Assembly (NCBI GenBank): GCA_900546355.1
Contig: URCM01000006.1
Span: 1-53,938, forward strand
Direction of reading: 5' to 3'
DNA: 53,938 bases
DNA from: an uncultured Bacteroides sp.
Lineage (GTDB): Bacteria; Bacteroidota; Bacteroidia; Bacteroidales; Bacteroidaceae
Shown: piece after piece, positions 1 through 53,938 of the stretch
Position numbering within the stretch: position 1 is the first letter of the stretch
Layout of the letters: the number at the start of each line of letters is the position of its first letter
Position numbers and translations under genes: made by a program
The notes under the pieces: model-generated
The model's database searches: none
What the model was told of the DNA's origin: nothing
Seen by the model: only the letters and a program-made list of their open reading frames with translations

Positions 1-927
<927 letters not shown>

Positions 928-1072
928 AAATATCTCTTGTCTAATCTCTGTCCCGGATCTCTTCCTTCATCTGTTTCCATTTCCTGGAATTGACCTCTCT
1001 TCTATCTCGTCGTCTCCTATCCAAATAATCTCATAGAACACTTTCCTGCTCCTTTCGGAGGGAAATCGTCTG

Positions 1073-1104
1073 CAAAGATAAGGCGTTTTTTTCATTCCCG
1101 CAAA
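1073..1104 (-). promoter_or_regulatory. rrn promoter, proximal
   Basis: On the minus strand a TTTG box (1104-1101) is followed after 20 nt by TATCTTTG (1080-1073). This matches the Bacteroidetes consensus TTTG-N19-21-TAnnTTTG for the primary sigma factor. Transcription would start near 1066, about 140 nt before the mature 16S 5' end. Confidence 0.75.
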
Positions 1105-1179
1105 TTTTTCGGAAACTTTTTTTTCGCCGCCCCCTGCGTCGCTGCCCCTGTGAGGGGCGTCCCTTCCGGAAAGCGGGTG

Positions 1180-1210
1180 CAAAAGTACTGCTTTTTACCA
1201 ATCCCGCAAT
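1180..1210 (-). promoter_or_regulatory. rrn promoter, distal
   Basis: On the minus strand ATTG (1210-1207) is followed after 19 nt by TACTTTTG (1187-1180), a second Bacteroidetes-type promoter about 107 bp upstream of the proximal one. Tandem promoters are common for rrn operons. The -33 box deviates from TTTG by one base. Confidence 0.6.
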
Positions 1211-1560
1211 AAATAGGAAAACTTTTTTTCAGCATTTTTTTTATGATTATACACAAAATACTGTAAAACACAGCGTTATAACAAATACACAACTCAAACA
1301 ATATTCCAAACACTATAATATATACACCTTATTTATATTATAACAACGGAAAAACTATTTTTCAAAGTCGTTCAAAATTTCCTATAAAATCATGTTTCCA
1401 AATTTCTTTTGAACTTGTTTTATACATCAGATAATCGCTATCCTACTCATAGAATTAGAAATAATCTCCGAAAATAATTCTCAAAATAAACGAATCAGTC
1501 CGTAATCCTGACTGCAATGAACGACATCATCTACATGATTTATCTATAAACGACAAGCAA

Positions 1561-1641
1561 TATAACTGCAACACCGACACGATTAGTAATCGTACAGCGT
1601 TACGATTACTAATCGTACAGCACGACGATTACTAATCGTGT
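1561..1641. repeat. Triplicated 15-bp palindrome, ATAACTGCA element copy 1
   Basis: Three copies of ACGATTAGTAATCGT or ACGATTACTAATCGT (one lacking its first base) lie in tandem about 24 bp apart. The left part, from TATAACTGCA to the first palindrome, matches 31 of 35 positions with the hairpin at 29629-29677. It sits 3' of the carbonic anhydrase gene and upstream of the rrn promoters, so it could act as a terminator or a protein-binding array. Function unknown. Confidence 0.75.
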
Positions 1642-1713
1642 TTACGATGCTGCTTTATTCCACCTTTTTTCGGACTGACTCCAATAAACCTGAACCATAT
1701 TTAAAATAAGTGC

Positions 1714-2265
1714 TCAATCGATATTTTCAAATTCTGTCAACTTACCGGTAACCGAATCGATGATAAAGCCACGCACCACAACATCTTTCGGCACCAACGG
1801 GTGATGTTTCACCAAATGGACGCTTCCACGTACCGATTGTTCTACATTATCAAAACCACTCAACCATGAATGCAAATCGACATTGCAATATTCCATCATC
1901 TCGATGTCACGGTCAGAAACACCGTGTTCCTTAATGTGCTGAAGCATTATTTTACTATCCATGTGCTGTGCCCCGCAATCGGTATGACCGATAATCATCA
2001 CTTCTTCCACTCCCAGTTCGTAAATGCCTACCAGCAAGCTGCGCATCACGCTTCCAAAAGGATGAGTTACCGTTCCTCCGGCGTTCTTAATCATCTTTAC
2101 ATCGCCATTCCGCAAGCCCAAGGCAGCAGGTATCAACTCGACCAGACGCGTATCCATACAGGTCACTATCGCAATTTTCTTATCGGGATATTTCGTAGTC
2201 ACGTATTGTTCATAACCCTTGTTTTCTACAAAGGAACGATTGAACTCCAATAATTCATCTATCAT
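1714..2265 (-). CDS. Beta-class carbonic anhydrase
   Basis: The 183-residue product should interconvert CO2 and bicarbonate with a zinc ion in the cytoplasm. Zinc ligands are visible as Cys36 in CMDTR and His94/Cys97 in HTDCG; Asp38-Arg40 forms the usual catalytic dyad. Length and motif order match the short, compact beta-CA subgroup seen in Gram-positives, mycobacteria and Bacteroidetes rather than the 220-residue E. coli Can type. The gene stands alone, with its own promoter-like TATCTTTG at 2306-2299 overlapping the terminator of the btu operon. Bicarbonate supply for carboxylations would fit an anaerobe that needs CO2. The fold assignment is secure; the physiological role is inferred. Confidence 0.92.
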   Translation of the reverse strand: MIDELLEFNRSFVENKGYEQYVTTKYPDKKIAIVTCMDTRLVELIPAALGLRNGDVKMIKNAGGTVTHPFGSVMRSLLVGIYELGVEEVMIIGHTDCGAQHMDSKIMLQHIKEHGVSDRDIEMMEYCNVDLHSWLSGFDNVEQSVRGSVHLVKHHPLVPKDVVVRGFIIDSVTGKLTEFENID

Positions 2266-2298
2266 AGTTTACTCCAATTTTAGTGTTTCACAATGGCG

Positions 2299-2306
2299 CA
2301 AAGATA
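2299..2306 (-). promoter_or_regulatory. -7 box of carbonic anhydrase promoter
   Basis: TATCTTTG on the minus strand, 33 bp upstream of the ATG. No good TTTG is seen 20 nt further upstream, where the btu terminator stem lies. Confidence 0.5.
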
Positions 2307-2353
2307 AAGAAAAAGACCCACTTAACCGAAGTATATCTCCGATTAAGCGGGTC
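2303..2353 (-). terminator. Rho-independent terminator of the btu operon
   Basis: On the minus strand a 14-bp stem with two mismatches (2353-2340 against 2328-2315) and a 10-11 nt loop is followed directly by a T-rich run. It lies 24 bp after the btuH stop codon and shares bases with the -7 box of the next gene. Confidence 0.7.
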
Positions 2354-2376
2354 GATAACGTTATTTATCACTTCAA

Positions 2377-3138
2377 TCAGTTTTCCTGCAATGTCACGCC
2401 GTCCAAGCAAAAGTAGGAAGGAGTATTCATACCGTAATCACCGGTATCGGTAGAGGAGAGTTCGAAGGTGATATAAGCGGCATCCGCCAGCTCGCTCCAG
2501 TCGAACCATTTCCACGTATTGACAATCTCACTTTTCCCGTCACGGAAGTCCGCCAAATAGAAGTCGACACGCCCAATCTCGGCATCATTGCTTGCATGCC
2601 CTACTGCGGTCAGCATAAACCAGTCACCATCCTCAAATTTAGCCACCAAGCCCGAACCTCCATCGTTTCCGTCTTTGATAGCCAGATAGTCATACGTGGT
2701 ATTGGTCACCCATGCCCCTTTGAAACGGTACGTTCCGGCTTGCAGATTGGTTATGCGTGCCTCTGTATAGCTGCTTGCATTAGCGGTCAGATAAACACTT
2801 CCGTTCTCTCCCGCTCCTGTAATGGCACTCAAGTTGGCATATCCCGGTGTAGCCGTATCTGTCCCATTGGTATAGGTGAATCCTCCTCCGAAGCCCCAAT
2901 CGCTGAAATAATGTGTAAAAGACACAACATTCTGGGGATCCGAAAAAGCCGTCTTCATATAAAAGCCATCTTCTTCACCTTCGGTTGCAAGGAAAGAACT
3001 GTTAGGCTCGCTCAATTCACCCTCAAAACTGATTACCACGTCCTCTTTCTGCTCTTCTCCTGCCGGATTCTCATCCTCGCTACAACTCCAAAGCGACACG
3101 CACAACAATGCCGCCATAATCCACGTTAACTTTTTCAT
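2377..3138 (-). CDS. btuH: Surface lipoprotein, DUF4465 family, BtuH-like cobalamin-binding candidate
   Basis: The 253-residue product starts at the Met before KKLTWIM, which gives a normal lipoprotein signal; an upstream in-frame Met at 3165 is less likely. The lipobox cysteine is Cys19, followed by SEDEN, an acidic stretch typical of Bacteroidetes lipoproteins exported to the cell surface. The rest reads as a DUF4465-type beta domain with aromatic and acidic loops and no catalytic motif. As I recall, BtuH proteins of Bacteroides cobalamin loci belong to this family and bind vitamin B12 at the surface. Here the gene is last in a riboswitch-led btuB-btuG operon, which strongly supports that role. 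The terminator follows immediately. Confidence 0.75.
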
Positions 3139-3179
3139 TTCTCTTACTTGTTTTAATTGATACATAATTATGATTGTTT

Positions 3180-5150
3180 TTAATTGCTTGCATCGAAATG
3201 CAGGTTCTCTATACCGGCTATTTCGGTAGACAATTCCCCTACCCGACCGGCATACTGATTGACCGCCGTATAAACCTTCACAAAGTCTATCTCATCCAGA
3301 TGCACCGGATTCCCATCGGCATCTACCGCCCATTCAAGCTTGAACTGCGACATTTCTTCGCTGTTGGGGTGATTGTCGGCATACCCCCAATCGTAGGCAT
3401 AGCCTACCCAAACGCCGTTCTCTTCTACCGCATTGTCTTTCAAACGCTTTCCGCAAAAAACCATCCGGTCATCTTCTACCCACTCCGGATAATACGAGTT
3501 CTGCGTATGATACTCGTTGCGGTACACATAGCCCTCATTACCCAGATTATCCGTCCAACGGACATCCGCATCTTCGGGTTGGGGACGATAATACGTTATT
3601 TCATAATCGCGCGTCTCCGTATCTTTTCCGTATTCGCTGCCCGCCAGTTCATACCAAGGGTCATCGGGCAAGCCATTGCCGTTTTCATCCTTTGCCACCA
3701 GCACAATACCCGGCTCCGCACTTCCTCCCGGACGGTCTTGCCAGGCATTCGGGTTGTAATTGGCATTGCCGTAAATCTTCAGGTCATAAGCATCCTCCAC
3801 ATTGGGCACAGGTTGCGAAAATCCGGCTACGATGTAACCGCCGTATGCGCCAAGCGACAAAAGCGAACGGTTGCGGAGCCGTTCGGATGCCAGCTCCAAC
3901 ACCTCTTCCTGCGTGAAGCCGTCCCGATAGGCGACCGTTATCGTATTCATGTATTGCGAAGGAGCAGGCATATATTCGAAAACCTTATCGGCAAAGCCCG
4001 CTGAGCTGTCCGGTTGGTCATCCGAACCGTCTACAGAAGCAGATACATCACGAAACAACAGGGTGTTTGGATTCAGCCCTACCCCATTCAGCCTGAACAT
4101 CAGCCTGCCATCGGGAGTAAAACAAAGCACATCGCCCTCTACCTGATAATTGTACGCTTCGGTGAGATACACATTGCTGCTATAGGGATTAACCGCTATG
4201 GCATACGGACGCTCGATGTGCGTGCCATCGGTAATAAACTGTTCGCGTACAACGGTACCCGACACCAAATCGAACACCTTGAACGAGGAAGAATTGGTCT
4301 GGTAATCGTAATTATACAAGTATGCAATGTCGTAATCTATGGCAAAATCCATTACCGGCTCGTCATATACGGCCTCGACCGCATCGCTCTGTGTATTGAT
4401 TTTCACCAGATGATAGTCGCCCTTCTCTATCTCCTCGCCATACGTCGCTACCCATACGGCATGGTTCCGGCCGGCGGCAATCTTACCCGGATTCGGACCT
4501 ACCTCAATCTGTTTCGTTTCGGTAAATGCAGCCAAGTCCACGACAGAAACCGTGCGATCTACTCCGATGCCTTCCCAATCGAGCCCGCCCGAATTGGAGA
4601 CATAAAGCTTTCCGTCCTGCACACATAAGTCTTCGGGATTCCGCCCTACCTGCGCCAACGCTTCCACCTGCAACGATGCGGTATCGATACGCGCCACCGT
4701 CCCGTCGTAAGAGCATACATACGCCTTGCCTTCCTCAAAAGCGATGGCACGCGGCTGGCGCGAGCTTCCGTCTTCCGCCAAAAGCGAAACCTGCCCTACC
4801 GACATGCCGGTATGCAGGTCGACCACCTCTACCGTGCTCGACACGTTCACCACGATATACAACTTGCCTCCGTATATATCCATGTCATTTGCCGTATCGC
4901 CTAATCCGCGATGATTCATCGTACGGAAATAATCGGTCATGCAAGTATTGGTTTCGAAAGAATAACGTACCAGCATGCTGTTATTCAGGTTGAACAATCC
5001 CTCACTGAGGACATACATTTCCGAGGTACCGTAATCCTGCACCGTTTCCTGTCCGCTATCCGGCAAGGCAGGCTTGTCTTCCATATCATCGCAAGCGGCC
5101 GCCAGCGACAACAACATCGCGAACACACCTATAATCCTTTTCTTCATCAT
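3180..5150 (-). CDS. btuG: BtuG-like surface lipoprotein: beta-propeller plus C-terminal surface domain
   Basis: The 656-residue lipoprotein has lipobox Cys20 (LAAAC) followed by DDMED, an acidic surface-export signature. Residues about 40-370 form YncE-like propeller repeats (for example [25 protein letters not shown]), as in BtuG, which captures cobalamin and passes it to BtuB. Residues about 385-656 are a second domain ([20 protein letters not shown]) that resembles separately encoded cell-surface proteins of cobalamin loci, so this looks like a fusion. The gene begins 3 bp after the btuB stop codon, implying translational coupling and a BtuBG complex. Identity as BtuG rests on the propeller and operon context; the cobalamin-binding residues were not checked. 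Confidence 0.78.
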
Positions 5151-5153
5151 GCC

Positions 5154-7166
5154 TTAATAATTTATACCCACCGTCACCCGGAACGAACGCCCCGGCATCG
5201 GAAAGTTTTTCACAATTTCATAATTCTTGTCCGCCACATTCAGCACTTCCACCGCTACCGAAGCCGAAACATCCCTCAGGCGGAACTCACGGCGTGCCGA
5301 CACACTATGGTCCGTATATCCGGGCAAACGGTTCTCGGCGATGTTCTGCCCCAACATATACCGCTTTCCGGAAAACAACACCGCATACGACAAATCCGCC
5401 CAAGGCATTTCCAACACGGCTTGCCCCGACCCGGACACGCGGGGGGTATAGGCTATCTGATGCTTATACGTCTTCCCTTCGGTGGTCGAAGGGTCGGGAT
5501 TCGTCACATCCAACGCACGCTGATAGGTATAATTGCCCGAAAGGTTCAGGGAATAGCCTTCATGCAGACGGATGCCGAGGCTTCCCGTCACATCGACGCC
5601 CTTGATGTCTACCTTTCCCAAATTGACCATGCTCCACACGAACAAGTTCTTGGTAGGTATCGCCACAATCTTGTCGGTCACTCGATTTACATACGCATCA
5701 GCGGTAAGCGTCAAGTAAGGGATAAAATCGCAAATCTGTTTCGTGTAAGTTATGCCCACATTCAACTGACGGGCATTTTCCGGTTTTAAATTGATATTCC
5801 CTGTCTGCCCATAATACAAATCATTGAAACTGGGCAAACGAAAAATGTCTTTATAAAAGAAACGTACATGAAATTCTTCTGCCGCAAAAGGTTTAAACGA
5901 GACACCTATGTAGGGGCTTAACTTGCGGTGCATTCCGGCACTGCTTCCCCGCTCCACATCCTCGTGCACCCATGTGGCAAGTACCGATGCCGAAAGCGTC
6001 ATCCAGTCGGTTACATATTTCCCCGCTAACGCTGTCAGCCACGAATAGCGCATCGGTTTGGCAAAATCGCGAAGGTCGGCATTCATCCGGTTCACGCTTC
6101 CATCTGTTGCCAAGGAAAACGAAAGGTTATCCAATGCACGCCAAAGTGCCGAAGCCGAAAGGTAATATTCTTGCTGGTAATAATTGTTCTCCGTCTGCCC
6201 CGTACTTCCTTTATAATCGGGGTCCAGATAACGCTGGTAGCTCCAGTTCCATTTTCCGGCAAGCCGAAGGGCAAAACGGCGATTGAACTCCTTCCGGTAA
6301 TTGCTTTGCACAAACGCATTCTTGTCCCACAGATGCTGATTGGAATGATTGTAATAATAAGTAGTAGCGGCAGGAAGCCCGCGCGAAGACTGGTAATAAT
6401 AAGCCTTGAGCCGCCATTGCTCACGGTCGGAAAATAGGCCATACAGTCCGGCTTCGGCACGCAAGGACTGCACCTTTGTATTCTGCCGCTTTTCACGCGA
6501 TGAAACATCATCTTCGTCTCCATAAGATAACGTAAACGGATAATGTCCGTCCGAAGACATCCATTCAGCATCACCGGCCAGTGCCCATTTCCGTCCCAGT
6601 TTCTGCTCCAAGCGGAGCGAAGGATTTGCCAACCCCCATGAACCGGTCTTCACCTTTGCATGGAAGTGCGTGCTTTTCCCGTCCTCAAACTTCGGTGCCA
6701 GCGTCTCGATATGCAAGATACCTGCTGAAGCGAAAAAGCGTGCAGGCTGGAAAATATTGTTATCTTGTCCGTTGCTTAACGCTACCCGGTCGACATTCTC
6801 CAACGAAAAGCGTCCGATGTCTATTTGCCCCGTCTGGCAATCGGTCACTGCTATGCCATCGTAACCAATGGCGGTATGTTGTGCGCCTAAACTACGCACG
6901 GAAACTGTTTTCAGTCCGCCTACCCCACCGTAGTCTTTCACCGTAACACCCGAGAAATGCTTCACAGCATCCGATAATTGCAAAGCATGCAAGTTCTCCA
7001 ACTCTTCACGCGAAAGAGATTGTACCGGAGCTACGGCACGCACCTCACGAATTCGGTGAGCATCCGTTACCGTCACTTCGGGCAGAGCATACGCCGTCGT
7101 ATCGCTCTGCGCCTGTCCCGCCAGCGGAAGGCATACGCCAAAGAGAATGCTGATTACTTGTTTCAT
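5154..7166 (-). CDS. btuB: TonB-dependent cobalamin receptor BtuB
   Basis: The 670-residue outer-membrane receptor begins with a cleavable signal peptide ending near GQAQ and a TonB-box-like stretch (LPEVTVTDA). The plug domain follows (ALQLSDAVKHFSGVTVKDYGG, then SVRSLGAQHTAIGYDGI) and a long beta-barrel ending in aromatic FRVTVGINY, a normal C-terminus. It should take up vitamin B12 and related corrinoids across the outer membrane using TonB energy. A cobalamin riboswitch lies in its leader, and two surface lipoprotein genes follow in the same operon. Unlike some Bacteroides loci, no cbi or cob biosynthesis gene or inner-membrane btuCDF is in the window. Confidence 0.92.
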   Translation of the reverse strand: MKQVISILFGVCLPLAGQAQSDTTAYALPEVTVTDAHRIREVRAVAPVQSLSREELENLHALQLSDAVKHFSGVTVKDYGGVGGLKTVSVRSLGAQHTAIGYDGIAVTDCQTGQIDIGRFSLENVDRVALSNGQDNNIFQPARFFASAGILHIETLAPKFEDGKSTHFHAKVKTGSWGLANPSLRLEQKLGRKWALAGDAEWMSSDGHYPFTLSYGDEDDVSSREKRQNTKVQSLRAEAGLYGLFSDREQWRLKAYYYQSSRGLPAATTYYYNHSNQHLWDKNAFVQSNYRKEFNRRFALRLAGKWNWSYQRYLDPDYKGSTGQTENNYYQQEYYLSASALWRALDNLSFSLATDGSVNRMNADLRDFAKPMRYSWLTALAGKYVTDWMTLSASVLATWVHEDVERGSSAGMHRKLSPYIGVSFKPFAAEEFHVRFFYKDIFRLPSFNDLYYGQTGNINLKPENARQLNVGITYTKQICDFIPYLTLTADAYVNRVTDKIVAIPTKNLFVWSMVNLGKVDIKGVDVTGSLGIRLHEGYSLNLSGNYTYQRALDVTNPDPSTTEGKTYKHQIAYTPRVSGSGQAVLEMPWADLSYAVLFSGKRYMLGQNIAENRLPGYTDHSVSARREFRLRDVSASVAVEVLNVADKNYEIVKNFPMPGRSFRVTVGINY

Positions 7167-7281
7167 GCGTTTCGTTCTTTAATCCGCAATCAGGCAAAAA
7201 ACAAGGGAATGCAAAAAGAAGCCCCCACAGGCTTGCGTCCTTCCCACGCTTTTTCCTCGAAAGCAGTGAAAATACAAAGGC

Positions 7282-7456
7282 AAACGGCAGGTCTTCTGAC
7301 TCGTTCCCGTCGGCAAACCGCCTTCCCAGGGGTATCCCCAGTGGCAAAAGAATGGTTTGCGACGCTCATCGCATGGAACTCACAGCAGCGGGACTGTTCA
7401 GGACTCTCACCTGATTCCCTTTTAATCGGATTTCACTCCATCCGAACCGTTGCGGG
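7282..7456 (-). promoter_or_regulatory. Cobalamin riboswitch of the btu operon
   Basis: Read on the minus strand the leader contains the B12-box neighbourhood: AAAAGGGAATCAGGTG, then CCTGAACAGTCCCGCTGC with GTGA, GCCACTGGGG, GGGAAGGCGG, and finally GAGTCAGAAGACCTGCC, all in canonical order. Adenosyl- or methylcobalamin binding should shut down btuB expression. It lies about 115 nt upstream of the btuB start, leaving room for an expression platform that sequesters the start region. Confidence 0.95.
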
Positions 7457-7458
7457 GG

Positions 7459-7488
7459 CAAAGATACATAGAAAATCGGGAAATGAAA
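7459..7488 (-). promoter_or_regulatory. btu operon promoter
   Basis: TATCTTTG (7466-7459) lies directly upstream of the riboswitch, with TTTC 18 nt further upstream as a weak -33 box. The start site would fall a few bases before the aptamer. Confidence 0.55.
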
Positions 7489-7518
7489 AGAGATATGAAA
7501 ATTAAGTTGGTTTATTCT

Positions 7519-7583
7519 CCACAGAAGGCACAGAGGGCACAGAGGCACACAGAGTTTTTTAACCTTTTCTCTCTGTGCGCCTT
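7519..7583. repeat. Imperfect inverted repeat, ACACAGAG-word family
   Basis: Several CACAGAG words on the left (for example AAGGCACAGAG) face CTCTGTGCGCCTT on the right around a T/A-rich loop. Related elements lie at 16786-16853 and 32857-32934. It follows the hydrolase gene (minus strand) and may terminate its transcript before the btu promoter. Confidence 0.65.
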
Positions 7584-7645
7584 CGTCACGCCGGCATAAC
7601 CGCTCAATACATAGCCTTCCGGAAGCGGGCGTAGCGGTACTCCGT

Positions 7646-8890
7646 TTATCGGAGTGCATTTATCCAGTCCGCAATGTCTTTCAACACTTCCGGAGCGCAA
7701 GTCTCTTCTATGCGGTAATAATCCAAAGATGAGGCAAGCTGGCAATGCTGGAACAGATGATTCAGTCCGGGATATTCCTTGATGAGGTTCTGCCGGTTGC
7801 CGTCCGCCAAGTATTTCCTGATTGCCCCCAAATTGCTTTCCGCCAGCACCTGCATATCACGGGAGCCGTTGATAGCCATCACAGGCACAGTGGTATTCAT
7901 AATGTCGGATGCCGGGTCGTAACCAGCGAAATAGTCCAGCCAAGCATTCTTGGGCTGCAACTTCATTTCTTCACGCACCAGCTTTACGGTCCGGTTTGCC
8001 GGCTTGCCGTAAAGCCGCAACTGGGCATTCTGCTGCTCTGCCAACAGGCTGTCGCCTTTGATTCCCGGTCCTGCCATGCTGACGATAAAGTCGGCAACGC
8101 TATCGGCACCCAGCATGAAAGCAATCATTCCGCCTTCGCTATGCCCCAGCACACCGACCTTGCCGAACCGGCGGCTGTTCTTCAGCCAGGCAATGCCGGC
8201 TGCCGCATCATCCGCAAAATCTCTTGAAGTGGCTCCTTTGAAGTTTCCTGTAGAACGCCCTACGCCCCGGTCGTCATACCGCAGGGAAGCGATGCCGTTC
8301 TTTGCCAGATAATCGGCTATGACCAGAAAGGGCTTGTGCCCGAACACTTCTTCATCCCGGTTTTGCGCACCGCTTCCGGTCACCATCAATACCACCGGCA
8401 CTTTCTTGCCTTCGGAATAACCTGCCGGACAGGTCAATGTGCCTGAAAGCGTGGCACCGGCTGCATCGTTGGAGAAGCTCACTTCTTCGGTCTTATATCC
8501 CAGACTTCCCTTAGGCTCCTGCGGACGAGCAGGAGCATCCTGTTCTCCTGTTGTCAGATTCAAAGGAAAGGACATCCCGTGCTGGACAAAAGTGCCTTCC
8601 ACCGTTCCCTCCTTCCACTTTCCGGTATAAACCACATTGATTACCGGCACCTGCAGGCTTACGGAATCATCGGCAAGCCAGTCCACTTTTACAGGAATAT
8701 CCTTGGCACCTTGTGCCGGTACGTCCATCTTCACCACATCTTTTCCAGCCGAGTCTTTTTCGAAATGGAAAACGATGCCGAGTTTCTGAGAACCTGCGTT
8801 CAAATCGCCATGCCACGAGCCGGTAATATGCTGGGCACGAACCATACACGTTCCTATCAGGAACATCACAATCAAAGAAATTCTTTTCAT
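7646..8890 (-). CDS. Exported alpha/beta-hydrolase (serine esterase or aminopeptidase-like)
   Basis: The 414-residue product starts at the Met before KRISLIVMFL, giving a signal peptide cut near VRAQ; upstream in-frame codons to 8941 lack a signal. Residues about 20-120 form an all-beta N-terminal domain. The alpha/beta-hydrolase core has an oxyanion segment (VTGSGAQNRDE), the nucleophile Ser251 in GHSEGG, an acid in INGSRDMQV and His in YPGLNHLF. This arrangement is common in Bacteroides periplasmic hydrolases annotated as S9/S33-like or EstA-like; the substrate is unknown. It starts 28 bp after the response-regulator frame on the same strand and may be cotranscribed with the two-component genes. 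Confidence 0.85.
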   Translation of the reverse strand: MKRISLIVMFLIGTCMVRAQHITGSWHGDLNAGSQKLGIVFHFEKDSAGKDVVKMDVPAQGAKDIPVKVDWLADDSVSLQVPVINVVYTGKWKEGTVEGTFVQHGMSFPLNLTTGEQDAPARPQEPKGSLGYKTEEVSFSNDAAGATLSGTLTCPAGYSEGKKVPVVLMVTGSGAQNRDEEVFGHKPFLVIADYLAKNGIASLRYDDRGVGRSTGNFKGATSRDFADDAAAGIAWLKNSRRFGKVGVLGHSEGGMIAFMLGADSVADFIVSMAGPGIKGDSLLAEQQNAQLRLYGKPANRTVKLVREEMKLQPKNAWLDYFAGYDPASDIMNTTVPVMAINGSRDMQVLAESNLGAIRKYLADGNRQNLIKEYPGLNHLFQHCQLASSLDYYRIEETCAPEVLKDIADWINALR

Positions 8891-8918
8891 AAATAAATGA
8901 TATATAATTAAAACGCCA

Positions 8919-9597
8919 TCAGTCCACCAGCTGCAAGCCAATCCCCTTCACCGTCTTCAGCTGCACGCTCTCGTCAGCGGCGAGCAGCTTGCGCAGGCGC
9001 GACACAAACACATCGAGGCTGCGCGAGGCGAAATAGTCATCTTCGGTATTCCACAGGCGCGAGAGGATGACTTCGCGGCGCACCACCCTACCCTTGTTCT
9101 CGCACAGCAGGCGGAGCAGGTCCGCCTCGCGCACAGTGAGGGTTTCCGCTTCCCCGTCCGCCTTTAATAAGGTAGAGCGGTCGGCGTTGAACGTGTAGAG
9201 ACTGCCTATCGGCTTCCGCCTGCCTGCCCTGCGTCAGCCTGAGCAGGGCGGTGACGTGGGCGTGCAGTTCTTCGGGCAGGAAAGGCTTCTTGATGTAGTT
9301 GTTCACGCCCAGTTCATATCCTTTCACCACGTCTTTGGGCGACACCCTGCCCGAAGTGAACAGGATAGGCGTGCGCTCGTCCGTCTCGCGGATGCGGCGC
9401 ACCATCTCGTAGCCGTCCATCACGGGCATCTCGATGTCGGACACGATGACGTCGGGCTTCCACGTTTTCCATATCCGCAAGCCCTCCTCGCCGTCCGCAG
9501 CGGTCTGTATCTCGTATCCGCCTATCATGTCTTCCAGCCCGCCGCGGATGATGTAGCACAGGTTGGCATCGTCTTCTACCAATAATAGTCTTGTCAT
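8919..9597 (-). pseudogene. OmpR-family response regulator, interrupted by a frameshift
   Basis: The receiver domain (residues 1-120; LLLVEDD, phospho-acceptor Asp54 in VSDIEMP, IKKPF) is open from 9597. After Asp130 (near 9208) the frame runs into unrelated sequence, while the next frame continues as the linker (IGSLYTFNADRSTLL) and an intact winged-helix domain (TVREADLLRLLCENKGRVVRREVIL to GLQLVD) ending at 8919. A single indel in the linker therefore separates the two halves of a normal protein of about 225 residues. There is no homopolymer at the junction, so slippage is not obvious; a true mutation or a sequencing error is possible. It resembles the Bacteroides RprY type and follows its kinase gene. 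If real, the regulator cannot bind DNA in response to phosphorylation. Confidence 0.85.
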
Positions 9598-9610
9598 TTG
9601 TTTAATTTTA

Positions 9611-9726
9611 GGAGTTAAGAAGTTAAGGAGTTAAGTAGTTAAGGAGTTAAGCCAATAGTCAATATCGGCAAGTAAATTGCAGAAGTATTGACTTAACTTC
9701 TTAACTACTTAACTCCTTAACTACTG
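9611..9726. repeat. Low-complexity inverted repeat of AGTTAAG words
   Basis: Five tandem AGTTAAG-type words on the left (for example GGAGTTAAGAAGTTAAGG) face their complements on the right (CTTAACTTCTTAACTACTT), about 50 bp apart. It fills the gap between kinase and response regulator inside one transcription unit, and its right arm overlaps the last codons of the kinase gene. Confidence 0.8.
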
Positions 9727-11074
9727 TATTAGGAAACACCAGTGTAAACTCGCTGTACTCGCCTTCGATGCTCTCCAGCTTCACCGTGCCGCCATGCGCC
9801 TCCACGATGCGGAGCACGTAGTTCAGCCCCAATCCGAAGCCCGGTGCACCTCCGCCCCGGCTCCGGCTTGCCGCCGAGGCACGCTCGTATTTCTCGAATA
9901 TCTTCGCCTGGTCCTTCAACGGAATGCCAAAGCCGTTGTCGCGCACCGAGACCGCGATGCTTCCATCGGCACGTTTCGCCGAAGCGAAGGTTATCTCCAC
10001 CTCACTGCCCGAATATTTTACGGCATTGTCTATCAGGTTGCTCAGCGCCTCGCGCAGGAACTCCTCGTCGGCATACACCGCCGGAGCGTCCAGCTTCCAC
10101 ACGTAGCGTATCGGCTTCTCCGCCTTCGCCTGATACTTTGTGGCAAGGTCCTCCAGCATCGGGCGGAGCAGGCATTCCGTCTTGTCGAGCCTCAGCTGGC
10201 GGTGCTCCAGTTTGGCGAGCGTCAGCACCTTGTTGGTCAGGCTGATGAGGTGCTCGCCCTCCTCGCGCAGGATGCGGAAATACTGCGCCCGCTTCTCAGG
10301 CTGGCTGTCGAGCCGTCCGGTCTCGAGGATGCGCGTGCCCATCACAATAGAGCTGAGCGGCGTCTTCATGTCGTGTATCATCGCGTACGAGAAGTCCTCG
10401 CGCAGCTTCGCCACCTTGTCCTGCCGCAGGATGATGCGCACCTGCCACACCACGCACACCACCGCCACGGCGATAATCAGCACCGTGGCTATCAGCACCA
10501 GCGTCATGCGCCGCGCGATGACCCAGTAGGGATTGGTGATGATGCCCTGCACGAAGCGTGCCTCGTCGAAGTCGAGCATCAGCGAGTCGGTCTTCAGGAT
10601 ACCCTCCCGATGCAGCTCTTTCCCCACGGAAGAACGGAGCACCCGCCCCGTGGAGTCGGTGATGCACGAAGCCACCTCGGCACGGATACCGGCGGAGTCG
10701 AGCATGTGGGCGTAAATCGAATCGAGCACGGGGAGCGACACGTCCTGGTGTATTTCCGTATAAATATAATCCTGCAGGCCGGTATGGATGCTCGACATCA
10801 GCCACCGGTTCGGCATGTTCCGGAAGACGGAAGTGGCGGTGTCCACCTCGAATTTCATCGACAGCGTGGTGTCTTTGCCGAATTTCCGCTCCTTGTATAC
10901 CGACATCCGGTGGAACGCCTCTTCCAGCGAAGCATCGCGGAACACCTCGTCCGCCTTCATCCGCAGGCTTTCCCTCGCCAGCCGGTAGCTGTTCGCCAGC
11001 CACACGTATTGCAGCTCCGCTATCGCCAGCAGGGCGATGAGGGCTATCCAGCGCAAGTGTCTTATCTCTTTCAT
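9701..11074 (-). CDS. Membrane sensor histidine kinase
   Basis: The 457-residue kinase has an N-terminal membrane helix (about 10-27), a sensor region of about 160 residues predicted outside the membrane, and a second helix (about 190-215, LVLIATVLIIAVAVVCVVW). The H-box SYAMIHDMKTPLSS carries the phosphorylated His; the catalytic domain has an N-box (NLIDNAVKYS), G1 (DNGFGIP) and G2 (GFGLGL). It precedes the response regulator on the same strand with a repeat-filled gap of 103 bp. The combination resembles Bacteroides RprX/RprY. The signal sensed is unknown. With the partner regulator frameshifted, the kinase may be orphaned in this strain. Confidence 0.92.
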   Translation of the reverse strand: MKEIRHLRWIALIALLAIAELQYVWLANSYRLARESLRMKADEVFRDASLEEAFHRMSVYKERKFGKDTTLSMKFEVDTATSVFRNMPNRWLMSSIHTGLQDYIYTEIHQDVSLPVLDSIYAHMLDSAGIRAEVASCITDSTGRVLRSSVGKELHREGILKTDSLMLDFDEARFVQGIITNPYWVIARRMTLVLIATVLIIAVAVVCVVWQVRIILRQDKVAKLREDFSYAMIHDMKTPLSSIVMGTRILETGRLDSQPEKRAQYFRILREEGEHLISLTNKVLTLAKLEHRQLRLDKTECLLRPMLEDLATKYQAKAEKPIRYVWKLDAPAVYADEEFLREALSNLIDNAVKYSGSEVEITFASAKRADGSIAVSVRDNGFGIPLKDQAKIFEKYERASAASRSRGGGAPGFGLGLNYVLRIVEAHGGTVKLESIEGEYSEFTLVFPNTVVKELSS

Positions 11075-11088
11075 TGGATTGATTGTTG

Positions 11089-11165
11089 AAACGCAGATTT
11101 TCGCAGATTCACGCAGATTGAAAAATAGAAAATAATCTGCGGAAATCTGCGTGAATCTGCGTTTT
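11089..11165. repeat. Inverted repeat of CGCAGATT words
   Basis: The left arm has three CGCAGATT-like words (ACGCAGATTTTCGCAGATT and a third), and the right arm has the complements in altered order, separated by an A-rich loop. It lies between DUF6261 and the histidine kinase gene and could fold into a long hairpin that terminates or attenuates transcription. Confidence 0.8.
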
Positions 11166-11179
11166 GTCTGAAAAGTCTG

Positions 11180-11944
11180 TTACACTTCCGGTTCCGGTTT
11201 TTTCCGCTTTGCCTGCGCGATGCGCTGGTTGTAGAGGGCGTTCATCTCGTCAATCAGGGCGTTGAGGTTGGTGACGAACGTGGCGGTGGCGTCCGTAGGA
11301 TGCGCCACGCTCTGCACGAACGCCACGGTGGCGATGTAGTCGTACAGCTCGTCCATGCGCAGGCGCACCGTCTTGCTTTCGTCCAGGCGGCTGGCGGCAC
11401 GCTCCTCGGTGCGCTGCTCGGTCAGCGAGGCATACTCTTCGTTCGCCGTTTCCAGTTCCGTGAGGATGTTGGTCAGCGCGAGCGTCTCCACGTTGGGCGC
11501 GTTCTCCGCCTTGCGCGCGTCGGTCAGCAAGCCACGTATCTGCACCGTTTCCTGCTGCGAGGGCGAACGGTAGCAGCCCACGTAAGGTTTCAGCACATTG
11601 TAGAGGGAGGTTGCCGCCGATTTCTCCGCCGCCACGGGCGAAGACTTCTTGTTGCGGATAGAGTTGAAAAGATAGACCACGAGGTCGTCGCGCTGCTTGT
11701 CTACGTCGGCAAGTTCCGCCGTGCGGTCGCTGATGCGGCTCTGCGCCACGATGTCGTTCATCGTTCCCAGCAGCGTTTCGTATTCTTCCTGCACCTCCGC
11801 CTCGATGCCCAGTGCCGAACCGCCGTCGGGTTCGAGCGTCCCTGCCTGCTCTACGAGGGTGAGGACACGGGTAGAGAAGTTAGTGTATTCGGCGTTGTTC
11901 AGCTTTGCCAAGCCGATTTCTTGGATTTTCACTATTTGTTTCAT
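11180..11944 (-). CDS. DUF6261 family protein
   Basis: The 254-residue product has no signal peptide and no membrane segment. It appears all-helical, rich in Glu, Ala, Leu and Arg, with a basic tail (QAKRKKPEPEV). The N-terminus (KIQEIGLAKLNNAEYTNFSTRV) is the characteristic start of DUF6261, a family I know only from Bacteroidetes, with no assigned function. Upstream lies a tandem array of 42/43-nt units (12068-12291); weaker units in register continue down to 5 nt before the start codon. Downstream on the same strand are kinase, regulator and hydrolase. The start was chosen because it opens the conserved N-terminus. No catalytic motif is visible; DNA or RNA binding is a guess based on the array. 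Confidence 0.85.
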   Translation of the reverse strand: MKQIVKIQEIGLAKLNNAEYTNFSTRVLTLVEQAGTLEPDGGSALGIEAEVQEEYETLLGTMNDIVAQSRISDRTAELADVDKQRDDLVVYLFNSIRNKKSSPVAAEKSAATSLYNVLKPYVGCYRSPSQQETVQIRGLLTDARKAENAPNVETLALTNILTELETANEEYASLTEQRTEERAASRLDESKTVRLRMDELYDYIATVAFVQSVAHPTDATATFVTNLNALIDEMNALYNQRIAQAKRKKPEPEV

Positions 11945-11948
11945 CGTT

Positions 11949-12067
11949 CAAAATGTGTTTTAGTAAGACAAAATAAGTATTATCACGCTTTCAAAATTAG
12001 TTCTATTTTTCGAAAAACCACCTCGGAAGTGGATAAAAATGTGCAGCGTGTCCCGAAAACTGGCCTT
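11949..12067. repeat. Degenerate, in-register extension of the 43-nt array into the DUF6261 leader
   Basis: Box-A-like words occur at 11949 (CAAAATG), 11992 (CAAAATT) and 12035 (AAAAATG), each 43 nt apart and 43 nt before the first intact unit (C at 12078). Unit 11949 also continues as CAAAATGTGTTTTAG, 14 of 15 identical to unit 1. Boxes B and C are not recognisable in these three units, so they look decayed or have diverged under different constraint. Confidence 0.55.
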
Positions 12068-12291
12068 GAAAAACGTGCAAAATGCGTTTTAGAGGTCTGA
12101 ATCGGGCTTTGCAGACATGCAAAATGCAATCCAGAGGTCTAAAACAGACTTTGCAAGTGTTGCAAAATGGTTTTCAGAGGTCTAAAATGCACCTTGCAGG
12201 CGTGCAAAATGTAATTTAGAGGTCTAAAACGGATTTTGCAAGTGTTGCAAGGTGGTTTTTAGAGGTCTGAATTGCATTTTGCACGTTTTCC
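12068..12291. repeat. Tandem array of five 42/43-nt three-box units upstream of DUF6261
   Basis: Each unit has box A (GCAAAATG; GCAAGGTG in unit 5), exactly 6 nt, box B (AGAGGTCT), exactly 10 nt, box C (TTGCA), then 5 or 6 nt. Box B starts at 12091, 12133, 12176, 12218 and 12261, so steps alternate 42, 43, 42, 43. Within a unit, GCAA and TTGC form outer inverted arms, and TTTAGA-GG-TCTAAA is a near-palindrome around box B. The whole array is bracketed by an 18-bp inverted repeat with one mismatch (12068-12085 and 12274-12291). The 6-nt and 10-nt inter-box segments differ between units. No cas gene lies nearby. Function unknown. Confidence 0.9.
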
Positions 12292-12346
12292 GATGCCGGA
12301 GCATAGGGCAAATTCGCCGAGACAGAAGCAGAAAAATCCTGCAAAA

Positions 12347-12378
12347 GTTGCATTATATTGCAACTTGCGTTATCTTTG
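12347..12378 (+). promoter_or_regulatory. Promoter and candidate operator of the HigBA pair
   Basis: TATCTTTG (12371-12378) is a strong -7 box, with TTGC 19 nt upstream. An 18-bp palindrome, GTTGCA-6 nt-TGCAAC (12347-12364), occupies the -33 box and spacer and is a natural operator for the Xre-type antitoxin (autorepression). The -7 box ends only 4 nt before the toxin ATG, so the transcript would be leaderless or nearly so. Confidence 0.65.
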
Positions 12379-12382
12379 CGCT

Positions 12383-12736
12383 ATGAGACGGAAGATAATC
12401 GCATTCGGGAAATACTATAAGGACTTCCTTTCTGCATTGGGCGAGAAGGAAGTGTTGAAAGTGAAATACGTCTTGTCGCTATTGGAAACAGAAGACAGGA
12501 TGCCTGTGAAATTCATAAAAGCCATACGCGACGGCTTGTATGAGTTGCGCATATCGTATAAGGGAAATATTTACCGCATCTTTTTTATCTTTGATGAAGG
12601 GCAAATCGTAGTGCTTTTCAACGGATTCCAAAAGAAGACGCAGAAGACGCCGCCCTCGGAAATAGCAAAGGCATTACAAATAAAGGAGGAATATTATGAA
12701 TACAAACGAAGAAATGCTGACCGACATCAGCGCTGA
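12383..12736 (+). CDS. higB: RelE/HigB-type toxin of a type II toxin-antitoxin pair
   Basis: The 117-residue product (RRKIIAFGKYYKDFLSAL..., with VKFIKAIRDGLYELRISYKGNIYRIFFIF) has the pattern of the phage Gp49/HigB branch of the RelE superfamily. These are ribosome-dependent mRNA endonucleases neutralised by an antitoxin. The basic residues and central beta-strands (YELRIS, YRIFFIF, IVVLFNGF) are intact. The chosen ATG opens this conserved region; in-frame codons upstream to 12272 overlap the array edge and promoter and are not supported. Its 3' end overlaps the antitoxin gene by 41 nt. Toxin-first order with an Xre antitoxin is typical of HigBA. Confidence 0.88.
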   Translation: MRRKIIAFGKYYKDFLSALGEKEVLKVKYVLSLLETEDRMPVKFIKAIRDGLYELRISYKGNIYRIFFIFDEGQIVVLFNGFQKKTQKTPPSEIAKALQIKEEYYEYKRRNADRHQR

Positions 12737-13001
12737 ACTGGATAAGGAGTTCGGTGCGCCCGGCACGCCCGAACGTGCGAAGTTCGACGAAGAAGCGTAT
12801 GCGTTCTACACAAGCCAGATTCTGCTTGACGCAAGAAAGGAGGCGGGAATGACCCAGTCCGAGCTTGCCGACCGCCTCAGCGTGACAAAATCGTACATCT
12901 CACGGATTGAGAAAGGAGTGATAACCCCCAGTGTCGCCACTTTCTACCGGATAATGCACGCCCTGGGGATGAGGGTTGAGGTGGTCAAGCCGATTGTGTG
13001 A
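12696..13001 (+). CDS. higA: Xre-family antitoxin (HigA-like)
   Basis: The 101-residue protein carries a helix-turn-helix at about residues 42-95 (DARKEAGMTQSELADRLSVTKSYISRIEKG). A good ribosome-binding site (GGAGGAATATT) precedes its ATG inside the toxin frame, unusual in a group that mostly lacks Shine-Dalgarno signals, and it could give antitoxin in excess over toxin. It should bind the toxin through its N-terminal part and repress at the palindrome 12347-12364. The gene is intact, so the module is probably functional. Confidence 0.9.
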   Translation: MNTNEEMLTDISAELDKEFGAPGTPERAKFDEEAYAFYTSQILLDARKEAGMTQSELADRLSVTKSYISRIEKGVITPSVATFYRIMHALGMRVEVVKPIV

Positions 13002-13007
13002 CAAATC

Positions 13008-13078
13008 GTAGGGGCGGGGTCTGCCCGCCCGAATGCATCTACAGCGGATGTCTTCGGGCGAGCGGACCCCGCCCCTAC
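13008..13078. repeat. GC-rich inverted repeat, REP-like hairpin
   Basis: Arms starting GTAGGGGCGGGGTC and ending GACCCCGCCCCTAC are complementary, with further pairing inward (CCCGCCCGAA with TTCGGGCGAG, imperfect). It begins 6 bp after the antitoxin stop codon and can act as its terminator hairpin, although there is no T-tract. GTAGGGGCGGG-type hairpins are widespread intergenic repeats in many bacteria, so this is probably a mobile or REP-type element. Confidence 0.8.
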
Positions 13079-13103
13079 CGTGATTTCATATCGCATACTC
13101 CCC

Positions 13104-13162
13104 CGTTAACGTTACGTTAACCTTGCGTTAACCACCGATGCGGAGGCGGCTCTTTACCTTTG
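13104..13162 (+). promoter_or_regulatory. Three 11-bp direct repeats plus -7 box of the barrel gene
   Basis: CGTTAAC occurs at 13104, 13115 and 13126, exactly 11 bp apart, followed after 22 nt by TACCTTTG (13155-13162). The last repeat sits where a -33 box would be, and no TTTG is present there. An 11-bp period is the signature of tandem binding by winged-helix regulators of the OmpR/PhoB class, so this looks like an activator-dependent promoter. Confidence 0.7.
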
Positions 13163-13190
13163 CGGCATCAACCATAAACGACAGAACGAC

Positions 13191-15464
13191 ATGAAAACAT
13201 TCTTTTTCTTGCTGATGTGCGGACTTTGTACGGCTACACTCTCCGCCCAAAGCCTGACGGGGACGGTGACCGATGCCGACCGGCAGCCCGTGGAAGCCGC
13301 TACGGTGGTATTGCAAACCGCCGACTCTACCTATATCGATGCGACCTTGACCGACAGCTTGGGGGCGTTCCGCTTCGGGCAGCGTCCCGAGAGGTACCGC
13401 CTCATCGTGGAACACCTTATTTATAATACCTGCATCCGCGAAGGGAGCGGGACAGACGCGGATACCCTCGTGCTGACGCCGCGCGACTATGCGCTGGACG
13501 AGGTGACGGTGCGCGGCGAGCGTCCGCTGGTGAAGGTGGAGGGCAGCCGCCTGACTTACGACGTGGCGCAAATTGCCGCCAGCCGCCTCGTGACCAACGC
13601 CTACGAAGCCTTGCTGCAGCTGCCGGGCGTGGTGGAGAAAGACGGCGTGCCTGCCCTTGCCGGAAGCGGAAGCCTGGGCATCGTGCTCAACGGCAAGCCT
13701 TCGTCGATGACCGCCGAGCAGCTCATCGCCCTGCTGAAGGCAACGCCTGCCTCGCGCATGGAACGGGCGGAGGTGATGTATAGCGCGCCGCCCCAATACC
13801 ATGTGCGCGGCGCGGCGGTCAACCTCGTGCTGAAAGGTTACAAGGCTGGCGAAGGCGGCCTGCAGGGCGAGGTGAACGGCAACTACGCGCAGAAGGACGA
13901 AGCCGGAGGCAACGGGGGCGTGACGCTGGCGTGGCTCTCGCAGCGGTGGGACGTGGACGCGATGTACCACCTGAGCGACTATTATTACCGGCAGGGAATG
14001 GACTTCCGCGCCCTGCACACCGCAGACGGAGAGACGCACGACATCCGCCTGTCTGAAGATGACAGCGGACGGAGCCTGACCCATACCTTCCGCACCGCCG
14101 CCACCTACAAGCCCACGGAGGACGACCGCCTCAGCCTCAGCTATACCGGAAGCCTCAAGCCCGACGGGAAATCGACGGCAGACGCATGGGGCAACGTGAC
14201 GGACTCGCACAACGGCAAGCGGAGCGATACGCAGCTGCATAACGCCGCGCTGAACTATACCTCCGGCTTCGGGCTGAGCGCAGGCGCCGACTACACCTAT
14301 TACAAAGACGAGAGCACGCAAGACTTCACCGACACCGAAGCCGAGCCGTCCGCCTTCCGAAGCGACTCGCGCCAGCGCATCGGACGCTGGAAAGTGTATG
14401 CCGACCAGAGCCATTCGCTCGCAAAGGGCTGGACGCTGAACTACGGCACGGCGTTCACCTACGTGAACAACCGCAACTCGCAACGCTATGACCTGCCCGA
14501 GATGAGCGGCATGGACAGCGAAAGCCGCATCGATGAATATACCTACAACGTCTATGCCGGATTCGACAAGGCGTTCAGTCCGCAATGGAACCTCAGCGCG
14601 TCGGCGGCGGTGGAATACTATAAGATGGCGGACTACCGGAAGTGGGCGGTCTACCCCACCCTCTCGCTGAACTACATGCCTTCGGCGGCACACATCTTCC
14701 AGCTTTCGTTCAGCTCGGACAAGACCTATCCCGACTACTGGACGCTGAGCGGCAGCACCAGCTACCTGAACGGCTATCAGGTGATAGAAGGCAACGCCAG
14801 CCTGCACCCCTACACCGACTATACCGCCACGCTGACCTACATCTGGAAGAGCAAGTACATCGTGCAGGCGGAATACAGCTACGTGCCCGACTACTTTATG
14901 CAGATGGCATACCTGGACTCGAACGAGCTGCGTGCCATTTATAATTACCAGAACTGGGACTACCTGCAGCTGCTCACGTTCACCGCCGTCGTCCCCTTCC
15001 GCGTAGGCACGTGGTGGGACAGCCAGCTGACGCTGAACGCCCAGCTGAAGCACGACAAGGCGAGCCGCTACTACGACGCTCCCTTCGACAACAAGCGGTG
15101 GGCAGGCATCGGGCAGTGGACCAACACCTTCACCCTGAGCAGCCGCCCCAATATCCGTCTGGAAATCTCCGCCTTCGGGCAGACAGGAGCCATACAGGGC
15201 AGTTACCGCCTCGGTGCCGTGGGCTATGTGGATGCCGCCCTGCGCTACACCTTCGCCGGCGACAAAGCGATGCTCCAACTGAAAGGCACCGACCTCTTCA
15301 ACGGGATGAACCACCTCGACATCGAGTCGCGCAACGGCACCCAGCACTTCGACATGCACGTAAAGAACTACGCCCGCAGCCTCACCGTCTCGTTCAGCTA
15401 CCGCTTCGGCGGATATAAGAAGAAGGAGGCGAAAGAGGTGGATACGTCGCGGTTCGGAATGTGA
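13191..15464 (+). CDS. TonB-type outer-membrane barrel protein with carboxypeptidase-like N-terminal domain
   Basis: The 757-residue product has a signal peptide (cut near LSAQ), a carboxypeptidase-regulatory-like beta-sandwich (about 22-100; SLTGTVTDADRQPVEAATVVL), a plug-like region (LDEVTVRGERPLVKVEGSRLTYDV, LQLPGVVEKDG, IVLNGKPSSM) and a long beta-barrel. This is the outer-membrane beta-barrel family that in Bacteroidetes is usually paired with a dedicated two-component or ToxR-like regulator. The ligand is unknown. It differs from SusC by lacking the typical SusC plug motifs, and no SusD gene follows. Base composition is visibly GC-rich. Three 11-bp repeats at the promoter suggest control by an OmpR-class regulator. 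Confidence 0.85.
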   Translation: MKTFFFLLMCGLCTATLSAQSLTGTVTDADRQPVEAATVVLQTADSTYIDATLTDSLGAFRFGQRPERYRLIVEHLIYNTCIREGSGTDADTLVLTPRDYALDEVTVRGERPLVKVEGSRLTYDVAQIAASRLVTNAYEALLQLPGVVEKDGVPALAGSGSLGIVLNGKPSSMTAEQLIALLKATPASRMERAEVMYSAPPQYHVRGAAVNLVLKGYKAGEGGLQGEVNGNYAQKDEAGGNGGVTLAWLSQRWDVDAMYHLSDYYYRQGMDFRALHTADGETHDIRLSEDDSGRSLTHTFRTAATYKPTEDDRLSLSYTGSLKPDGKSTADAWGNVTDSHNGKRSDTQLHNAALNYTSGFGLSAGADYTYYKDESTQDFTDTEAEPSAFRSDSRQRIGRWKVYADQSHSLAKGWTLNYGTAFTYVNNRNSQRYDLPEMSGMDSESRIDEYTYNVYAGFDKAFSPQWNLSASAAVEYYKMADYRKWAVYPTLSLNYMPSAAHIFQLSFSSDKTYPDYWTLSGSTSYLNGYQVIEGNASLHPYTDYTATLTYIWKSKYIVQAEYSYVPDYFMQMAYLDSNELRAIYNYQNWDYLQLLTFTAVVPFRVGTWWDSQLTLNAQLKHDKASRYYDAPFDNKRWAGIGQWTNTFTLSSRPNIRLEISAFGQTGAIQGSYRLGAVGYVDAALRYTFAGDKAMLQLKGTDLFNGMNHLDIESRNGTQHFDMHVKNYARSLTVSFSYRFGGYKKKEAKEVDTSRFGM

Positions 15465-15556
15465 TTGCCAGGCGGCTGTTCATTTCACCACAGAGGACAC
15501 AGGGGTATAGATGAAATATCGATTCATCCTATACACATATTTATCCGATTTTTTCG

Positions 15557-15564
15557 TATCTTTG
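15557..15564 (+). promoter_or_regulatory. -7 box upstream of AICAR transformylase
   Basis: TATCTTTG, 32 bp before the chosen ATG. No clear -33 box is seen 20 nt upstream. Confidence 0.55.
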
Positions 15565-15596
15565 CCCGCAACGAACATTTTAAACAACAAATGCTT

Positions 15597-16775
15597 ATGG
15601 CAAAAGAACTCGAACTGAAATACGGCTGCAACCCCAACCAGAAGCCAGCACGTATTTATATGAAAGAAGGAGAACTGCCGCTGGAAGTGCTGAACGGACG
15701 TCCGGGATACATCAATTTCCTTGATGCGCTGAACGGCTGGCAGTTGGTGAAAGAACTGAAAGAAGCGACCGGCATGCCTGCCGCTACCTCATTCAAGCAT
15801 GTTAGCCCTGCCGGTGCCGCCATCGGGCTGGAACTGGACGAAACGATGAAACAGATTTACTTCGTAGGCGATCTGCCGTTGTCTCCCCTCGCTAACGCAT
15901 ACGTGCGTGCCCGCGGTGCCGACCGCATGTCTTCCTACGGCGACTTTATCGCGCTGAGCGATGTGTGCGATGAAGAGACCGCCCGCTTCATCAACCGTGA
16001 AGTTTCGGACGGCGTTATCGCTCCGGGCTATACCGAAGAGGCGTTGGCTATCCTGAAAGCGAAACGTAAAGGTACATACAACGTCATTCAGATTGACCCG
16101 GAATATCGTCCGGCTCCCATCGAGCACAAAGACGTGTTCGGCATCACCTTCGAACAGGGACGCAACGAAATCAAGCTGAACGGAGAGGAACTCTTCGCCA
16201 ACATCCCGACACAGAACAAGAACCTGCCCGACGCGGCAAAGCGTGACCTGATGATTGCGCTTATCACCCTGAAATATACCCAATCGAATTCGGTGTGCTA
16301 TGTGAAGGACGGACAAGCCATCGGTATCGGCGCCGGCCAGCAGAGCCGCATCCACTGCACCCGCCTTGCCGGAAACAAAGCCGATATCTGGTACCTGCGC
16401 CAGCACCCGAAAGTATTGAACTTGCCTTGGGTAGAGAAAATCCGCCGTGCCGACCGCGACAACACCATCGACGTATACATCAGCGATGATCACGATGATG
16501 TATTGGCTGACGGCGTTTGGCAGCAGTTCTTTACCGAAAAGCCCGAAGTATTGACCCGCGAAGAGAAACGTGCCTGGCTGGACACGCTGAAAGGCGTATC
16601 GTTAGGCTCGGATGCCTTCTTCCCCTTCGGCGACAACATCGAACGTGCACACAAGAGCGGCGTGGAATACATCGCTCAGGCAGGAGGTTCGGTGCGCGAC
16701 GACCATGTCATCGAAACATGCGATAAATACGGCATCACGATGGCGTTTACAGGCATCCGTCTGTTCCATCATTAA
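15597..16775 (+). CDS. Stand-alone AICAR transformylase (AICARFT domain of PurH)
   Basis: The 392-residue product should formylate AICAR with 10-formyltetrahydrofolate, the penultimate step of purine synthesis. It contains only the transformylase domain: the catalytic Lys67-His68 pair in SFKHVSPAGAA is present, as are KYTQSNSVCYVKDGQAIGIGAGQQSR and the C-terminal SLGSDAFFPFGDNIERA and GGSVRDD motifs. The N-terminal IMP-cyclohydrolase (MGS-like) domain of bifunctional PurH is missing, so IMP cyclisation must be done by another gene. The start at 15597 gives the conserved MAKELELKYGCNPNQ; ATG at 15591 is an in-frame alternative. The gene is monocistronic and converges on the next barrel gene. 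Confidence 0.9.
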   Translation: MAKELELKYGCNPNQKPARIYMKEGELPLEVLNGRPGYINFLDALNGWQLVKELKEATGMPAATSFKHVSPAGAAIGLELDETMKQIYFVGDLPLSPLANAYVRARGADRMSSYGDFIALSDVCDEETARFINREVSDGVIAPGYTEEALAILKAKRKGTYNVIQIDPEYRPAPIEHKDVFGITFEQGRNEIKLNGEELFANIPTQNKNLPDAAKRDLMIALITLKYTQSNSVCYVKDGQAIGIGAGQQSRIHCTRLAGNKADIWYLRQHPKVLNLPWVEKIRRADRDNTIDVYISDDHDDVLADGVWQQFFTEKPEVLTREEKRAWLDTLKGVSLGSDAFFPFGDNIERAHKSGVEYIAQAGGSVRDDHVIETCDKYGITMAFTGIRLFHH

Positions 16776-16785
16776 TATTAATTTC

Positions 16786-16853
16786 GAACACAGAGACACG
16801 GAGGCACAGAGTTTTATATTCTACAAAAATATATGCTTTGTGTCTCTGTGTTC
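16786..16853. terminator. Bidirectional hairpin, ACACAGAG-word family
   Basis: GAACACAGAGACAC (16786-16799) and GTGTCTCTGTGTTC (16840-16853) form a perfect 14-bp stem between two convergent genes (AICAR transformylase and a barrel gene). Position and symmetry suit a bidirectional terminator. It belongs to the same word family as 7519-7583 and 32857-32934. Confidence 0.75.
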
Positions 16854-16862
16854 TATTTTGCT

Positions 16863-18911
16863 TTACCTCAAGATGCCGGTATCTTTATCCGCTTTCTGTT
16901 CAATGTTCCGCCGGACATCTTTATATGCCCTTCCCTGTGAGAATTTCCATGCAATGTTCAGGCTCACGAAATTGCCCAAGTCACGGCAATGCAGAGCAGT
17001 CGTTTTCCGGACATAACGGTTGTACACATCCGACTGGAATTGCTTGTAACGGTTTCTAAACGGTTGTTGCCAGGCAAGCGACAAGTTCAGGTTCTTGTAC
17101 CGGTAGGATGCGTTCAGAGAAACAAACGAGCCGTTGAATCCTTCGGTCTCACCTTCGAGGAAACGGAAACCGCTGTCCATGAATGCCGAAAGGGTAAGTT
17201 TGCCTAAGTAAGCCTGCACATTGGCTGTACCCGAATAAAACGTCTTGCAATGCGTATAGTCTTCGCCGAAGTTAAAACAGCGGAAAAGCGTACCAGATAA
17301 CGCTATCGAAAGCTTATCGGGGACTATCCAACCATTCGCATACAGCATCAGGTTAAGCACATCGATTTCTTTTTGATTGAGTTGGGTGTAAACAAACCGG
17401 TTGTCTTCGGTCCGGATATACGTAGCCATATTCGGCTGATGGCAACGTTTTCCGTATGCCTGGACAAAAGACTGGAAGCGGGGATGCGTGTACGAAATCT
17501 GAAAAGTATGCGCTTGCTCCCGGTTCGGGCGGATATCGGGATTGCCCAACGTCCATTCCATGCTGTTGTTGCGGATAGAAGTATTGCTAATCATCGCCAC
17601 CCGCGAAACATGCTCGCTTATTTGGAAATCATATTTCAGCTGGACGGCTTGCACTGGATTGTAGGCAACGGAAGCCTTCGGGCGGAACAGCCAGTACTGA
17701 TAATCGTGCGCTTGCTGGCGGTAATCCAAATAACTGCCTCCTACTCCCGCCACATACCTTATCAGACCAAGTTTCCCCTTTATCTCGGCAAAAGCGTAGA
17801 CGCTGCGGTTATGCATCGGATTGACGGAATTTACATCACCCGTGTACTTATTCTTCGTGTATTTCTGCATGTAGTTTGCCCCAGCAGTAAACGTAAAAGG
17901 CTTGAGCCGGTTCTCGTAAATGACTTCACTCATCAGGGAATACGTCTTCCCTTCCACCCGATATGCATACGGCGCACCCTCATCGTAACTGCTGCGGAGC
18001 GAAGTGGCGATATACGTCCCTACGGCATTCAGTGTCAGCGACTGACGGGGAGTCAATTGCTTAAAGAAATACAAATCCAAGACCGGACTGGAGCTACGGT
18101 TGCGTTCGCGTTGCGTGGCGATATATTGCTCATCTTCTTCTATAATCCGCTTCCGGTTATAATTGTTGGGGATATGCGAGAAATCAGCCTTTAGCGAAGC
18201 CTGAAACACATAGTCGGCAGAATCGGTAAGATTATATTTCAATTGCAAGCCATTATTAAAATTCCGGCTACGAGAAGCAAGATCATTCCGCTCAATAGTA
18301 TGAGTGGAACCATCCGTAAGCAGATAATGAGCCGTTTCATGGGTCCGGTTTCCCTTAAAGTCCTTGTACCCGAAATTATAACTCAACGAAAGCTCGCTGT
18401 TCCCGGCGTTCCATTTTCCGTAAATTAAATCATTGCCCGACTTAACGGTCAGTGCCTGGGTCAGATCAATGCCGACCGTATATCCACTATCCGCCCGGCG
18501 GGTCAGAATGTTAATAACGTATGCGATTCCTTCTCCGTATCTCACCCCGGGATTGTCGATAAAGTCTATCCGGCTGATGCTTCCGGGAGAAAGCGCCAGC
18601 ATTTCTTCCCGTCCTACAATAATGCCATTGATGCGCAACTGGATGCTTCCCCGTCCGTCGATGGCAGAGAGGCTTTGCGAAACCTCATCCACACGGATAT
18701 TGGGCAAGGATAACTTCTGCAGAATGCTATACCCCGAATGCGATGCATTTTTCTGCGTTTCGGTGGGATAAATAATTTGCCCGTCGGGTTTATGAATTAC
18801 TTTAGCCGCCTTTATTTCTACTTCTCCAAGTTCGATAGTCTTCGTCTCATTCTGTGCCGAGCCAACGAGGGCATATACGAATAAGACCAGCAAGATGTTG
18901 ATACGTTTCAT
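16863..18911 (-). CDS. TonB-type outer-membrane barrel protein
   Basis: The 682-residue product has a signal peptide (KRINILLVLFVYALVGSAQ), a short plug-like region (LGEVEIKAAKVIHKPDGQIIYPTE, QKLSLPNIRVDEVSQSLSAIDGRGSIQLRINGI, RIDFIDNPGVRYGEGIAYVINI) and a beta-barrel of about 550 residues. It lacks the carboxypeptidase-like extension of the barrel at 13191. Ligand unknown. The start chosen is the Met directly before KRINILL; Met codons at 18920 and 18962 are in frame upstream. It lies 55 bp downstream of a ToxR-like regulator gene on the same strand, and its promoter contains four 11-bp repeats that lie mainly inside that regulator's coding sequence. Confidence 0.85.
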   Translation of the reverse strand: MKRINILLVLFVYALVGSAQNETKTIELGEVEIKAAKVIHKPDGQIIYPTETQKNASHSGYSILQKLSLPNIRVDEVSQSLSAIDGRGSIQLRINGIIVGREEMLALSPGSISRIDFIDNPGVRYGEGIAYVINILTRRADSGYTVGIDLTQALTVKSGNDLIYGKWNAGNSELSLSYNFGYKDFKGNRTHETAHYLLTDGSTHTIERNDLASRSRNFNNGLQLKYNLTDSADYVFQASLKADFSHIPNNYNRKRIIEEDEQYIATQRERNRSSSPVLDLYFFKQLTPRQSLTLNAVGTYIATSLRSSYDEGAPYAYRVEGKTYSLMSEVIYENRLKPFTFTAGANYMQKYTKNKYTGDVNSVNPMHNRSVYAFAEIKGKLGLIRYVAGVGGSYLDYRQQAHDYQYWLFRPKASVAYNPVQAVQLKYDFQISEHVSRVAMISNTSIRNNSMEWTLGNPDIRPNREQAHTFQISYTHPRFQSFVQAYGKRCHQPNMATYIRTEDNRFVYTQLNQKEIDVLNLMLYANGWIVPDKLSIALSGTLFRCFNFGEDYTHCKTFYSGTANVQAYLGKLTLSAFMDSGFRFLEGETEGFNGSFVSLNASYRYKNLNLSLAWQQPFRNRYKQFQSDVYNRYVRKTTALHCRDLGNFVSLNIAWKFSQGRAYKDVRRNIEQKADKDTGILR

Positions 18912-18936
18912 TGTGTCCATGTTTTTAGTCCGGACA

Positions 18937-19005
18937 CAAAAATACGTTCGAAGGCTACACACTCACCTAACATGTAGCTGACATCTTCCTGACATTTGGC
19001 TGACA
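18937..19005 (-). promoter_or_regulatory. Four 11-bp direct repeats plus -7 box of the barrel gene
   Basis: On the minus strand TGTCAG, TGTCAG, TGTCAG and TGTTAG begin at 19005, 18994, 18983 and 18972, exactly 11 bp apart. After 22 nt comes TATTTTTG (18944-18937). The repeats lie in the last codons and stop codon of the regulator gene, and the last one occupies the -33 position. The architecture copies that at 13104-13162, and the words share a GT(T/C)A core. Confidence 0.72.
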
Positions 19006-19845
19006 ACTGGTTTTCGGTTTGATTTCCAGCGCATAGCTTCTTCCTTTATGAGCGACAAGCTGCAATTCGCTACATGCCTCAAGAATCGGTTTCAACCGTT
19101 TCACCAAGGTATAGAGCGTATCGTTGGCATCCGCTTTCTTGGGCCAAAGCAGGGCGCATATCTCTTCTTTCGATACCGAATGGGAAGGAGCCTGCCATAG
19201 CATCAACATCAATCGGTATTGCATCGGAGTAAAGTGGACAAGCGCATGGCTTGCATCATAAAAACACTTGTCCTCGGGCGAATAAGAAAGCCCTCCATAG
19301 CTGACGGTACCAGCAAGCGTCTCCTTCTTCTGAAAAAGAAATGCAGTTCCCGCCGCCCAAAGCAACGCAGCAAAAGCCAGCAGGAACGACCAACGCTGAT
19401 CGGACATACGGAATATGCCTATCGCAGAAAGCCGCACATAGCTTTTCACGGCAAGCGTTATTCCAGTCGCTTCATTGTTCACTATCAACGTATCGCTACT
19501 GATAACATCCGCTTCCGGGAACTTGCCGGGATAAGCCTCATCAACAATATGAAACGAAAGGAAGGCATTGTCTTTCAGCTTCCGGTTCTTCAAATTACGG
19601 CATAGTTTCCGGTCGGCAATGGCAAGCCATACTTCTCCGTCCGACACTTGCCTAAGCCGCTTGTATGCCCGGATAGAGTCTTGCGTGACGATATCCTCTT
19701 GCCTTTCTTCAAACATACGCAACAAAGCCTGGTTCAAGTCGGCGGTTATCGCTTCTTTGGCACCGCAATACCCCTGACGCCCTGCCAACAAAGACGAGAG
19801 CATCAACACCATAAAGACTCCAACAGATAAGATTCTCCTGTTCAT
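18967..19845 (-). CDS. ToxR-like membrane-bound winged-helix transcriptional regulator
   Basis: The 292-residue protein has a signal or first membrane helix (1-21), a periplasmic region (about 22-150), a membrane helix (about 151-171, WSFLLAFAALLWAAGTAFLF) and a cytoplasmic OmpR/PhoB-type winged helix (about 185-278; FTPMQYRLMLMLWQAPSHSVSKEEICALLW, LYTLVKRLKPILE). It would sense an envelope signal and act directly on DNA without a kinase. Its 3' end contains four 11-bp repeats in front of the barrel gene that follows on the same strand, the most likely target. No receiver domain is present. Confidence 0.87.
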   Translation of the reverse strand: MNRRILSVGVFMVLMLSSLLAGRQGYCGAKEAITADLNQALLRMFEERQEDIVTQDSIRAYKRLRQVSDGEVWLAIADRKLCRNLKNRKLKDNAFLSFHIVDEAYPGKFPEADVISSDTLIVNNEATGITLAVKSYVRLSAIGIFRMSDQRWSFLLAFAALLWAAGTAFLFQKKETLAGTVSYGGLSYSPEDKCFYDASHALVHFTPMQYRLMLMLWQAPSHSVSKEEICALLWPKKADANDTLYTLVKRLKPILEACSELQLVAHKGRSYALEIKPKTSCQPNVRKMSATC

Positions 19846-19874
19846 ATCATTTTTCCCGATTATATTTCATACGG

Positions 19875-19907
19875 CAAAAATAGTAAAAATGGTCCGAAAG
19901 CCCCAAC
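19875..19907 (-). promoter_or_regulatory. Promoter of the membrane regulator
   Basis: GTTG (19907-19904), 21 nt, then TATTTTTG (19882-19875) on the minus strand, about 30 bp before the ATG. Confidence 0.5.
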
Positions 19908-20005
19908 GGCTTTTACACGGCTTATGCCGTTTTCGGTCAAATAATGCGTTACGCCTCCTTTTTTTGCCTATATTTGCCGAAAAGAAACGTTTATTCAGGA
20001 CAAAG

Positions 20006-20785
20006 ATGAAAACAAAGAGATTTTCTTGCAGCATCTATGCGTGGACGCTTTTCGTCTGCGCATTCGGATTGGTATCCTGCCACGACCTGACTATCGACAA
20101 CGGAGGGTATCTCAGTATGATGAATAGAGGCACTATCGTAGGCAACGACGAAGACGGCTATTACCTCTTTTCGGACGGAAGAAACGAAGTCGCCATCTGC
20201 TACGGCAAAGGACTGGACAAATACGAACGGGCTTACTACAGCCTGTCGTTCAAAGAAGAAAACCGGTTCTTTAGCGACCGTACTCCCGGCTTCACTATCA
20301 TTGACAACGCAAGGGTAGGAATTGTGGAAACCTACAAGGTCATCCACCCCATCAGTAAAGCGGAAGCGGACAAACGGGGCATCACGCATCCGGACAGTTG
20401 CAGCGTAGACGAGAACTTTTATTTTTCCAACTCTTACGAAGCGTACTGCGGTTATTTCGATTTCTCCACGCTCGCAACAATTACTCACGACCTTTACACA
20501 CATTACGAATATGCGTCTATTCCCATAGACTTGGTATACGACCCTGCCCGCCAAAATCCGGACACGCTACGCTTGGAGCTTTGCTATCGCCCCCACGTGC
20601 CGGAAGGTTGGGAAAAGTATCGCTATGAAGCCGGCACTTTTTCGTGCGACATCTCCGGACTCGCCAACTTGCAGGAATGGAACGATTCGCTTTGCATCGT
20701 AGTGGACACGGGAGACAAGCAGCTCCACTACATGCCCATCAGCAAAAAAGGCTTCAAGAAGCCCGAACCGTTTTTCGATTTTTAG
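20006..20785 (+). CDS. Lipoprotein, NigD-like (tentative)
   Basis: The 259-residue product starts at the Met before KTKRFSC, giving a signal peptide with a lipobox Cys in LVSCHDL. The rest is beta-rich, with many aromatic residues and the pattern of NigD-like lipoproteins (YLFSDGRNEVAICYG, LRLELCYRP, AGTFSCDISGLANLQEWND). Function unknown. TATATTTG at 19969-19976 is a likely -7 box. The TAG stop codon is shared with the first bases of a MITE-like repeat, so the natural C-terminus may once have been different. It is divergent from the ToxR-like regulator. Confidence 0.72.
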   Translation: MKTKRFSCSIYAWTLFVCAFGLVSCHDLTIDNGGYLSMMNRGTIVGNDEDGYYLFSDGRNEVAICYGKGLDKYERAYYSLSFKEENRFFSDRTPGFTIIDNARVGIVETYKVIHPISKAEADKRGITHPDSCSVDENFYFSNSYEAYCGYFDFSTLATITHDLYTHYEYASIPIDLVYDPARQNPDTLRLELCYRPHVPEGWEKYRYEAGTFSCDISGLANLQEWNDSLCIVVDTGDKQLHYMPISKKGFKKPEPFFDF

Positions 20786-20869
20786 AAACTGTTTTGAATT
20801 TATCGTGTGTGCTTTGGGAGATTTTTGAGTCATTCCAAATCATCACACGACAAATTCAAAACAGTTTCT
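20784..20869. mobile_element. MITE-like element, copy 1 (short, two-ended)
   Basis: Terminal inverted repeats of about 26 bp, starting AGAAACTGTTTTGAATTT, differ at one position and enclose about 35 bp, for 86 bp in total. Related ends occur at 51590-51782 and 53888-53938. No transposase is encoded, so it would be non-autonomous. No clear target duplication is seen. It overlaps the stop codon of the upstream gene. Confidence 0.75.
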
Positions 20870-20970
20870 TCTTCATCGAATTTCTTCCAGTCCTTTTTCT
20901 TTAAAATCAAGTCTTTTCACCTTTCGGAAGTTACATTAGCAGCTCCCTTTTCCTTGGCTTATTTCCTCCT

Positions 20971-21945
20971 TTATAATTCCTCAATCTCTTCCAATGCCAA
21001 TTGCGTAAAATGGGCAATGGTTTCAACAGGCATACCTGCTTCTTTCATCTTCTTTGCCATTTCTCTCATGCGCAAAGCCATTTCCTTTTCACTTTCCGCC
21101 TTCGCTTCTGCCCTGCCTTTAGCCTCTCCTTCCGCAAGCCCTTCTGCTCGTCCTTCGGCACGTCCTTCAGCACGTCCTTCAGCACGTCCTTCTTTCAAAC
21201 CTTCGGCACGACCTTCATACCAGCCTGTTTTAATAACACTCCGTTGGTAGCGCAAAGCCTCCATATCATGGATATATGCACGCCTGTCTTGGTCGGAAAG
21301 CGAATCCACCCGGAGCCGCTCCCGTGCTTCAGGCAAACCCTTAGCAGTAGCCGAACTATCTATATTGCCCGTCTTGAGGAACTCTATCCATTCATCAAGA
21401 GGTGTCTTAGCTATTTTATCGAAGTCATTTACACGTAGCACGTAATATTCTGGGAAAATATCTCCGGCATCTTTTCCAATAAACCTTTCCCTCTGCCGTA
21501 TGGAAAGTTGCAATACGTCATTGGGGTCATGCAATCCCCGGAATATGGTTTTCCCATGATAGACATAATCTTTCCCTTGTCCCAATTCGAAGTACACGAT
21601 ATTAATGGAGTAGATTTTCTTTACTTTATCATAATCATCGCCGAGGTTAATATACTCAGAAATAGTTTTCGACACACCATACAACATCCGGTGAAAGTAA
21701 TCTAACTCGTGGTTGTTCTGCACTTCAATAATAAGAAGCCGCCCTTGCTCGTCTTCCACCAGCATATCAGCACGGTTAAACTTGTCATTCACTTCTGTCT
21801 GGTTTGCTTCACTTTCCAGAAAACGTACGATGTGCAAGTCTTCTCCCAATAGAGTTGACAGAAACCCTTCCAGCACGACATAATTGCTCTTGTCTCTGAG
21901 CAGACGTTTCATCGCCCAATCGAAACGAATGAGATTATTCTTCAT
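20971..21945 (-). CDS. Rpn/PD-(D/E)XK nuclease family protein
   Basis: The 324-residue product matches the Rpn (recombination-promoting nuclease, PDDEXK_2) family: N-terminal RFDWAMKRLLRDKSNYVVLEGFLSTLL, then the nuclease core with Asp60 (NRADMLVED), Glu74 and Gln76 (IIEVQN). Such proteins cleave DNA and affect recombination or phage defence. The C-terminal third is a highly charged helix of near-perfect EGRA repeats (about 250-285) encoded by a 12-bp tandem repeat, followed by a predicted amphipathic helix. Repeat number could vary between strains without breaking the frame. The gene is single, with its own promoter. Confidence 0.88.
   Translation of the reverse strand: MKNNLIRFDWAMKRLLRDKSNYVVLEGFLSTLLGEDLHIVRFLESEANQTEVNDKFNRADMLVEDEQGRLLIIEVQNNHELDYFHRMLYGVSKTISEYINLGDDYDKVKKIYSINIVYFELGQGKDYVYHGKTIFRGLHDPNDVLQLSIRQRERFIGKDAGDIFPEYYVLRVNDFDKIAKTPLDEWIEFLKTGNIDSSATAKGLPEARERLRVDSLSDQDRRAYIHDMEALRYQRSVIKTGWYEGRAEGLKEGRAEGRAEGRAEGRAEGLAEGEAKGRAEAKAESEKEMALRMREMAKKMKEAGMPVETIAHFTQLALEEIEEL
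21149..21196. repeat. 12-bp tandem repeat inside the Rpn gene
   Basis: CGTCCTTCGGCA, CGTCCTTCAGCA, CGTCCTTCAGCA and a degenerate fourth unit encode (EGRA)n on the minus strand. The unit length is a multiple of three, so slippage alters linker length but not frame. Confidence 0.9.
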
Positions 21946-21967
21946 ATCCTATCGTTTTTAATTTTCA

Positions 21968-21998
21968 CAAAAATACGAATTTAATTGGAAACGACAAC
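21968..21998 (-). promoter_or_regulatory. Promoter of the Rpn gene
   Basis: GTTG (21998-21995), 19 nt, then TATTTTTG (21975-21968) on the minus strand, 22 bp before the ATG. Confidence 0.55.
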
Positions 21999-22002
21999 AG
22001 AC

Positions 22003-22047
22003 AGAAAGAAAAACGAGGATGTTGTTCCTTATTATTCATCCTCGTTT
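22003..22047 (-). terminator. Rho-independent terminator of the small barrel gene
   Basis: AAACGAGGATG and CATCCTCGTTT form a perfect 11-bp stem with a 15-nt loop. On the minus strand it is followed by a T-rich stretch (TTCTTTC), 14 bp after the stop codon of the upstream minus-strand gene. Confidence 0.85.
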
Positions 22048-22060
22048 CCATATAAAATTA

Positions 22061-22687
22061 TCAAAACTTGAAGCCTGCGCTAAAAAACAAATCGAAGTTG
22101 CGCGGGCCTTTCTCATAAATCTTACATAAGCCGAAATCGGCATCCACGCCTACTATCCAGTGTGGGAAATCGAGCGCAACACCGACTCCAATGCCGGCAT
22201 CGAAACGACGGAAGCCCTCCCAGAATTGAGTGCCGCTCACACTTGCATCTTTAAATGTTTTCCATGAAGTAGTCATATCATCTACGTCAACCTCCGTTTT
22301 ACCATTCACGCCACAAGCTATATACGGACCAGCCGTAAATACAAAATCAAAATTATCCGTTGCACGCATATGGAACGCAGCCATCAATGGAATCTGAAAA
22401 TAGTTCTGGTTTATCTGCACATCGCTTTTTACATCCCGCAAAGGAATATCCGCTTTCGCCCCTTTCGATACCCAACTCAATCCCGGTTGGAAAGAAAACC
22501 ATTCATTCAATGGAATATCTGCTGTTATTCCGACACGAGGATTGAACAACGCTTTTGCATCATCCGGCTTATCACCCATCCAACCACTCATACCGATACC
22601 GACTTCAAACATCATCGTCGGACGCATCTGTGCCGATGCCACAAGCATCGACAACACACATACTGCAAACAAAAATACTCTTTTCAT
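22061..22687 (-). CDS. Small outer-membrane beta-barrel protein
   Basis: The 208-residue product has a signal peptide (KRVFLFAVCVLSMLVASAQ) and a pattern of alternating hydrophobic strands ending in FDLFFSAGFKF, a typical barrel C-terminus. It resembles the porin-like or PorT-like family of Bacteroidetes (MMFEVGIGMSGWMGDKP, YIACGVNG, FDAGIGVGVALDF). Function unknown; such proteins are often abundant structural or porin-like outer-membrane proteins. Own promoter and own terminator. Confidence 0.82.
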   Translation of the reverse strand: MKRVFLFAVCVLSMLVASAQMRPTMMFEVGIGMSGWMGDKPDDAKALFNPRVGITADIPLNEWFSFQPGLSWVSKGAKADIPLRDVKSDVQINQNYFQIPLMAAFHMRATDNFDFVFTAGPYIACGVNGKTEVDVDDMTTSWKTFKDASVSGTQFWEGFRRFDAGIGVGVALDFPHWIVGVDADFGLCKIYEKGPRNFDLFFSAGFKF

Positions 22688-22721
22688 ATTTTATGATTTT
22701 AGATTGTTTTTTCCATAGGAA

Positions 22722-22753
22722 CAAATATAAGAGATTTATACAAAATCTGCAAT
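22722..22753 (-). promoter_or_regulatory. Promoter of the small barrel gene
   Basis: ATTG (22753-22750), 20 nt, then TATATTTG (22729-22722) on the minus strand, 35 bp before the ATG. It overlaps the end of the upstream operon. Confidence 0.55.
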
Positions 22754-22760
22754 AATTCAT

Positions 22761-22799
22761 GGAAAAAGGAGGCAAACCTTCTCCGATTTCCTCCTTTCC
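22761..22799 (-). terminator. Terminator of the hpt-adk-obgE-pgeF operon
   Basis: GGAAAGGAGG and CCTCCTTTTTCC form the stem on the minus strand with a 17-nt loop; the 3' arm includes a T-run. It lies 32 bp after the last small gene. Confidence 0.65.
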
Positions 22800-22830
22800 G
22801 ACCAAAAAATACGAAACAACAACCGCCATT

Positions 22831-23022
22831 TCATCCCTTCTTATGCCGGTTGGCACGTTGCCGGCGATACTCTGCCTTCATTTTCGCAGCTCCCGACCCA
22901 TGCGCTCCGGTAATATAGGATTTCTTTTTAGCTTTTGTTTTTACCTTCTCTTCCTTCTTCTTTTTCCCCGAACCGGCACCCTTGAACACGATTCCTTCCA
23001 TCATAATCTTTTCTATATCCAT
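22831..23022 (-). CDS. Small, very basic hypothetical protein
   Basis: The 63-residue product, starting at DIEKIMMEG, is about one third Lys and Arg, with a Lys/Glu-rich centre (SGKKKKEEKVKTKAKKK) and a basic tail (EYRRQRANRHKKG). I do not recognise a family. It begins 14 bp after the B3/B4 gene stop codon and precedes the operon terminator, so it is probably cotranscribed with translation- and ribosome-related genes. An upstream Met at 23052 would overlap the previous gene. Nucleic-acid or ribosome binding would fit the charge but is only a guess. Confidence 0.55.
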   Translation of the reverse strand: MDIEKIMMEGIVFKGAGSGKKKKEEKVKTKAKKKSYITGAHGSGAAKMKAEYRRQRANRHKKG

Positions 23023-23035
23023 AATCTTCTCGCTT

Positions 23036-23698
23036 TTATTCAAAATAAACAATCTCTATATCGTGCGCTTCGGCAAACTCTTTCATCAGCCCTACCATAT
23101 AGTCTACCGACTCTGCCAAACCTTCACTTCCACCGTATGCGTTCATGATTGCCAATACATGCGTAGTATCTATTCCCATCTTCGTGCGTTCATTATCGCT
23201 TGTAGGCGTACCTATGCCTCCGATAGCATCCCGATAAACCGGCATTCCCTCGATGTTCAACGTGCCACGTCCAATACCTTCGTAAGGTTCTCCAGCTTTC
23301 CCGATTCCTAAGACCAAACGGTCGCCTTGAATCTTATCCCGGTCGAAACCGCCTATCGAATTTCCACTATAGATAGAAGCCAAGTTAATCAAATCTACCA
23401 ACGTATCAATCTGATACAACGGAATGCCTCGCAAGATGCGCCGGCACAATGCTTCCGATGAAGGACGGTACCGGCTGGGATCTTTCCCGCACTTCTTATA
23501 AGCCTGACGGGTAGCCTGTATGGCAGGCATTTCCTTAACGGAATCAACGGTATATTTCTCCCGATACAAGGCGGTAAACTCGTCAATCCGCTTCCACAAT
23601 TCGGCATTGTAAGCCGAATTCTTTACTGTAGTAAATACTGCTGCTCCCCGAAACTGGGGCCAGGCACGATGCAATTCTTCGGATACTTCTATTTTCAT
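23036..23698 (-). CDS. B3/B4 tRNA-binding domain protein (PheT-related)
   Basis: The 220-residue product is a free-standing B3/B4 domain like the editing region of the phenylalanyl-tRNA synthetase beta subunit: SSEALCRRILRGIPLYQIDTLVDLINLASIYSGNSIGGFD and RDAIGGIGTPTSDNERTKMG match the family. Free-standing copies are thought to edit mischarged tRNA or bind aminoacyl moieties; the substrate here is unknown. It starts 12 bp after pgeF on the same strand and is part of the hpt operon. Confidence 0.88.
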   Translation of the reverse strand: MKIEVSEELHRAWPQFRGAAVFTTVKNSAYNAELWKRIDEFTALYREKYTVDSVKEMPAIQATRQAYKKCGKDPSRYRPSSEALCRRILRGIPLYQIDTLVDLINLASIYSGNSIGGFDRDKIQGDRLVLGIGKAGEPYEGIGRGTLNIEGMPVYRDAIGGIGTPTSDNERTKMGIDTTHVLAIMNAYGGSEGLAESVDYMVGLMKEFAEAHDIEIVYFE

Positions 23699-23709
23699 AA
23701 ATGCAAAAT

Positions 23710-24510
23710 TTACAATATCATTATCCCCGATATCACACGCCCTGAGTGAATGCCTTGCCGGCGTGCGGAGAAAAAATCTTCATTATTCATATACGTACAG
23801 ATACCACTTGTTTCGATATGTGACGGATTGATGCCGAAATCCAAGAGTTGCATTCGGTTGGTTTCCCATAAGTCAATGTGCCACTTCTTCTTACGGATGG
23901 CTATACGTTCCATGTCGAAACCGGCTTGGCGAAATGCATCATACACCTCATCACCTACCTCGAATGCGTCTTGCGAGATGCCCGGGCCGATGCAAGCATA
24001 GACGTCTTTGCCTTCCGTTCCGTACACTTGCCGCATCATTCCCAATGTCTTGCTAACGATACCTACAACCGTTCCTCTCCAACCTGCATGAATAGCGGCT
24101 ATTGCCTGATGATAAGCATCATAGCACAACACCGGAATGCAATCGGCGGTAGAGATACACAAGCATTTTTGAGGGGAATCGCTCACCAAGGCATCTACTC
24201 CTTCCAATAGAGTTTGCTTTTCTTCCTCTTTTTTTTGCAAGAAAGTCTCATCGATTATCCGCACTTCTGTTCCGTGCACCTGGTGTGGAACAATCAATTC
24301 ACCTTTTTCGGGAAGTAAAGAACAAAGCAATTCGCGATTTTTCCTTACTGCATCAGGAGCATCCCCACAATATCCGTTGCAATTAAACGTCGCGTATGCT
24401 CCTGTGCTATACCCGCCATGACGGGTCGTGGAAAAACAAAAAATGTTGGAATACAATTCCGTCAAACCGTATTTCAACATTCTTTTATTACAGATTAATT
24501 CACTCATCAT
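23710..24510 (-). CDS. pgeF: Peptidoglycan editing factor / purine nucleoside phosphorylase PgeF (YlmD/YfiH family)
   Basis: The 266-residue protein carries the family pattern [20 protein letters not shown] and [13 protein letters not shown], with the His and Cys residues that bind metal. Family members were first called multicopper polyphenol oxidases; later work showed adenosine or purine-nucleoside phosphorylase activity and a role in peptidoglycan fidelity. The start at 24510 overlaps the obgE stop codon by 4 bp (ATGA type); an internal Met at 24480 ([15 protein letters not shown]) is an alternative nearer the usual N-terminus. Confidence 0.9.
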
Positions 24511-25685
24511 CTTTCTGGTTCATCATCCCAATCTTCTTCCTCATATTCGTATTCGAAGTCGTCTTCATCCTCCCCGTCTTCATAGGCAAAGTCTTCATCT
24601 TCGCCCATTTCTTTCAACTCCTGCTGCAACAGGCTGACATCTTTCGCCCGATGCACAATAGAAGCCTGACGCAAACCTTCCAACTGGTTGCTGTCTTTAT
24701 TCAGTTCTGTCCACAATATATCTTTCAGTTCCTGAATGCCCATGCCGGTTATCGAAGAGATAAACACGTATGGCACCTTTTCGGGAAGCGTAGGCTTTAG
24801 CATCTCTATCAGCTCTTCATCCAGCATATCACATTTCGTAATAGCCAACACCCGTTGCTTGTCGAGCATTTCGGGATTGAACTTCGCCAGCTCATTCAGC
24901 AATACATCGTATTCATGACGGATATCATCTGCATCGCCCGGCACCATAAACAATAATAAGGAGTTACGCTCGATGTGGCGCAAGAAACGCAAGCCAAGTC
25001 CTTTTCCCTCGCTTGCCCCTTCAATAATACCCGGAATATCCGCCATGACAAACGACTTCCCTTCACGATAAGAAACGATGCCCAAGTTGGGCTCAAGCGT
25101 AGTAAAGGGATAATCGGCTATTTTAGGACGGGCTGCAGAGATCGTGGAAAGCAAGGTAGACTTGCCCGCATTGGGGAATCCCACCAAACCGACATCGGCC
25201 AGCAACTTCAATTCCAATATCACCGTCATTTCCTGCATCGGTTCGCCCGGCTGGGCAAAACGGGGAGCCTGACGGGTAGCGGTACGGAAATGCCAGTTAC
25301 CCAATCCGCCACGTCCTCCTTTCAAGAGTACTACTTCCTGCCCGTGCTCGGTAATGTCGCACACATATTCCCCGGTCTCGGCATTGTATGCTACCGTCCC
25401 GCACGGCACTTCGATTACCTTATCGGCACCATCTTTCCCGAAACTCCGGCTTTTCGAACCGTTTCCTCCGTGTTCGGCAAAGACGTGACGTTCATATTTC
25501 AGATGGAGCAATGTCCAGTAATTACGATTTCCACGTAATATTACGTGGCCTCCTCTACCTCCATCGCCTCCGTCAGGACCACCGTTGGGCATGTATTTCT
25601 CCCGCCGCAAGTGTGCAGAGCCACGCCCTCCCTTGCCGGAACGGCAATATATCTTCACATAATCAACAAAATTCGATTCAGCCAT
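24507..25685 (-). CDS. obgE: GTPase ObgE/CgtA
   Basis: The 392-residue protein has the glycine-rich Obg domain (about 1-158; [36 protein letters not shown]), a G domain with [11 protein letters not shown], a DIPG-type switch II ([14 protein letters not shown]) and an NKxD-type motif (TKCDM), then a strongly acidic tail of Glu, Asp and Tyr. It acts in late 50S ribosome assembly and stress control. The acidic tail replaces the classical OCT domain, as often seen in Bacteroidetes. Its start lies 78 bp after adk with a hairpin in the gap. Confidence 0.96.
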
Positions 25686-25703
25686 AATTCTTGCATGAGA
25701 TGA

Positions 25704-25749
25704 AAAGCCGGGAATTGAAAAAATCGAGCGTCCTTCAATTCCCGACTTT
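25704..25749 (-). repeat. Hairpin in the adk-obgE gap
   Basis: Arms AAAGCCGGGAATTGAA and TTCAATTCCCGACTTT match at 15 of 16 positions around a 14-nt loop. On the minus strand the gap also holds short T-rich stretches, so it could be a partial terminator or an RNA-processing site tuning obgE relative to adk. Confidence 0.7.
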
Positions 25750-25763
25750 CAATTTTAAATTAA

Positions 25764-26333
25764 TCAAAATGCGTCTACCGCCTTGCAAATATCAGCAAAG
25801 ATGCCATCCATCGTGCCCAAGCCGTTGATGTGGCAATACTTGCCGTCGTTCTTATACCAGTCAATCAGCGGAGCGGTCTGCGAATGATAAACCACAAGAC
25901 GTTTTTTGATAGTTTCTTCGTTATCGTCTGCACGTCCGGTTTCCTGTCCGCGTTTAATCAAACGAACCATCAGTTCGTCTTCGGGAACTTCCAAATCGAG
26001 CATGATAGACACTTCCTGTCCGCGTTCTTCCAGCATCTTCTTCAAAGCCTCAGCTTGTGCAATCGTGCGGGGGAAACCGTCGAAGATAACACCTTTGCTA
26101 TCCTTGAAGCTATCGAACACACTTGCAAGTATATCAATCATCAAAGCATCGGGGATGAGTTGGCCGTTGCTTATATATTCGTTAGCCGTCTTACCTAGCT
26201 CCGTTCCGTTCTTGATTTCGGCACGCAATACATCTCCCGTGGAAATGTGGTTCAAGCCATATTTTTCTACGATGCGTGCGCTCTGGGTTCCTTTTCCTGA
26301 ACCCGGAGCTCCAAAAATTACAATATTCAACAT
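25764..26333 (-). CDS. adk: Adenylate kinase
   Basis: The 189-residue enzyme converts AMP and ATP to two ADP. P-loop FGAPGSGKGTQSARI, the AMP-binding stretch (HISTGDVLRAEI) and GFPRTIAQAEAL are present. The LID is the short form without zinc-binding cysteines, explaining the length below the 214 residues of E. coli Adk. It follows hpt by 37 bp in a purine/GTPase operon. Confidence 0.97.
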   Translation of the reverse strand: MLNIVIFGAPGSGKGTQSARIVEKYGLNHISTGDVLRAEIKNGTELGKTANEYISNGQLIPDALMIDILASVFDSFKDSKGVIFDGFPRTIAQAEALKKMLEERGQEVSIMLDLEVPEDELMVRLIKRGQETGRADDNEETIKKRLVVYHSQTAPLIDWYKNDGKYCHINGLGTMDGIFADICKAVDAF

Positions 26334-26370
26334 CTTGTTTACCTTAAATTATATATGATACATGAAATTA

Positions 26371-26907
26371 TTATTCTACAACTGAATAAATGTCCCGATA
26401 GTTACGTCCGAAACCTTCATAATCCAACCCGTATCCTACGATAAAATCATTCGGGATACGCATCGCCACGTAATGGATATCCAAATCCACTTTCAGCTTG
26501 TCGGGCTTCACCAGCAACGTGGCTATCCGAATTTCTTTCGGGTGACGCGCCTGGAGCGTCTCCAGCAAGCGTTGCATCGTCAAGCCGGTATCCACGATAT
26601 CTTCTACAATCACCACCGTACGTCCGGTGATGTCTTCGTTCAGCCCCACCAGCTCTTTTACCTTTCCGGTAGAAGATGTCCCTTCGTAAGAGGCCAGCTT
26701 CACGAACGAGATTTCGCAAGGTATCGCGAGATACTTCATCAAATCGGAAGCGAACATGAACGAACCGTTCAATACACTGATAAAAAGCGGATTATCATCT
26801 GCCAAATCCCTATTGATTTCGTCTGCCACACGAGCCACTTCTTTCAATATATCGGCTTCGGGAATGAAGGTTTTAAACTGCTTGTCTTTGATTTGAATTG
26901 TATCCAT
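26371..26907 (-). CDS. hpt: Hypoxanthine phosphoribosyltransferase
   Basis: The 178-residue enzyme salvages hypoxanthine (and usually guanine) with PRPP. The PRPP-binding loop VVIVEDIVDTGLTMQ is clear, with SVLNGSFMFASDL at the N-terminal side and the C-terminal PNDFIVGYGLDYEGFGRNYRDIY. It is the first gene of hpt-adk-obgE-pgeF-B3/B4; TAAATTTG at 26941-26934 is a plausible -7 box. It is divergent from nnr. Confidence 0.96.
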   Translation of the reverse strand: MDTIQIKDKQFKTFIPEADILKEVARVADEINRDLADDNPLFISVLNGSFMFASDLMKYLAIPCEISFVKLASYEGTSSTGKVKELVGLNEDITGRTVVIVEDIVDTGLTMQRLLETLQARHPKEIRIATLLVKPDKLKVDLDIHYVAMRIPNDFIVGYGLDYEGFGRNYRDIYSVVE

Positions 26908-27009
26908 AATGACGCTACTTTATAAAATTGGGACAAATTTACGATTTTTCCCTCAAACTTCTATACTTTTTTTGTACTTTTACCCGCAAATAGCTATTAA
27001 GACACAAAG

Positions 27010-28527
27010 ATGAAAATACTTACTTGCATTCAACAAAAAGAGGCAGATGCTTATACCATCGCCAACAACAATATCTTATCCATCAACCTGATGGAAAAAG
27101 CCGCATCGCTCATTGCCGATGAAATCTGCAAACGCTGGGACCGCTCTCACCGCATCGTGGTGTTTGCCGGAGCCGGAAACAATGGCGGAGATGCGGTGGC
27201 CGTAGCGCGCATGCTGTTCACCAAGAACTATCAAGTAGAAATTTACTTGTTCAACATCAAAGGTACAATATCGGAGGACTGCATGACAAACATCCAGCGT
27301 CTCCAACAATGCGGATTTACCGCTTACCATGAAGTCAGCAACGCATTCGAACCGCCTAAACTGACGGCTGAAGACGTCGTAGTAGACGGGCTTTTTGGTT
27401 CAGGACTGAACAAACCGTTGAGCGGTGGATTTGCTTCGGTGGTGAAATACATCAACGCCTCCAGCTCACAAGTCGTCTCTATCGACCTTCCCTCGGGACT
27501 GATGGGCGAAGACAACTCGAACAATATCCGCACCAACATCATCCGGGCAAACCTGACTTTAAGCATACAGCTTCCGAAACTATCTTTCCTTTTCCCCGAA
27601 AACGAAGACATCGTGGGCGAATGGAAACTACTCGACATCGGCATCAGCCCGGAATTCATCGCCCAGGCAGATACACCTTATATAATAACCGAGGCACCCG
27701 ACGTCAGCCGCCTTATCAAGCCACGTAAGCGTTTCGCCTTTAAGAACAACTTCGGCCATGCGCTCCTGATAGCCGGCTCGAACGGAATGGCAGGAGCCTC
27801 TATTTTATCGGCACGCGCTTGCCTGCGCTCCGGAGTCGGACTGCTGACGATACACGCTCCGGTATGCAACCACGACATCCTGCAAACGGCTGTGCCCGAA
27901 GCGATGGTGCAAAACGACGTACACGAACAGTATTTTGCCGAACCGGTCGATTTAGACAACTACCAGGCCATAGCCATCGGCCCCGGCATCGGACAAGAAG
28001 AAGAAACAGCACTTGCTACCTTCGACCAGCTTGCCGACTGTTATCTTCCCACCGTGTTAGACGCTGATGCCATCAACATCCTCAGTTCGCACCGAAACTA
28101 CCTGAACCGCTTGCCACGCCGTAGTATCCTGACGCCGCACATCGGTGAACTGGAACGCATCATCGGGCGTTGCAACGATAGTTTCGAACGGCTGACCAAA
28201 GCGAAAGAACTGGCAGCCTATCTGCAATGTTACATTGTCTTGAAAGGAGCCTATACCACCGTCATTACCCCAGAAGGTAAATTCTACTTCAACCCGACCG
28301 GTAATCCAGGTATGGCTACAGGCGGAAGCGGAGATGTTTTGACAGGTATTATCCTCGCCTTGTTGGCTCAAGGTTATCCGCAAGAAAGTGCGGCACGCCT
28401 GGGAGTATATGTCCATGGACTTGCGGGAGACATCGCCCGCCGGAATAAGGGTGAAATAGCCATGACCGCCAGCGACATCATCGAAGCTCTTCCGGAGGCA
28501 TGGAAAATCTTATGTGAAATCAATTAA
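27010..28527 (+). CDS. nnr: Bifunctional NAD(P)H-hydrate epimerase / ADP-dependent dehydratase
   Basis: The 505-residue fusion repairs damaged NAD(P)H. The N-terminal epimerase (YjeF_N-like, about 1-215) has GAGNNGGDAVAVARML and DGLFGSGLNKPL; the C-terminal ADP-dependent dehydratase (about 230-505) has GHALLIAGSNGMAGASILSARA, AIAIGPGIGQ, TVLDADAIN, LTPHIGELERI and TGGSGDVLTGII. Both active sites look intact. The start is the first Met, preceded by TTAAGACACAAAG. Confidence 0.96.
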   Translation: MKILTCIQQKEADAYTIANNNILSINLMEKAASLIADEICKRWDRSHRIVVFAGAGNNGGDAVAVARMLFTKNYQVEIYLFNIKGTISEDCMTNIQRLQQCGFTAYHEVSNAFEPPKLTAEDVVVDGLFGSGLNKPLSGGFASVVKYINASSSQVVSIDLPSGLMGEDNSNNIRTNIIRANLTLSIQLPKLSFLFPENEDIVGEWKLLDIGISPEFIAQADTPYIITEAPDVSRLIKPRKRFAFKNNFGHALLIAGSNGMAGASILSARACLRSGVGLLTIHAPVCNHDILQTAVPEAMVQNDVHEQYFAEPVDLDNYQAIAIGPGIGQEEETALATFDQLADCYLPTVLDADAINILSSHRNYLNRLPRRSILTPHIGELERIIGRCNDSFERLTKAKELAAYLQCYIVLKGAYTTVITPEGKFYFNPTGNPGMATGGSGDVLTGIILALLAQGYPQESAARLGVYVHGLAGDIARRNKGEIAMTASDIIEALPEAWKILCEIN

Positions 28528-28540
28528 CGAATACCGATAT

Positions 28541-29587
28541 ATGAAAAAGACCGTTTTTGCACTATGTATGCTGGCCTGTACGGCACCGGTTGCCGCACAA
28601 GACATCAGCTCCTATTTGCCGGGCGAAGATGAAGGCATCGTTTATTTCTTGCCCAAAACAGCATTGGACATCAACGTAATCGCCACTCACGTCACTTACC
28701 AGCCCGGCGAACTGTGCCAATACGCCAACCAATATTTGCGGATAAACAACGTTAACACACAACCAGAGACACATTGGGAAATCAAACAAATAGAAGTACG
28801 TTCCGCCGGAGTGCCCGATTCGACCAAAGCTTATATTATCAAGCTGAAAGACAAGAGCGCCATGAGCCAAGTAGAACTGACCAATGACGGACTTATCAAA
28901 GCCATCAACACTTCGGCTCCCGAAAGAAAAGCGGCGGACTATATATTAGAACAACCTCAAAAACACGAGAACCCGCGCAGGTATATGACCGAAGACATCT
29001 TGCTTGCCGGTTCTTCTGCCAAGATGGCGGAACTTACCGCAAAAGAAATCTATAATATCCGCGAAAGCAAGAACTTGATTTTACGCGGACAAGCGGACGC
29101 CATGCCCAAGGACGGCGCTTCACTCCAGTTGGTAATAGATAACCTCAACAAGCAAGAAAAGGCATTGACCCAACTCTTTACAGGCACTACAGACCGTGAA
29201 GACAAGCTTTTTACCTTCCGTATCGGTGCAGAAGAACCGTTCACCGATAAAGTAGCGTTACGCTTTTCGCGTTTATTAGGCATCCTTCCTGCCGAAGACC
29301 TGGCAGGCGACCCTGTCTACATCAGCCTTAAAAGCATAAGCCCGCTTCCGCCAACAAGTGAAGAGAAAGGCAAGAAAAAGAAAAAACTTGAAGGAGCTAT
29401 CTACAACATACCGGGAAAAGGAAAAGTGGACGTCACCTTCCAAGGAAAGACCTATTTCGAAGACGAACTGCCCGTCACCCAATTCGGAACAACCGAAGTA
29501 TTGGTAGAAGATTTGTTCAAGAAAGTAAATACCCGTGTCATCTTCAATCCGGAAACGGGAAGCATCTTGAAAATCGACAAAGACTGA
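28541..29587 (+). CDS. DUF4831 family exported protein
   Basis: The 348-residue product starts at the Met before KKTVFALCML, which gives a signal peptide cut near VAAQ; an earlier in-frame Met (28514) would lie inside the nnr gene. The body (YFLPKTALDINVIATHVTYQPGELCQYANQYL) is the characteristic beginning of DUF4831, a Bacteroidetes family of unknown function. A Lys-rich stretch (EKGKKKKKLEG) lies near residue 285. It follows nnr by 13 bp and is probably cotranscribed; a 22-bp-arm hairpin lies 41 bp downstream. Confidence 0.82.
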   Translation: MKKTVFALCMLACTAPVAAQDISSYLPGEDEGIVYFLPKTALDINVIATHVTYQPGELCQYANQYLRINNVNTQPETHWEIKQIEVRSAGVPDSTKAYIIKLKDKSAMSQVELTNDGLIKAINTSAPERKAADYILEQPQKHENPRRYMTEDILLAGSSAKMAELTAKEIYNIRESKNLILRGQADAMPKDGASLQLVIDNLNKQEKALTQLFTGTTDREDKLFTFRIGAEEPFTDKVALRFSRLLGILPAEDLAGDPVYISLKSISPLPPTSEEKGKKKKKLEGAIYNIPGKGKVDVTFQGKTYFEDELPVTQFGTTEVLVEDLFKKVNTRVIFNPETGSILKIDKD

Positions 29588-29628
29588 TTGGAAGAGGCAT
29601 AGTAGACAATCCGAAAAAACGGGATAAT

Positions 29629-29677
29629 ATAACTGCATCACCGGTACGATCAGTAATCGTACCGGTGATGCAGTTAT
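29629..29677 (+). terminator. Perfect 22-bp-arm hairpin, ATAACTGCA element copy 2
   Basis: Arms beginning ATAACTGCATCACCGG are perfectly complementary over 22 bp with a 5-nt loop (CAGTA). It follows DUF4831 and faces the end of DUF3332, so it may terminate both. It shares 31 of 35 bases with the element at 1561-1595, marking it as a dispersed repeat. Confidence 0.8.
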
Positions 29678-29795
29678 TCAGAAATAAACCATGCAGACGA
29701 TACCGCTTATTGCAAGCAGATTCACAGAGTGGTTCACTTGGCGATATTTATAATACGCCACCATTCAAAAGATTATCTTGCGGCTATAGCTTCTT

Positions 29796-30284
29796 TTACT
29801 TGTCCGGCATTACCGTCACTTCTTCTCCGTCTTGGTCTTTGTAAGTAACGCTTCCGTCTTCGTTCATGGTCATCAGTTCATAGGCCTGTCCTTCGGCTAT
29901 GGCATTCCATGTACGGTTTTCTTCGTTATATACCAAATCAAGCGGGCGGTCGGCTTCACCCATTTTAGTAATAGTGTAACCATCTTCATTCGTGCGGACC
30001 AGGTATTCGCCGTCTTCGCCGTGAATCACCTTCTCGGTTCCAACATCTACCATTGGATTCGACCCCGACCAGAACTCAATGGAATTCAACACAAGCACAT
30101 CTGCCAGATAAGCCACTTCATATACAGGAATGATATGAAAAGCTATGAACACCAATTCGTTCACCGCCTTATGTCCGATACCCATATTCCAATCTTTCAA
30201 GCTGTTCCATGCACCAAACGAGCCAATACAGGAAGAGCACAATAGACTTCCTCCCAATACAGCGCAAAGCACCGTTGTTTTCAT
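29796..30284 (-). CDS. DUF3332 family lipoprotein
   Basis: The 162-residue product starts at the Met before KTTVLCAV (ATG at 30293 is in frame upstream). The signal peptide ends in a lipobox (LLCSSC) followed by IGSFGAWN, a conserved start for this family. One hydrophobic segment (about 45-65, ELVFIAFHIIPVYEVAYLADVLVLNSIEFW) is followed by a small beta-rich domain ending in Asp/Glu-rich turns. Function unknown. Its promoter is divergent from the MFS transporter gene. Confidence 0.82.
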   Translation of the reverse strand: MKTTVLCAVLGGSLLCSSCIGSFGAWNSLKDWNMGIGHKAVNELVFIAFHIIPVYEVAYLADVLVLNSIEFWSGSNPMVDVGTEKVIHGEDGEYLVRTNEDGYTITKMGEADRPLDLVYNEENRTWNAIAEGQAYELMTMNEDGSVTYKDQDGEEVTVMPDK

Positions 30285-30324
30285 CTTTCTCATAGATTCA
30301 AGTTTTTATCGATTAATATAGCTA

Positions 30325-30358
30325 CAAAGTTAGAACTTCTTTTCAGAAATAAAACAAA
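30325..30358 (-). promoter_or_regulatory. Promoter of the DUF3332 gene
   Basis: TTTG (30358-30355), 22 nt, then TAACTTTG (30332-30325) on the minus strand. Confidence 0.55.
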
Positions 30359-30374
30359 AAACCACGAAAAGAAG

Positions 30375-30382
30375 TATCTTTG
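30375..30382 (+). promoter_or_regulatory. -7 box of the MFS transporter promoter
   Basis: TATCTTTG, 36 bp before the ATG. The -33 box is not clear. Confidence 0.5.
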
Positions 30383-30418
30383 TTGCGCAATTTAACGAAA
30401 ACGTAAAACAATATAAAC

Positions 30419-32008
30419 ATGCAAATGAAAAAACAAATCCAGAAACGTCTGAGCGACTCGAAAGCCGCTCGCTGGACGGCACTGCTCATCGTGTCGTTCA
30501 CCATGATGTGCGGCTATTTCCTGACCGATGTCATGGCTCCCCTTGAAAACCTGCTTACCACCCAAGGGAAAGTGGTTTATTTTACCAACAACACATCCAT
30601 GCCTGCCGACAGCTTGATAGCCAAGGTGGAACTTTTTGCGGAAGCCAACGCTTTGTCCTCGCCCGACCTTACGGTACAGAAGCTGGAAGAAGGCGCCCGA
30701 TACCAATATATAGAAACGGTAGAAGGCAAGCAGGAAACACAAGAAAAAACCATCAGTACCGTCTCTACCGGTAAAGGATGGAGCAGTACCGAATATGGAT
30801 TCTTTTCGGGAGCTTATGGATACATTAACGTGTTTCTGCTGATGTTGTTCTTCGGCGGCATTATCCTCGACAAAATGGGGGTACGGTTCACTGGAGTGAT
30901 GTCATCGGGACTGATGTTTGCCGGTGCTTTAATCAAGTGGTATGCCTTGAAAACCGACTTTGGCGACGCAATGCTGTGGGGCATGAATATGCAAGTCATC
31001 ATTGCTGCCCTGGGATTCTCTATCTTCGGTATGGGAGCCGAAATTACAGGTATCACCGTATCCAAGGTTATCGTAAAATGGTTTGCAGGCAAAGAGCTTG
31101 CATTGGCAATGGGGCTGCAAGTTGCCATGGCACGCATCGGTACGGCACTCGCTTTAGCGGTCAGCTTGCCTGTCTCACGTATGATGGGAGATGTGTCCGG
31201 TTCCGTGCTTGTAGGCGCTATCGGTCTTTGCGTAGGCTTCATCTCTTATCTGGTGTATTGCGTAATGGACCGCAAGGAAGATGCAGCAATCTCTGCCGCA
31301 CGTGCCGAAGCAGGCGAATCACCCGAAGAAGGCTTCAAGATGTCAGACCTGAGACTCATCTTCTGCAACAAAGGCTTTTGGCTTATCACCCTGCTTTGCC
31401 TGATGTTTTATGCCGGTGTGTTCCCATTCTTGAAATTCGCCACCAAGCTGATGATATACAAGTACGAAGTACCCGAATCATTTGCCGGACTTATCCCAGC
31501 CCTGCTTCCGTTCGGCACTATCTTGCTGACTCCTGTTTTTGGAACTTTATACGACCGTATCGGGCGTGGAGCCACCTTGATGATTATCGGTTCGGTAATG
31601 CTTACTATCGTACATGTGCTCTTCGCGCTTCCCGTAATGAACTACTGGTGGTTTGCCGTTATTGTAATGATAGTGTTAGGCATTGCATTCTCGCTGGTTC
31701 CCAGTGCCATGTGGCCCTCTGTCCCTAAGATTATCCCGATGAAACAACTCGGCTCGGCATACGCCATCATCTTCTACATCCAGAATATCGGTTTAGCCAT
31801 GGTGCCCACACTCATCGGTTTTGTCATCGACCGTTGCTCAACGCAATACAATGCCGCCGGTGCCATAACGGGATACGACTATACAGCTCCTATGGTGATT
31901 TTCTCCATCTTTGGGCTATGCGCCATCCTGATAGCCTATATGCTCAAGCAAGAAGACAGCCGCAAACATTACGGACTGGAAGAATCGAATATCAAAAAAG
32001 CGCAATAA
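30419..32008 (+). CDS. MFS transporter with a large first extracytoplasmic loop
   Basis: The 529-residue integral membrane protein shows about 12 membrane helices in two bundles. Helix 1 (about 20-40) is followed by a loop of some 75 residues (about 45-120, charged and predicted periplasmic) before helix 2 (YGYINVFLLMLFFGGIILDKMGVR, with the MFS GxxxDxxGxR-like motif). The second half has the analogous FGTLYDRIGRGATLMI. It resembles MFSD1-like and oligopeptide- or nucleoside-type MFS members more than sugar porters, but the substrate is not evident. An in-frame Met at 30425 is an alternative start. Phased GTTTCA repeats lie downstream. Confidence 0.85.
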   Translation: MQMKKQIQKRLSDSKAARWTALLIVSFTMMCGYFLTDVMAPLENLLTTQGKVVYFTNNTSMPADSLIAKVELFAEANALSSPDLTVQKLEEGARYQYIETVEGKQETQEKTISTVSTGKGWSSTEYGFFSGAYGYINVFLLMLFFGGIILDKMGVRFTGVMSSGLMFAGALIKWYALKTDFGDAMLWGMNMQVIIAALGFSIFGMGAEITGITVSKVIVKWFAGKELALAMGLQVAMARIGTALALAVSLPVSRMMGDVSGSVLVGAIGLCVGFISYLVYCVMDRKEDAAISAARAEAGESPEEGFKMSDLRLIFCNKGFWLITLLCLMFYAGVFPFLKFATKLMIYKYEVPESFAGLIPALLPFGTILLTPVFGTLYDRIGRGATLMIIGSVMLTIVHVLFALPVMNYWWFAVIVMIVLGIAFSLVPSAMWPSVPKIIPMKQLGSAYAIIFYIQNIGLAMVPTLIGFVIDRCSTQYNAAGAITGYDYTAPMVIFSIFGLCAILIAYMLKQEDSRKHYGLEESNIKKAQ

Positions 32009-32088
32009 TAACCGCTTTCGCAAAGCCAAACGGCTGCTCAGTCCGGTGGATGCCACTCCCTCAGTCCTGTGCAGCCAGTTTCACCTTT

Positions 32089-32164
32089 GTTTCATTATAC
32101 TGAAACTTTAGTTTCAATGCTCTGAAACTAGAGTTTCAATGCGTCAGAACCAATGTTTCAGTGC
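32089..32164. repeat. GTTTCA array with 22-bp period
   Basis: GTTTCA starts at 32089, 32111, 32133 and 32155, exactly 22 bp apart. Between them CTGAAAC (or CAGAACC) half-sites make palindromic units such as TGAAACTTTAGTTTCA and TGAAACTAGAGTTTCA. It begins 80 bp after the MFS stop codon and lies beyond the stop of the convergent DUF3109 gene. The strict phase (two helical turns) suggests a binding-site array. Confidence 0.75.
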
Positions 32165-32258
32165 AATGGAAACGGCCGGGGCATATATCCCATAAGAGTA
32201 TTGGATGCCTCCGGACAAGCAACCATCCACATCAGATTACCAACCGAATCAACCTATC

Positions 32259-32840
32259 TCAAATCATTTTTTGCTTCTTCAACTCTTCCGCCACCAATTC
32301 CAGTTCGGCATACCAATCTTCCCCGAACTTACGGATCAAAGGCTCTTTCAGGAACCGATATACAGGCATATTTTTTTGCCTGCCCAGCGCAACCGCCGCC
32401 TTGCATACATCCCAACGATGGTAATTCAATGCCTTATACATTCCGCAATTGCCTATACGGACAGGATACAGATGACAAGAGACAGGCTTATAAAAATGAC
32501 AACGTCCTTCCCGAAACGCTTTTTCTATGGCACAATAACAAGCACCTTTCTCATCGTAACATGTAAACACACAATCCTTTCCGTTTACAATAGAAGTTAC
32601 CAGGTCGCCTTCCTGATCGGTATATACGACCCCTTGCTTATCTATCACTTTCCGCGCTTCGGGAGACAAATCGTCCCAAATAACAGGTAATACTTCTTCC
32701 AGCTTTTCCACTTCTTCCAACTCGACCGGCGCTCCGGCATCCCCTTCAATGCAGCAAGCTCCCTTGCAGGCATCTAAATCACAAAAGAATTTTTCCCGAA
32801 ATACATCGAAACTCACGATGACATCTCCTACTTGAACCAT
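32259..32840 (-). CDS. DUF3109 family cysteine-rich protein
   Basis: The 193-residue product, starting at VQVGDVIVSFDVF, has eight or more cysteines arranged as in the YkgJ/DUF3109 group: CDLDACKGACC, CVFTCYDEKGACYC, CHFYKPVSCHLYPVRIGNC and VCKAA. The clusters are likely to bind zinc or an iron-sulfur cluster; function unknown. Met codons upstream (32900) extend into the ACACAGAG hairpin and are less likely. It lies downstream of gpmI on the same strand, separated by that hairpin. Confidence 0.85.
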   Translation of the reverse strand: MVQVGDVIVSFDVFREKFFCDLDACKGACCIEGDAGAPVELEEVEKLEEVLPVIWDDLSPEARKVIDKQGVVYTDQEGDLVTSIVNGKDCVFTCYDEKGACYCAIEKAFREGRCHFYKPVSCHLYPVRIGNCGMYKALNYHRWDVCKAAVALGRQKNMPVYRFLKEPLIRKFGEDWYAELELVAEELKKQKMI

Positions 32841-32856
32841 ACTTTTCACATTAAAA

Positions 32857-32934
32857 AACACAGAGACACAAAGACCCCAGAGTATATTTCCCTTCACCAA
32901 GAAAAAACCCTGCGCGTCTCCGTGTCTCTGTGTT
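32857..32934. terminator. Hairpin of the ACACAGAG-word family between gpmI and DUF3109
   Basis: AACACAGAGACAC and GTGTCTCTGTGTT are perfectly complementary over 13 bp, about 50 bp apart, with further CAGAG/CTC words inside. It starts 11 bp after the gpmI stop codon on the minus strand. Confidence 0.7.
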
Positions 32935-32945
32935 CAATTATAAAA

Positions 32946-34463
32946 TCAATCTTTAATTAAGTCATGTCCAGTCATGTCTGCCGGTTGCGGCATACCCATG
33001 ATATGCAGGATAGACGGAGCGACATCAGCCAATACACCGTTTTCTACCTTTGCGTCCTTATTGGTTGTTACATAAACAAACGGGACCGGATTCAACGAGT
33101 GAGCTGTGTTCGGCGTACCGTCGGCGTTCAACGCATGGTCAGCATTTCCATGATCGGCAATGATGATTACTTCATAATCGTTAGCCTTGGCAGCTTCTAC
33201 GGTATCACGCACACAATTATCAATAGCAACAACTGCTTTTTCAATTGCCTCGTAAACGCCTGTGTGGCCTACCATATCGCCGTTGGCATAGTTGACAACG
33301 ATAAAATCATACTTCTGCGTATTGATAGCCTCAACCAGTTTGTCTTTCACTTCGTAAGCACTCATTTCCGGCTTCAAGTCGTAAGTAGCTACTTTCGGAG
33401 ACGGAACCAAGATGCGGTCTTCACCATCGAACGGAGTTTCACGACCACCGTTGAAGAAGAAGGTTACGTGTGCATATTTCTCGGTTTCCGCAATGTGAAG
33501 CTGGGTCTTTCCGTTTTTCGACAAATATTCGCCCAACGTGTCTGCCACATTTTCTTTCGGGAACAGAATGTGAACGCCTTGGAATGAAGCATCATACGGA
33601 GTCATACAGTAATACTGCAAACCCGGAATAGTCTTCATGCCTTCTTCCGGCATATCCTGCTGAGTCAATACGATGGTCAGTTCCTTCGCACGGTCGTTAC
33701 GGTAGTTGAAGAAAATCACTACATCGCCTTCCTTGATCGTGCCGTCGAAGTTCGCGTTGTTAATCGGTTTGATAAACTCATCGGTTACCCCTTCATCGTA
33801 TGATTCCTGCATAGCCTGTACCATGTCGGTAGCCTGTTTGCCCTTGCCTTCTACCAGCAAATCGTATGCTTCTTTCACACGGTTCCAGCGTTTGTCGCGG
33901 TCCATGGCATAGAAACGCCCTACGATAGAAGCAATCTTACCTGCAGACTGAGCACAGTGTGCTTCCAATTGCTCAATGAATCCCTTACCACTCTTCGGGT
34001 CGGTGTCACGACCGTCCATAAAGCAGTGGATGAATGTATTTTCCAAACCGTATTCCTTGGCGATATCACACAATTTGAACAAATGTTCCAAGGAAGAGTG
34101 CACACCACCATTCGAGGTCAAGCCCATGAAGTGGATATTCTTACCGTGCTCTTTCGCATACGAGAATGCCGAAACGATTTCCGGATTCTTCAAGATACTT
34201 CCGTCAGCACACGCACGGTTAATCTTCACCAAGTCCTGATAAACGATACGTCCGGCACCGATATTCAAGTGACCTACTTCCGAATTACCCATCTGACCAT
34301 CGGGCAAACCTACGTTTTCACCGCTTGCCTGAAGTTGAGAATGCGGATACGTAGCCAACAGGCTGTCCCAATACGGAGTCGGAGTGTTGAAAATCACATC
34401 GTCTTTCTGATGGTCTCCACAACCCCAACCGTCCAAAATCATTAAAAGAGCTTTCTTAGCCAT
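32946..34463 (-). CDS. gpmI: 2,3-bisphosphoglycerate-independent phosphoglycerate mutase
   Basis: The 505-residue enzyme interconverts 3- and 2-phosphoglycerate in glycolysis using two Mn ions and a phosphoserine. Alkaline-phosphatase-like motifs are present: LMILDGWG, the catalytic Ser in [46 protein letters not shown] and [10 protein letters not shown]. The start at 34463 gives the conserved [13 protein letters not shown]; a Met at 34493 adds a stretch not found in the family. TATTTTTG (34514-34507) is a likely -7 box. Confidence 0.97.
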
Positions 34464-34506
34464 AATCTTATTTTGTTTAAAGTTGATGTTCATGCTTTAC
34501 AGCATG

Positions 34507-34514
34507 CAAAAATA
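34507..34514 (-). promoter_or_regulatory. -7 box of the gpmI promoter
   Basis: TATTTTTG on the minus strand, 43 bp before the ATG. No clear -33 box. Confidence 0.45.
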
Positions 34515-34644
34515 CAAAATATCTGCCTGATAACACACATTTTGAGGAAATTTAAGAGGATGGCAAATGCATCTATTGCATGGGGAAATCGACTTGAGCA
34601 GAAATTATAAGAAGAATGATGGATATCAGAATCGGAACAATTAT

Positions 34645-34652
34645 TATTTTTG
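34645..34652 (+). promoter_or_regulatory. -7 box of the lysO promoter
   Basis: TATTTTTG on the plus strand, 21 bp before the chosen lysO start. Confidence 0.45.
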
Positions 34653-34673
34653 TGCCCCAAAAACGAAAAGAAT

Positions 34674-34958
34674 ATGTTTACTGTAATCGGACTCATGTTA
34701 GGAGGTATGTGCATCGGATTTTTATTACGCAAAAAGCAATATCCGGGAATACATCTTCTCATCACGGCATTGATTTGGGTGCTGCTGTTCCTATTGGGGA
34801 TAGAAGTAGGAAGCAACCGGCAAATAGTCGAAGGACTCGCTACACTGGGAATAGAAGCTTTTACCATTACTTTTGCAACAGTCGTCGGAAGTTGCATCTG
34901 CGCATGGATATTATGGAAATGGTTATATCACAATGAAAAGAAAGGAGGAGAAGTATGA
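34674..34958 (+). CDS. lysO: LysO family lysine exporter, N-terminal part (separate ORF)
   Basis: The 94-residue product has three predicted membrane helices (FTVIGLMLGGMCIGFLL, LLITALIWVLLFLLGIEVG, AFTITFATVVGSCICAWILW). LysO (YbjE, DUF340) exports L-lysine. In E. coli it is one polypeptide of about 299 residues; here the first domain is an independent ORF overlapping the second by 4 bp (34955-34958), as in some other Bacteroidetes. An alternative earlier Met (34650) is unlikely. The downstream half carries a frameshift, so export function is doubtful unless that is corrected. Confidence 0.85.
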   Translation: MFTVIGLMLGGMCIGFLLRKKQYPGIHLLITALIWVLLFLLGIEVGSNRQIVEGLATLGIEAFTITFATVVGSCICAWILWKWLYHNEKKGGEV

Positions 34959-35559
34959 AAGGCAGCTTGATTATTGTGGCTTTTTTCGCTTTAGGATGTG
35001 TATGCGGAGTATTCCACCTTATCCCATTCGACATTACGCAAACCAATATCAGCTATTATGCGTTATGCGCATTGATGTTCAGTGTAGGTTTAAGCATTGG
35101 CAATGACCCACAGACCTTGAAAAACTTCCGCAGCCTGAATCCGCGCCTGATATTTCTCCCGGTCATGACTATTTTGGGAACCTTATCGGCAGCCGCAGCC
35201 ATCAGCCTATTGTTTCCACACCGAAGCGCCGCCGACTGCATGGCTATAGGAGCAGGTTTCGGTTATTACTCATTATCAAGCATTTTCATCACCGAATATA
35301 AAGGACCTGAACTGGGCACAATTGCTTTGCTATCAAACATCATGCGCGAAATCATCACCTTATTATGTGCCCCGTTGCTGGTCCGTTGGTTCGGGAACTT
35401 AGCGCCTATATCGGCAGGGGGGGAGCCACTACTATGGATACGACACTTCCCATCATCACCCGTTTTGCCGGACAGCCATTTGTCGTTGTATCCGTTTTCC
35501 ATGGGTTTGTGGTCGATTTTAGCGTTCCGTTCTTAGTAACTTTTTTCTGCTCACTATAA
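34955..35559 (+). pseudogene. lysO: LysO family lysine exporter, C-terminal part, frameshifted at a G tract
   Basis: From 34955 the frame encodes the C-terminal membrane domain of LysO (VAFFALGCVCGVFHLIPFD, MFSVGLSIGNDP, GFGYYSLSSIFIT, LCAPLLVRWFGNLAPISAGG). At the G7 tract (35416-35422) the frame changes: the initial frame runs out as a 193-residue protein, while the conserved C-terminus (GATTMDTTLPIITRFAGQPF, VVSVFHGFVVDFSVPF, ending FFCSL at 35559) continues in another frame. A tract of 5 or 8 Gs would restore it. This could be phase variation, a sequencing error, or decay. Its end overlaps the sufS end (convergent). Confidence 0.82.
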
Positions 35560-36771
35560 AAACATCTTTGCCACACGCCCGATGCCTGCGACAAGCTGGT
35601 CGATTTCCTCTTTCGTATTGTATAAGGCGAACGATGCACGAACAGTACCTTCTATTCCCATCCGGTGCATCAAAGGTTCGGCACAATGATGACCCGTACG
35701 TACAGCAATCCCCAACCGGTCAAGCAATGTCCCCATATCGAAATGATGGATATCCCCGACTAAAAATGAAATGACCGAACTTTTCCGTTCTGCTTCGCCA
35801 AAGATACGCATTCCCGGAATTTCTTTCAGGTGCTGCATCGCATATACGGTAAGTTCATGTTCGTATGCTTCGATATTTTCCATGCCAATAGCCGAAACAT
35901 AATCCAACGCTTTCGCCAATGCCGTGCTGCCAATGTAATCGGGGGTACCTGCTTCGAACTTAAAAGGCAATTCATTGAATGTAGTTTTCTCAAAACTTAC
36001 ATTCTTTATCATCTCCCCACCCCCTTGATATGGAGGTAACTTTTCAAGCCAATTTTCCTTCCCATAAAGCACACCAATGCCTGTAGGGCCATACACCTTA
36101 TGTCCGCTAAATACATAGAAGTCGGCATCCAATGCCTGCACGTCCACCGGAAGGTGAGGAATGCTCTGTGCTCCATCTATCAGAATAGGCACTCCATGCG
36201 CATGGGCTATTTCAATCAAACGGTTTACCGGATTTATTGTTCCCAACACATTAGAAACATGGGTCACCGACACGATACGGGTACGCGGCGAGAACAATTT
36301 CTCATATTCGTCCAACAAGAGTTCACCCCGATCGTTCATCGGAATAACCTTCAGCACAATTCCCTTGCGGGCTGCCTGCAACTGCCAAGATACGATATTA
36401 CTATGATGCTCCATGACGGAAACAATCACTTCGTCTCCTGCCTGCATCTGACTGTCGGCAAAAGTGGAAGCAACCAGATTGATGCTTTCCGTCGTACCTC
36501 GGGTAAAAACAATCTCATTCGTGCTACGTGCATGGATAAACCGACGTACCGTTTCACGCGAAGCTTCGTGCAAATGGGTAGCTTGCTGCGAAAGAAAATG
36601 CACTCCCCGATGCACATTGGCATTCACCGAATAATATTCATCGGTTATCGATTCTACTACGCAACGCGGTTTTTGAGTTGTAGCGCCATTATCTAAATAA
36701 ACAAGCGGTTTACCATACACCGTCCGTGAAAGAATCGGGAAATCTTCTCTGATTTTTGATATATCGTACAT
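35554..36771 (-). CDS. sufS: Cysteine desulfurase SufS
   Basis: The 405-residue PLP enzyme mobilises sulfur from cysteine for iron-sulfur assembly. The PLP lysine is in FSGHKVYGPTGIG and the catalytic cysteine, near residue 360, in RTGHHCAEPLM. It is the last gene of sufB-sufC-sufD-sufS, 133 bp after sufD with a low-complexity repeat in the gap. No sufE or sufU is adjacent; the partner must be elsewhere. Confidence 0.97.
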   Translation of the reverse strand: MYDISKIREDFPILSRTVYGKPLVYLDNGATTQKPRCVVESITDEYYSVNANVHRGVHFLSQQATHLHEASRETVRRFIHARSTNEIVFTRGTTESINLVASTFADSQMQAGDEVIVSVMEHHSNIVSWQLQAARKGIVLKVIPMNDRGELLLDEYEKLFSPRTRIVSVTHVSNVLGTINPVNRLIEIAHAHGVPILIDGAQSIPHLPVDVQALDADFYVFSGHKVYGPTGIGVLYGKENWLEKLPPYQGGGEMIKNVSFEKTTFNELPFKFEAGTPDYIGSTALAKALDYVSAIGMENIEAYEHELTVYAMQHLKEIPGMRIFGEAERKSSVISFLVGDIHHFDMGTLLDRLGIAVRTGHHCAEPLMHRMGIEGTVRASFALYNTKEEIDQLVAGIGRVAKMFL

Positions 36772-36904
36772 ATTATTAAAGAGTTAGAGAAGTTAAAGAA
36801 TTTAAACTGTTAGAGAAGTCAAGAACATCACCGACCGGGCCATATCGCTCCAACTTATAACAAAGCAAAGCGAAGGGATGACTTCTTAACTCCTCCAACC
36901 GCTA
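36772..36904. repeat. Low-complexity imperfect inverted repeat between sufD and sufS
   Basis: Left words such as AGAGTTAGAGAAGTTAAAG and GTTAGAGAAGTCAAG face CTTCTTAACTCC on the right. It is a gene-free gap inside the suf operon, similar in style to 9611-9726 and 39007-39145. Confidence 0.6.
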
Positions 36905-38257
36905 TTATTTACAAATCGTACATCCTTGGCACTTATTCAATTCGCCTCGGAAACGCTTTTCAACCAACCGATGCAAACGGTCTTTCAAGGCATCCATCCG
37001 GATATGGTCTATCACTTCATTTACAAAAGCAAACATCAGCAACAAACGCGCCTCTTTTAAAGGAATACCTCGTTGCTGCATATAGAACAAAGCATTTTCA
37101 TCAAGCTGTCCCACTGTTGCTCCATGCGAACATTTCACATCATCCGCATAAATTTCCAGTTGGGGCTGGGTATACATCCTTGCTTCCCGCGTAGCGCAAA
37201 TGTTCCGGTTTGTCTGCTGCGAAGAAGTGTGCTGGGCATCCGGCCGTACCAAGACCTTTCCAGCAAAAGCCCCGACCGCATGGTCGTCAAGCACATATTT
37301 AAAAAGCTCGTTACTGGTACAGTCCGGAACCTTATGATCAATAAAAGTATGATTATCTACCTGTTCGTTCTTATCAGCGATAGCCATGCCACAAAGACTC
37401 ACTTCCGCTCCACGCCCCGACAAAGTCACTTTGGTTGTATTACGGGTCGTACCATTATGTAATGTTATTCCATTCAGCAAAACATTGCTTTCCGCCTGCT
37501 GGTCGACAAATAACTGATTAAAACGGACGGTGCTATTATGGGTCTCCTCCAATTCATACAGGTCGAACACAGCACGTTCACCCACAAAAACTTCTGTCAC
37601 TTGGGTAGAAAGGAAATTCACATTGTCCATCGCATGGTCGCATACCAATAACTTTACCTGTGCTCCTTCTTCCACAATAATCAACAAACGGCGGTTTGCC
37701 ATCGTATCAACATCAGCACGCAAGATATTCACCAACTGAATAGGACGCTCTATCACCACTCCCTTCGGAACATACATCAATACACCATCTTGAGCAAACA
37801 TTGTATTGAATGCCGTCAATCCATCCGTTGATGTATCAGCCAACTTGCCATAATATTTCTTTACCAAATCAGGATATTGCCCAGCCAAGTCTTTGAGGCT
37901 TCCAAACAAAACACCTTCAGGTAACTGTGCCGAAGGATGGTCGTGCTTATCAAACGAATCATTAACCACGAAATAAAGCGAAGTGCTCATATTGGGCACA
38001 TCACACTTGAATACCTCATACGGATTAACAGGAAACTCCAGCCGATTCAAATTCAACCCGAAGTCGGGAGCGAAATATTTCCCTACATCCGTATACTTAT
38101 ACGTCTCCTGCTTGCGTGTAGGAAAACCCAAACGCTCAAAATCAGCGAAAGCCTTCGCACGAGGTACGTTCAAAACATCCACACTACCCCGACAAACAAG
38201 AGCTTCATACCGACTGAAGAGATCAATATATTGTTGTTCCGCTCTCATATCATTCAT
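36905..38257 (-). CDS. sufD: Fe-S cluster assembly protein SufD
   Basis: The 450-residue scaffold partner of SufB and SufC has the SufBD-type beta-helix core and the C-terminal signature [33 protein letters not shown] short Cys-containing tail ([10 protein letters not shown]) ends the protein. The start overlaps the sufC stop codon by 4 bp; a Met three codons further in is also possible. Confidence 0.94.
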
Positions 38258-39006
38258 TCTCCCAATTCTTTCTTAATCCAATCGTATCCTTTCTCTTCCA
38301 ATTCAAGGGCCAACTCGGGGCCAGCTGTCTTCACAATCCTACCTTTATATAATACATGCACGACATCTGGCTTGATGTAATCCAACAGACGCTGGTAGTG
38401 AGTGATAACGATACAGCTGGTTTGAGGAGTTTTCAACTTATTCACTCCTTCTGCAACAATGCGGAGAGCATCAATATCCAATCCTGAATCGGTTTCGTCC
38501 AAAATGCTCAGTTTCGGTTCAAGCATTGCCATCTGAAATATCTCGTTCCGCTTTTTCTCTCCACCGGAAAATCCCTCATTCACCGAACGGTTTGCCAATT
38601 TACTATCCAATTCTACAACTTCACGCTTTTGACGCATCAGTTTCAGAAACTCACTGGCTGTCAACGCAGGCAATCCTTTATACTTACGCTGTTCGTTAAC
38701 AGCCGCACGCATAAAATTAACCATACTTACACCCGGTATTTCTACCGGATATTGGAACGATAAAAACAAGCCTTCGTGACTACGGTCTTCAGGCTTCATA
38801 GCCAACAAATCCTTACCGTCAAATGTCACCGAACCTTTTGTCACTTCGTATGCAGGATGTCCTACCAACACATTGCTTAAGGTACTTTTTCCCGAGCCAT
38901 TCGGCCCCATAATAGCATGAACCTCACCGCTTTTCACGCTTAAATTGATACCTTTCAATATTTCTTTGCCATTAATAGAGGCATGCAAATCTTTTATTTC
39001 TAACAT
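38254..39006 (-). CDS. sufC: Fe-S cluster assembly ATPase SufC
   Basis: The 250-residue ABC-type ATPase energises the SufBCD scaffold. Walker A GPNGSGKS (about 34-41), signature [11 protein letters not shown] and Walker [12 protein letters not shown] are intact, the last with the SufC-specific Glu-Thr. It overlaps sufD by 4 bp. It is separated from sufB by 139 bp of repeat-rich DNA. Confidence 0.97.
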
Positions 39007-39145
39007 CGCTTACTCTGTTAATAATTAATAGTTAATAGTGAACAATGAATAGCAAGACAGTAGATAATTAATAGCAAAAGAACAATAGCAAATAAGGCAT
39101 ACATCACCAACTATTGACTATTGACTATTAATTATTAACTATCAA
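39007..39145. repeat. Low-complexity inverted repeat between sufB and sufC
   Basis: TTAATAATTAATAGTTAAT words on one side face TTGACTATTAATTATTAAC words on the other, around a more random centre. The gap lies inside the suf operon where an unbroken transcript would be expected. Confidence 0.75.
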
Positions 39146-40597
39146 CTACCCGACGCTTCCCTCCAGTGATACCGACAACAATTTCTGAGCTTCTACGGCA
39201 AACTCCATCGGAAGCTTATTTAATACCTCTTTCGCATAACCGTTCACAATCAGCCCGACAGCATCTTCTGTAGGAATGCCACGCTGATTGCAATAAAACA
39301 ACTGGTCTTCTGATATCTTAGAAGTAGTGGCCTCGTGTTCAACAACAGCCGTTTCATTGTGTATATCCATATAAGGGAAAGTATGGGCGCCACACCGGCT
39401 TCCTAAAAGCAACGAATCACACTGGCTGTAATTACGGGCATTATCCGCTTTTTCCGACACACGCACTAAACCACGATACGAATTCTGGCTTTGTCCGGCA
39501 CTAATACCTTTGCTTACAATAGTAGAACGGGTATTCTTACCTAAGTGAATCATTTTCGTACCGGTATCCGCCTGTTGATAATTATTCGTCACTGCCACTG
39601 AATAAAATTCAGCAGTCGAATTATCACCGCTCAGAATACAACTGGGATACTTCCATGTAATAGCCGAGCCGGTTTCCACCTGCGTCCATGACAATTTACT
39701 ATCCACACCTTTACAAATTCCACGTTTTGTCACGAAATTGTATACCCCTCCTTTGCCTTCCGCATCGCCCGGATACCAGTTCTGTACAGTAGAATATTTC
39801 ACCTCGGCACGATTCATCACTACAATTTCTACAATAGCAGCATGAAGCTGATTCTCATCACGCATCGGAGCCGTACAACCTTCCAGATAAGAAACATAAC
39901 TGTCGTCATCCGCCACAATAAGGGTACGCTCGAACTGCCCCGTATTTGCCGCATTGATACGAAAATACGTAGAAAGTTCCATCGGACAACGAACTCCTTT
40001 CGGTATGTAGACAAACGACCCATCACTGAAAACCGCCGAGTTTAAAGCGGCAAAAAAATTATCACGGTAACCAACCACCGACCCTAAATACTTACGCACC
40101 AAATCGGGATGTTCACGCACCGCTTCACTGATGGAACAAAAAATAATCCCCTTTTCCATCAAGGTTTCCTTGAAAGTGGTCTTTACAGACACCGAATCCA
40201 TTACCGCATCTACCGCCATTCCGCTCAACGCAAGTTGTTCCTCCAAAGGAATACCCAACTTATTGAATGTTTTCAGCAATTCGGGATCTACTTCATCCAA
40301 ACTCTTCGGACCATCTTTCTTTTTTGTCGGGTCGGCATAATACGATATAGCCTGATAATCGATTTCGGGAATCGTCAGATGCGCCCACGTAGGCATTTCT
40401 AAAGTTTGCCAATAGCGAAACGCTTTCAAACGAAAATCAAGCAACCATTCAGGTTCCTGCTTCTTGGCAGAAATAAGCCGCACCACATCTTCGTTCAAAC
40501 CCCGTTCGATAATATCAGTATGAATATCTGTTGTGAAGCCATACTTATACGTCTCACGGGTCAATTCTTTTACATATTTATTGGGTTCTAACTGCAT
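39146..40597 (-). CDS. sufB: Fe-S cluster assembly scaffold SufB
   Basis: The 483-residue protein is the main scaffold for cluster building. It shows [22 protein letters not shown] at the N-terminal side, then the beta-helix core ([57 protein letters not shown]) and the C-terminal [20 protein letters not shown]. It begins 3 bp after the cvpA stop codon. Confidence 0.97.
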
Positions 40598-40600
40598 AGG

Positions 40601-41101
40601 TCAGTCTCTTAATTGATTACTTACGTTTTTTATCGCCGGATAGAAAAAAACAGTCGAATTTCTTATCGGATAATATAACAGCGATTGTCGCTTTACGGTT
40701 TGACCGATTAAGTTATCTTCAGCATCTATAAATTCCATTAAATGAATAGCGATACTTAACAACAATACACATTTCAAGGCTCCCACAAACGCACCTAAAC
40801 AACGATTGACGCCTCCTAACTGTATTCCTTCCACAATGCGCGTCAGAAAAGAAGCCAGTACCAGAAAAAACAATGGAACTCCTATGCCGATAAGCGCAAA
40901 AGCCAATACACGCGCCACCGTCACCGAAGTTCCTAATGCTTCGCCCAGCCTGTCGCCTGCGGTTACAAATAACGCCCGTGCCAATAACAAGCCTGCCAAC
41001 AGCCCTACAATGGAAGCCAACTGACGAATTGCTCCTTTCATAAAGCCTATCGCCGCCCCCACTGCTACAATTCCTGCCATTATCCAATCCAGCGAAGACA
41101 C
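40601..41101 (-). CDS. cvpA: CvpA family inner-membrane protein
   Basis: The 166-residue product (GTG start, SSLDWIMAGIVAVGAAIGFMKGAIRQLASIVGLLAGLLLARALF) matches CvpA, with four predicted helices. CvpA is named for colicin V production but has a general envelope role. The longer ORF upstream to 41191 is not typical of the family, and GTG at 41101 places the N-terminus where other CvpA proteins begin; Met at 41080 is a less likely alternative. It lies between infB and sufB on the same strand. Confidence 0.78.
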   Translation of the reverse strand: MSSLDWIMAGIVAVGAAIGFMKGAIRQLASIVGLLAGLLLARALFVTAGDRLGEALGTSVTVARVLAFALIGIGVPLFFLVLASFLTRIVEGIQLGGVNRCLGAFVGALKCVLLLSIAIHLMEFIDAEDNLIGQTVKRQSLLYYPIRNSTVFFYPAIKNVSNQLRD

Positions 41102-41202
41102 ACTCTCTTTGTATTTTAATAAACAACAATTAATAATTGGCAACAGCAGCCATACACTTTTCGTTATAGGCAGTCCGTTGCCAATTATCAATTGTTCATT
41201 TT

Positions 41203-44163
41203 TTATAAGGTTTGTTTCACTTCCACTTCTTCATAAGTTTCTATTACATCGCCTACTTTCAAGTCGTTGCAGTTCGTAAGGCTGATGCCACACTCGAAAT
41301 TCGTGCCAACCTCTTTCACATCATCCTTGAAACGTTTCAAAGCATTGATAGAACCAGTAAACACAACGATACCATCACGTATCAACCGAGCTTTATCAGT
41401 ACGTTTCACTTTACCGGTCTTCACCATCGCACCGGCTACCATACCTACCTTGCTTATATTAAAGACTTCAAGCACTTCGATGGTAGCGGTCACTTCTTCT
41501 TTCAACGTAGGAGCAAGCATACCTTCCATAGCAGCCTTCACTTCCTCAATGGCATCATAAATAATAGAATACTTACGGATATCCACTCCTTCCTGTTCCG
41601 CCAACTTAGCAGCGTTGTTTGAAGGACGTACCTGGAAACCTACAATGATGGCATCCGATGCTGCAGCCAATGAAACATCTGATTCTGAAATTTGCCCTAC
41701 TCCCTTGTGGATAACATTCACTTGTATTTGGGGAGTAGAAAGTTTTATCAACGAATCGCTTAATGCTTCTACCGAACCATCCACATCACCTTTCACAATG
41801 ATATTCAACTCATGGAAATCACCTAACGCCAAACGACGTCCCACTTCATCCAGCGTCAACATCTTTTGTGTACGCAAACCTTGTTCACGCTGTAACTGTT
41901 CACGTTTATTGGCTATTTCGCGTGCCTCTTGTTCTGTTTCAAACACATGGAACGTATCACCTGCTGCCGGAGCGCCATTCAATCCCAATATCAATACCGG
42001 TTCCGATGGCCCTGCCTCTTTCAGGCGCTGATTACGTTCATTAAACATCGCTTTCACCTTGCCGTAATATTTCCCAGCCAATACGATATCGCCTACATGC
42101 AGCGTACCGTTCGATACCAACACCGTTGCTACATAACCACGGCCTCTATCCAGAGATGACTCGATAATAGAACCGGTCGCTTTGCGGTTCGGATTAGCTT
42201 TCAAATCGAGCATTTCAGCTTCCAGCAAAACTTTTTCCAACAGTTCTTTCACACCGATGCCTTTCTTGGCGGAGATATCTTGCGACTGATATTTACCGCC
42301 CCACTCCTCTACCAAAAAGTTCATTTGAGCCAGCTCTTCCTTTATTTTATCAGGGTTAGCGTTCGGTTTGTCTATCTTGTTTATAGCAAACACGATAGGT
42401 ACTCCTGCCGCCATAGCGTGATTAATGGCTTCTTTAGTTTGCGGCATCACGTTATCGTCAGCCGCAACAATGACAATCACTACGTCGGTCACTTTCGCTC
42501 CACGAGCACGCATCGCAGTAAATGCTTCATGTCCCGGTGTATCAAGGAACGTAATGTGACGTCCGTCTTCCAGTTTCACATTATAAGCACCAATATGCTG
42601 CGTAATACCTCCCGCTTCACCAGCTATCACGTTGGCCTTACGGATATAGTCGAGCAACGAAGTCTTACCATGGTCAACGTGCCCCATTACCGTTACAATC
42701 GGCGCACGAGGCTGCAAATCTTCTTCAGCATCCACTTCTTCCTCTACTGCCTGTGCCACTTCCGCACTGACATATTCGGTTCTGAATCCGAATTCTTCGG
42801 CAACCAGATTAATCGTTTCCGCATCCAAACGCTGATTAATAGACACCATGATGCCGACACTCATACAGGTAGATATAACCTGGGTTACCGGCACATTCAT
42901 CATGCTTGCCAATTCGTTGGCAGTCACGAACTCGGTCAGTTTCAGCACCTTGCTTTCTTCTTGTTCCAGTTCTTCCTGCTCCAGTTGACGGTTTTGTATG
43001 CTTTCTCTTTTCTCTTTCCGATATTTGGCAGCCTTGTTTTTGCCTTTATTTGTCAGACGCGCCAATGTTTCTTTCACCTGTTTTGCCACATCTTCATCAC
43101 TCACTTCAGGCTTCACCACCGCTTTCTTAAAACGATCCTTATTGTGCTTGCCGCTTCCTTGCGATGCGTTCTTACCCGACTTGTTTTCATTACGTGGCAC
43201 AACCACTCCGCTCGCATTGATATCTATTTTCTCTTTGCTTATGCGATTACGTTTCTTTTTCGAAGCATTATCCGCATTATTTCCTTTTTCCACCTTTTCA
43301 TCGGTTTTCCGGATTTCCTTAATAATGGCATCCTTCATTTGCCGGCGTTGTTCCTGACGTTGTTTATCCTTTTCCTCCCGTTCTTTTCGCTTTTCTTCTT
43401 TCGATTTCTTTTTCGGGCGGGTTGACTGGTTCAATGTAGCCAAATCGATTTGTCCTACTACATTAATTTTCGATTTGAACTCGGTAGGACGAATCTTAAA
43501 TATTCCATCTTCAGTGCTACCTTGCACTTTCTGTGTTTCTGTTGTTTCTTTCTTTTCTTCCATCGGCTCCGGTTTCAAGTCCTCTGCTTTTGTTTTTTCG
43601 GGCTGTGTTGATACTTCATCTATTATCTGTGGCTGCTGCTGCAAGGTTACAGAGACCTCTTCTTTCGGAAGAGATTCTTCAACCGACGGAACAATCTCAG
43701 CAGCAGGTACTGCCGGTTGCACCGTTTCAGGTGTGGAAATTTCCGTTGCTACTTTCTCTCCTTTGGTTTTCTCCGTTACCTGTTCTTCTACAGCCGGTTT
43801 ATTTTTCTTTTTTTTATTATACAGACTGTCCAAATCGATTTTCCCTACAGGTTTAAATCGCGGACGGCTCTCTTCAGGAACCACTGTCTCGATCATGACA
43901 GACTTGTTATCAGTATGCAGATCCTCAATTGAAACAGAAGCCTTATTCCGTTCTTTGTTCTGACGTTCTTGGAAAATCTTCTCCGACTCTATCTTCAAAT
44001 CCTTATCTTTGCTAAACTCTTTCACAAGTGCAGCATATTGTTCGTCAGTTATCCTCGCGTTCGGATTAGCTTCGATGTCATATCCTTGCTTTTGCAAAAA
44101 ATCGACCACCGTAGCTATTCCTACATTCAAATCTCTTGTTACTTTGTTCAGTCTTATCATCAT
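41203..44163 (-). CDS. infB: Translation initiation factor IF-2
   Basis: The 986-residue GTPase places initiator tRNA on the 30S subunit. The long N-terminal part (about 1-480) is charged and low in complexity (Lys/Glu/Pro-rich), as usual in Bacteroidetes. The G domain starts at [12 protein letters not shown], with [11 protein letters not shown] and [12 protein letters not shown], followed by domains II-IV to the end ([13 protein letters not shown]). It is preceded by nusA with a 77-bp gap. Confidence 0.98.
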
Positions 44164-44240
44164 AAATTGTTCGTTTTTTAATAGAGCCGGGAAAACAATA
44201 TTCTATAATCACCACGAATGAATAACGGTATCTGCCGTTA

Positions 44241-45545
44241 TCAATCATTAGCGTCACTATTATTAGCGTCGCTATTATTGCTTGATGTGTTTCCCTCAAA
44301 CTCAGCTTTCAATATTCTCAATACATCGTCTACCGTATTCTCTTCCAAATCGGCTTTCTCTATCAGCATTTCACGCGGAGCATTCAACACGCCCTTAGCG
44401 GTATCAATGCCTATGCCCTTAATCGCATTGATGACCCATTCGTCGATTTCATCCTTAAACTCGTCCAAATAGATATCCTCATCCGTCGTGTTGCCGTCCA
44501 CTTCACGGTAAACATCTATCGTATATTCGGTCAGCATACTCGCCAACTTGATGTTCATACCTCCTTTTCCGATAGCGAGCGAAACCTCTTCCGGTTTCAG
44601 ATATACTTCAGCTTTCTTCTCTTCCTCGTGCATCACAATAGACGACACGGTAGCAGGGCTCAACGCACGCTGGATAAACAACTGGATATTTGATGTATAA
44701 TTAATTACGTCTATATTCTCATTCCGCAATTCACGCACAATGCCATGAATACGCGAACCTTTCACTCCCACGCAGGCTCCTACCGGATCGATACGGTCAT
44801 CGTACGATTCCACTGCAATCTTTGCCCGCTCTCCCGGAATGCGCGCTATGCGTTTGATTGTAATCAGCCCGTCATTTATTTCAGGCACTTCCTGTTCAAA
44901 CAAACGTTGCAGGAACATGGGCGAAGTACGGCTCAAGATAATCTTCGGATTGTTATTCTTGTTTTCCACACGAGCTACTACCGCACGCACGGTTTCGCCT
45001 TTACGGTAAAAGTCACTCGGAATCTGTTCCGTACGCGGCAACAACAATTCATTGCCTTCGTCATCCAGCAGTAAGATTTCCTTTTTCCAAATCTGATAAA
45101 CCTCGGCTGCGATTATCGTCCCTACCTTATCTATATATTTATTATACAAGCTGTCCTTTTCTAATTCCAGGATTTTCGAAGCCAGAGTCTGACGAAGATT
45201 CAAAATCGCACGCCGTCCGAATTTTTCGAAAATCACTTCATCGGTTACCTCCTCACCCACTTCATACGAAGCGTCTATCTGACGTGCCTCAGTCAACGAT
45301 ATCTGTCGGTTCGGATTAGTCAACTCATCATCAGCCACCACTTCACGGTTACGCCATATTTCGAAATCGCCTTTGTCCGGGTTTACGATTACATCATAAT
45401 TCTCGTCTGTGCCGAACATCTTGGCGATAACGCTGCGAAACGATTCTTCCAGCACACTCACCATCGTGGTACGGTCAATATTCTTCAATTCTTTAAATTC
45501 CGAAAACGTGTCAATCAGACTGACAGCAGGTTCTTTTTTCGCCAT
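44241..45545 (-). CDS. nusA: Transcription termination/antitermination factor NusA
   Basis: The 434-residue protein contains the N-terminal RNA-polymerase domain (about 1-130), an S1 domain (about 135-200), and two KH domains with GVKGSRIHGIVRELRNENIDVI and AIGKGGMNIKLASMLTEYTIDVY. The C-terminus is short, ending in a low-complexity Asn/Ser/Asp run (NNSDANNSDAND) that stems from a repeated 12-bp motif. It starts 3 bp after the rimP stop codon. Confidence 0.97.
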   Translation of the reverse strand: MAKKEPAVSLIDTFSEFKELKNIDRTTMVSVLEESFRSVIAKMFGTDENYDVIVNPDKGDFEIWRNREVVADDELTNPNRQISLTEARQIDASYEVGEEVTDEVIFEKFGRRAILNLRQTLASKILELEKDSLYNKYIDKVGTIIAAEVYQIWKKEILLLDDEGNELLLPRTEQIPSDFYRKGETVRAVVARVENKNNNPKIILSRTSPMFLQRLFEQEVPEINDGLITIKRIARIPGERAKIAVESYDDRIDPVGACVGVKGSRIHGIVRELRNENIDVINYTSNIQLFIQRALSPATVSSIVMHEEEKKAEVYLKPEEVSLAIGKGGMNIKLASMLTEYTIDVYREVDGNTTDEDIYLDEFKDEIDEWVINAIKGIGIDTAKGVLNAPREMLIEKADLEENTVDDVLRILKAEFEGNTSSNNSDANNSDAND

Positions 45546-45548
45546 AAT

Positions 45549-46016
45549 TTATTTAAAGCTTATTAAGTATTTGGTGTATTTAATTTCATCATACGCAAAA
45601 GTCATATCCTGGTCTACCCACTTAGGACGTTTCGCCCCTTCCGGCTTCACCTTCATTTTCACCGTTACCGTAAAAGAGTTTTCATCGGCTCTGGCCAATA
45701 AACCAGTCCATTTCTTGCCGGAGGCATCCATTACCTCTACTTCTTTACCGATATGAATCAAGTATTGCTTCAATACCTTAAAAGGTTGTCCGATGCCTGC
45801 CGAGCCTACCTCTAATTCATAATCCTCTTCTTCCCGATTCAACTTCGACTCGATAAAACGGCTCAAATCCACACAATCATCTATCCATACGCCATCTGCA
45901 TGGTCTATTTCAACCACAATTTTGTCATCCGGACTTACAGAGACATCTACCAGAAAATAATCTTTCCCTTCCAGCCAATCCTCGACTATCCGGGTCACAA
46001 TTTGTTTGTCTATCAT
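45549..46016 (-). CDS. rimP: Ribosome maturation factor RimP
   Basis: The 155-residue factor helps 30S maturation. It shows the two-domain RimP layout: DDKIVVEIDHADGVWIDDCVDLSRFIESKLNRE and YELEVGSAGIGQPFKVLKQY, then the SH3-like C-terminal domain. It is the first gene of rimP-nusA-infB-cvpA-sufBCDS; a strong promoter lies 67 bp upstream. Confidence 0.95.
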   Translation of the reverse strand: MIDKQIVTRIVEDWLEGKDYFLVDVSVSPDDKIVVEIDHADGVWIDDCVDLSRFIESKLNREEEDYELEVGSAGIGQPFKVLKQYLIHIGKEVEVMDASGKKWTGLLARADENSFTVTVKMKVKPEGAKRPKWVDQDMTFAYDEIKYTKYLISFK

Positions 46017-46082
46017 GCAATATTAATCGTGAATAAAAAAAGGAGCCTTACCGCCCCTCCACCATCTTTTTCATCTCGCCTG

Positions 46083-46113
46083 CAAAGATATAAAACATTT
46101 AGCGGACTACAAA
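46083..46113 (-). promoter_or_regulatory. Promoter of the rimP-nusA-infB operon
   Basis: TTTG (46113-46110), 19 nt, then TATCTTTG (46090-46083) on the minus strand: a near-perfect Bacteroidetes promoter. Confidence 0.75.
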
Positions 46114-46167
46114 ATATTCCTTTAATTTATTTGCAAACAGAGCCTATGATGGAAGAGTAAATTAATT

Positions 46168-46214
46168 AAAAAAACGCACACAGGTTTCTGCAGCCATCTG
46201 CAAAAACCTGTGTG
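46168..46214 (-). terminator. Rho-independent terminator of the FimB/Mfa2-like gene
   Basis: CACACAGGTTTTTGCAG and CTGCAGAAACCTGTGTG form a 17-bp stem with one mismatch and a 4-nt loop on the minus strand, followed by GCG and seven Ts. It lies 46 bp after the stop codon. Confidence 0.92.
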
Positions 46215-46260
46215 AACCTACTTTTTCAAACCGACGCGCTATATGACAGTCGCTTGCTGC

Positions 46261-47607
46261 TTACCGCACTTTCAGCCGGACAGTCTTCACCGGACGAAGG
46301 AAATAACTCCGCTTAGAACCGACAACAGAGATGCTGGAACTCCAAAAAGCAAAACTGGACAAACAATTGTTGCAAAGGTAACGGTCGCCTTCCTCTTCAT
46401 TGCAGTAAAATATTGCCAATCCATTTTCTAACAACAACTCATTTAAATCGTCAAGCGAATCTACGTATTGCGCAATAAAGTCTTTTGCCTCTTCCTTCGT
46501 AAATACCCGCCAGCCTTCAATGCCACTGATTTCATAATTAATCAATTCTTCTCTTCCCTGGGTCGCCGGCAGTTCCAACTGGTCGGGCGAAAGAATAAGG
46601 GCTTCACATTCTGTCGCCGATACATTCTCCGTCCTCCATACATAAAAGCCTTCCCAAATACTTTCCGCTTCAGGCAATTCCGAAACGAAATAAGTGTCAG
46701 TGCCATCAGATTCAATTCCCCCGTCTGGCTCTTCTTCATCAGTTCCGCCGCCGTCCGGATTATCTGGAATCACTTCACTGATACCGAACTCCACATCAAC
46801 GACCGGTCGCCAGCCTTCGGCTTGAAATTCCCCATTCAATGTAATGCCGTCTTTTATATTCCCTGTAAACTGATAAGGATAACCAGCCCGCAAAGCAGCT
46901 TGATACGTATAGCCATAGGTTTTATTGCCATCGGGCAATTCTATCTGCACCGACAAATGGGTAGAAGTGCTTTCATTCGGGAAAATATAAACGGTTTCAC
47001 TTATCCATTGCCCGTCTTCCTTAACGCAAGGCACTGTACACGATTGCTTGTCTTCTTTATAATTCCCGTCGAAAGCGATGCCCGAACTTACCGGAGAGAT
47101 GCCGACACTTACCTGAGTAGCTTCCGCAGGCACCTCGTTAATGACAAAACCAACCGAAGCTACAGCATACGACAAGGTCATTTGCACGGTGGTCGACTTC
47201 GTTAAATTCACTTGGGTCTGCGCTATCTGGATAGGAGCCTGCGCAAAATTAGACTCCTTGAGCGTAATGTAGCTACCGGGAGCTATATCGATTGGCATAA
47301 AATATTCATCTTCCGTAACTCCCGATAACAGGACAATGGTATATTTCCCTTCCGAAAGCTTTCGGCTGTAAGCCACCGATTCGTCAGCAATAATTTCTTG
47401 CCCCACACATTGCCCTTGCTCATTAAACAGATAAACGGTGAGCGGATAGTGGATAGGAGCATTGTTGTCACTTCGAGTGACCACCTGAACAGTATGCGGA
47501 TTATCCTCAATTACTCCATCCGCTTTCTCTTCAAGCTTATATTCTCCACAAGAACAAACCAATAGACTCAGGAGAATAGGCAGATAATAACATTTAATGT
47601 AACGCAT
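46261..47607 (-). CDS. FimB/Mfa2-like fimbrial anchor lipoprotein
   Basis: The 448-residue lipoprotein has a signal peptide with lipobox Cys20 (LVCSC). The body matches the FimB/Mfa2 family: a transthyretin-like beta domain (VQVVTRSDNN...HYPLTVYLFNEQGQCVGQEI, GKYTIVLLSGV), and LRAGYPYQFTGNIKDGITLNGEFQAEGW. These proteins anchor or terminate Mfa/Fim-type fimbriae on the surface. After an acidic linker (DNPDGGGTDEEEPDGG) comes a C-terminal domain of about 150 residues with aromatic and Cys residues (AIFYCNEEEGDRYLCNNCLSS), possibly a tip or adhesin module. No major fimbrillin gene lies next to it. Confidence 0.75.
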   Translation of the reverse strand: MRYIKCYYLPILLSLLVCSCGEYKLEEKADGVIEDNPHTVQVVTRSDNNAPIHYPLTVYLFNEQGQCVGQEIIADESVAYSRKLSEGKYTIVLLSGVTEDEYFMPIDIAPGSYITLKESNFAQAPIQIAQTQVNLTKSTTVQMTLSYAVASVGFVINEVPAEATQVSVGISPVSSGIAFDGNYKEDKQSCTVPCVKEDGQWISETVYIFPNESTSTHLSVQIELPDGNKTYGYTYQAALRAGYPYQFTGNIKDGITLNGEFQAEGWRPVVDVEFGISEVIPDNPDGGGTDEEEPDGGIESDGTDTYFVSELPEAESIWEGFYVWRTENVSATECEALILSPDQLELPATQGREELINYEISGIEGWRVFTKEEAKDFIAQYVDSLDDLNELLLENGLAIFYCNEEEGDRYLCNNCLSSFAFWSSSISVVGSKRSYFLRPVKTVRLKVR

Positions 47608-47673
47608 AATAAAAAGGTATGTTTTTTCTACCTATAAACGCAAGACTACCGATTTGTATAAGGCTGAAAGAAA

Positions 47674-49452
47674 TTAAAATCCCATTTCCTTACGCGATGA
47701 CTCTTGCACCTGTTCCATTACCCGCAAAAAATTACCTCCCCATATCAACCGGATATCTTTCTCGCTGTAACGCTCGTACAACAGCCGGCGGGTAAAGTTG
47801 ATTAACTCCGATGAATCATTACACCCGATAACGCCCCCGTCACCATCAAAATCCGTACCGATGCCTACGTGGTCGACTCCGATAAGATTCACGATGTGAT
47901 GTAAGTGTTCGACGGCATCGCAAATATCAGCAGGACGGTCTGTGCGCAGAAATCCACTATATAGACAAAGCTGCACAACTCCTCCTTTACGGGCGATGGC
48001 TTTCAGTTGTTCATCAGTCAGATTGCGGGGATGGTCGCACAAGGCACGACTGGATGAATGCGAGCAAACAACAGGCTGAAGACTGATATCCAACGCATCG
48101 TAGAAGCTACGTTCGCCCGCATGGGATAAGTCGACCAACATCCCCGTACGGTTCATCTCACGAATGACCCTTTCGCCAAAATCACTGACTCCCAATCCTT
48201 CTTCGTTATAACGTGCCGAGCCACAGATGTCATTGTTCCCATTATGGCAAAGAGTCATGTATACCACTCCCCGCCGGCGGAAATGTGCTACGTTGCACAA
48301 GTCTTTCCCAATAGCATATCCGTTTTCAATGCCCAACATGATGGCTTTCTTTCCCGCTTGCTTCAGGCGATACAAATCGGCAGGCTTATAAGCTATGTCT
48401 ACGGCTGTGCAATTCATAGCTACCATCCGTTCTATCTCATTCAATAATTGATCCGCTTTAGCTGTAGCAGCAAGCAAAGCCTCATCGGTACGTTCTTTTT
48501 GCGGAAGATAAGCTACCATGATAGTAGCGTCTTGCCGCCCTTCGGTCATTTTGTGCAAGTCGACCTTTATTTTCGGGTCACGTGTCGCAAAATTGATGTT
48601 TCGCTCAAAAAACATCGGGGTATCGCAATGCGAATCCAAAGTCAATATTTTACAATGAAGTGCTTTTGCCGCCCGAAAAGAAGCCGCTTCTTTCAAAAAC
48701 CAATCGAAAACAGGCATCATGCATTCATCGCCGTTCATAATGAAACATTCGGGATGCCATTGCACGCCAAGCATCGATTTATACTCAGTGCTTTCAATCG
48801 CTTCTACCACTCCATCGGCCGCACGCGCCGATATGCGGAATCCCGGTGCCGGGTCTTTCACAGCCTGATGATGAAACGAATTAACAGGCAAGACAACCTG
48901 TCCCATTATCTTTGCCAACATACTATCAGTTTCTATACAAACCGTATGCGAAGCAAACGCGCGGTCCATATCCTGACTATGTTTAAGGAGTTTACCTTCT
49001 ACCTGCGAATAAATGTCCTGATACAAGGTACCCCCCAATGCTACATTCATTATCTGTATACCTCGACAAATACCGAGAATAGGAATTTGCCGGTTGGCTG
49101 CCAGCCGTGCCAGCAATAATTCCTGACGGTCGCGGTAAGGATTAATACTGTGTAATTCTTTTATCGGCTCCTCTTTTAAGTACAACGGATTAATATCACC
49201 TCCGCCCGACAATAGAAGTCCGTCTATATGGTCAAGAAGGTTTATCAGAATGTTATCATCTTCAAATGGAGGAATAATAAAAGGGACTCCACCTGCTTTC
49301 AGAATGGAAGTATAATATCCCGGAGCAAGGCATAAATTTCCGTCACTGAAATTTCCGGTAATACCGATTACCGGTGCGTCTTTATGATTCGGGAACCGGC
49401 TGTGAAGTACATCATACTCCGGCTCGATGTCAAATGTTTGAAACGTTTTCAT
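47674..49452 (-). CDS. Fusion of C26 gamma-glutamyl hydrolase and M19 membrane dipeptidase
   Basis: The 592-residue protein joins two peptidase domains. The N-terminal half (about 1-240) is a class I glutamine amidotransferase-like C26 peptidase, as in PuuD: nucleophile Cys in LGICRGIQIMN, His in VQWHPE. The C-terminal half (about 265-592) is a zinc-dependent M19 dipeptidase: LDSHCDTP, LGIENGYAIG, CHNGNND, LVDLSHAGE, VCSHSSSRAL and GTDFDGDGG. Together they could split gamma-glutamyl bonds and then the resulting dipeptides, a plausible nutrient-peptide or glutathione-type pathway. No signal peptide is seen, so a cytoplasmic location is likely. It is divergent from ptb. Confidence 0.88.
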   Translation of the reverse strand: MKTFQTFDIEPEYDVLHSRFPNHKDAPVIGITGNFSDGNLCLAPGYYTSILKAGGVPFIIPPFEDDNILINLLDHIDGLLLSGGGDINPLYLKEEPIKELHSINPYRDRQELLLARLAANRQIPILGICRGIQIMNVALGGTLYQDIYSQVEGKLLKHSQDMDRAFASHTVCIETDSMLAKIMGQVVLPVNSFHHQAVKDPAPGFRISARAADGVVEAIESTEYKSMLGVQWHPECFIMNGDECMMPVFDWFLKEAASFRAAKALHCKILTLDSHCDTPMFFERNINFATRDPKIKVDLHKMTEGRQDATIMVAYLPQKERTDEALLAATAKADQLLNEIERMVAMNCTAVDIAYKPADLYRLKQAGKKAIMLGIENGYAIGKDLCNVAHFRRRGVVYMTLCHNGNNDICGSARYNEEGLGVSDFGERVIREMNRTGMLVDLSHAGERSFYDALDISLQPVVCSHSSSRALCDHPRNLTDEQLKAIARKGGVVQLCLYSGFLRTDRPADICDAVEHLHHIVNLIGVDHVGIGTDFDGDGGVIGCNDSSELINFTRRLLYERYSEKDIRLIWGGNFLRVMEQVQESSRKEMGF

Positions 49453-49478
49453 AAGTTAAATGTTTAGAGGAAACAAAG

Positions 49479-49486
49479 CAAAGATA
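49479..49486 (-). promoter_or_regulatory. -7 box of the C26-M19 gene
   Basis: TATCTTTG on the minus strand, 26 bp before the ATG. On the opposite strand CATCTTTG (49511-49518) could serve ptb. Confidence 0.5.
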
Positions 49487-49533
49487 GCGATAAATTCAGA
49501 TTTATTTCCCATCTTTGCTAAAAATCAGATGGT

Positions 49534-50463
49534 ATGGAACAGCTTCGAACTCTTTCCCAATTGGTAAACCGCTTACGCTCGTTGAATATCCGGCGGCGGG
49601 TAGCGGTGGTTTGCCCCAACGACCCGCATACTGAATATGTCATTATCCGCAGCTTACGCGAAGAGATAGCCGAATATTTATTAGTGGTCGATTCGGGGCA
49701 CAAAGAAATGGCATATCAATTAAGGAATGCATCGCCCGATTTTGTCCGAGTATACGAAGCCGCCACGCCCGATGACGCGGCGGCCTTAGCAGTAGAACTG
49801 GTACGTACCGGCGAAGCAGATATTTTAATGAAGGGACTGATCAATACCGACAACCTGCTACGAGCCATGCTGAAGAAAGACAGGGGACTGCTTCCCCCAG
49901 GAGGTGTATTGAGCCATGTAGCGGTGGCACAAGTGCCGCTTTACCATAAACTGCTACTGTTTTCTGACGCAGCGGTCATTCCCCGCCCTACCCTCGAACA
50001 GTTTCGCTCGATGATAACCCACGACATCGCTTTATGCCGGAAATTGGGCAACGAACAGCCTCGTGTCGCTTTGATACACTGCAGCGAAAAGATAAACGAG
50101 AAGTTTCCGCATACATTAAGCTACGTACAATTGAAAGAAGAAGCCACACAAGGACGGTTCGGCAAAGTCTTTATCGACGGACCGATGGACGCCAAGACGG
50201 CTTGCGACGCACATAGCGGTGAAATCAAAGGGTTATCTTCTCCCGTAATAGGCAATGCCGATGTCTTGATATTCCCTAACATCGAAGCAGGGAACACATT
50301 CTATAAAACCCTTTCCTTGTTCGGCGACGCCAACATGGCAGGGATGCTGACCGGCACCATCGCACCGGTAGTAGTGCCATCGCGCAGCGATTCGGGCAAC
50401 TCCAAATTCTATAGCTTGGCATTGGCGTGTCTGACAGGAAACCTAAAACAAGAAACCGTATGA
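49534..50463 (+). CDS. ptb: Phosphate butyryltransferase
   Basis: The 309-residue enzyme exchanges butyryl- or branched acyl-CoA with phosphate. The family pattern is clear: ILMKGLINTDNLLRAMLKKDRGLLPPGGVLSHVAVAQVP, HSGEIKGLSSPVIGNADVLIFPNIEAGNTFYKTL. Its stop codon overlaps the buk start (ATGA). Together the two enzymes convert acyl-CoA to the free acid with ATP production; in Bacteroidetes branched-chain acyl groups are likely substrates. Confidence 0.94.
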   Translation: MEQLRTLSQLVNRLRSLNIRRRVAVVCPNDPHTEYVIIRSLREEIAEYLLVVDSGHKEMAYQLRNASPDFVRVYEAATPDDAAALAVELVRTGEADILMKGLINTDNLLRAMLKKDRGLLPPGGVLSHVAVAQVPLYHKLLLFSDAAVIPRPTLEQFRSMITHDIALCRKLGNEQPRVALIHCSEKINEKFPHTLSYVQLKEEATQGRFGKVFIDGPMDAKTACDAHSGEIKGLSSPVIGNADVLIFPNIEAGNTFYKTLSLFGDANMAGMLTGTIAPVVVPSRSDSGNSKFYSLALACLTGNLKQETV

Positions 50464-51524
50464 AAATATTAGTCATCAATCCCGGCTCTACATCAACCAA
50501 GCTGGCGGTTTACGAAGATTTAACTCCCGTATGGCGCGAAAGCATCTTCCATTCTTCCCGCGAATTGACAAAGTTCCATCATATCAACGAACAATATGAC
50601 TACCGTCGCAACTGTATGCTCAACGCTTTGCTGCGTGCCAACATACCGATGGCTTTCGATGCCATCATCGCTCGGGGAGGATTATTGAGACCTACACCGG
50701 GAGGAGTATACCGCATCACCGAACTCATCAAACACGATTTGTGGCATTCACCCGTAGAACATGCTTCCAACCTTGCCGCATGGCTGGCAGACGAGTTTGC
50801 CCGGCAGATAGGATGTCCTTCGTTTATAGCAGACCCGGTAGTAACCGATGAGTTGCGCGGCATCGCCCGTCTTTCGGGCATCCCCGAACTGCCTCGCCAG
50901 TCTGTTTTCCATGCACTGAACAGCCGTGCCGTTTCACGCCGTTATGCCGCTTCCATCAAACGGAATTATGAAGAGCTCGATTTAGTGGTAGCTCATTTAG
51001 GCGGAGGCATCTCGGTCAGTGCGCATCACCACGGAAGAGTGGTCGATGTAAACAATGCTTTAGACGGAGAAGGCCCGTTCAGTCCCGAACGTGCCGGAAC
51101 CGTTCCTGCCCGCCAGTTAGTCGACCTATGCTTCAGCGGGAAATATACACAAAAAGAAATTCAGAAACTATTGAATGGCAAAGGGGGACTGATGGCCCAT
51201 TTAGGCACAACCGATGTGCAAACCATCGTACGCTGGGTACATGCAGGAAACAAAAAGCACAAGCTGATACTGGAAGCGATGGTTTATACCATCGCCAAGC
51301 AAATAGGTGCCATGCACGTAGCACTGCACGGACATACCGATGCCATTATCCTGACGGGAGGCATAGCCCACAATGCGTATGTCCTGTCATTGTTGCGCGA
51401 ATGGATAGAAGGGCTGGCGCGGATTGTGGTGATTCCCGGCGAAGACGAAATGGGCGCTTTGGCCATGAACGCCTTAGGAGTCTTAAAAGGCGAATTGCCC
51501 CTGCAAGAATATCGCAGTCAATAA
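50460..51524 (+). CDS. buk: Butyrate (branched-chain fatty acid) kinase
   Basis: The 354-residue enzyme belongs to the acetate/sugar kinase superfamily: phosphate 1 motif LVINPGSTSTKLAVYED, then LVVAHLGGGISVSAH, and the adenosine motif IILTGGIAHNAY. It generates ATP from acyl-phosphate. The start at 50460 overlaps ptb by 4 bp; an earlier in-frame Met at 50427 lies inside ptb and is unlikely. A perfect 14-bp hairpin follows the stop codon. Confidence 0.95.
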   Translation: MKILVINPGSTSTKLAVYEDLTPVWRESIFHSSRELTKFHHINEQYDYRRNCMLNALLRANIPMAFDAIIARGGLLRPTPGGVYRITELIKHDLWHSPVEHASNLAAWLADEFARQIGCPSFIADPVVTDELRGIARLSGIPELPRQSVFHALNSRAVSRRYAASIKRNYEELDLVVAHLGGGISVSAHHHGRVVDVNNALDGEGPFSPERAGTVPARQLVDLCFSGKYTQKEIQKLLNGKGGLMAHLGTTDVQTIVRWVHAGNKKHKLILEAMVYTIAKQIGAMHVALHGHTDAIILTGGIAHNAYVLSLLREWIEGLARIVVIPGEDEMGALAMNALGVLKGELPLQEYRSQ

Positions 51525-51536
51525 TCAGAAATCAAG

Positions 51537-51579
51537 AATGAAGAATAAGGCATCCGTTACAAATACCTTATTCTTCATT
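51537..51579 (+). terminator. Hairpin after buk
   Basis: AATGAAGAATAAGG and CCTTATTCTTCATT form a perfect 14-bp stem with a 15-nt loop, 12 bp after the stop codon. No strong T-tract on the plus strand follows. Confidence 0.7.
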
Positions 51580-51589
51580 CCTGACTATT

Positions 51590-51782
51590 AGAAACTGTTT
51601 TGAATTTATCGCGTGCTGATTTGGAATGTTTTTTGAAGCATTTCCGCTTCTGTGATGAAGAAGATAGCGGGCTATCTGACGAAGAGCAGAAACGGGAAGA
51701 ACCCCAAAACCGCCCAAAGCACACACGAAAACGGATACATCAAGACAAGAAAAACTTTTTGTAGAAAATCAAAACCGTTTCT
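51590..51782. mobile_element. MITE-like element, copy 2 (long form)
   Basis: It begins AGAAACTGTTTTGAATTT, nearly identical to copies 1 and 3 for about 40 bp, and ends in an imperfect inverted copy (AAATCAAAACCGTTTCT). The 193-bp interior has a short open frame from 51652 (KKIAGYLTKSRNGKN...) that could be a remnant of a transposase start, but it is not a credible gene. TATT flanks both ends, a possible target duplication. Its right end supplies a base of the DUF4491 stop codon. Confidence 0.7.
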
Positions 51783-52111
51783 TATTCCTCATTCCCTAAG
51801 TATTCGTGTTTTCGCCTCGGATTCATCGGGAACCAACCTTTCAGTACGCGTTCGCGTTGTTCGAATATCTCTTTGATACTCCAAAAAGAAGAAAAGGCGA
51901 ATACCCCCAACACGCTTGAAACGAGAATGTTGCCAACCAATACCGAGCCGATAATTCCTGCAATGCCCAATAGCAAGAACCACCACCAGCACCTCGTGCC
52001 GAAATAATATTCAGCTTTGATGACAATGGGATGAAACAATCCGATTATCAAAAATGTACAGATACCAATGACGATTCCTCCGATATGGCAAGTAGTAAGC
52101 CAATCCATCAT
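51782..52111 (-). CDS. DUF4491 family small membrane protein
   Basis: The 109-residue product has three membrane segments (HIGGIVIGICTFLIIGLFHP, WWWFLLLGIAGIIGSVLV, ILVSSVLGVFAFSSFW) and a conserved tail (SIKEIFEQRERVLKGWFPMNPRRK). This fits DUF4491, a family of unknown function. Its first codons overlap the Lrp gene stop codon, so the two are cotranscribed. The last base of the stop codon is part of the neighbouring MITE-like element. Confidence 0.82.
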   Translation of the reverse strand: MMDWLTTCHIGGIVIGICTFLIIGLFHPIVIKAEYYFGTRCWWWFLLLGIAGIIGSVLVGNILVSSVLGVFAFSSFWSIKEIFEQRERVLKGWFPMNPRRKHEYLGNEE

Positions 52112-52566
52112 CTACGGATAGGTATTTCTTTCTTAATGCTTTGTTCCAACGAAATCAAAGTTTCCGTAGCTGTCACGCCCGGTATTTCCTGAATCTTGGA
52201 ATTCAGCAATTCCATCAAGTGCTCATTATCGGTACAATACAATTTGGTCAGCATCGTGTAAGGACCTGTCGTGAAATGACATTCCACGATTTCAGGAATT
52301 TTCTCCAATTCAGCAACCACACTTTTATACATCGAGCCTTTCTCCAACTTGATACCTACATAAGTGCAAGTGCTATAGCCCAAGCTCTTAGGGTTCACAT
52401 GGTAACCCGATCCGATTATGACCCCTAAGTCAATCAGCCGTTGTACACGTTGATGGATAGCGGCGCGCGAAACGCCACATTCTGCTGCAACATCCTTAAA
52501 CGGGATGCGTGCGTTCTGCGAAATGATTTCCAGAATCTGTTTGTCGAGATTATCAATCTTTTCCAT
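52108..52566 (-). CDS. Lrp/AsnC family transcriptional regulator
   Basis: The 152-residue protein has the N-terminal helix-turn-helix (LDKQILEIISQNARIPFKDVAAECGVSRAAIHQRVQRLIDLGVI) and the C-terminal RAM ligand-binding domain (VVAELEKIPEIVECHFTTGPYTMLTKLY). It senses an amino acid or related effector and forms oligomers on DNA. Possible targets include the nearby ptb-buk pair (branched-chain metabolism), but that is inference. A -7 box (TATATTTG, 52609-52602) lies 35 bp upstream. Confidence 0.93.
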   Translation of the reverse strand: MEKIDNLDKQILEIISQNARIPFKDVAAECGVSRAAIHQRVQRLIDLGVIIGSGYHVNPKSLGYSTCTYVGIKLEKGSMYKSVVAELEKIPEIVECHFTTGPYTMLTKLYCTDNEHLMELLNSKIQEIPGVTATETLISLEQSIKKEIPIRR

Positions 52567-52601
52567 AAGAATTTATCAATCTTGTATTATCATATTGTAA
52601 G

Positions 52602-52609
52602 CAAATATA
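52602..52609 (-). promoter_or_regulatory. -7 box of the Lrp gene
   Basis: TATATTTG on the minus strand, 35 bp before the ATG; -33 box not clear. Confidence 0.45.
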
Positions 52610-52685
52610 GCAAAACTTTTTTAGGAAACAGCTATATTAGACAAAAAAACATATTTTTTCACAGAAAAAGAACAATTTATCACCG

Positions 52686-53093
52686 TCATTGGTTCAGCAA
52701 AGCAGACACGTCTTCCATCTTTCGTCTTCTTTCGAACGAAAAAGTATCACTATGTGTATCTAAAAAAGTAAGTAAATCGAGCACTTTTCCCCACAACATC
52801 CTTCGTTCCTCTTCTGACGTTTTGATAGTCGAATCAAAATAAAGCAATTCCGCCAGCAACTCCATGCGGTGCAAGTATTCTTTTTCGGGGAAACGCGCCT
52901 GTATATAGCCAATCAGGATATCAGAACTTGCCTCATAAAAGAAAGGCGCAGGCTGATGAAAAAAAGAGCGGTACATATCGTCTGTTTCCATTTGAAGGGT
53001 AGCCCCTTCTTGCTTCTCCCTCTTTTCCTTCAGTTTTTCAAGCGCTTCGAAAAACTGACGTATCAATCGCATAATATAGTCTCTTTCCAACAT
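52686..53093 (-). CDS. Hypothetical helical protein
   Basis: The 135-residue product starts at LERDYIMRLIRQFFEALEKL (Met at 53093; Met at 53141 is upstream in frame). It is soluble, predicted mostly helical and charged. The first 20 residues loosely resemble the start of a helical family known from Firmicutes (DUF6483), but I am not sure of the link. A -7 box (TATCTTTG, 53138-53131) lies about 38 bp upstream. Confidence 0.6.
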   Translation of the reverse strand: MLERDYIMRLIRQFFEALEKLKEKREKQEGATLQMETDDMYRSFFHQPAPFFYEASSDILIGYIQARFPEKEYLHRMELLAELLYFDSTIKTSEEERRMLWGKVLDLLTFLDTHSDTFSFERRRKMEDVSALLNQ

Positions 53094-53130
53094 TTTGACA
53101 GGCTTTTTGAAAATACAGTTTTTTGGAGCG

Positions 53131-53138
53131 CAAAGATA
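53131..53138 (-). promoter_or_regulatory. -7 box of the hypothetical gene
   Basis: TATCTTTG on the minus strand; it supports the start at 53093 rather than 53141, which would lie upstream of the transcript. Confidence 0.5.
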
Positions 53139-53309
53139 CAAGGTTTTCTTGAATAAATATCAGCTTTTACCGAAGAACTTTCAGAGATTATTTTCCAATA
53201 AGACAATGACAAAGTCATTGGGAAGAAAATATGAGAATCTTTCCAATCTTCTTGCCATTCTCGAAATAAAACCGTTACTTGTAAAAGTAATACTAAATAG
53301 CATAAAGAT

Positions 53310-53618
53310 ATGAAACGACCGCAAATCATATTGCGAATTAAAGAAGCGTTGCATCGGAATGAACCGGGATTGCAAATTGTTTTGTTCGGCAGCGAAGCAC
53401 GTGGAGACGCACGGGCAGACAGCGACATAGACTTATTGCTTTTAGTGGATAAAGAACCGGTTACATTAGCGGATAAAATGGCTTTGACCGCTCCTCTGTA
53501 TGACATTGAATTGGAAACCGGAATTCAAATTAATCCAATAGTGGAATCGTTACGTAAATGGGGAAAAAGATTTACTCCATTTTATGAAAATGTCATCAAA
53601 GAAGGGATATTGTTATGA
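53310..53618 (+). CDS. MNT-type nucleotidyltransferase antitoxin
   Basis: The 102-residue protein is a minimal nucleotidyltransferase: GSEARGDARADSDIDLLLLVD has the GS-x-RG signature (Gly27-Ser28) and Asp39/Asp41. In MNT-HEPN modules the MNT protein neutralises the HEPN RNase by AMPylating it. The gene is intact and overlaps the HEPN start by ATGA, so it was built for coupled translation. Its partner is broken here. Confidence 0.9.
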   Translation: MKRPQIILRIKEALHRNEPGLQIVLFGSEARGDARADSDIDLLLLVDKEPVTLADKMALTAPLYDIELETGIQINPIVESLRKWGKRFTPFYENVIKEGILL

Positions 53619-53917
53619 CTCCAGAACAGCGGTTTGACATAGTGGTATACAGAATGAAATCTGCTGAAGATTTGCTTGTTGAAATCAAAGACCATATAAG
53701 GCATGGATATTAACACAGCCATGAACCGGATGTATTACGCGTGTTTTTACGCCGTCAGCGCTTGCTTTTGCATTCGGAAATAGATGGCGTAAAAACTCAT
53801 GAAGGGGTCAGGCAAATGTTTGGCAAGCATTTTATCTTGACTGGAATTATACCCAAAGAATGGGGGCATTTTTATACTATCATTTTCAGAAGCTGTTTTG
53901 AATTTATCGTGCGATGA
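53615..53917 (+). pseudogene. HEPN toxin remnant, two frameshifts, 3' end replaced by a repeat
   Basis: The frame from 53615 encodes TPEQRFDIVVYRMKSAEDLL...IRHGY, then TAA at 53711. The homologous reading continues in a second frame (NTAMNRMYYACFYAVSA, from 53712) and a third (LLLHSEIDGVKTHEGVRQMF...GIIPKEWGHFYTIIF, from 53762), so two indels broke the gene. The RX5H RNase motif (RQMFGKH) is still visible in the third frame. From 53888 the sequence is the MITE-like repeat, and the frame ends in it at 53917, so the native C-terminus is missing. A functional toxin is not expected. Confidence 0.82.
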
Positions 53918-53938
53918 TTTGGGATGAGTTTTTGAGGC
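53888..53938 (+). mobile_element. MITE-like element, copy 3 (left end; cut by the window edge)
   Basis: AGAAGCTGTTTTGAATTTATCGTG-like end (one mismatch in the first 18 bases against copies 1 and 2), followed by the conserved inner words TGATTTGGGATG and TTTTTGAG. It sits inside the end of the HEPN gene and runs off the window. A full insertion sequence could begin here. Confidence 0.75.

Follow-up and report, generated by a model that had tools for sequence, protein, structure and literature searches.

Genes of the DUF6261 family usually lie directly downstream of a tandem array whose units recur at about four turns of the DNA helix, and this pairing of array and gene is well supported and was replicated in a second set of loci. 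The window, by which we mean the whole stretch of 53,938 nt analysed here from a contig of an uncultured Bacteroides sp., contains one such pair: a DUF6261 gene (11180..11944, minus strand) preceded by an array of five units (12076..12283, minus strand). These observations point to an undescribed protein-DNA system behind the DUF6261 genes and their arrays. DUF6261 has no known function, and its fixed link to an array that is locked in period and free in sequence supplies a first testable function for the family. A general question is raised as well, namely how the cores of all units in an array change simultaneously while the helical step stays.

The window array is built from five quasi-palindromic units of 38 nt (12076..12113, 12118..12155, 12161..12198, 12203..12240 and 12246..12283, all treated as unstranded), the first of which reads TGCAAAATG..AGAGGTCT..TTTGCA. 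They are joined, in order, by the linkers GACA, AGTGT, GGCG and AGTGT, and since these are 4 or 5 nt long, the steps alternate between 42 and 43 nt. An earlier note on this DNA had described five units with such steps, each carrying three boxes (A, B and C) separated by 6 and 10 nt, and the description of the units was borne out. The pattern A-N6-B-N10-C was exact in four of the five units, unit 5 having two mismatches, both in box A (GCAAGGTG), and no match with up to three mismatches appeared in 100 shuffles. Box B (AGAGGTCT) was exact in all five units and occurs six times in the whole window, against 0.84 copies expected from shuffles; the sixth copy lies at 43653-43660. The box pattern thus stood for the window but not as a general signature, as the boxes of related arrays differ. 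The 18-bp inverted repeat that was said to bracket the array also proved real, if imperfect: its arms, at 12068..12085 (GAAAAACGTGCAAAATGC, overlapping unit 1) and 12274..12291 (GCATTTTGCACGTTTTCC, overlapping unit 5), both unstranded, are complementary at 17 of 18 bases, and a 40-nt inverted pair surrounds them. Terminal inverted repeats around a tandem interior are present in window-type arrays, including similar ends on arrays that stand alone. The window array also precedes two genes on the plus strand (12383-13001), which encode a RelE/HigB-type toxin and an HTH protein.

Other repeats occur in the window. A perfect 18-bp inverted repeat behind the DUF6261 gene (11102-11161) is a feature separate from the array bracket, and an inverted repeat of about 80 bp with CGCAGATT-type arms (11085-11164), likewise behind the gene, is dispersed over many sites in several genomes of the same genus. 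Octamer tandem repeats, AGGAGTTA at 9610-9651 and ACTTAACT at 9691-9725, lie between response-regulator and kinase genes, and 22-nt tandem repeats with TTTCA/TGAAA dyads, at a step close to two helical turns, lie at 32085-32164.

Association of array and gene was examined at 93 DUF6261 loci, comprising 22 from a survey of 40 relatives, 28 new loci and 40 more in list order, two further loci and the window; this set includes the truncated frames L012, L025 and L051 and the identical pair L044/L061. With an array called by Tandem Repeats Finder (TRF) at a period of 36-46 or 78-88 within 800 nt, an upstream array was found at 67 of the 93 loci and a downstream array at 3. The best-scoring upstream repeat had a period of 40-42, 80-86 or 120-127 in 66 of the 67 loci with a repeat of period at least 25. 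Among the 26 TRF-negative loci, 25 were covered by autocorrelation (L079, like L290 in the second set, was untestable by lag), and the best lag between 25 and 60 fell at 40-43 in 18 of these 25 upstream regions, where about 2.8 would be expected, and in 2 of 25 downstream regions. The second set consisted of the next 40 listed loci, among them L310 and L311, which are identical. A single locus was encountered twice in the survey, as L074 and as L204/L276. Here TRF found an upstream array at 27 of 40 loci and a downstream array at one, the best lag was 40-43 in 33 of 39 upstream regions versus 6 of 40 downstream regions, and 35 of the 40 loci had an array by either test. No array was found by either test at 8 of the 93 and 5 of the 40 loci, counting L079 and L290, which lack the lag test. 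The pairing that the earlier note had drawn from position in a single stretch therefore held, and a random arrangement of arrays with respect to DUF6261 genes, the outcome that it had named as contrary to its proposal, was not what we found. Among eight new loci from a phylum-wide search, TRF identified an upstream array of about 41 nt in two (L184 and L185, both outside the order), and two more (L178 and L181) appeared by eye to have degenerate arrays.

The step is the most constant property of the arrays. Pooled autocorrelation of 89 upstream regions gave peaks at 41, 42, 82-84, 123 and 126, and 91 downstream and 90 coding regions gave only the 3-nt coding rhythm. In 67 parsed arrays, all 309 steps fell within 40-43 nt (26, 163, 109 and 11 steps at 40, 41, 42 and 43 nt, respectively; mean 41.34), although chaining of units permitted 38-46 nt and the arrays had been pre-chosen by TRF period, a selection of which the pooled autocorrelation is free. 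The mean of 41.3 nt corresponds to about four turns of B-DNA, in agreement with the earlier note. Unit consensus sequences are mostly unrelated from locus to locus; what persists is the period, the layout and the palindromy. The rough dyad symmetry noted in the window extends to the other arrays, the best dyad pairing 6.42 of 10 positions versus 5.04 in column-shuffled units (66 arrays). AA/TT phasing was weak, exceeding the control in 37 of 61 arrays.

The window gene encodes a protein of 254 aa that matches the Pfam profile of DUF6261 (PF19775; E 9.5e-45; 152.7 bits, with a cut-off of 27), the only family found in a Pfam search at E 0.01. Its AlphaFold model is all-helical (pLDDT 92, pTM 0.67), so that the gene was rightly recognized from the start as encoding a helical DUF6261 protein. 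The model had no fold match at E 0.001, the search for a sequence relative of known structure yielded none that was significant (best E 0.055), NCBIfam gave no match, and PADLOC gave none for the four DUF6261 proteins searched. Only D82, R194 and N228 are nearly invariant alignment columns among 88 DUF6261 proteins. These proteins are mostly acidic (median pI 5.17; 72 of 88 below 6) and the model has no significant fold match, so that DNA binding by DUF6261 is only putative. Profile searches detected the family in 9 of 40 relatives and, within the order, in 45 of 392 genomes, representing 30 of 204 sampled genera, with up to nine scored copies per genome. Of 296 genomes sampled across the phylum, 6 carry it, four of them outside the order, and so the family is not confined to one order. 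One copy (G100:C104:7702-8121) has two in-frame TAA stops and is apparently a pseudogene. Across 92 loci, no neighbouring gene family was present at more than three. In the literature searched, mostly outside the subscription journals, DUF6261 appeared in a single paper, where it stands in a table of variants.

Between the window array and the start codon lies TAATTTTG (11992..11999, minus strand), a match to TAnnTTTG, which we take to be the Bacteroides -7 type promoter motif, and which is probably the promoter of the DUF6261 gene. Motifs of this class are enriched upstream of DUF6261 genes, TAnnTTTG being present at 20 of 88 loci versus 6.2 expected, and either TAnnTTTG or TAnnTTCG within 150 nt of the start at 26 of 88 versus 9.6 expected. 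In all 17 loci having both a motif and a parsed array, the motif lies between array and gene; this placement is weak evidence, because the test considered only the motif closest to the start codon within the preceding 150 nt, which favours that position.

Arrays are not restricted to DUF6261 genes. Arrays of the L016 type occupy ten places in one genome (G001, counting L016 itself), two beside DUF6261 and eight with no DUF6261 gene within 1.5 kb; L060-type arrays occupy three places in G329 and L064-type arrays five places in G197, one with a gene in each case; and window-type arrays occur at two, five and three places in G001, G830 and G837, some of them standing alone. We scanned for the base rate of arrays of this period at a TRF score of at least 100. 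In G197, a genome rich in DUF6261, 400 kb contained 16 arrays of about 42-nt or doubled period (L096-L115), 15 of them away from DUF6261. None of these 15 standalone arrays matches another, and one region (L112) matches one of six DUF6261 arrays tested. Twenty other genomes with DUF6261 yielded six arrays in 392 kb (three beside the gene, one at a contig end, one standalone and one weak), from stretches taken mostly from contigs with DUF6261 matches, which favours arrays near the gene. No such arrays were found in 400 kb of G307, which has no DUF6261, or in 278 kb from 20 DUF6261-negative genomes, three of whose stretches were under 1.3 kb. These base rates indicate that arrays track the DUF6261 family at the level of the genome, though not each array has a gene. 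Some standalone arrays (L231, L233 and L238) are directly upstream of other genes. An exclusive tie between array and gene was accordingly too strong a reading: the array is the usual upstream partner of DUF6261, but related arrays occur elsewhere without the gene, many of them standalone in G197, and the window array itself also faces the toxin and HTH genes.

At the chromosomal site of the window array, which is flanked by a gene for a histidine kinase and one for a receptor-like protein (13191-15464, TonB-type by eye), the content of array and gene differs between genomes. The corresponding site has neither in G249, an array with a truncated gene start in G830 and G002, and both array and gene in G001. 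In G837, flanks 98.3% (kinase side) and 99.2% (toxin-antitoxin side) identical to those of the window enclose a different array, of period 42, and a DUF6261 gene whose product is 26% identical to that of the window; the RelE/HigB-type and HTH pair is kept at 99% identity next to this different cassette. We thus observed one cassette swap between near-identical flanks. The alternative G837 cassette also includes a VapBC-like gene pair, recognized by eye (L272, 1699-2456). At another pair of loci, L004 and L074, the DNA behind the gene is 95% identical, yet the genes and the upstream DNA differ.

Concerted replacement of the unit cores is well resolved in one pair, the window and its nearest relative, L006, whose proteins differ at 9 of 254 positions. 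Both arrays have five units with a common order of linkers (ACACT, CGCC or CATC, ACACT, TGTC or CGTC; 15 of 18 positions identical), and their arm columns are 96% identical versus 21% for the core columns, the cores within each array being 73% alike. As arms and linkers are kept and cores differ, the units are orthologous by position, and each of the five cores has changed. Alignments of L016/L019 and L008/L009 gave a similar pattern. Arrays of the same genus at L202 and L208 contain hybrid or mixed cores, as if core replacement proceeds stepwise.

The differences between the window protein and that of L006 are concentrated at the N-terminus: 6 of the first 15 residues (codons 1-15, 11900..11944, minus strand) differ, against 3 of the remaining 239. 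A comparable excess was found for L008/L009 (6/15 versus 4/244), and pairs with a shared core type and diverged bodies were alike at the N-terminus (L006/L074, 2/15 and 34/239; L008/L020, 2/15 and 50/229). Remnant genes adjoining arrays of the L006 core type also start like L006. When pairs were pooled, those with dissimilar upstream DNA (16 pairs) had 64 differences in 240 N-terminal positions versus 496 in 3750 body positions, and those with similar upstream DNA (6 pairs) had 14 in 90 versus 192 in 1397, with the caveat that the cut of 0.6 between the two classes was set after the values had been seen and that pairs share members, so that the p-value of this comparison cannot be read as a probability. 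This pooling leaves out L014/L018 and all L017 pairs, whose starts are uncertain, and the identical pairs L044/L061 and L310/L311. A partial correlation of N-terminus with core was nil (r 0.019, p 0.25; 1891 pairs among the 62 arrays that remain when L061, L017, L025, L051 and proteins outside 225-300 aa are left out), and the pairs L068/L070, L091/L279, L285/L302 and L296/L302 had no N-terminal excess. These comparisons are suggestive of a link between the first 15 residues and the array core, part of which a recombination breakpoint near codon 15 would explain.

Phased arrays also accompany a second protein family, first noticed from two genes adjoining arrays in G197. The family, without a Pfam match or detectable homology to DUF6261, consists of Flavobacterium-type basic helical proteins with a TGH..N motif (L105:470-1213, L111:13579-14400 and L186-L194). 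Two members in other genomes (L176 and L177) adjoin arrays of period 21, 42, 63, 84 or 105. A profile search gave nine usable loci, again including L176 and L177 and leaving out the fragments L195 and L196; four of the seven new loci (L189, L190, L191 and L192) had an array within 200 nt whose period was 21 or a multiple of it, and no such array lay within that distance at L188, L193 and L194. In four of the six array-bearing loci, the array is behind the gene. That periods of two and four helical turns occur in two families points to phasing along the DNA.

We propose, tentatively and with somewhat less than even confidence, that array and DUF6261 gene form one module acting at the level of DNA, in which phased dyads direct assembly of protein by the promoter. 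Dyad-symmetric sites four helical turns apart would place proteins bound to successive units on one face of the DNA, where they could join into a single assembly beside the DUF6261 promoter and control it. The all-helical DUF6261 protein, or a complex containing it, would bind its own array as well as related arrays elsewhere in the genome, and the first 15 or so residues of the protein may contribute to recognition of the core. The array would tolerate drift in its sequence, since a new core enters all units at once with no loss of step or palindromy, and cassettes of array and gene would be exchanged as a whole at chromosomal sites. Against the proposal stand the acidity of DUF6261 and the lack of a significant fold match, the nil partial correlation of N-terminus with core and the four pairs without N-terminal excess, the arrays that occur without the gene, the loci without an array, a promoter-like motif at only 26 of 88 loci, the weak AA/TT phasing, and the small number of compensated changes in the arms (34 of 2309 cells). 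A bolder version, which we consider rather doubtful, holds that recognition is by helical step and palindromy and not by sequence, with a matched array for each protein, co-change of N-terminus and core, concerted rewriting of the units, and cassettes swapped like alleles of self-recognition or defence systems. The arrays may also have a cruciform role. Of the options listed in the earlier note, a nucleoprotein scaffold fits best. No matching description of tandem repeats in this group, whether intergenic or set at a helical step, was found in the literature covered, which was mostly outside the subscription journals.

Four other explanations were weighed against the DNA-level module. One, unlikely in our judgement, is that the arrays are non-autonomous elements of the REP or MITE kind spreading in the genome, with DUF6261 aiding their spread or upkeep as a RAYT protein would. 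The recurrence of L016-, L060- and L064-type arrays at several sites, mostly without DUF6261, is in its favour, as are the standalone window-type arrays with similar inverted ends and the site in G249 that is empty of both array and gene. RAYT proteins have conserved HUH/Tyr nuclease residues, and palindromic REP/REPIN repeats accompany their genes; the 88 DUF6261 proteins have no recurring His/Tyr catalytic pattern beside their three nearly invariant residues. Further, the standalone arrays sampled in G197 are mutually unlike, with only the L112 region matching a tested DUF6261 array, and spread alone leaves the fixed helical step unexplained.

We regard as improbable the second explanation, in which the phased array is a binding site for some DNA-binding or nucleoid protein of the host, which sets the expression of the adjoining gene, DUF6261 being merely regulated cargo. 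The acidity of DUF6261 is consistent with this, as are the sharing of the array type by two families without detectable homology and the position of L231, L233 and L238 upstream of other genes. However, the absence of arrays from the DUF6261-negative DNA scanned (the 20 genomes and G307) implies that the arrays go with DUF6261 and not with a general host factor.

The third, a distinctly improbable one, is that transcription of the array yields repeat RNAs to which the protein binds. In type III toxin-antitoxin systems, multiple RNA repeats make up the antitoxin, and the toxin acts as an endoribonuclease (PMC8860590); in both the window and G837, the DUF6261 cassette adjoins genes of toxin-antitoxin type. 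The mismatches in the arms bear no RNA signature: a transcribed hairpin should tolerate GU pairs on its own strand, and neither strand does, the arm mismatches in clear-dyad arrays (416 pair positions, 2309 cells) comprising 67 GT, 67 AC and 120 others. Complementarity of the arrays to the start of their own gene was not in excess. No Rfam family reached its gathering score in arrays of 20 loci, the window array matching only a miRNA family at 33.1 bits versus a gathering score of 144, and PADLOC (four proteins) and NCBIfam were equally silent. In addition, arrays occur without the gene, the promoter-like motif is downstream of the array where found (by the biased test above), and RNA would give no reason for a step of helical turns. 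The non-coding RNA or guide array that had been offered for the window thus gained no support. A CRISPR-like guide array, which would have identical repeats and long unique spacers, fits poorly, as the variable parts are only 6 and 10 nt and the linkers 4-5 nt. Finally, a neutral minisatellite, in which slippage happens to yield repeats of about 42 nt at an insertion hot spot, could account for near-identical arrays that look like recent expansions (L016, nine copies, 96% alike), but is highly improbable given the step of 40-43 across unrelated sequences, the agreement of the window array with that of L006 in unit number and linker order despite switched cores, and the position of arrays upstream and rarely downstream of DUF6261.

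The nearest described elements are MITE464/PgRS and the minisatellite element BrickBuilt of Porphyromonas gingivalis, which have inverted-repeat ends and internal direct repeats, of 41 nt in PgRS and of 23 nt in the intergenic BrickBuilt (PMC4596501). They resemble the window-type arrays in their inverted ends and direct-repeat interior; the part of that account consulted describes no linked gene family, no step fixed across unrelated sequences and no concerted core change (PMC4596501). Type III toxin-antitoxin loci of the ToxIN type are like DUF6261 loci in that repeats are linked to one protein. They differ in that theirs are RNA repeats partnered with an endoribonuclease (PMC8860590), whereas the DUF6261 arrays are without an RNA signature and the protein model is all-helical. 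With REP/REPIN and RAYT, the DUF6261 system has in common the pairing of a gene with palindromic repeats and the presence of related repeats at other places in the genome, but DUF6261 is without conserved catalytic His/Tyr residues, and its repeats are tandem units at a helical step whose sequences vary by locus. Phased operator or centromere-like arrays, such as iterons and parC/parS, consist of protein sites that are sequence-specific and conserved. The DUF6261 arrays, as we propose them, would share with these the repetition of protein sites in phase with the helix; unlike them, they leave the sequence free and keep the step.
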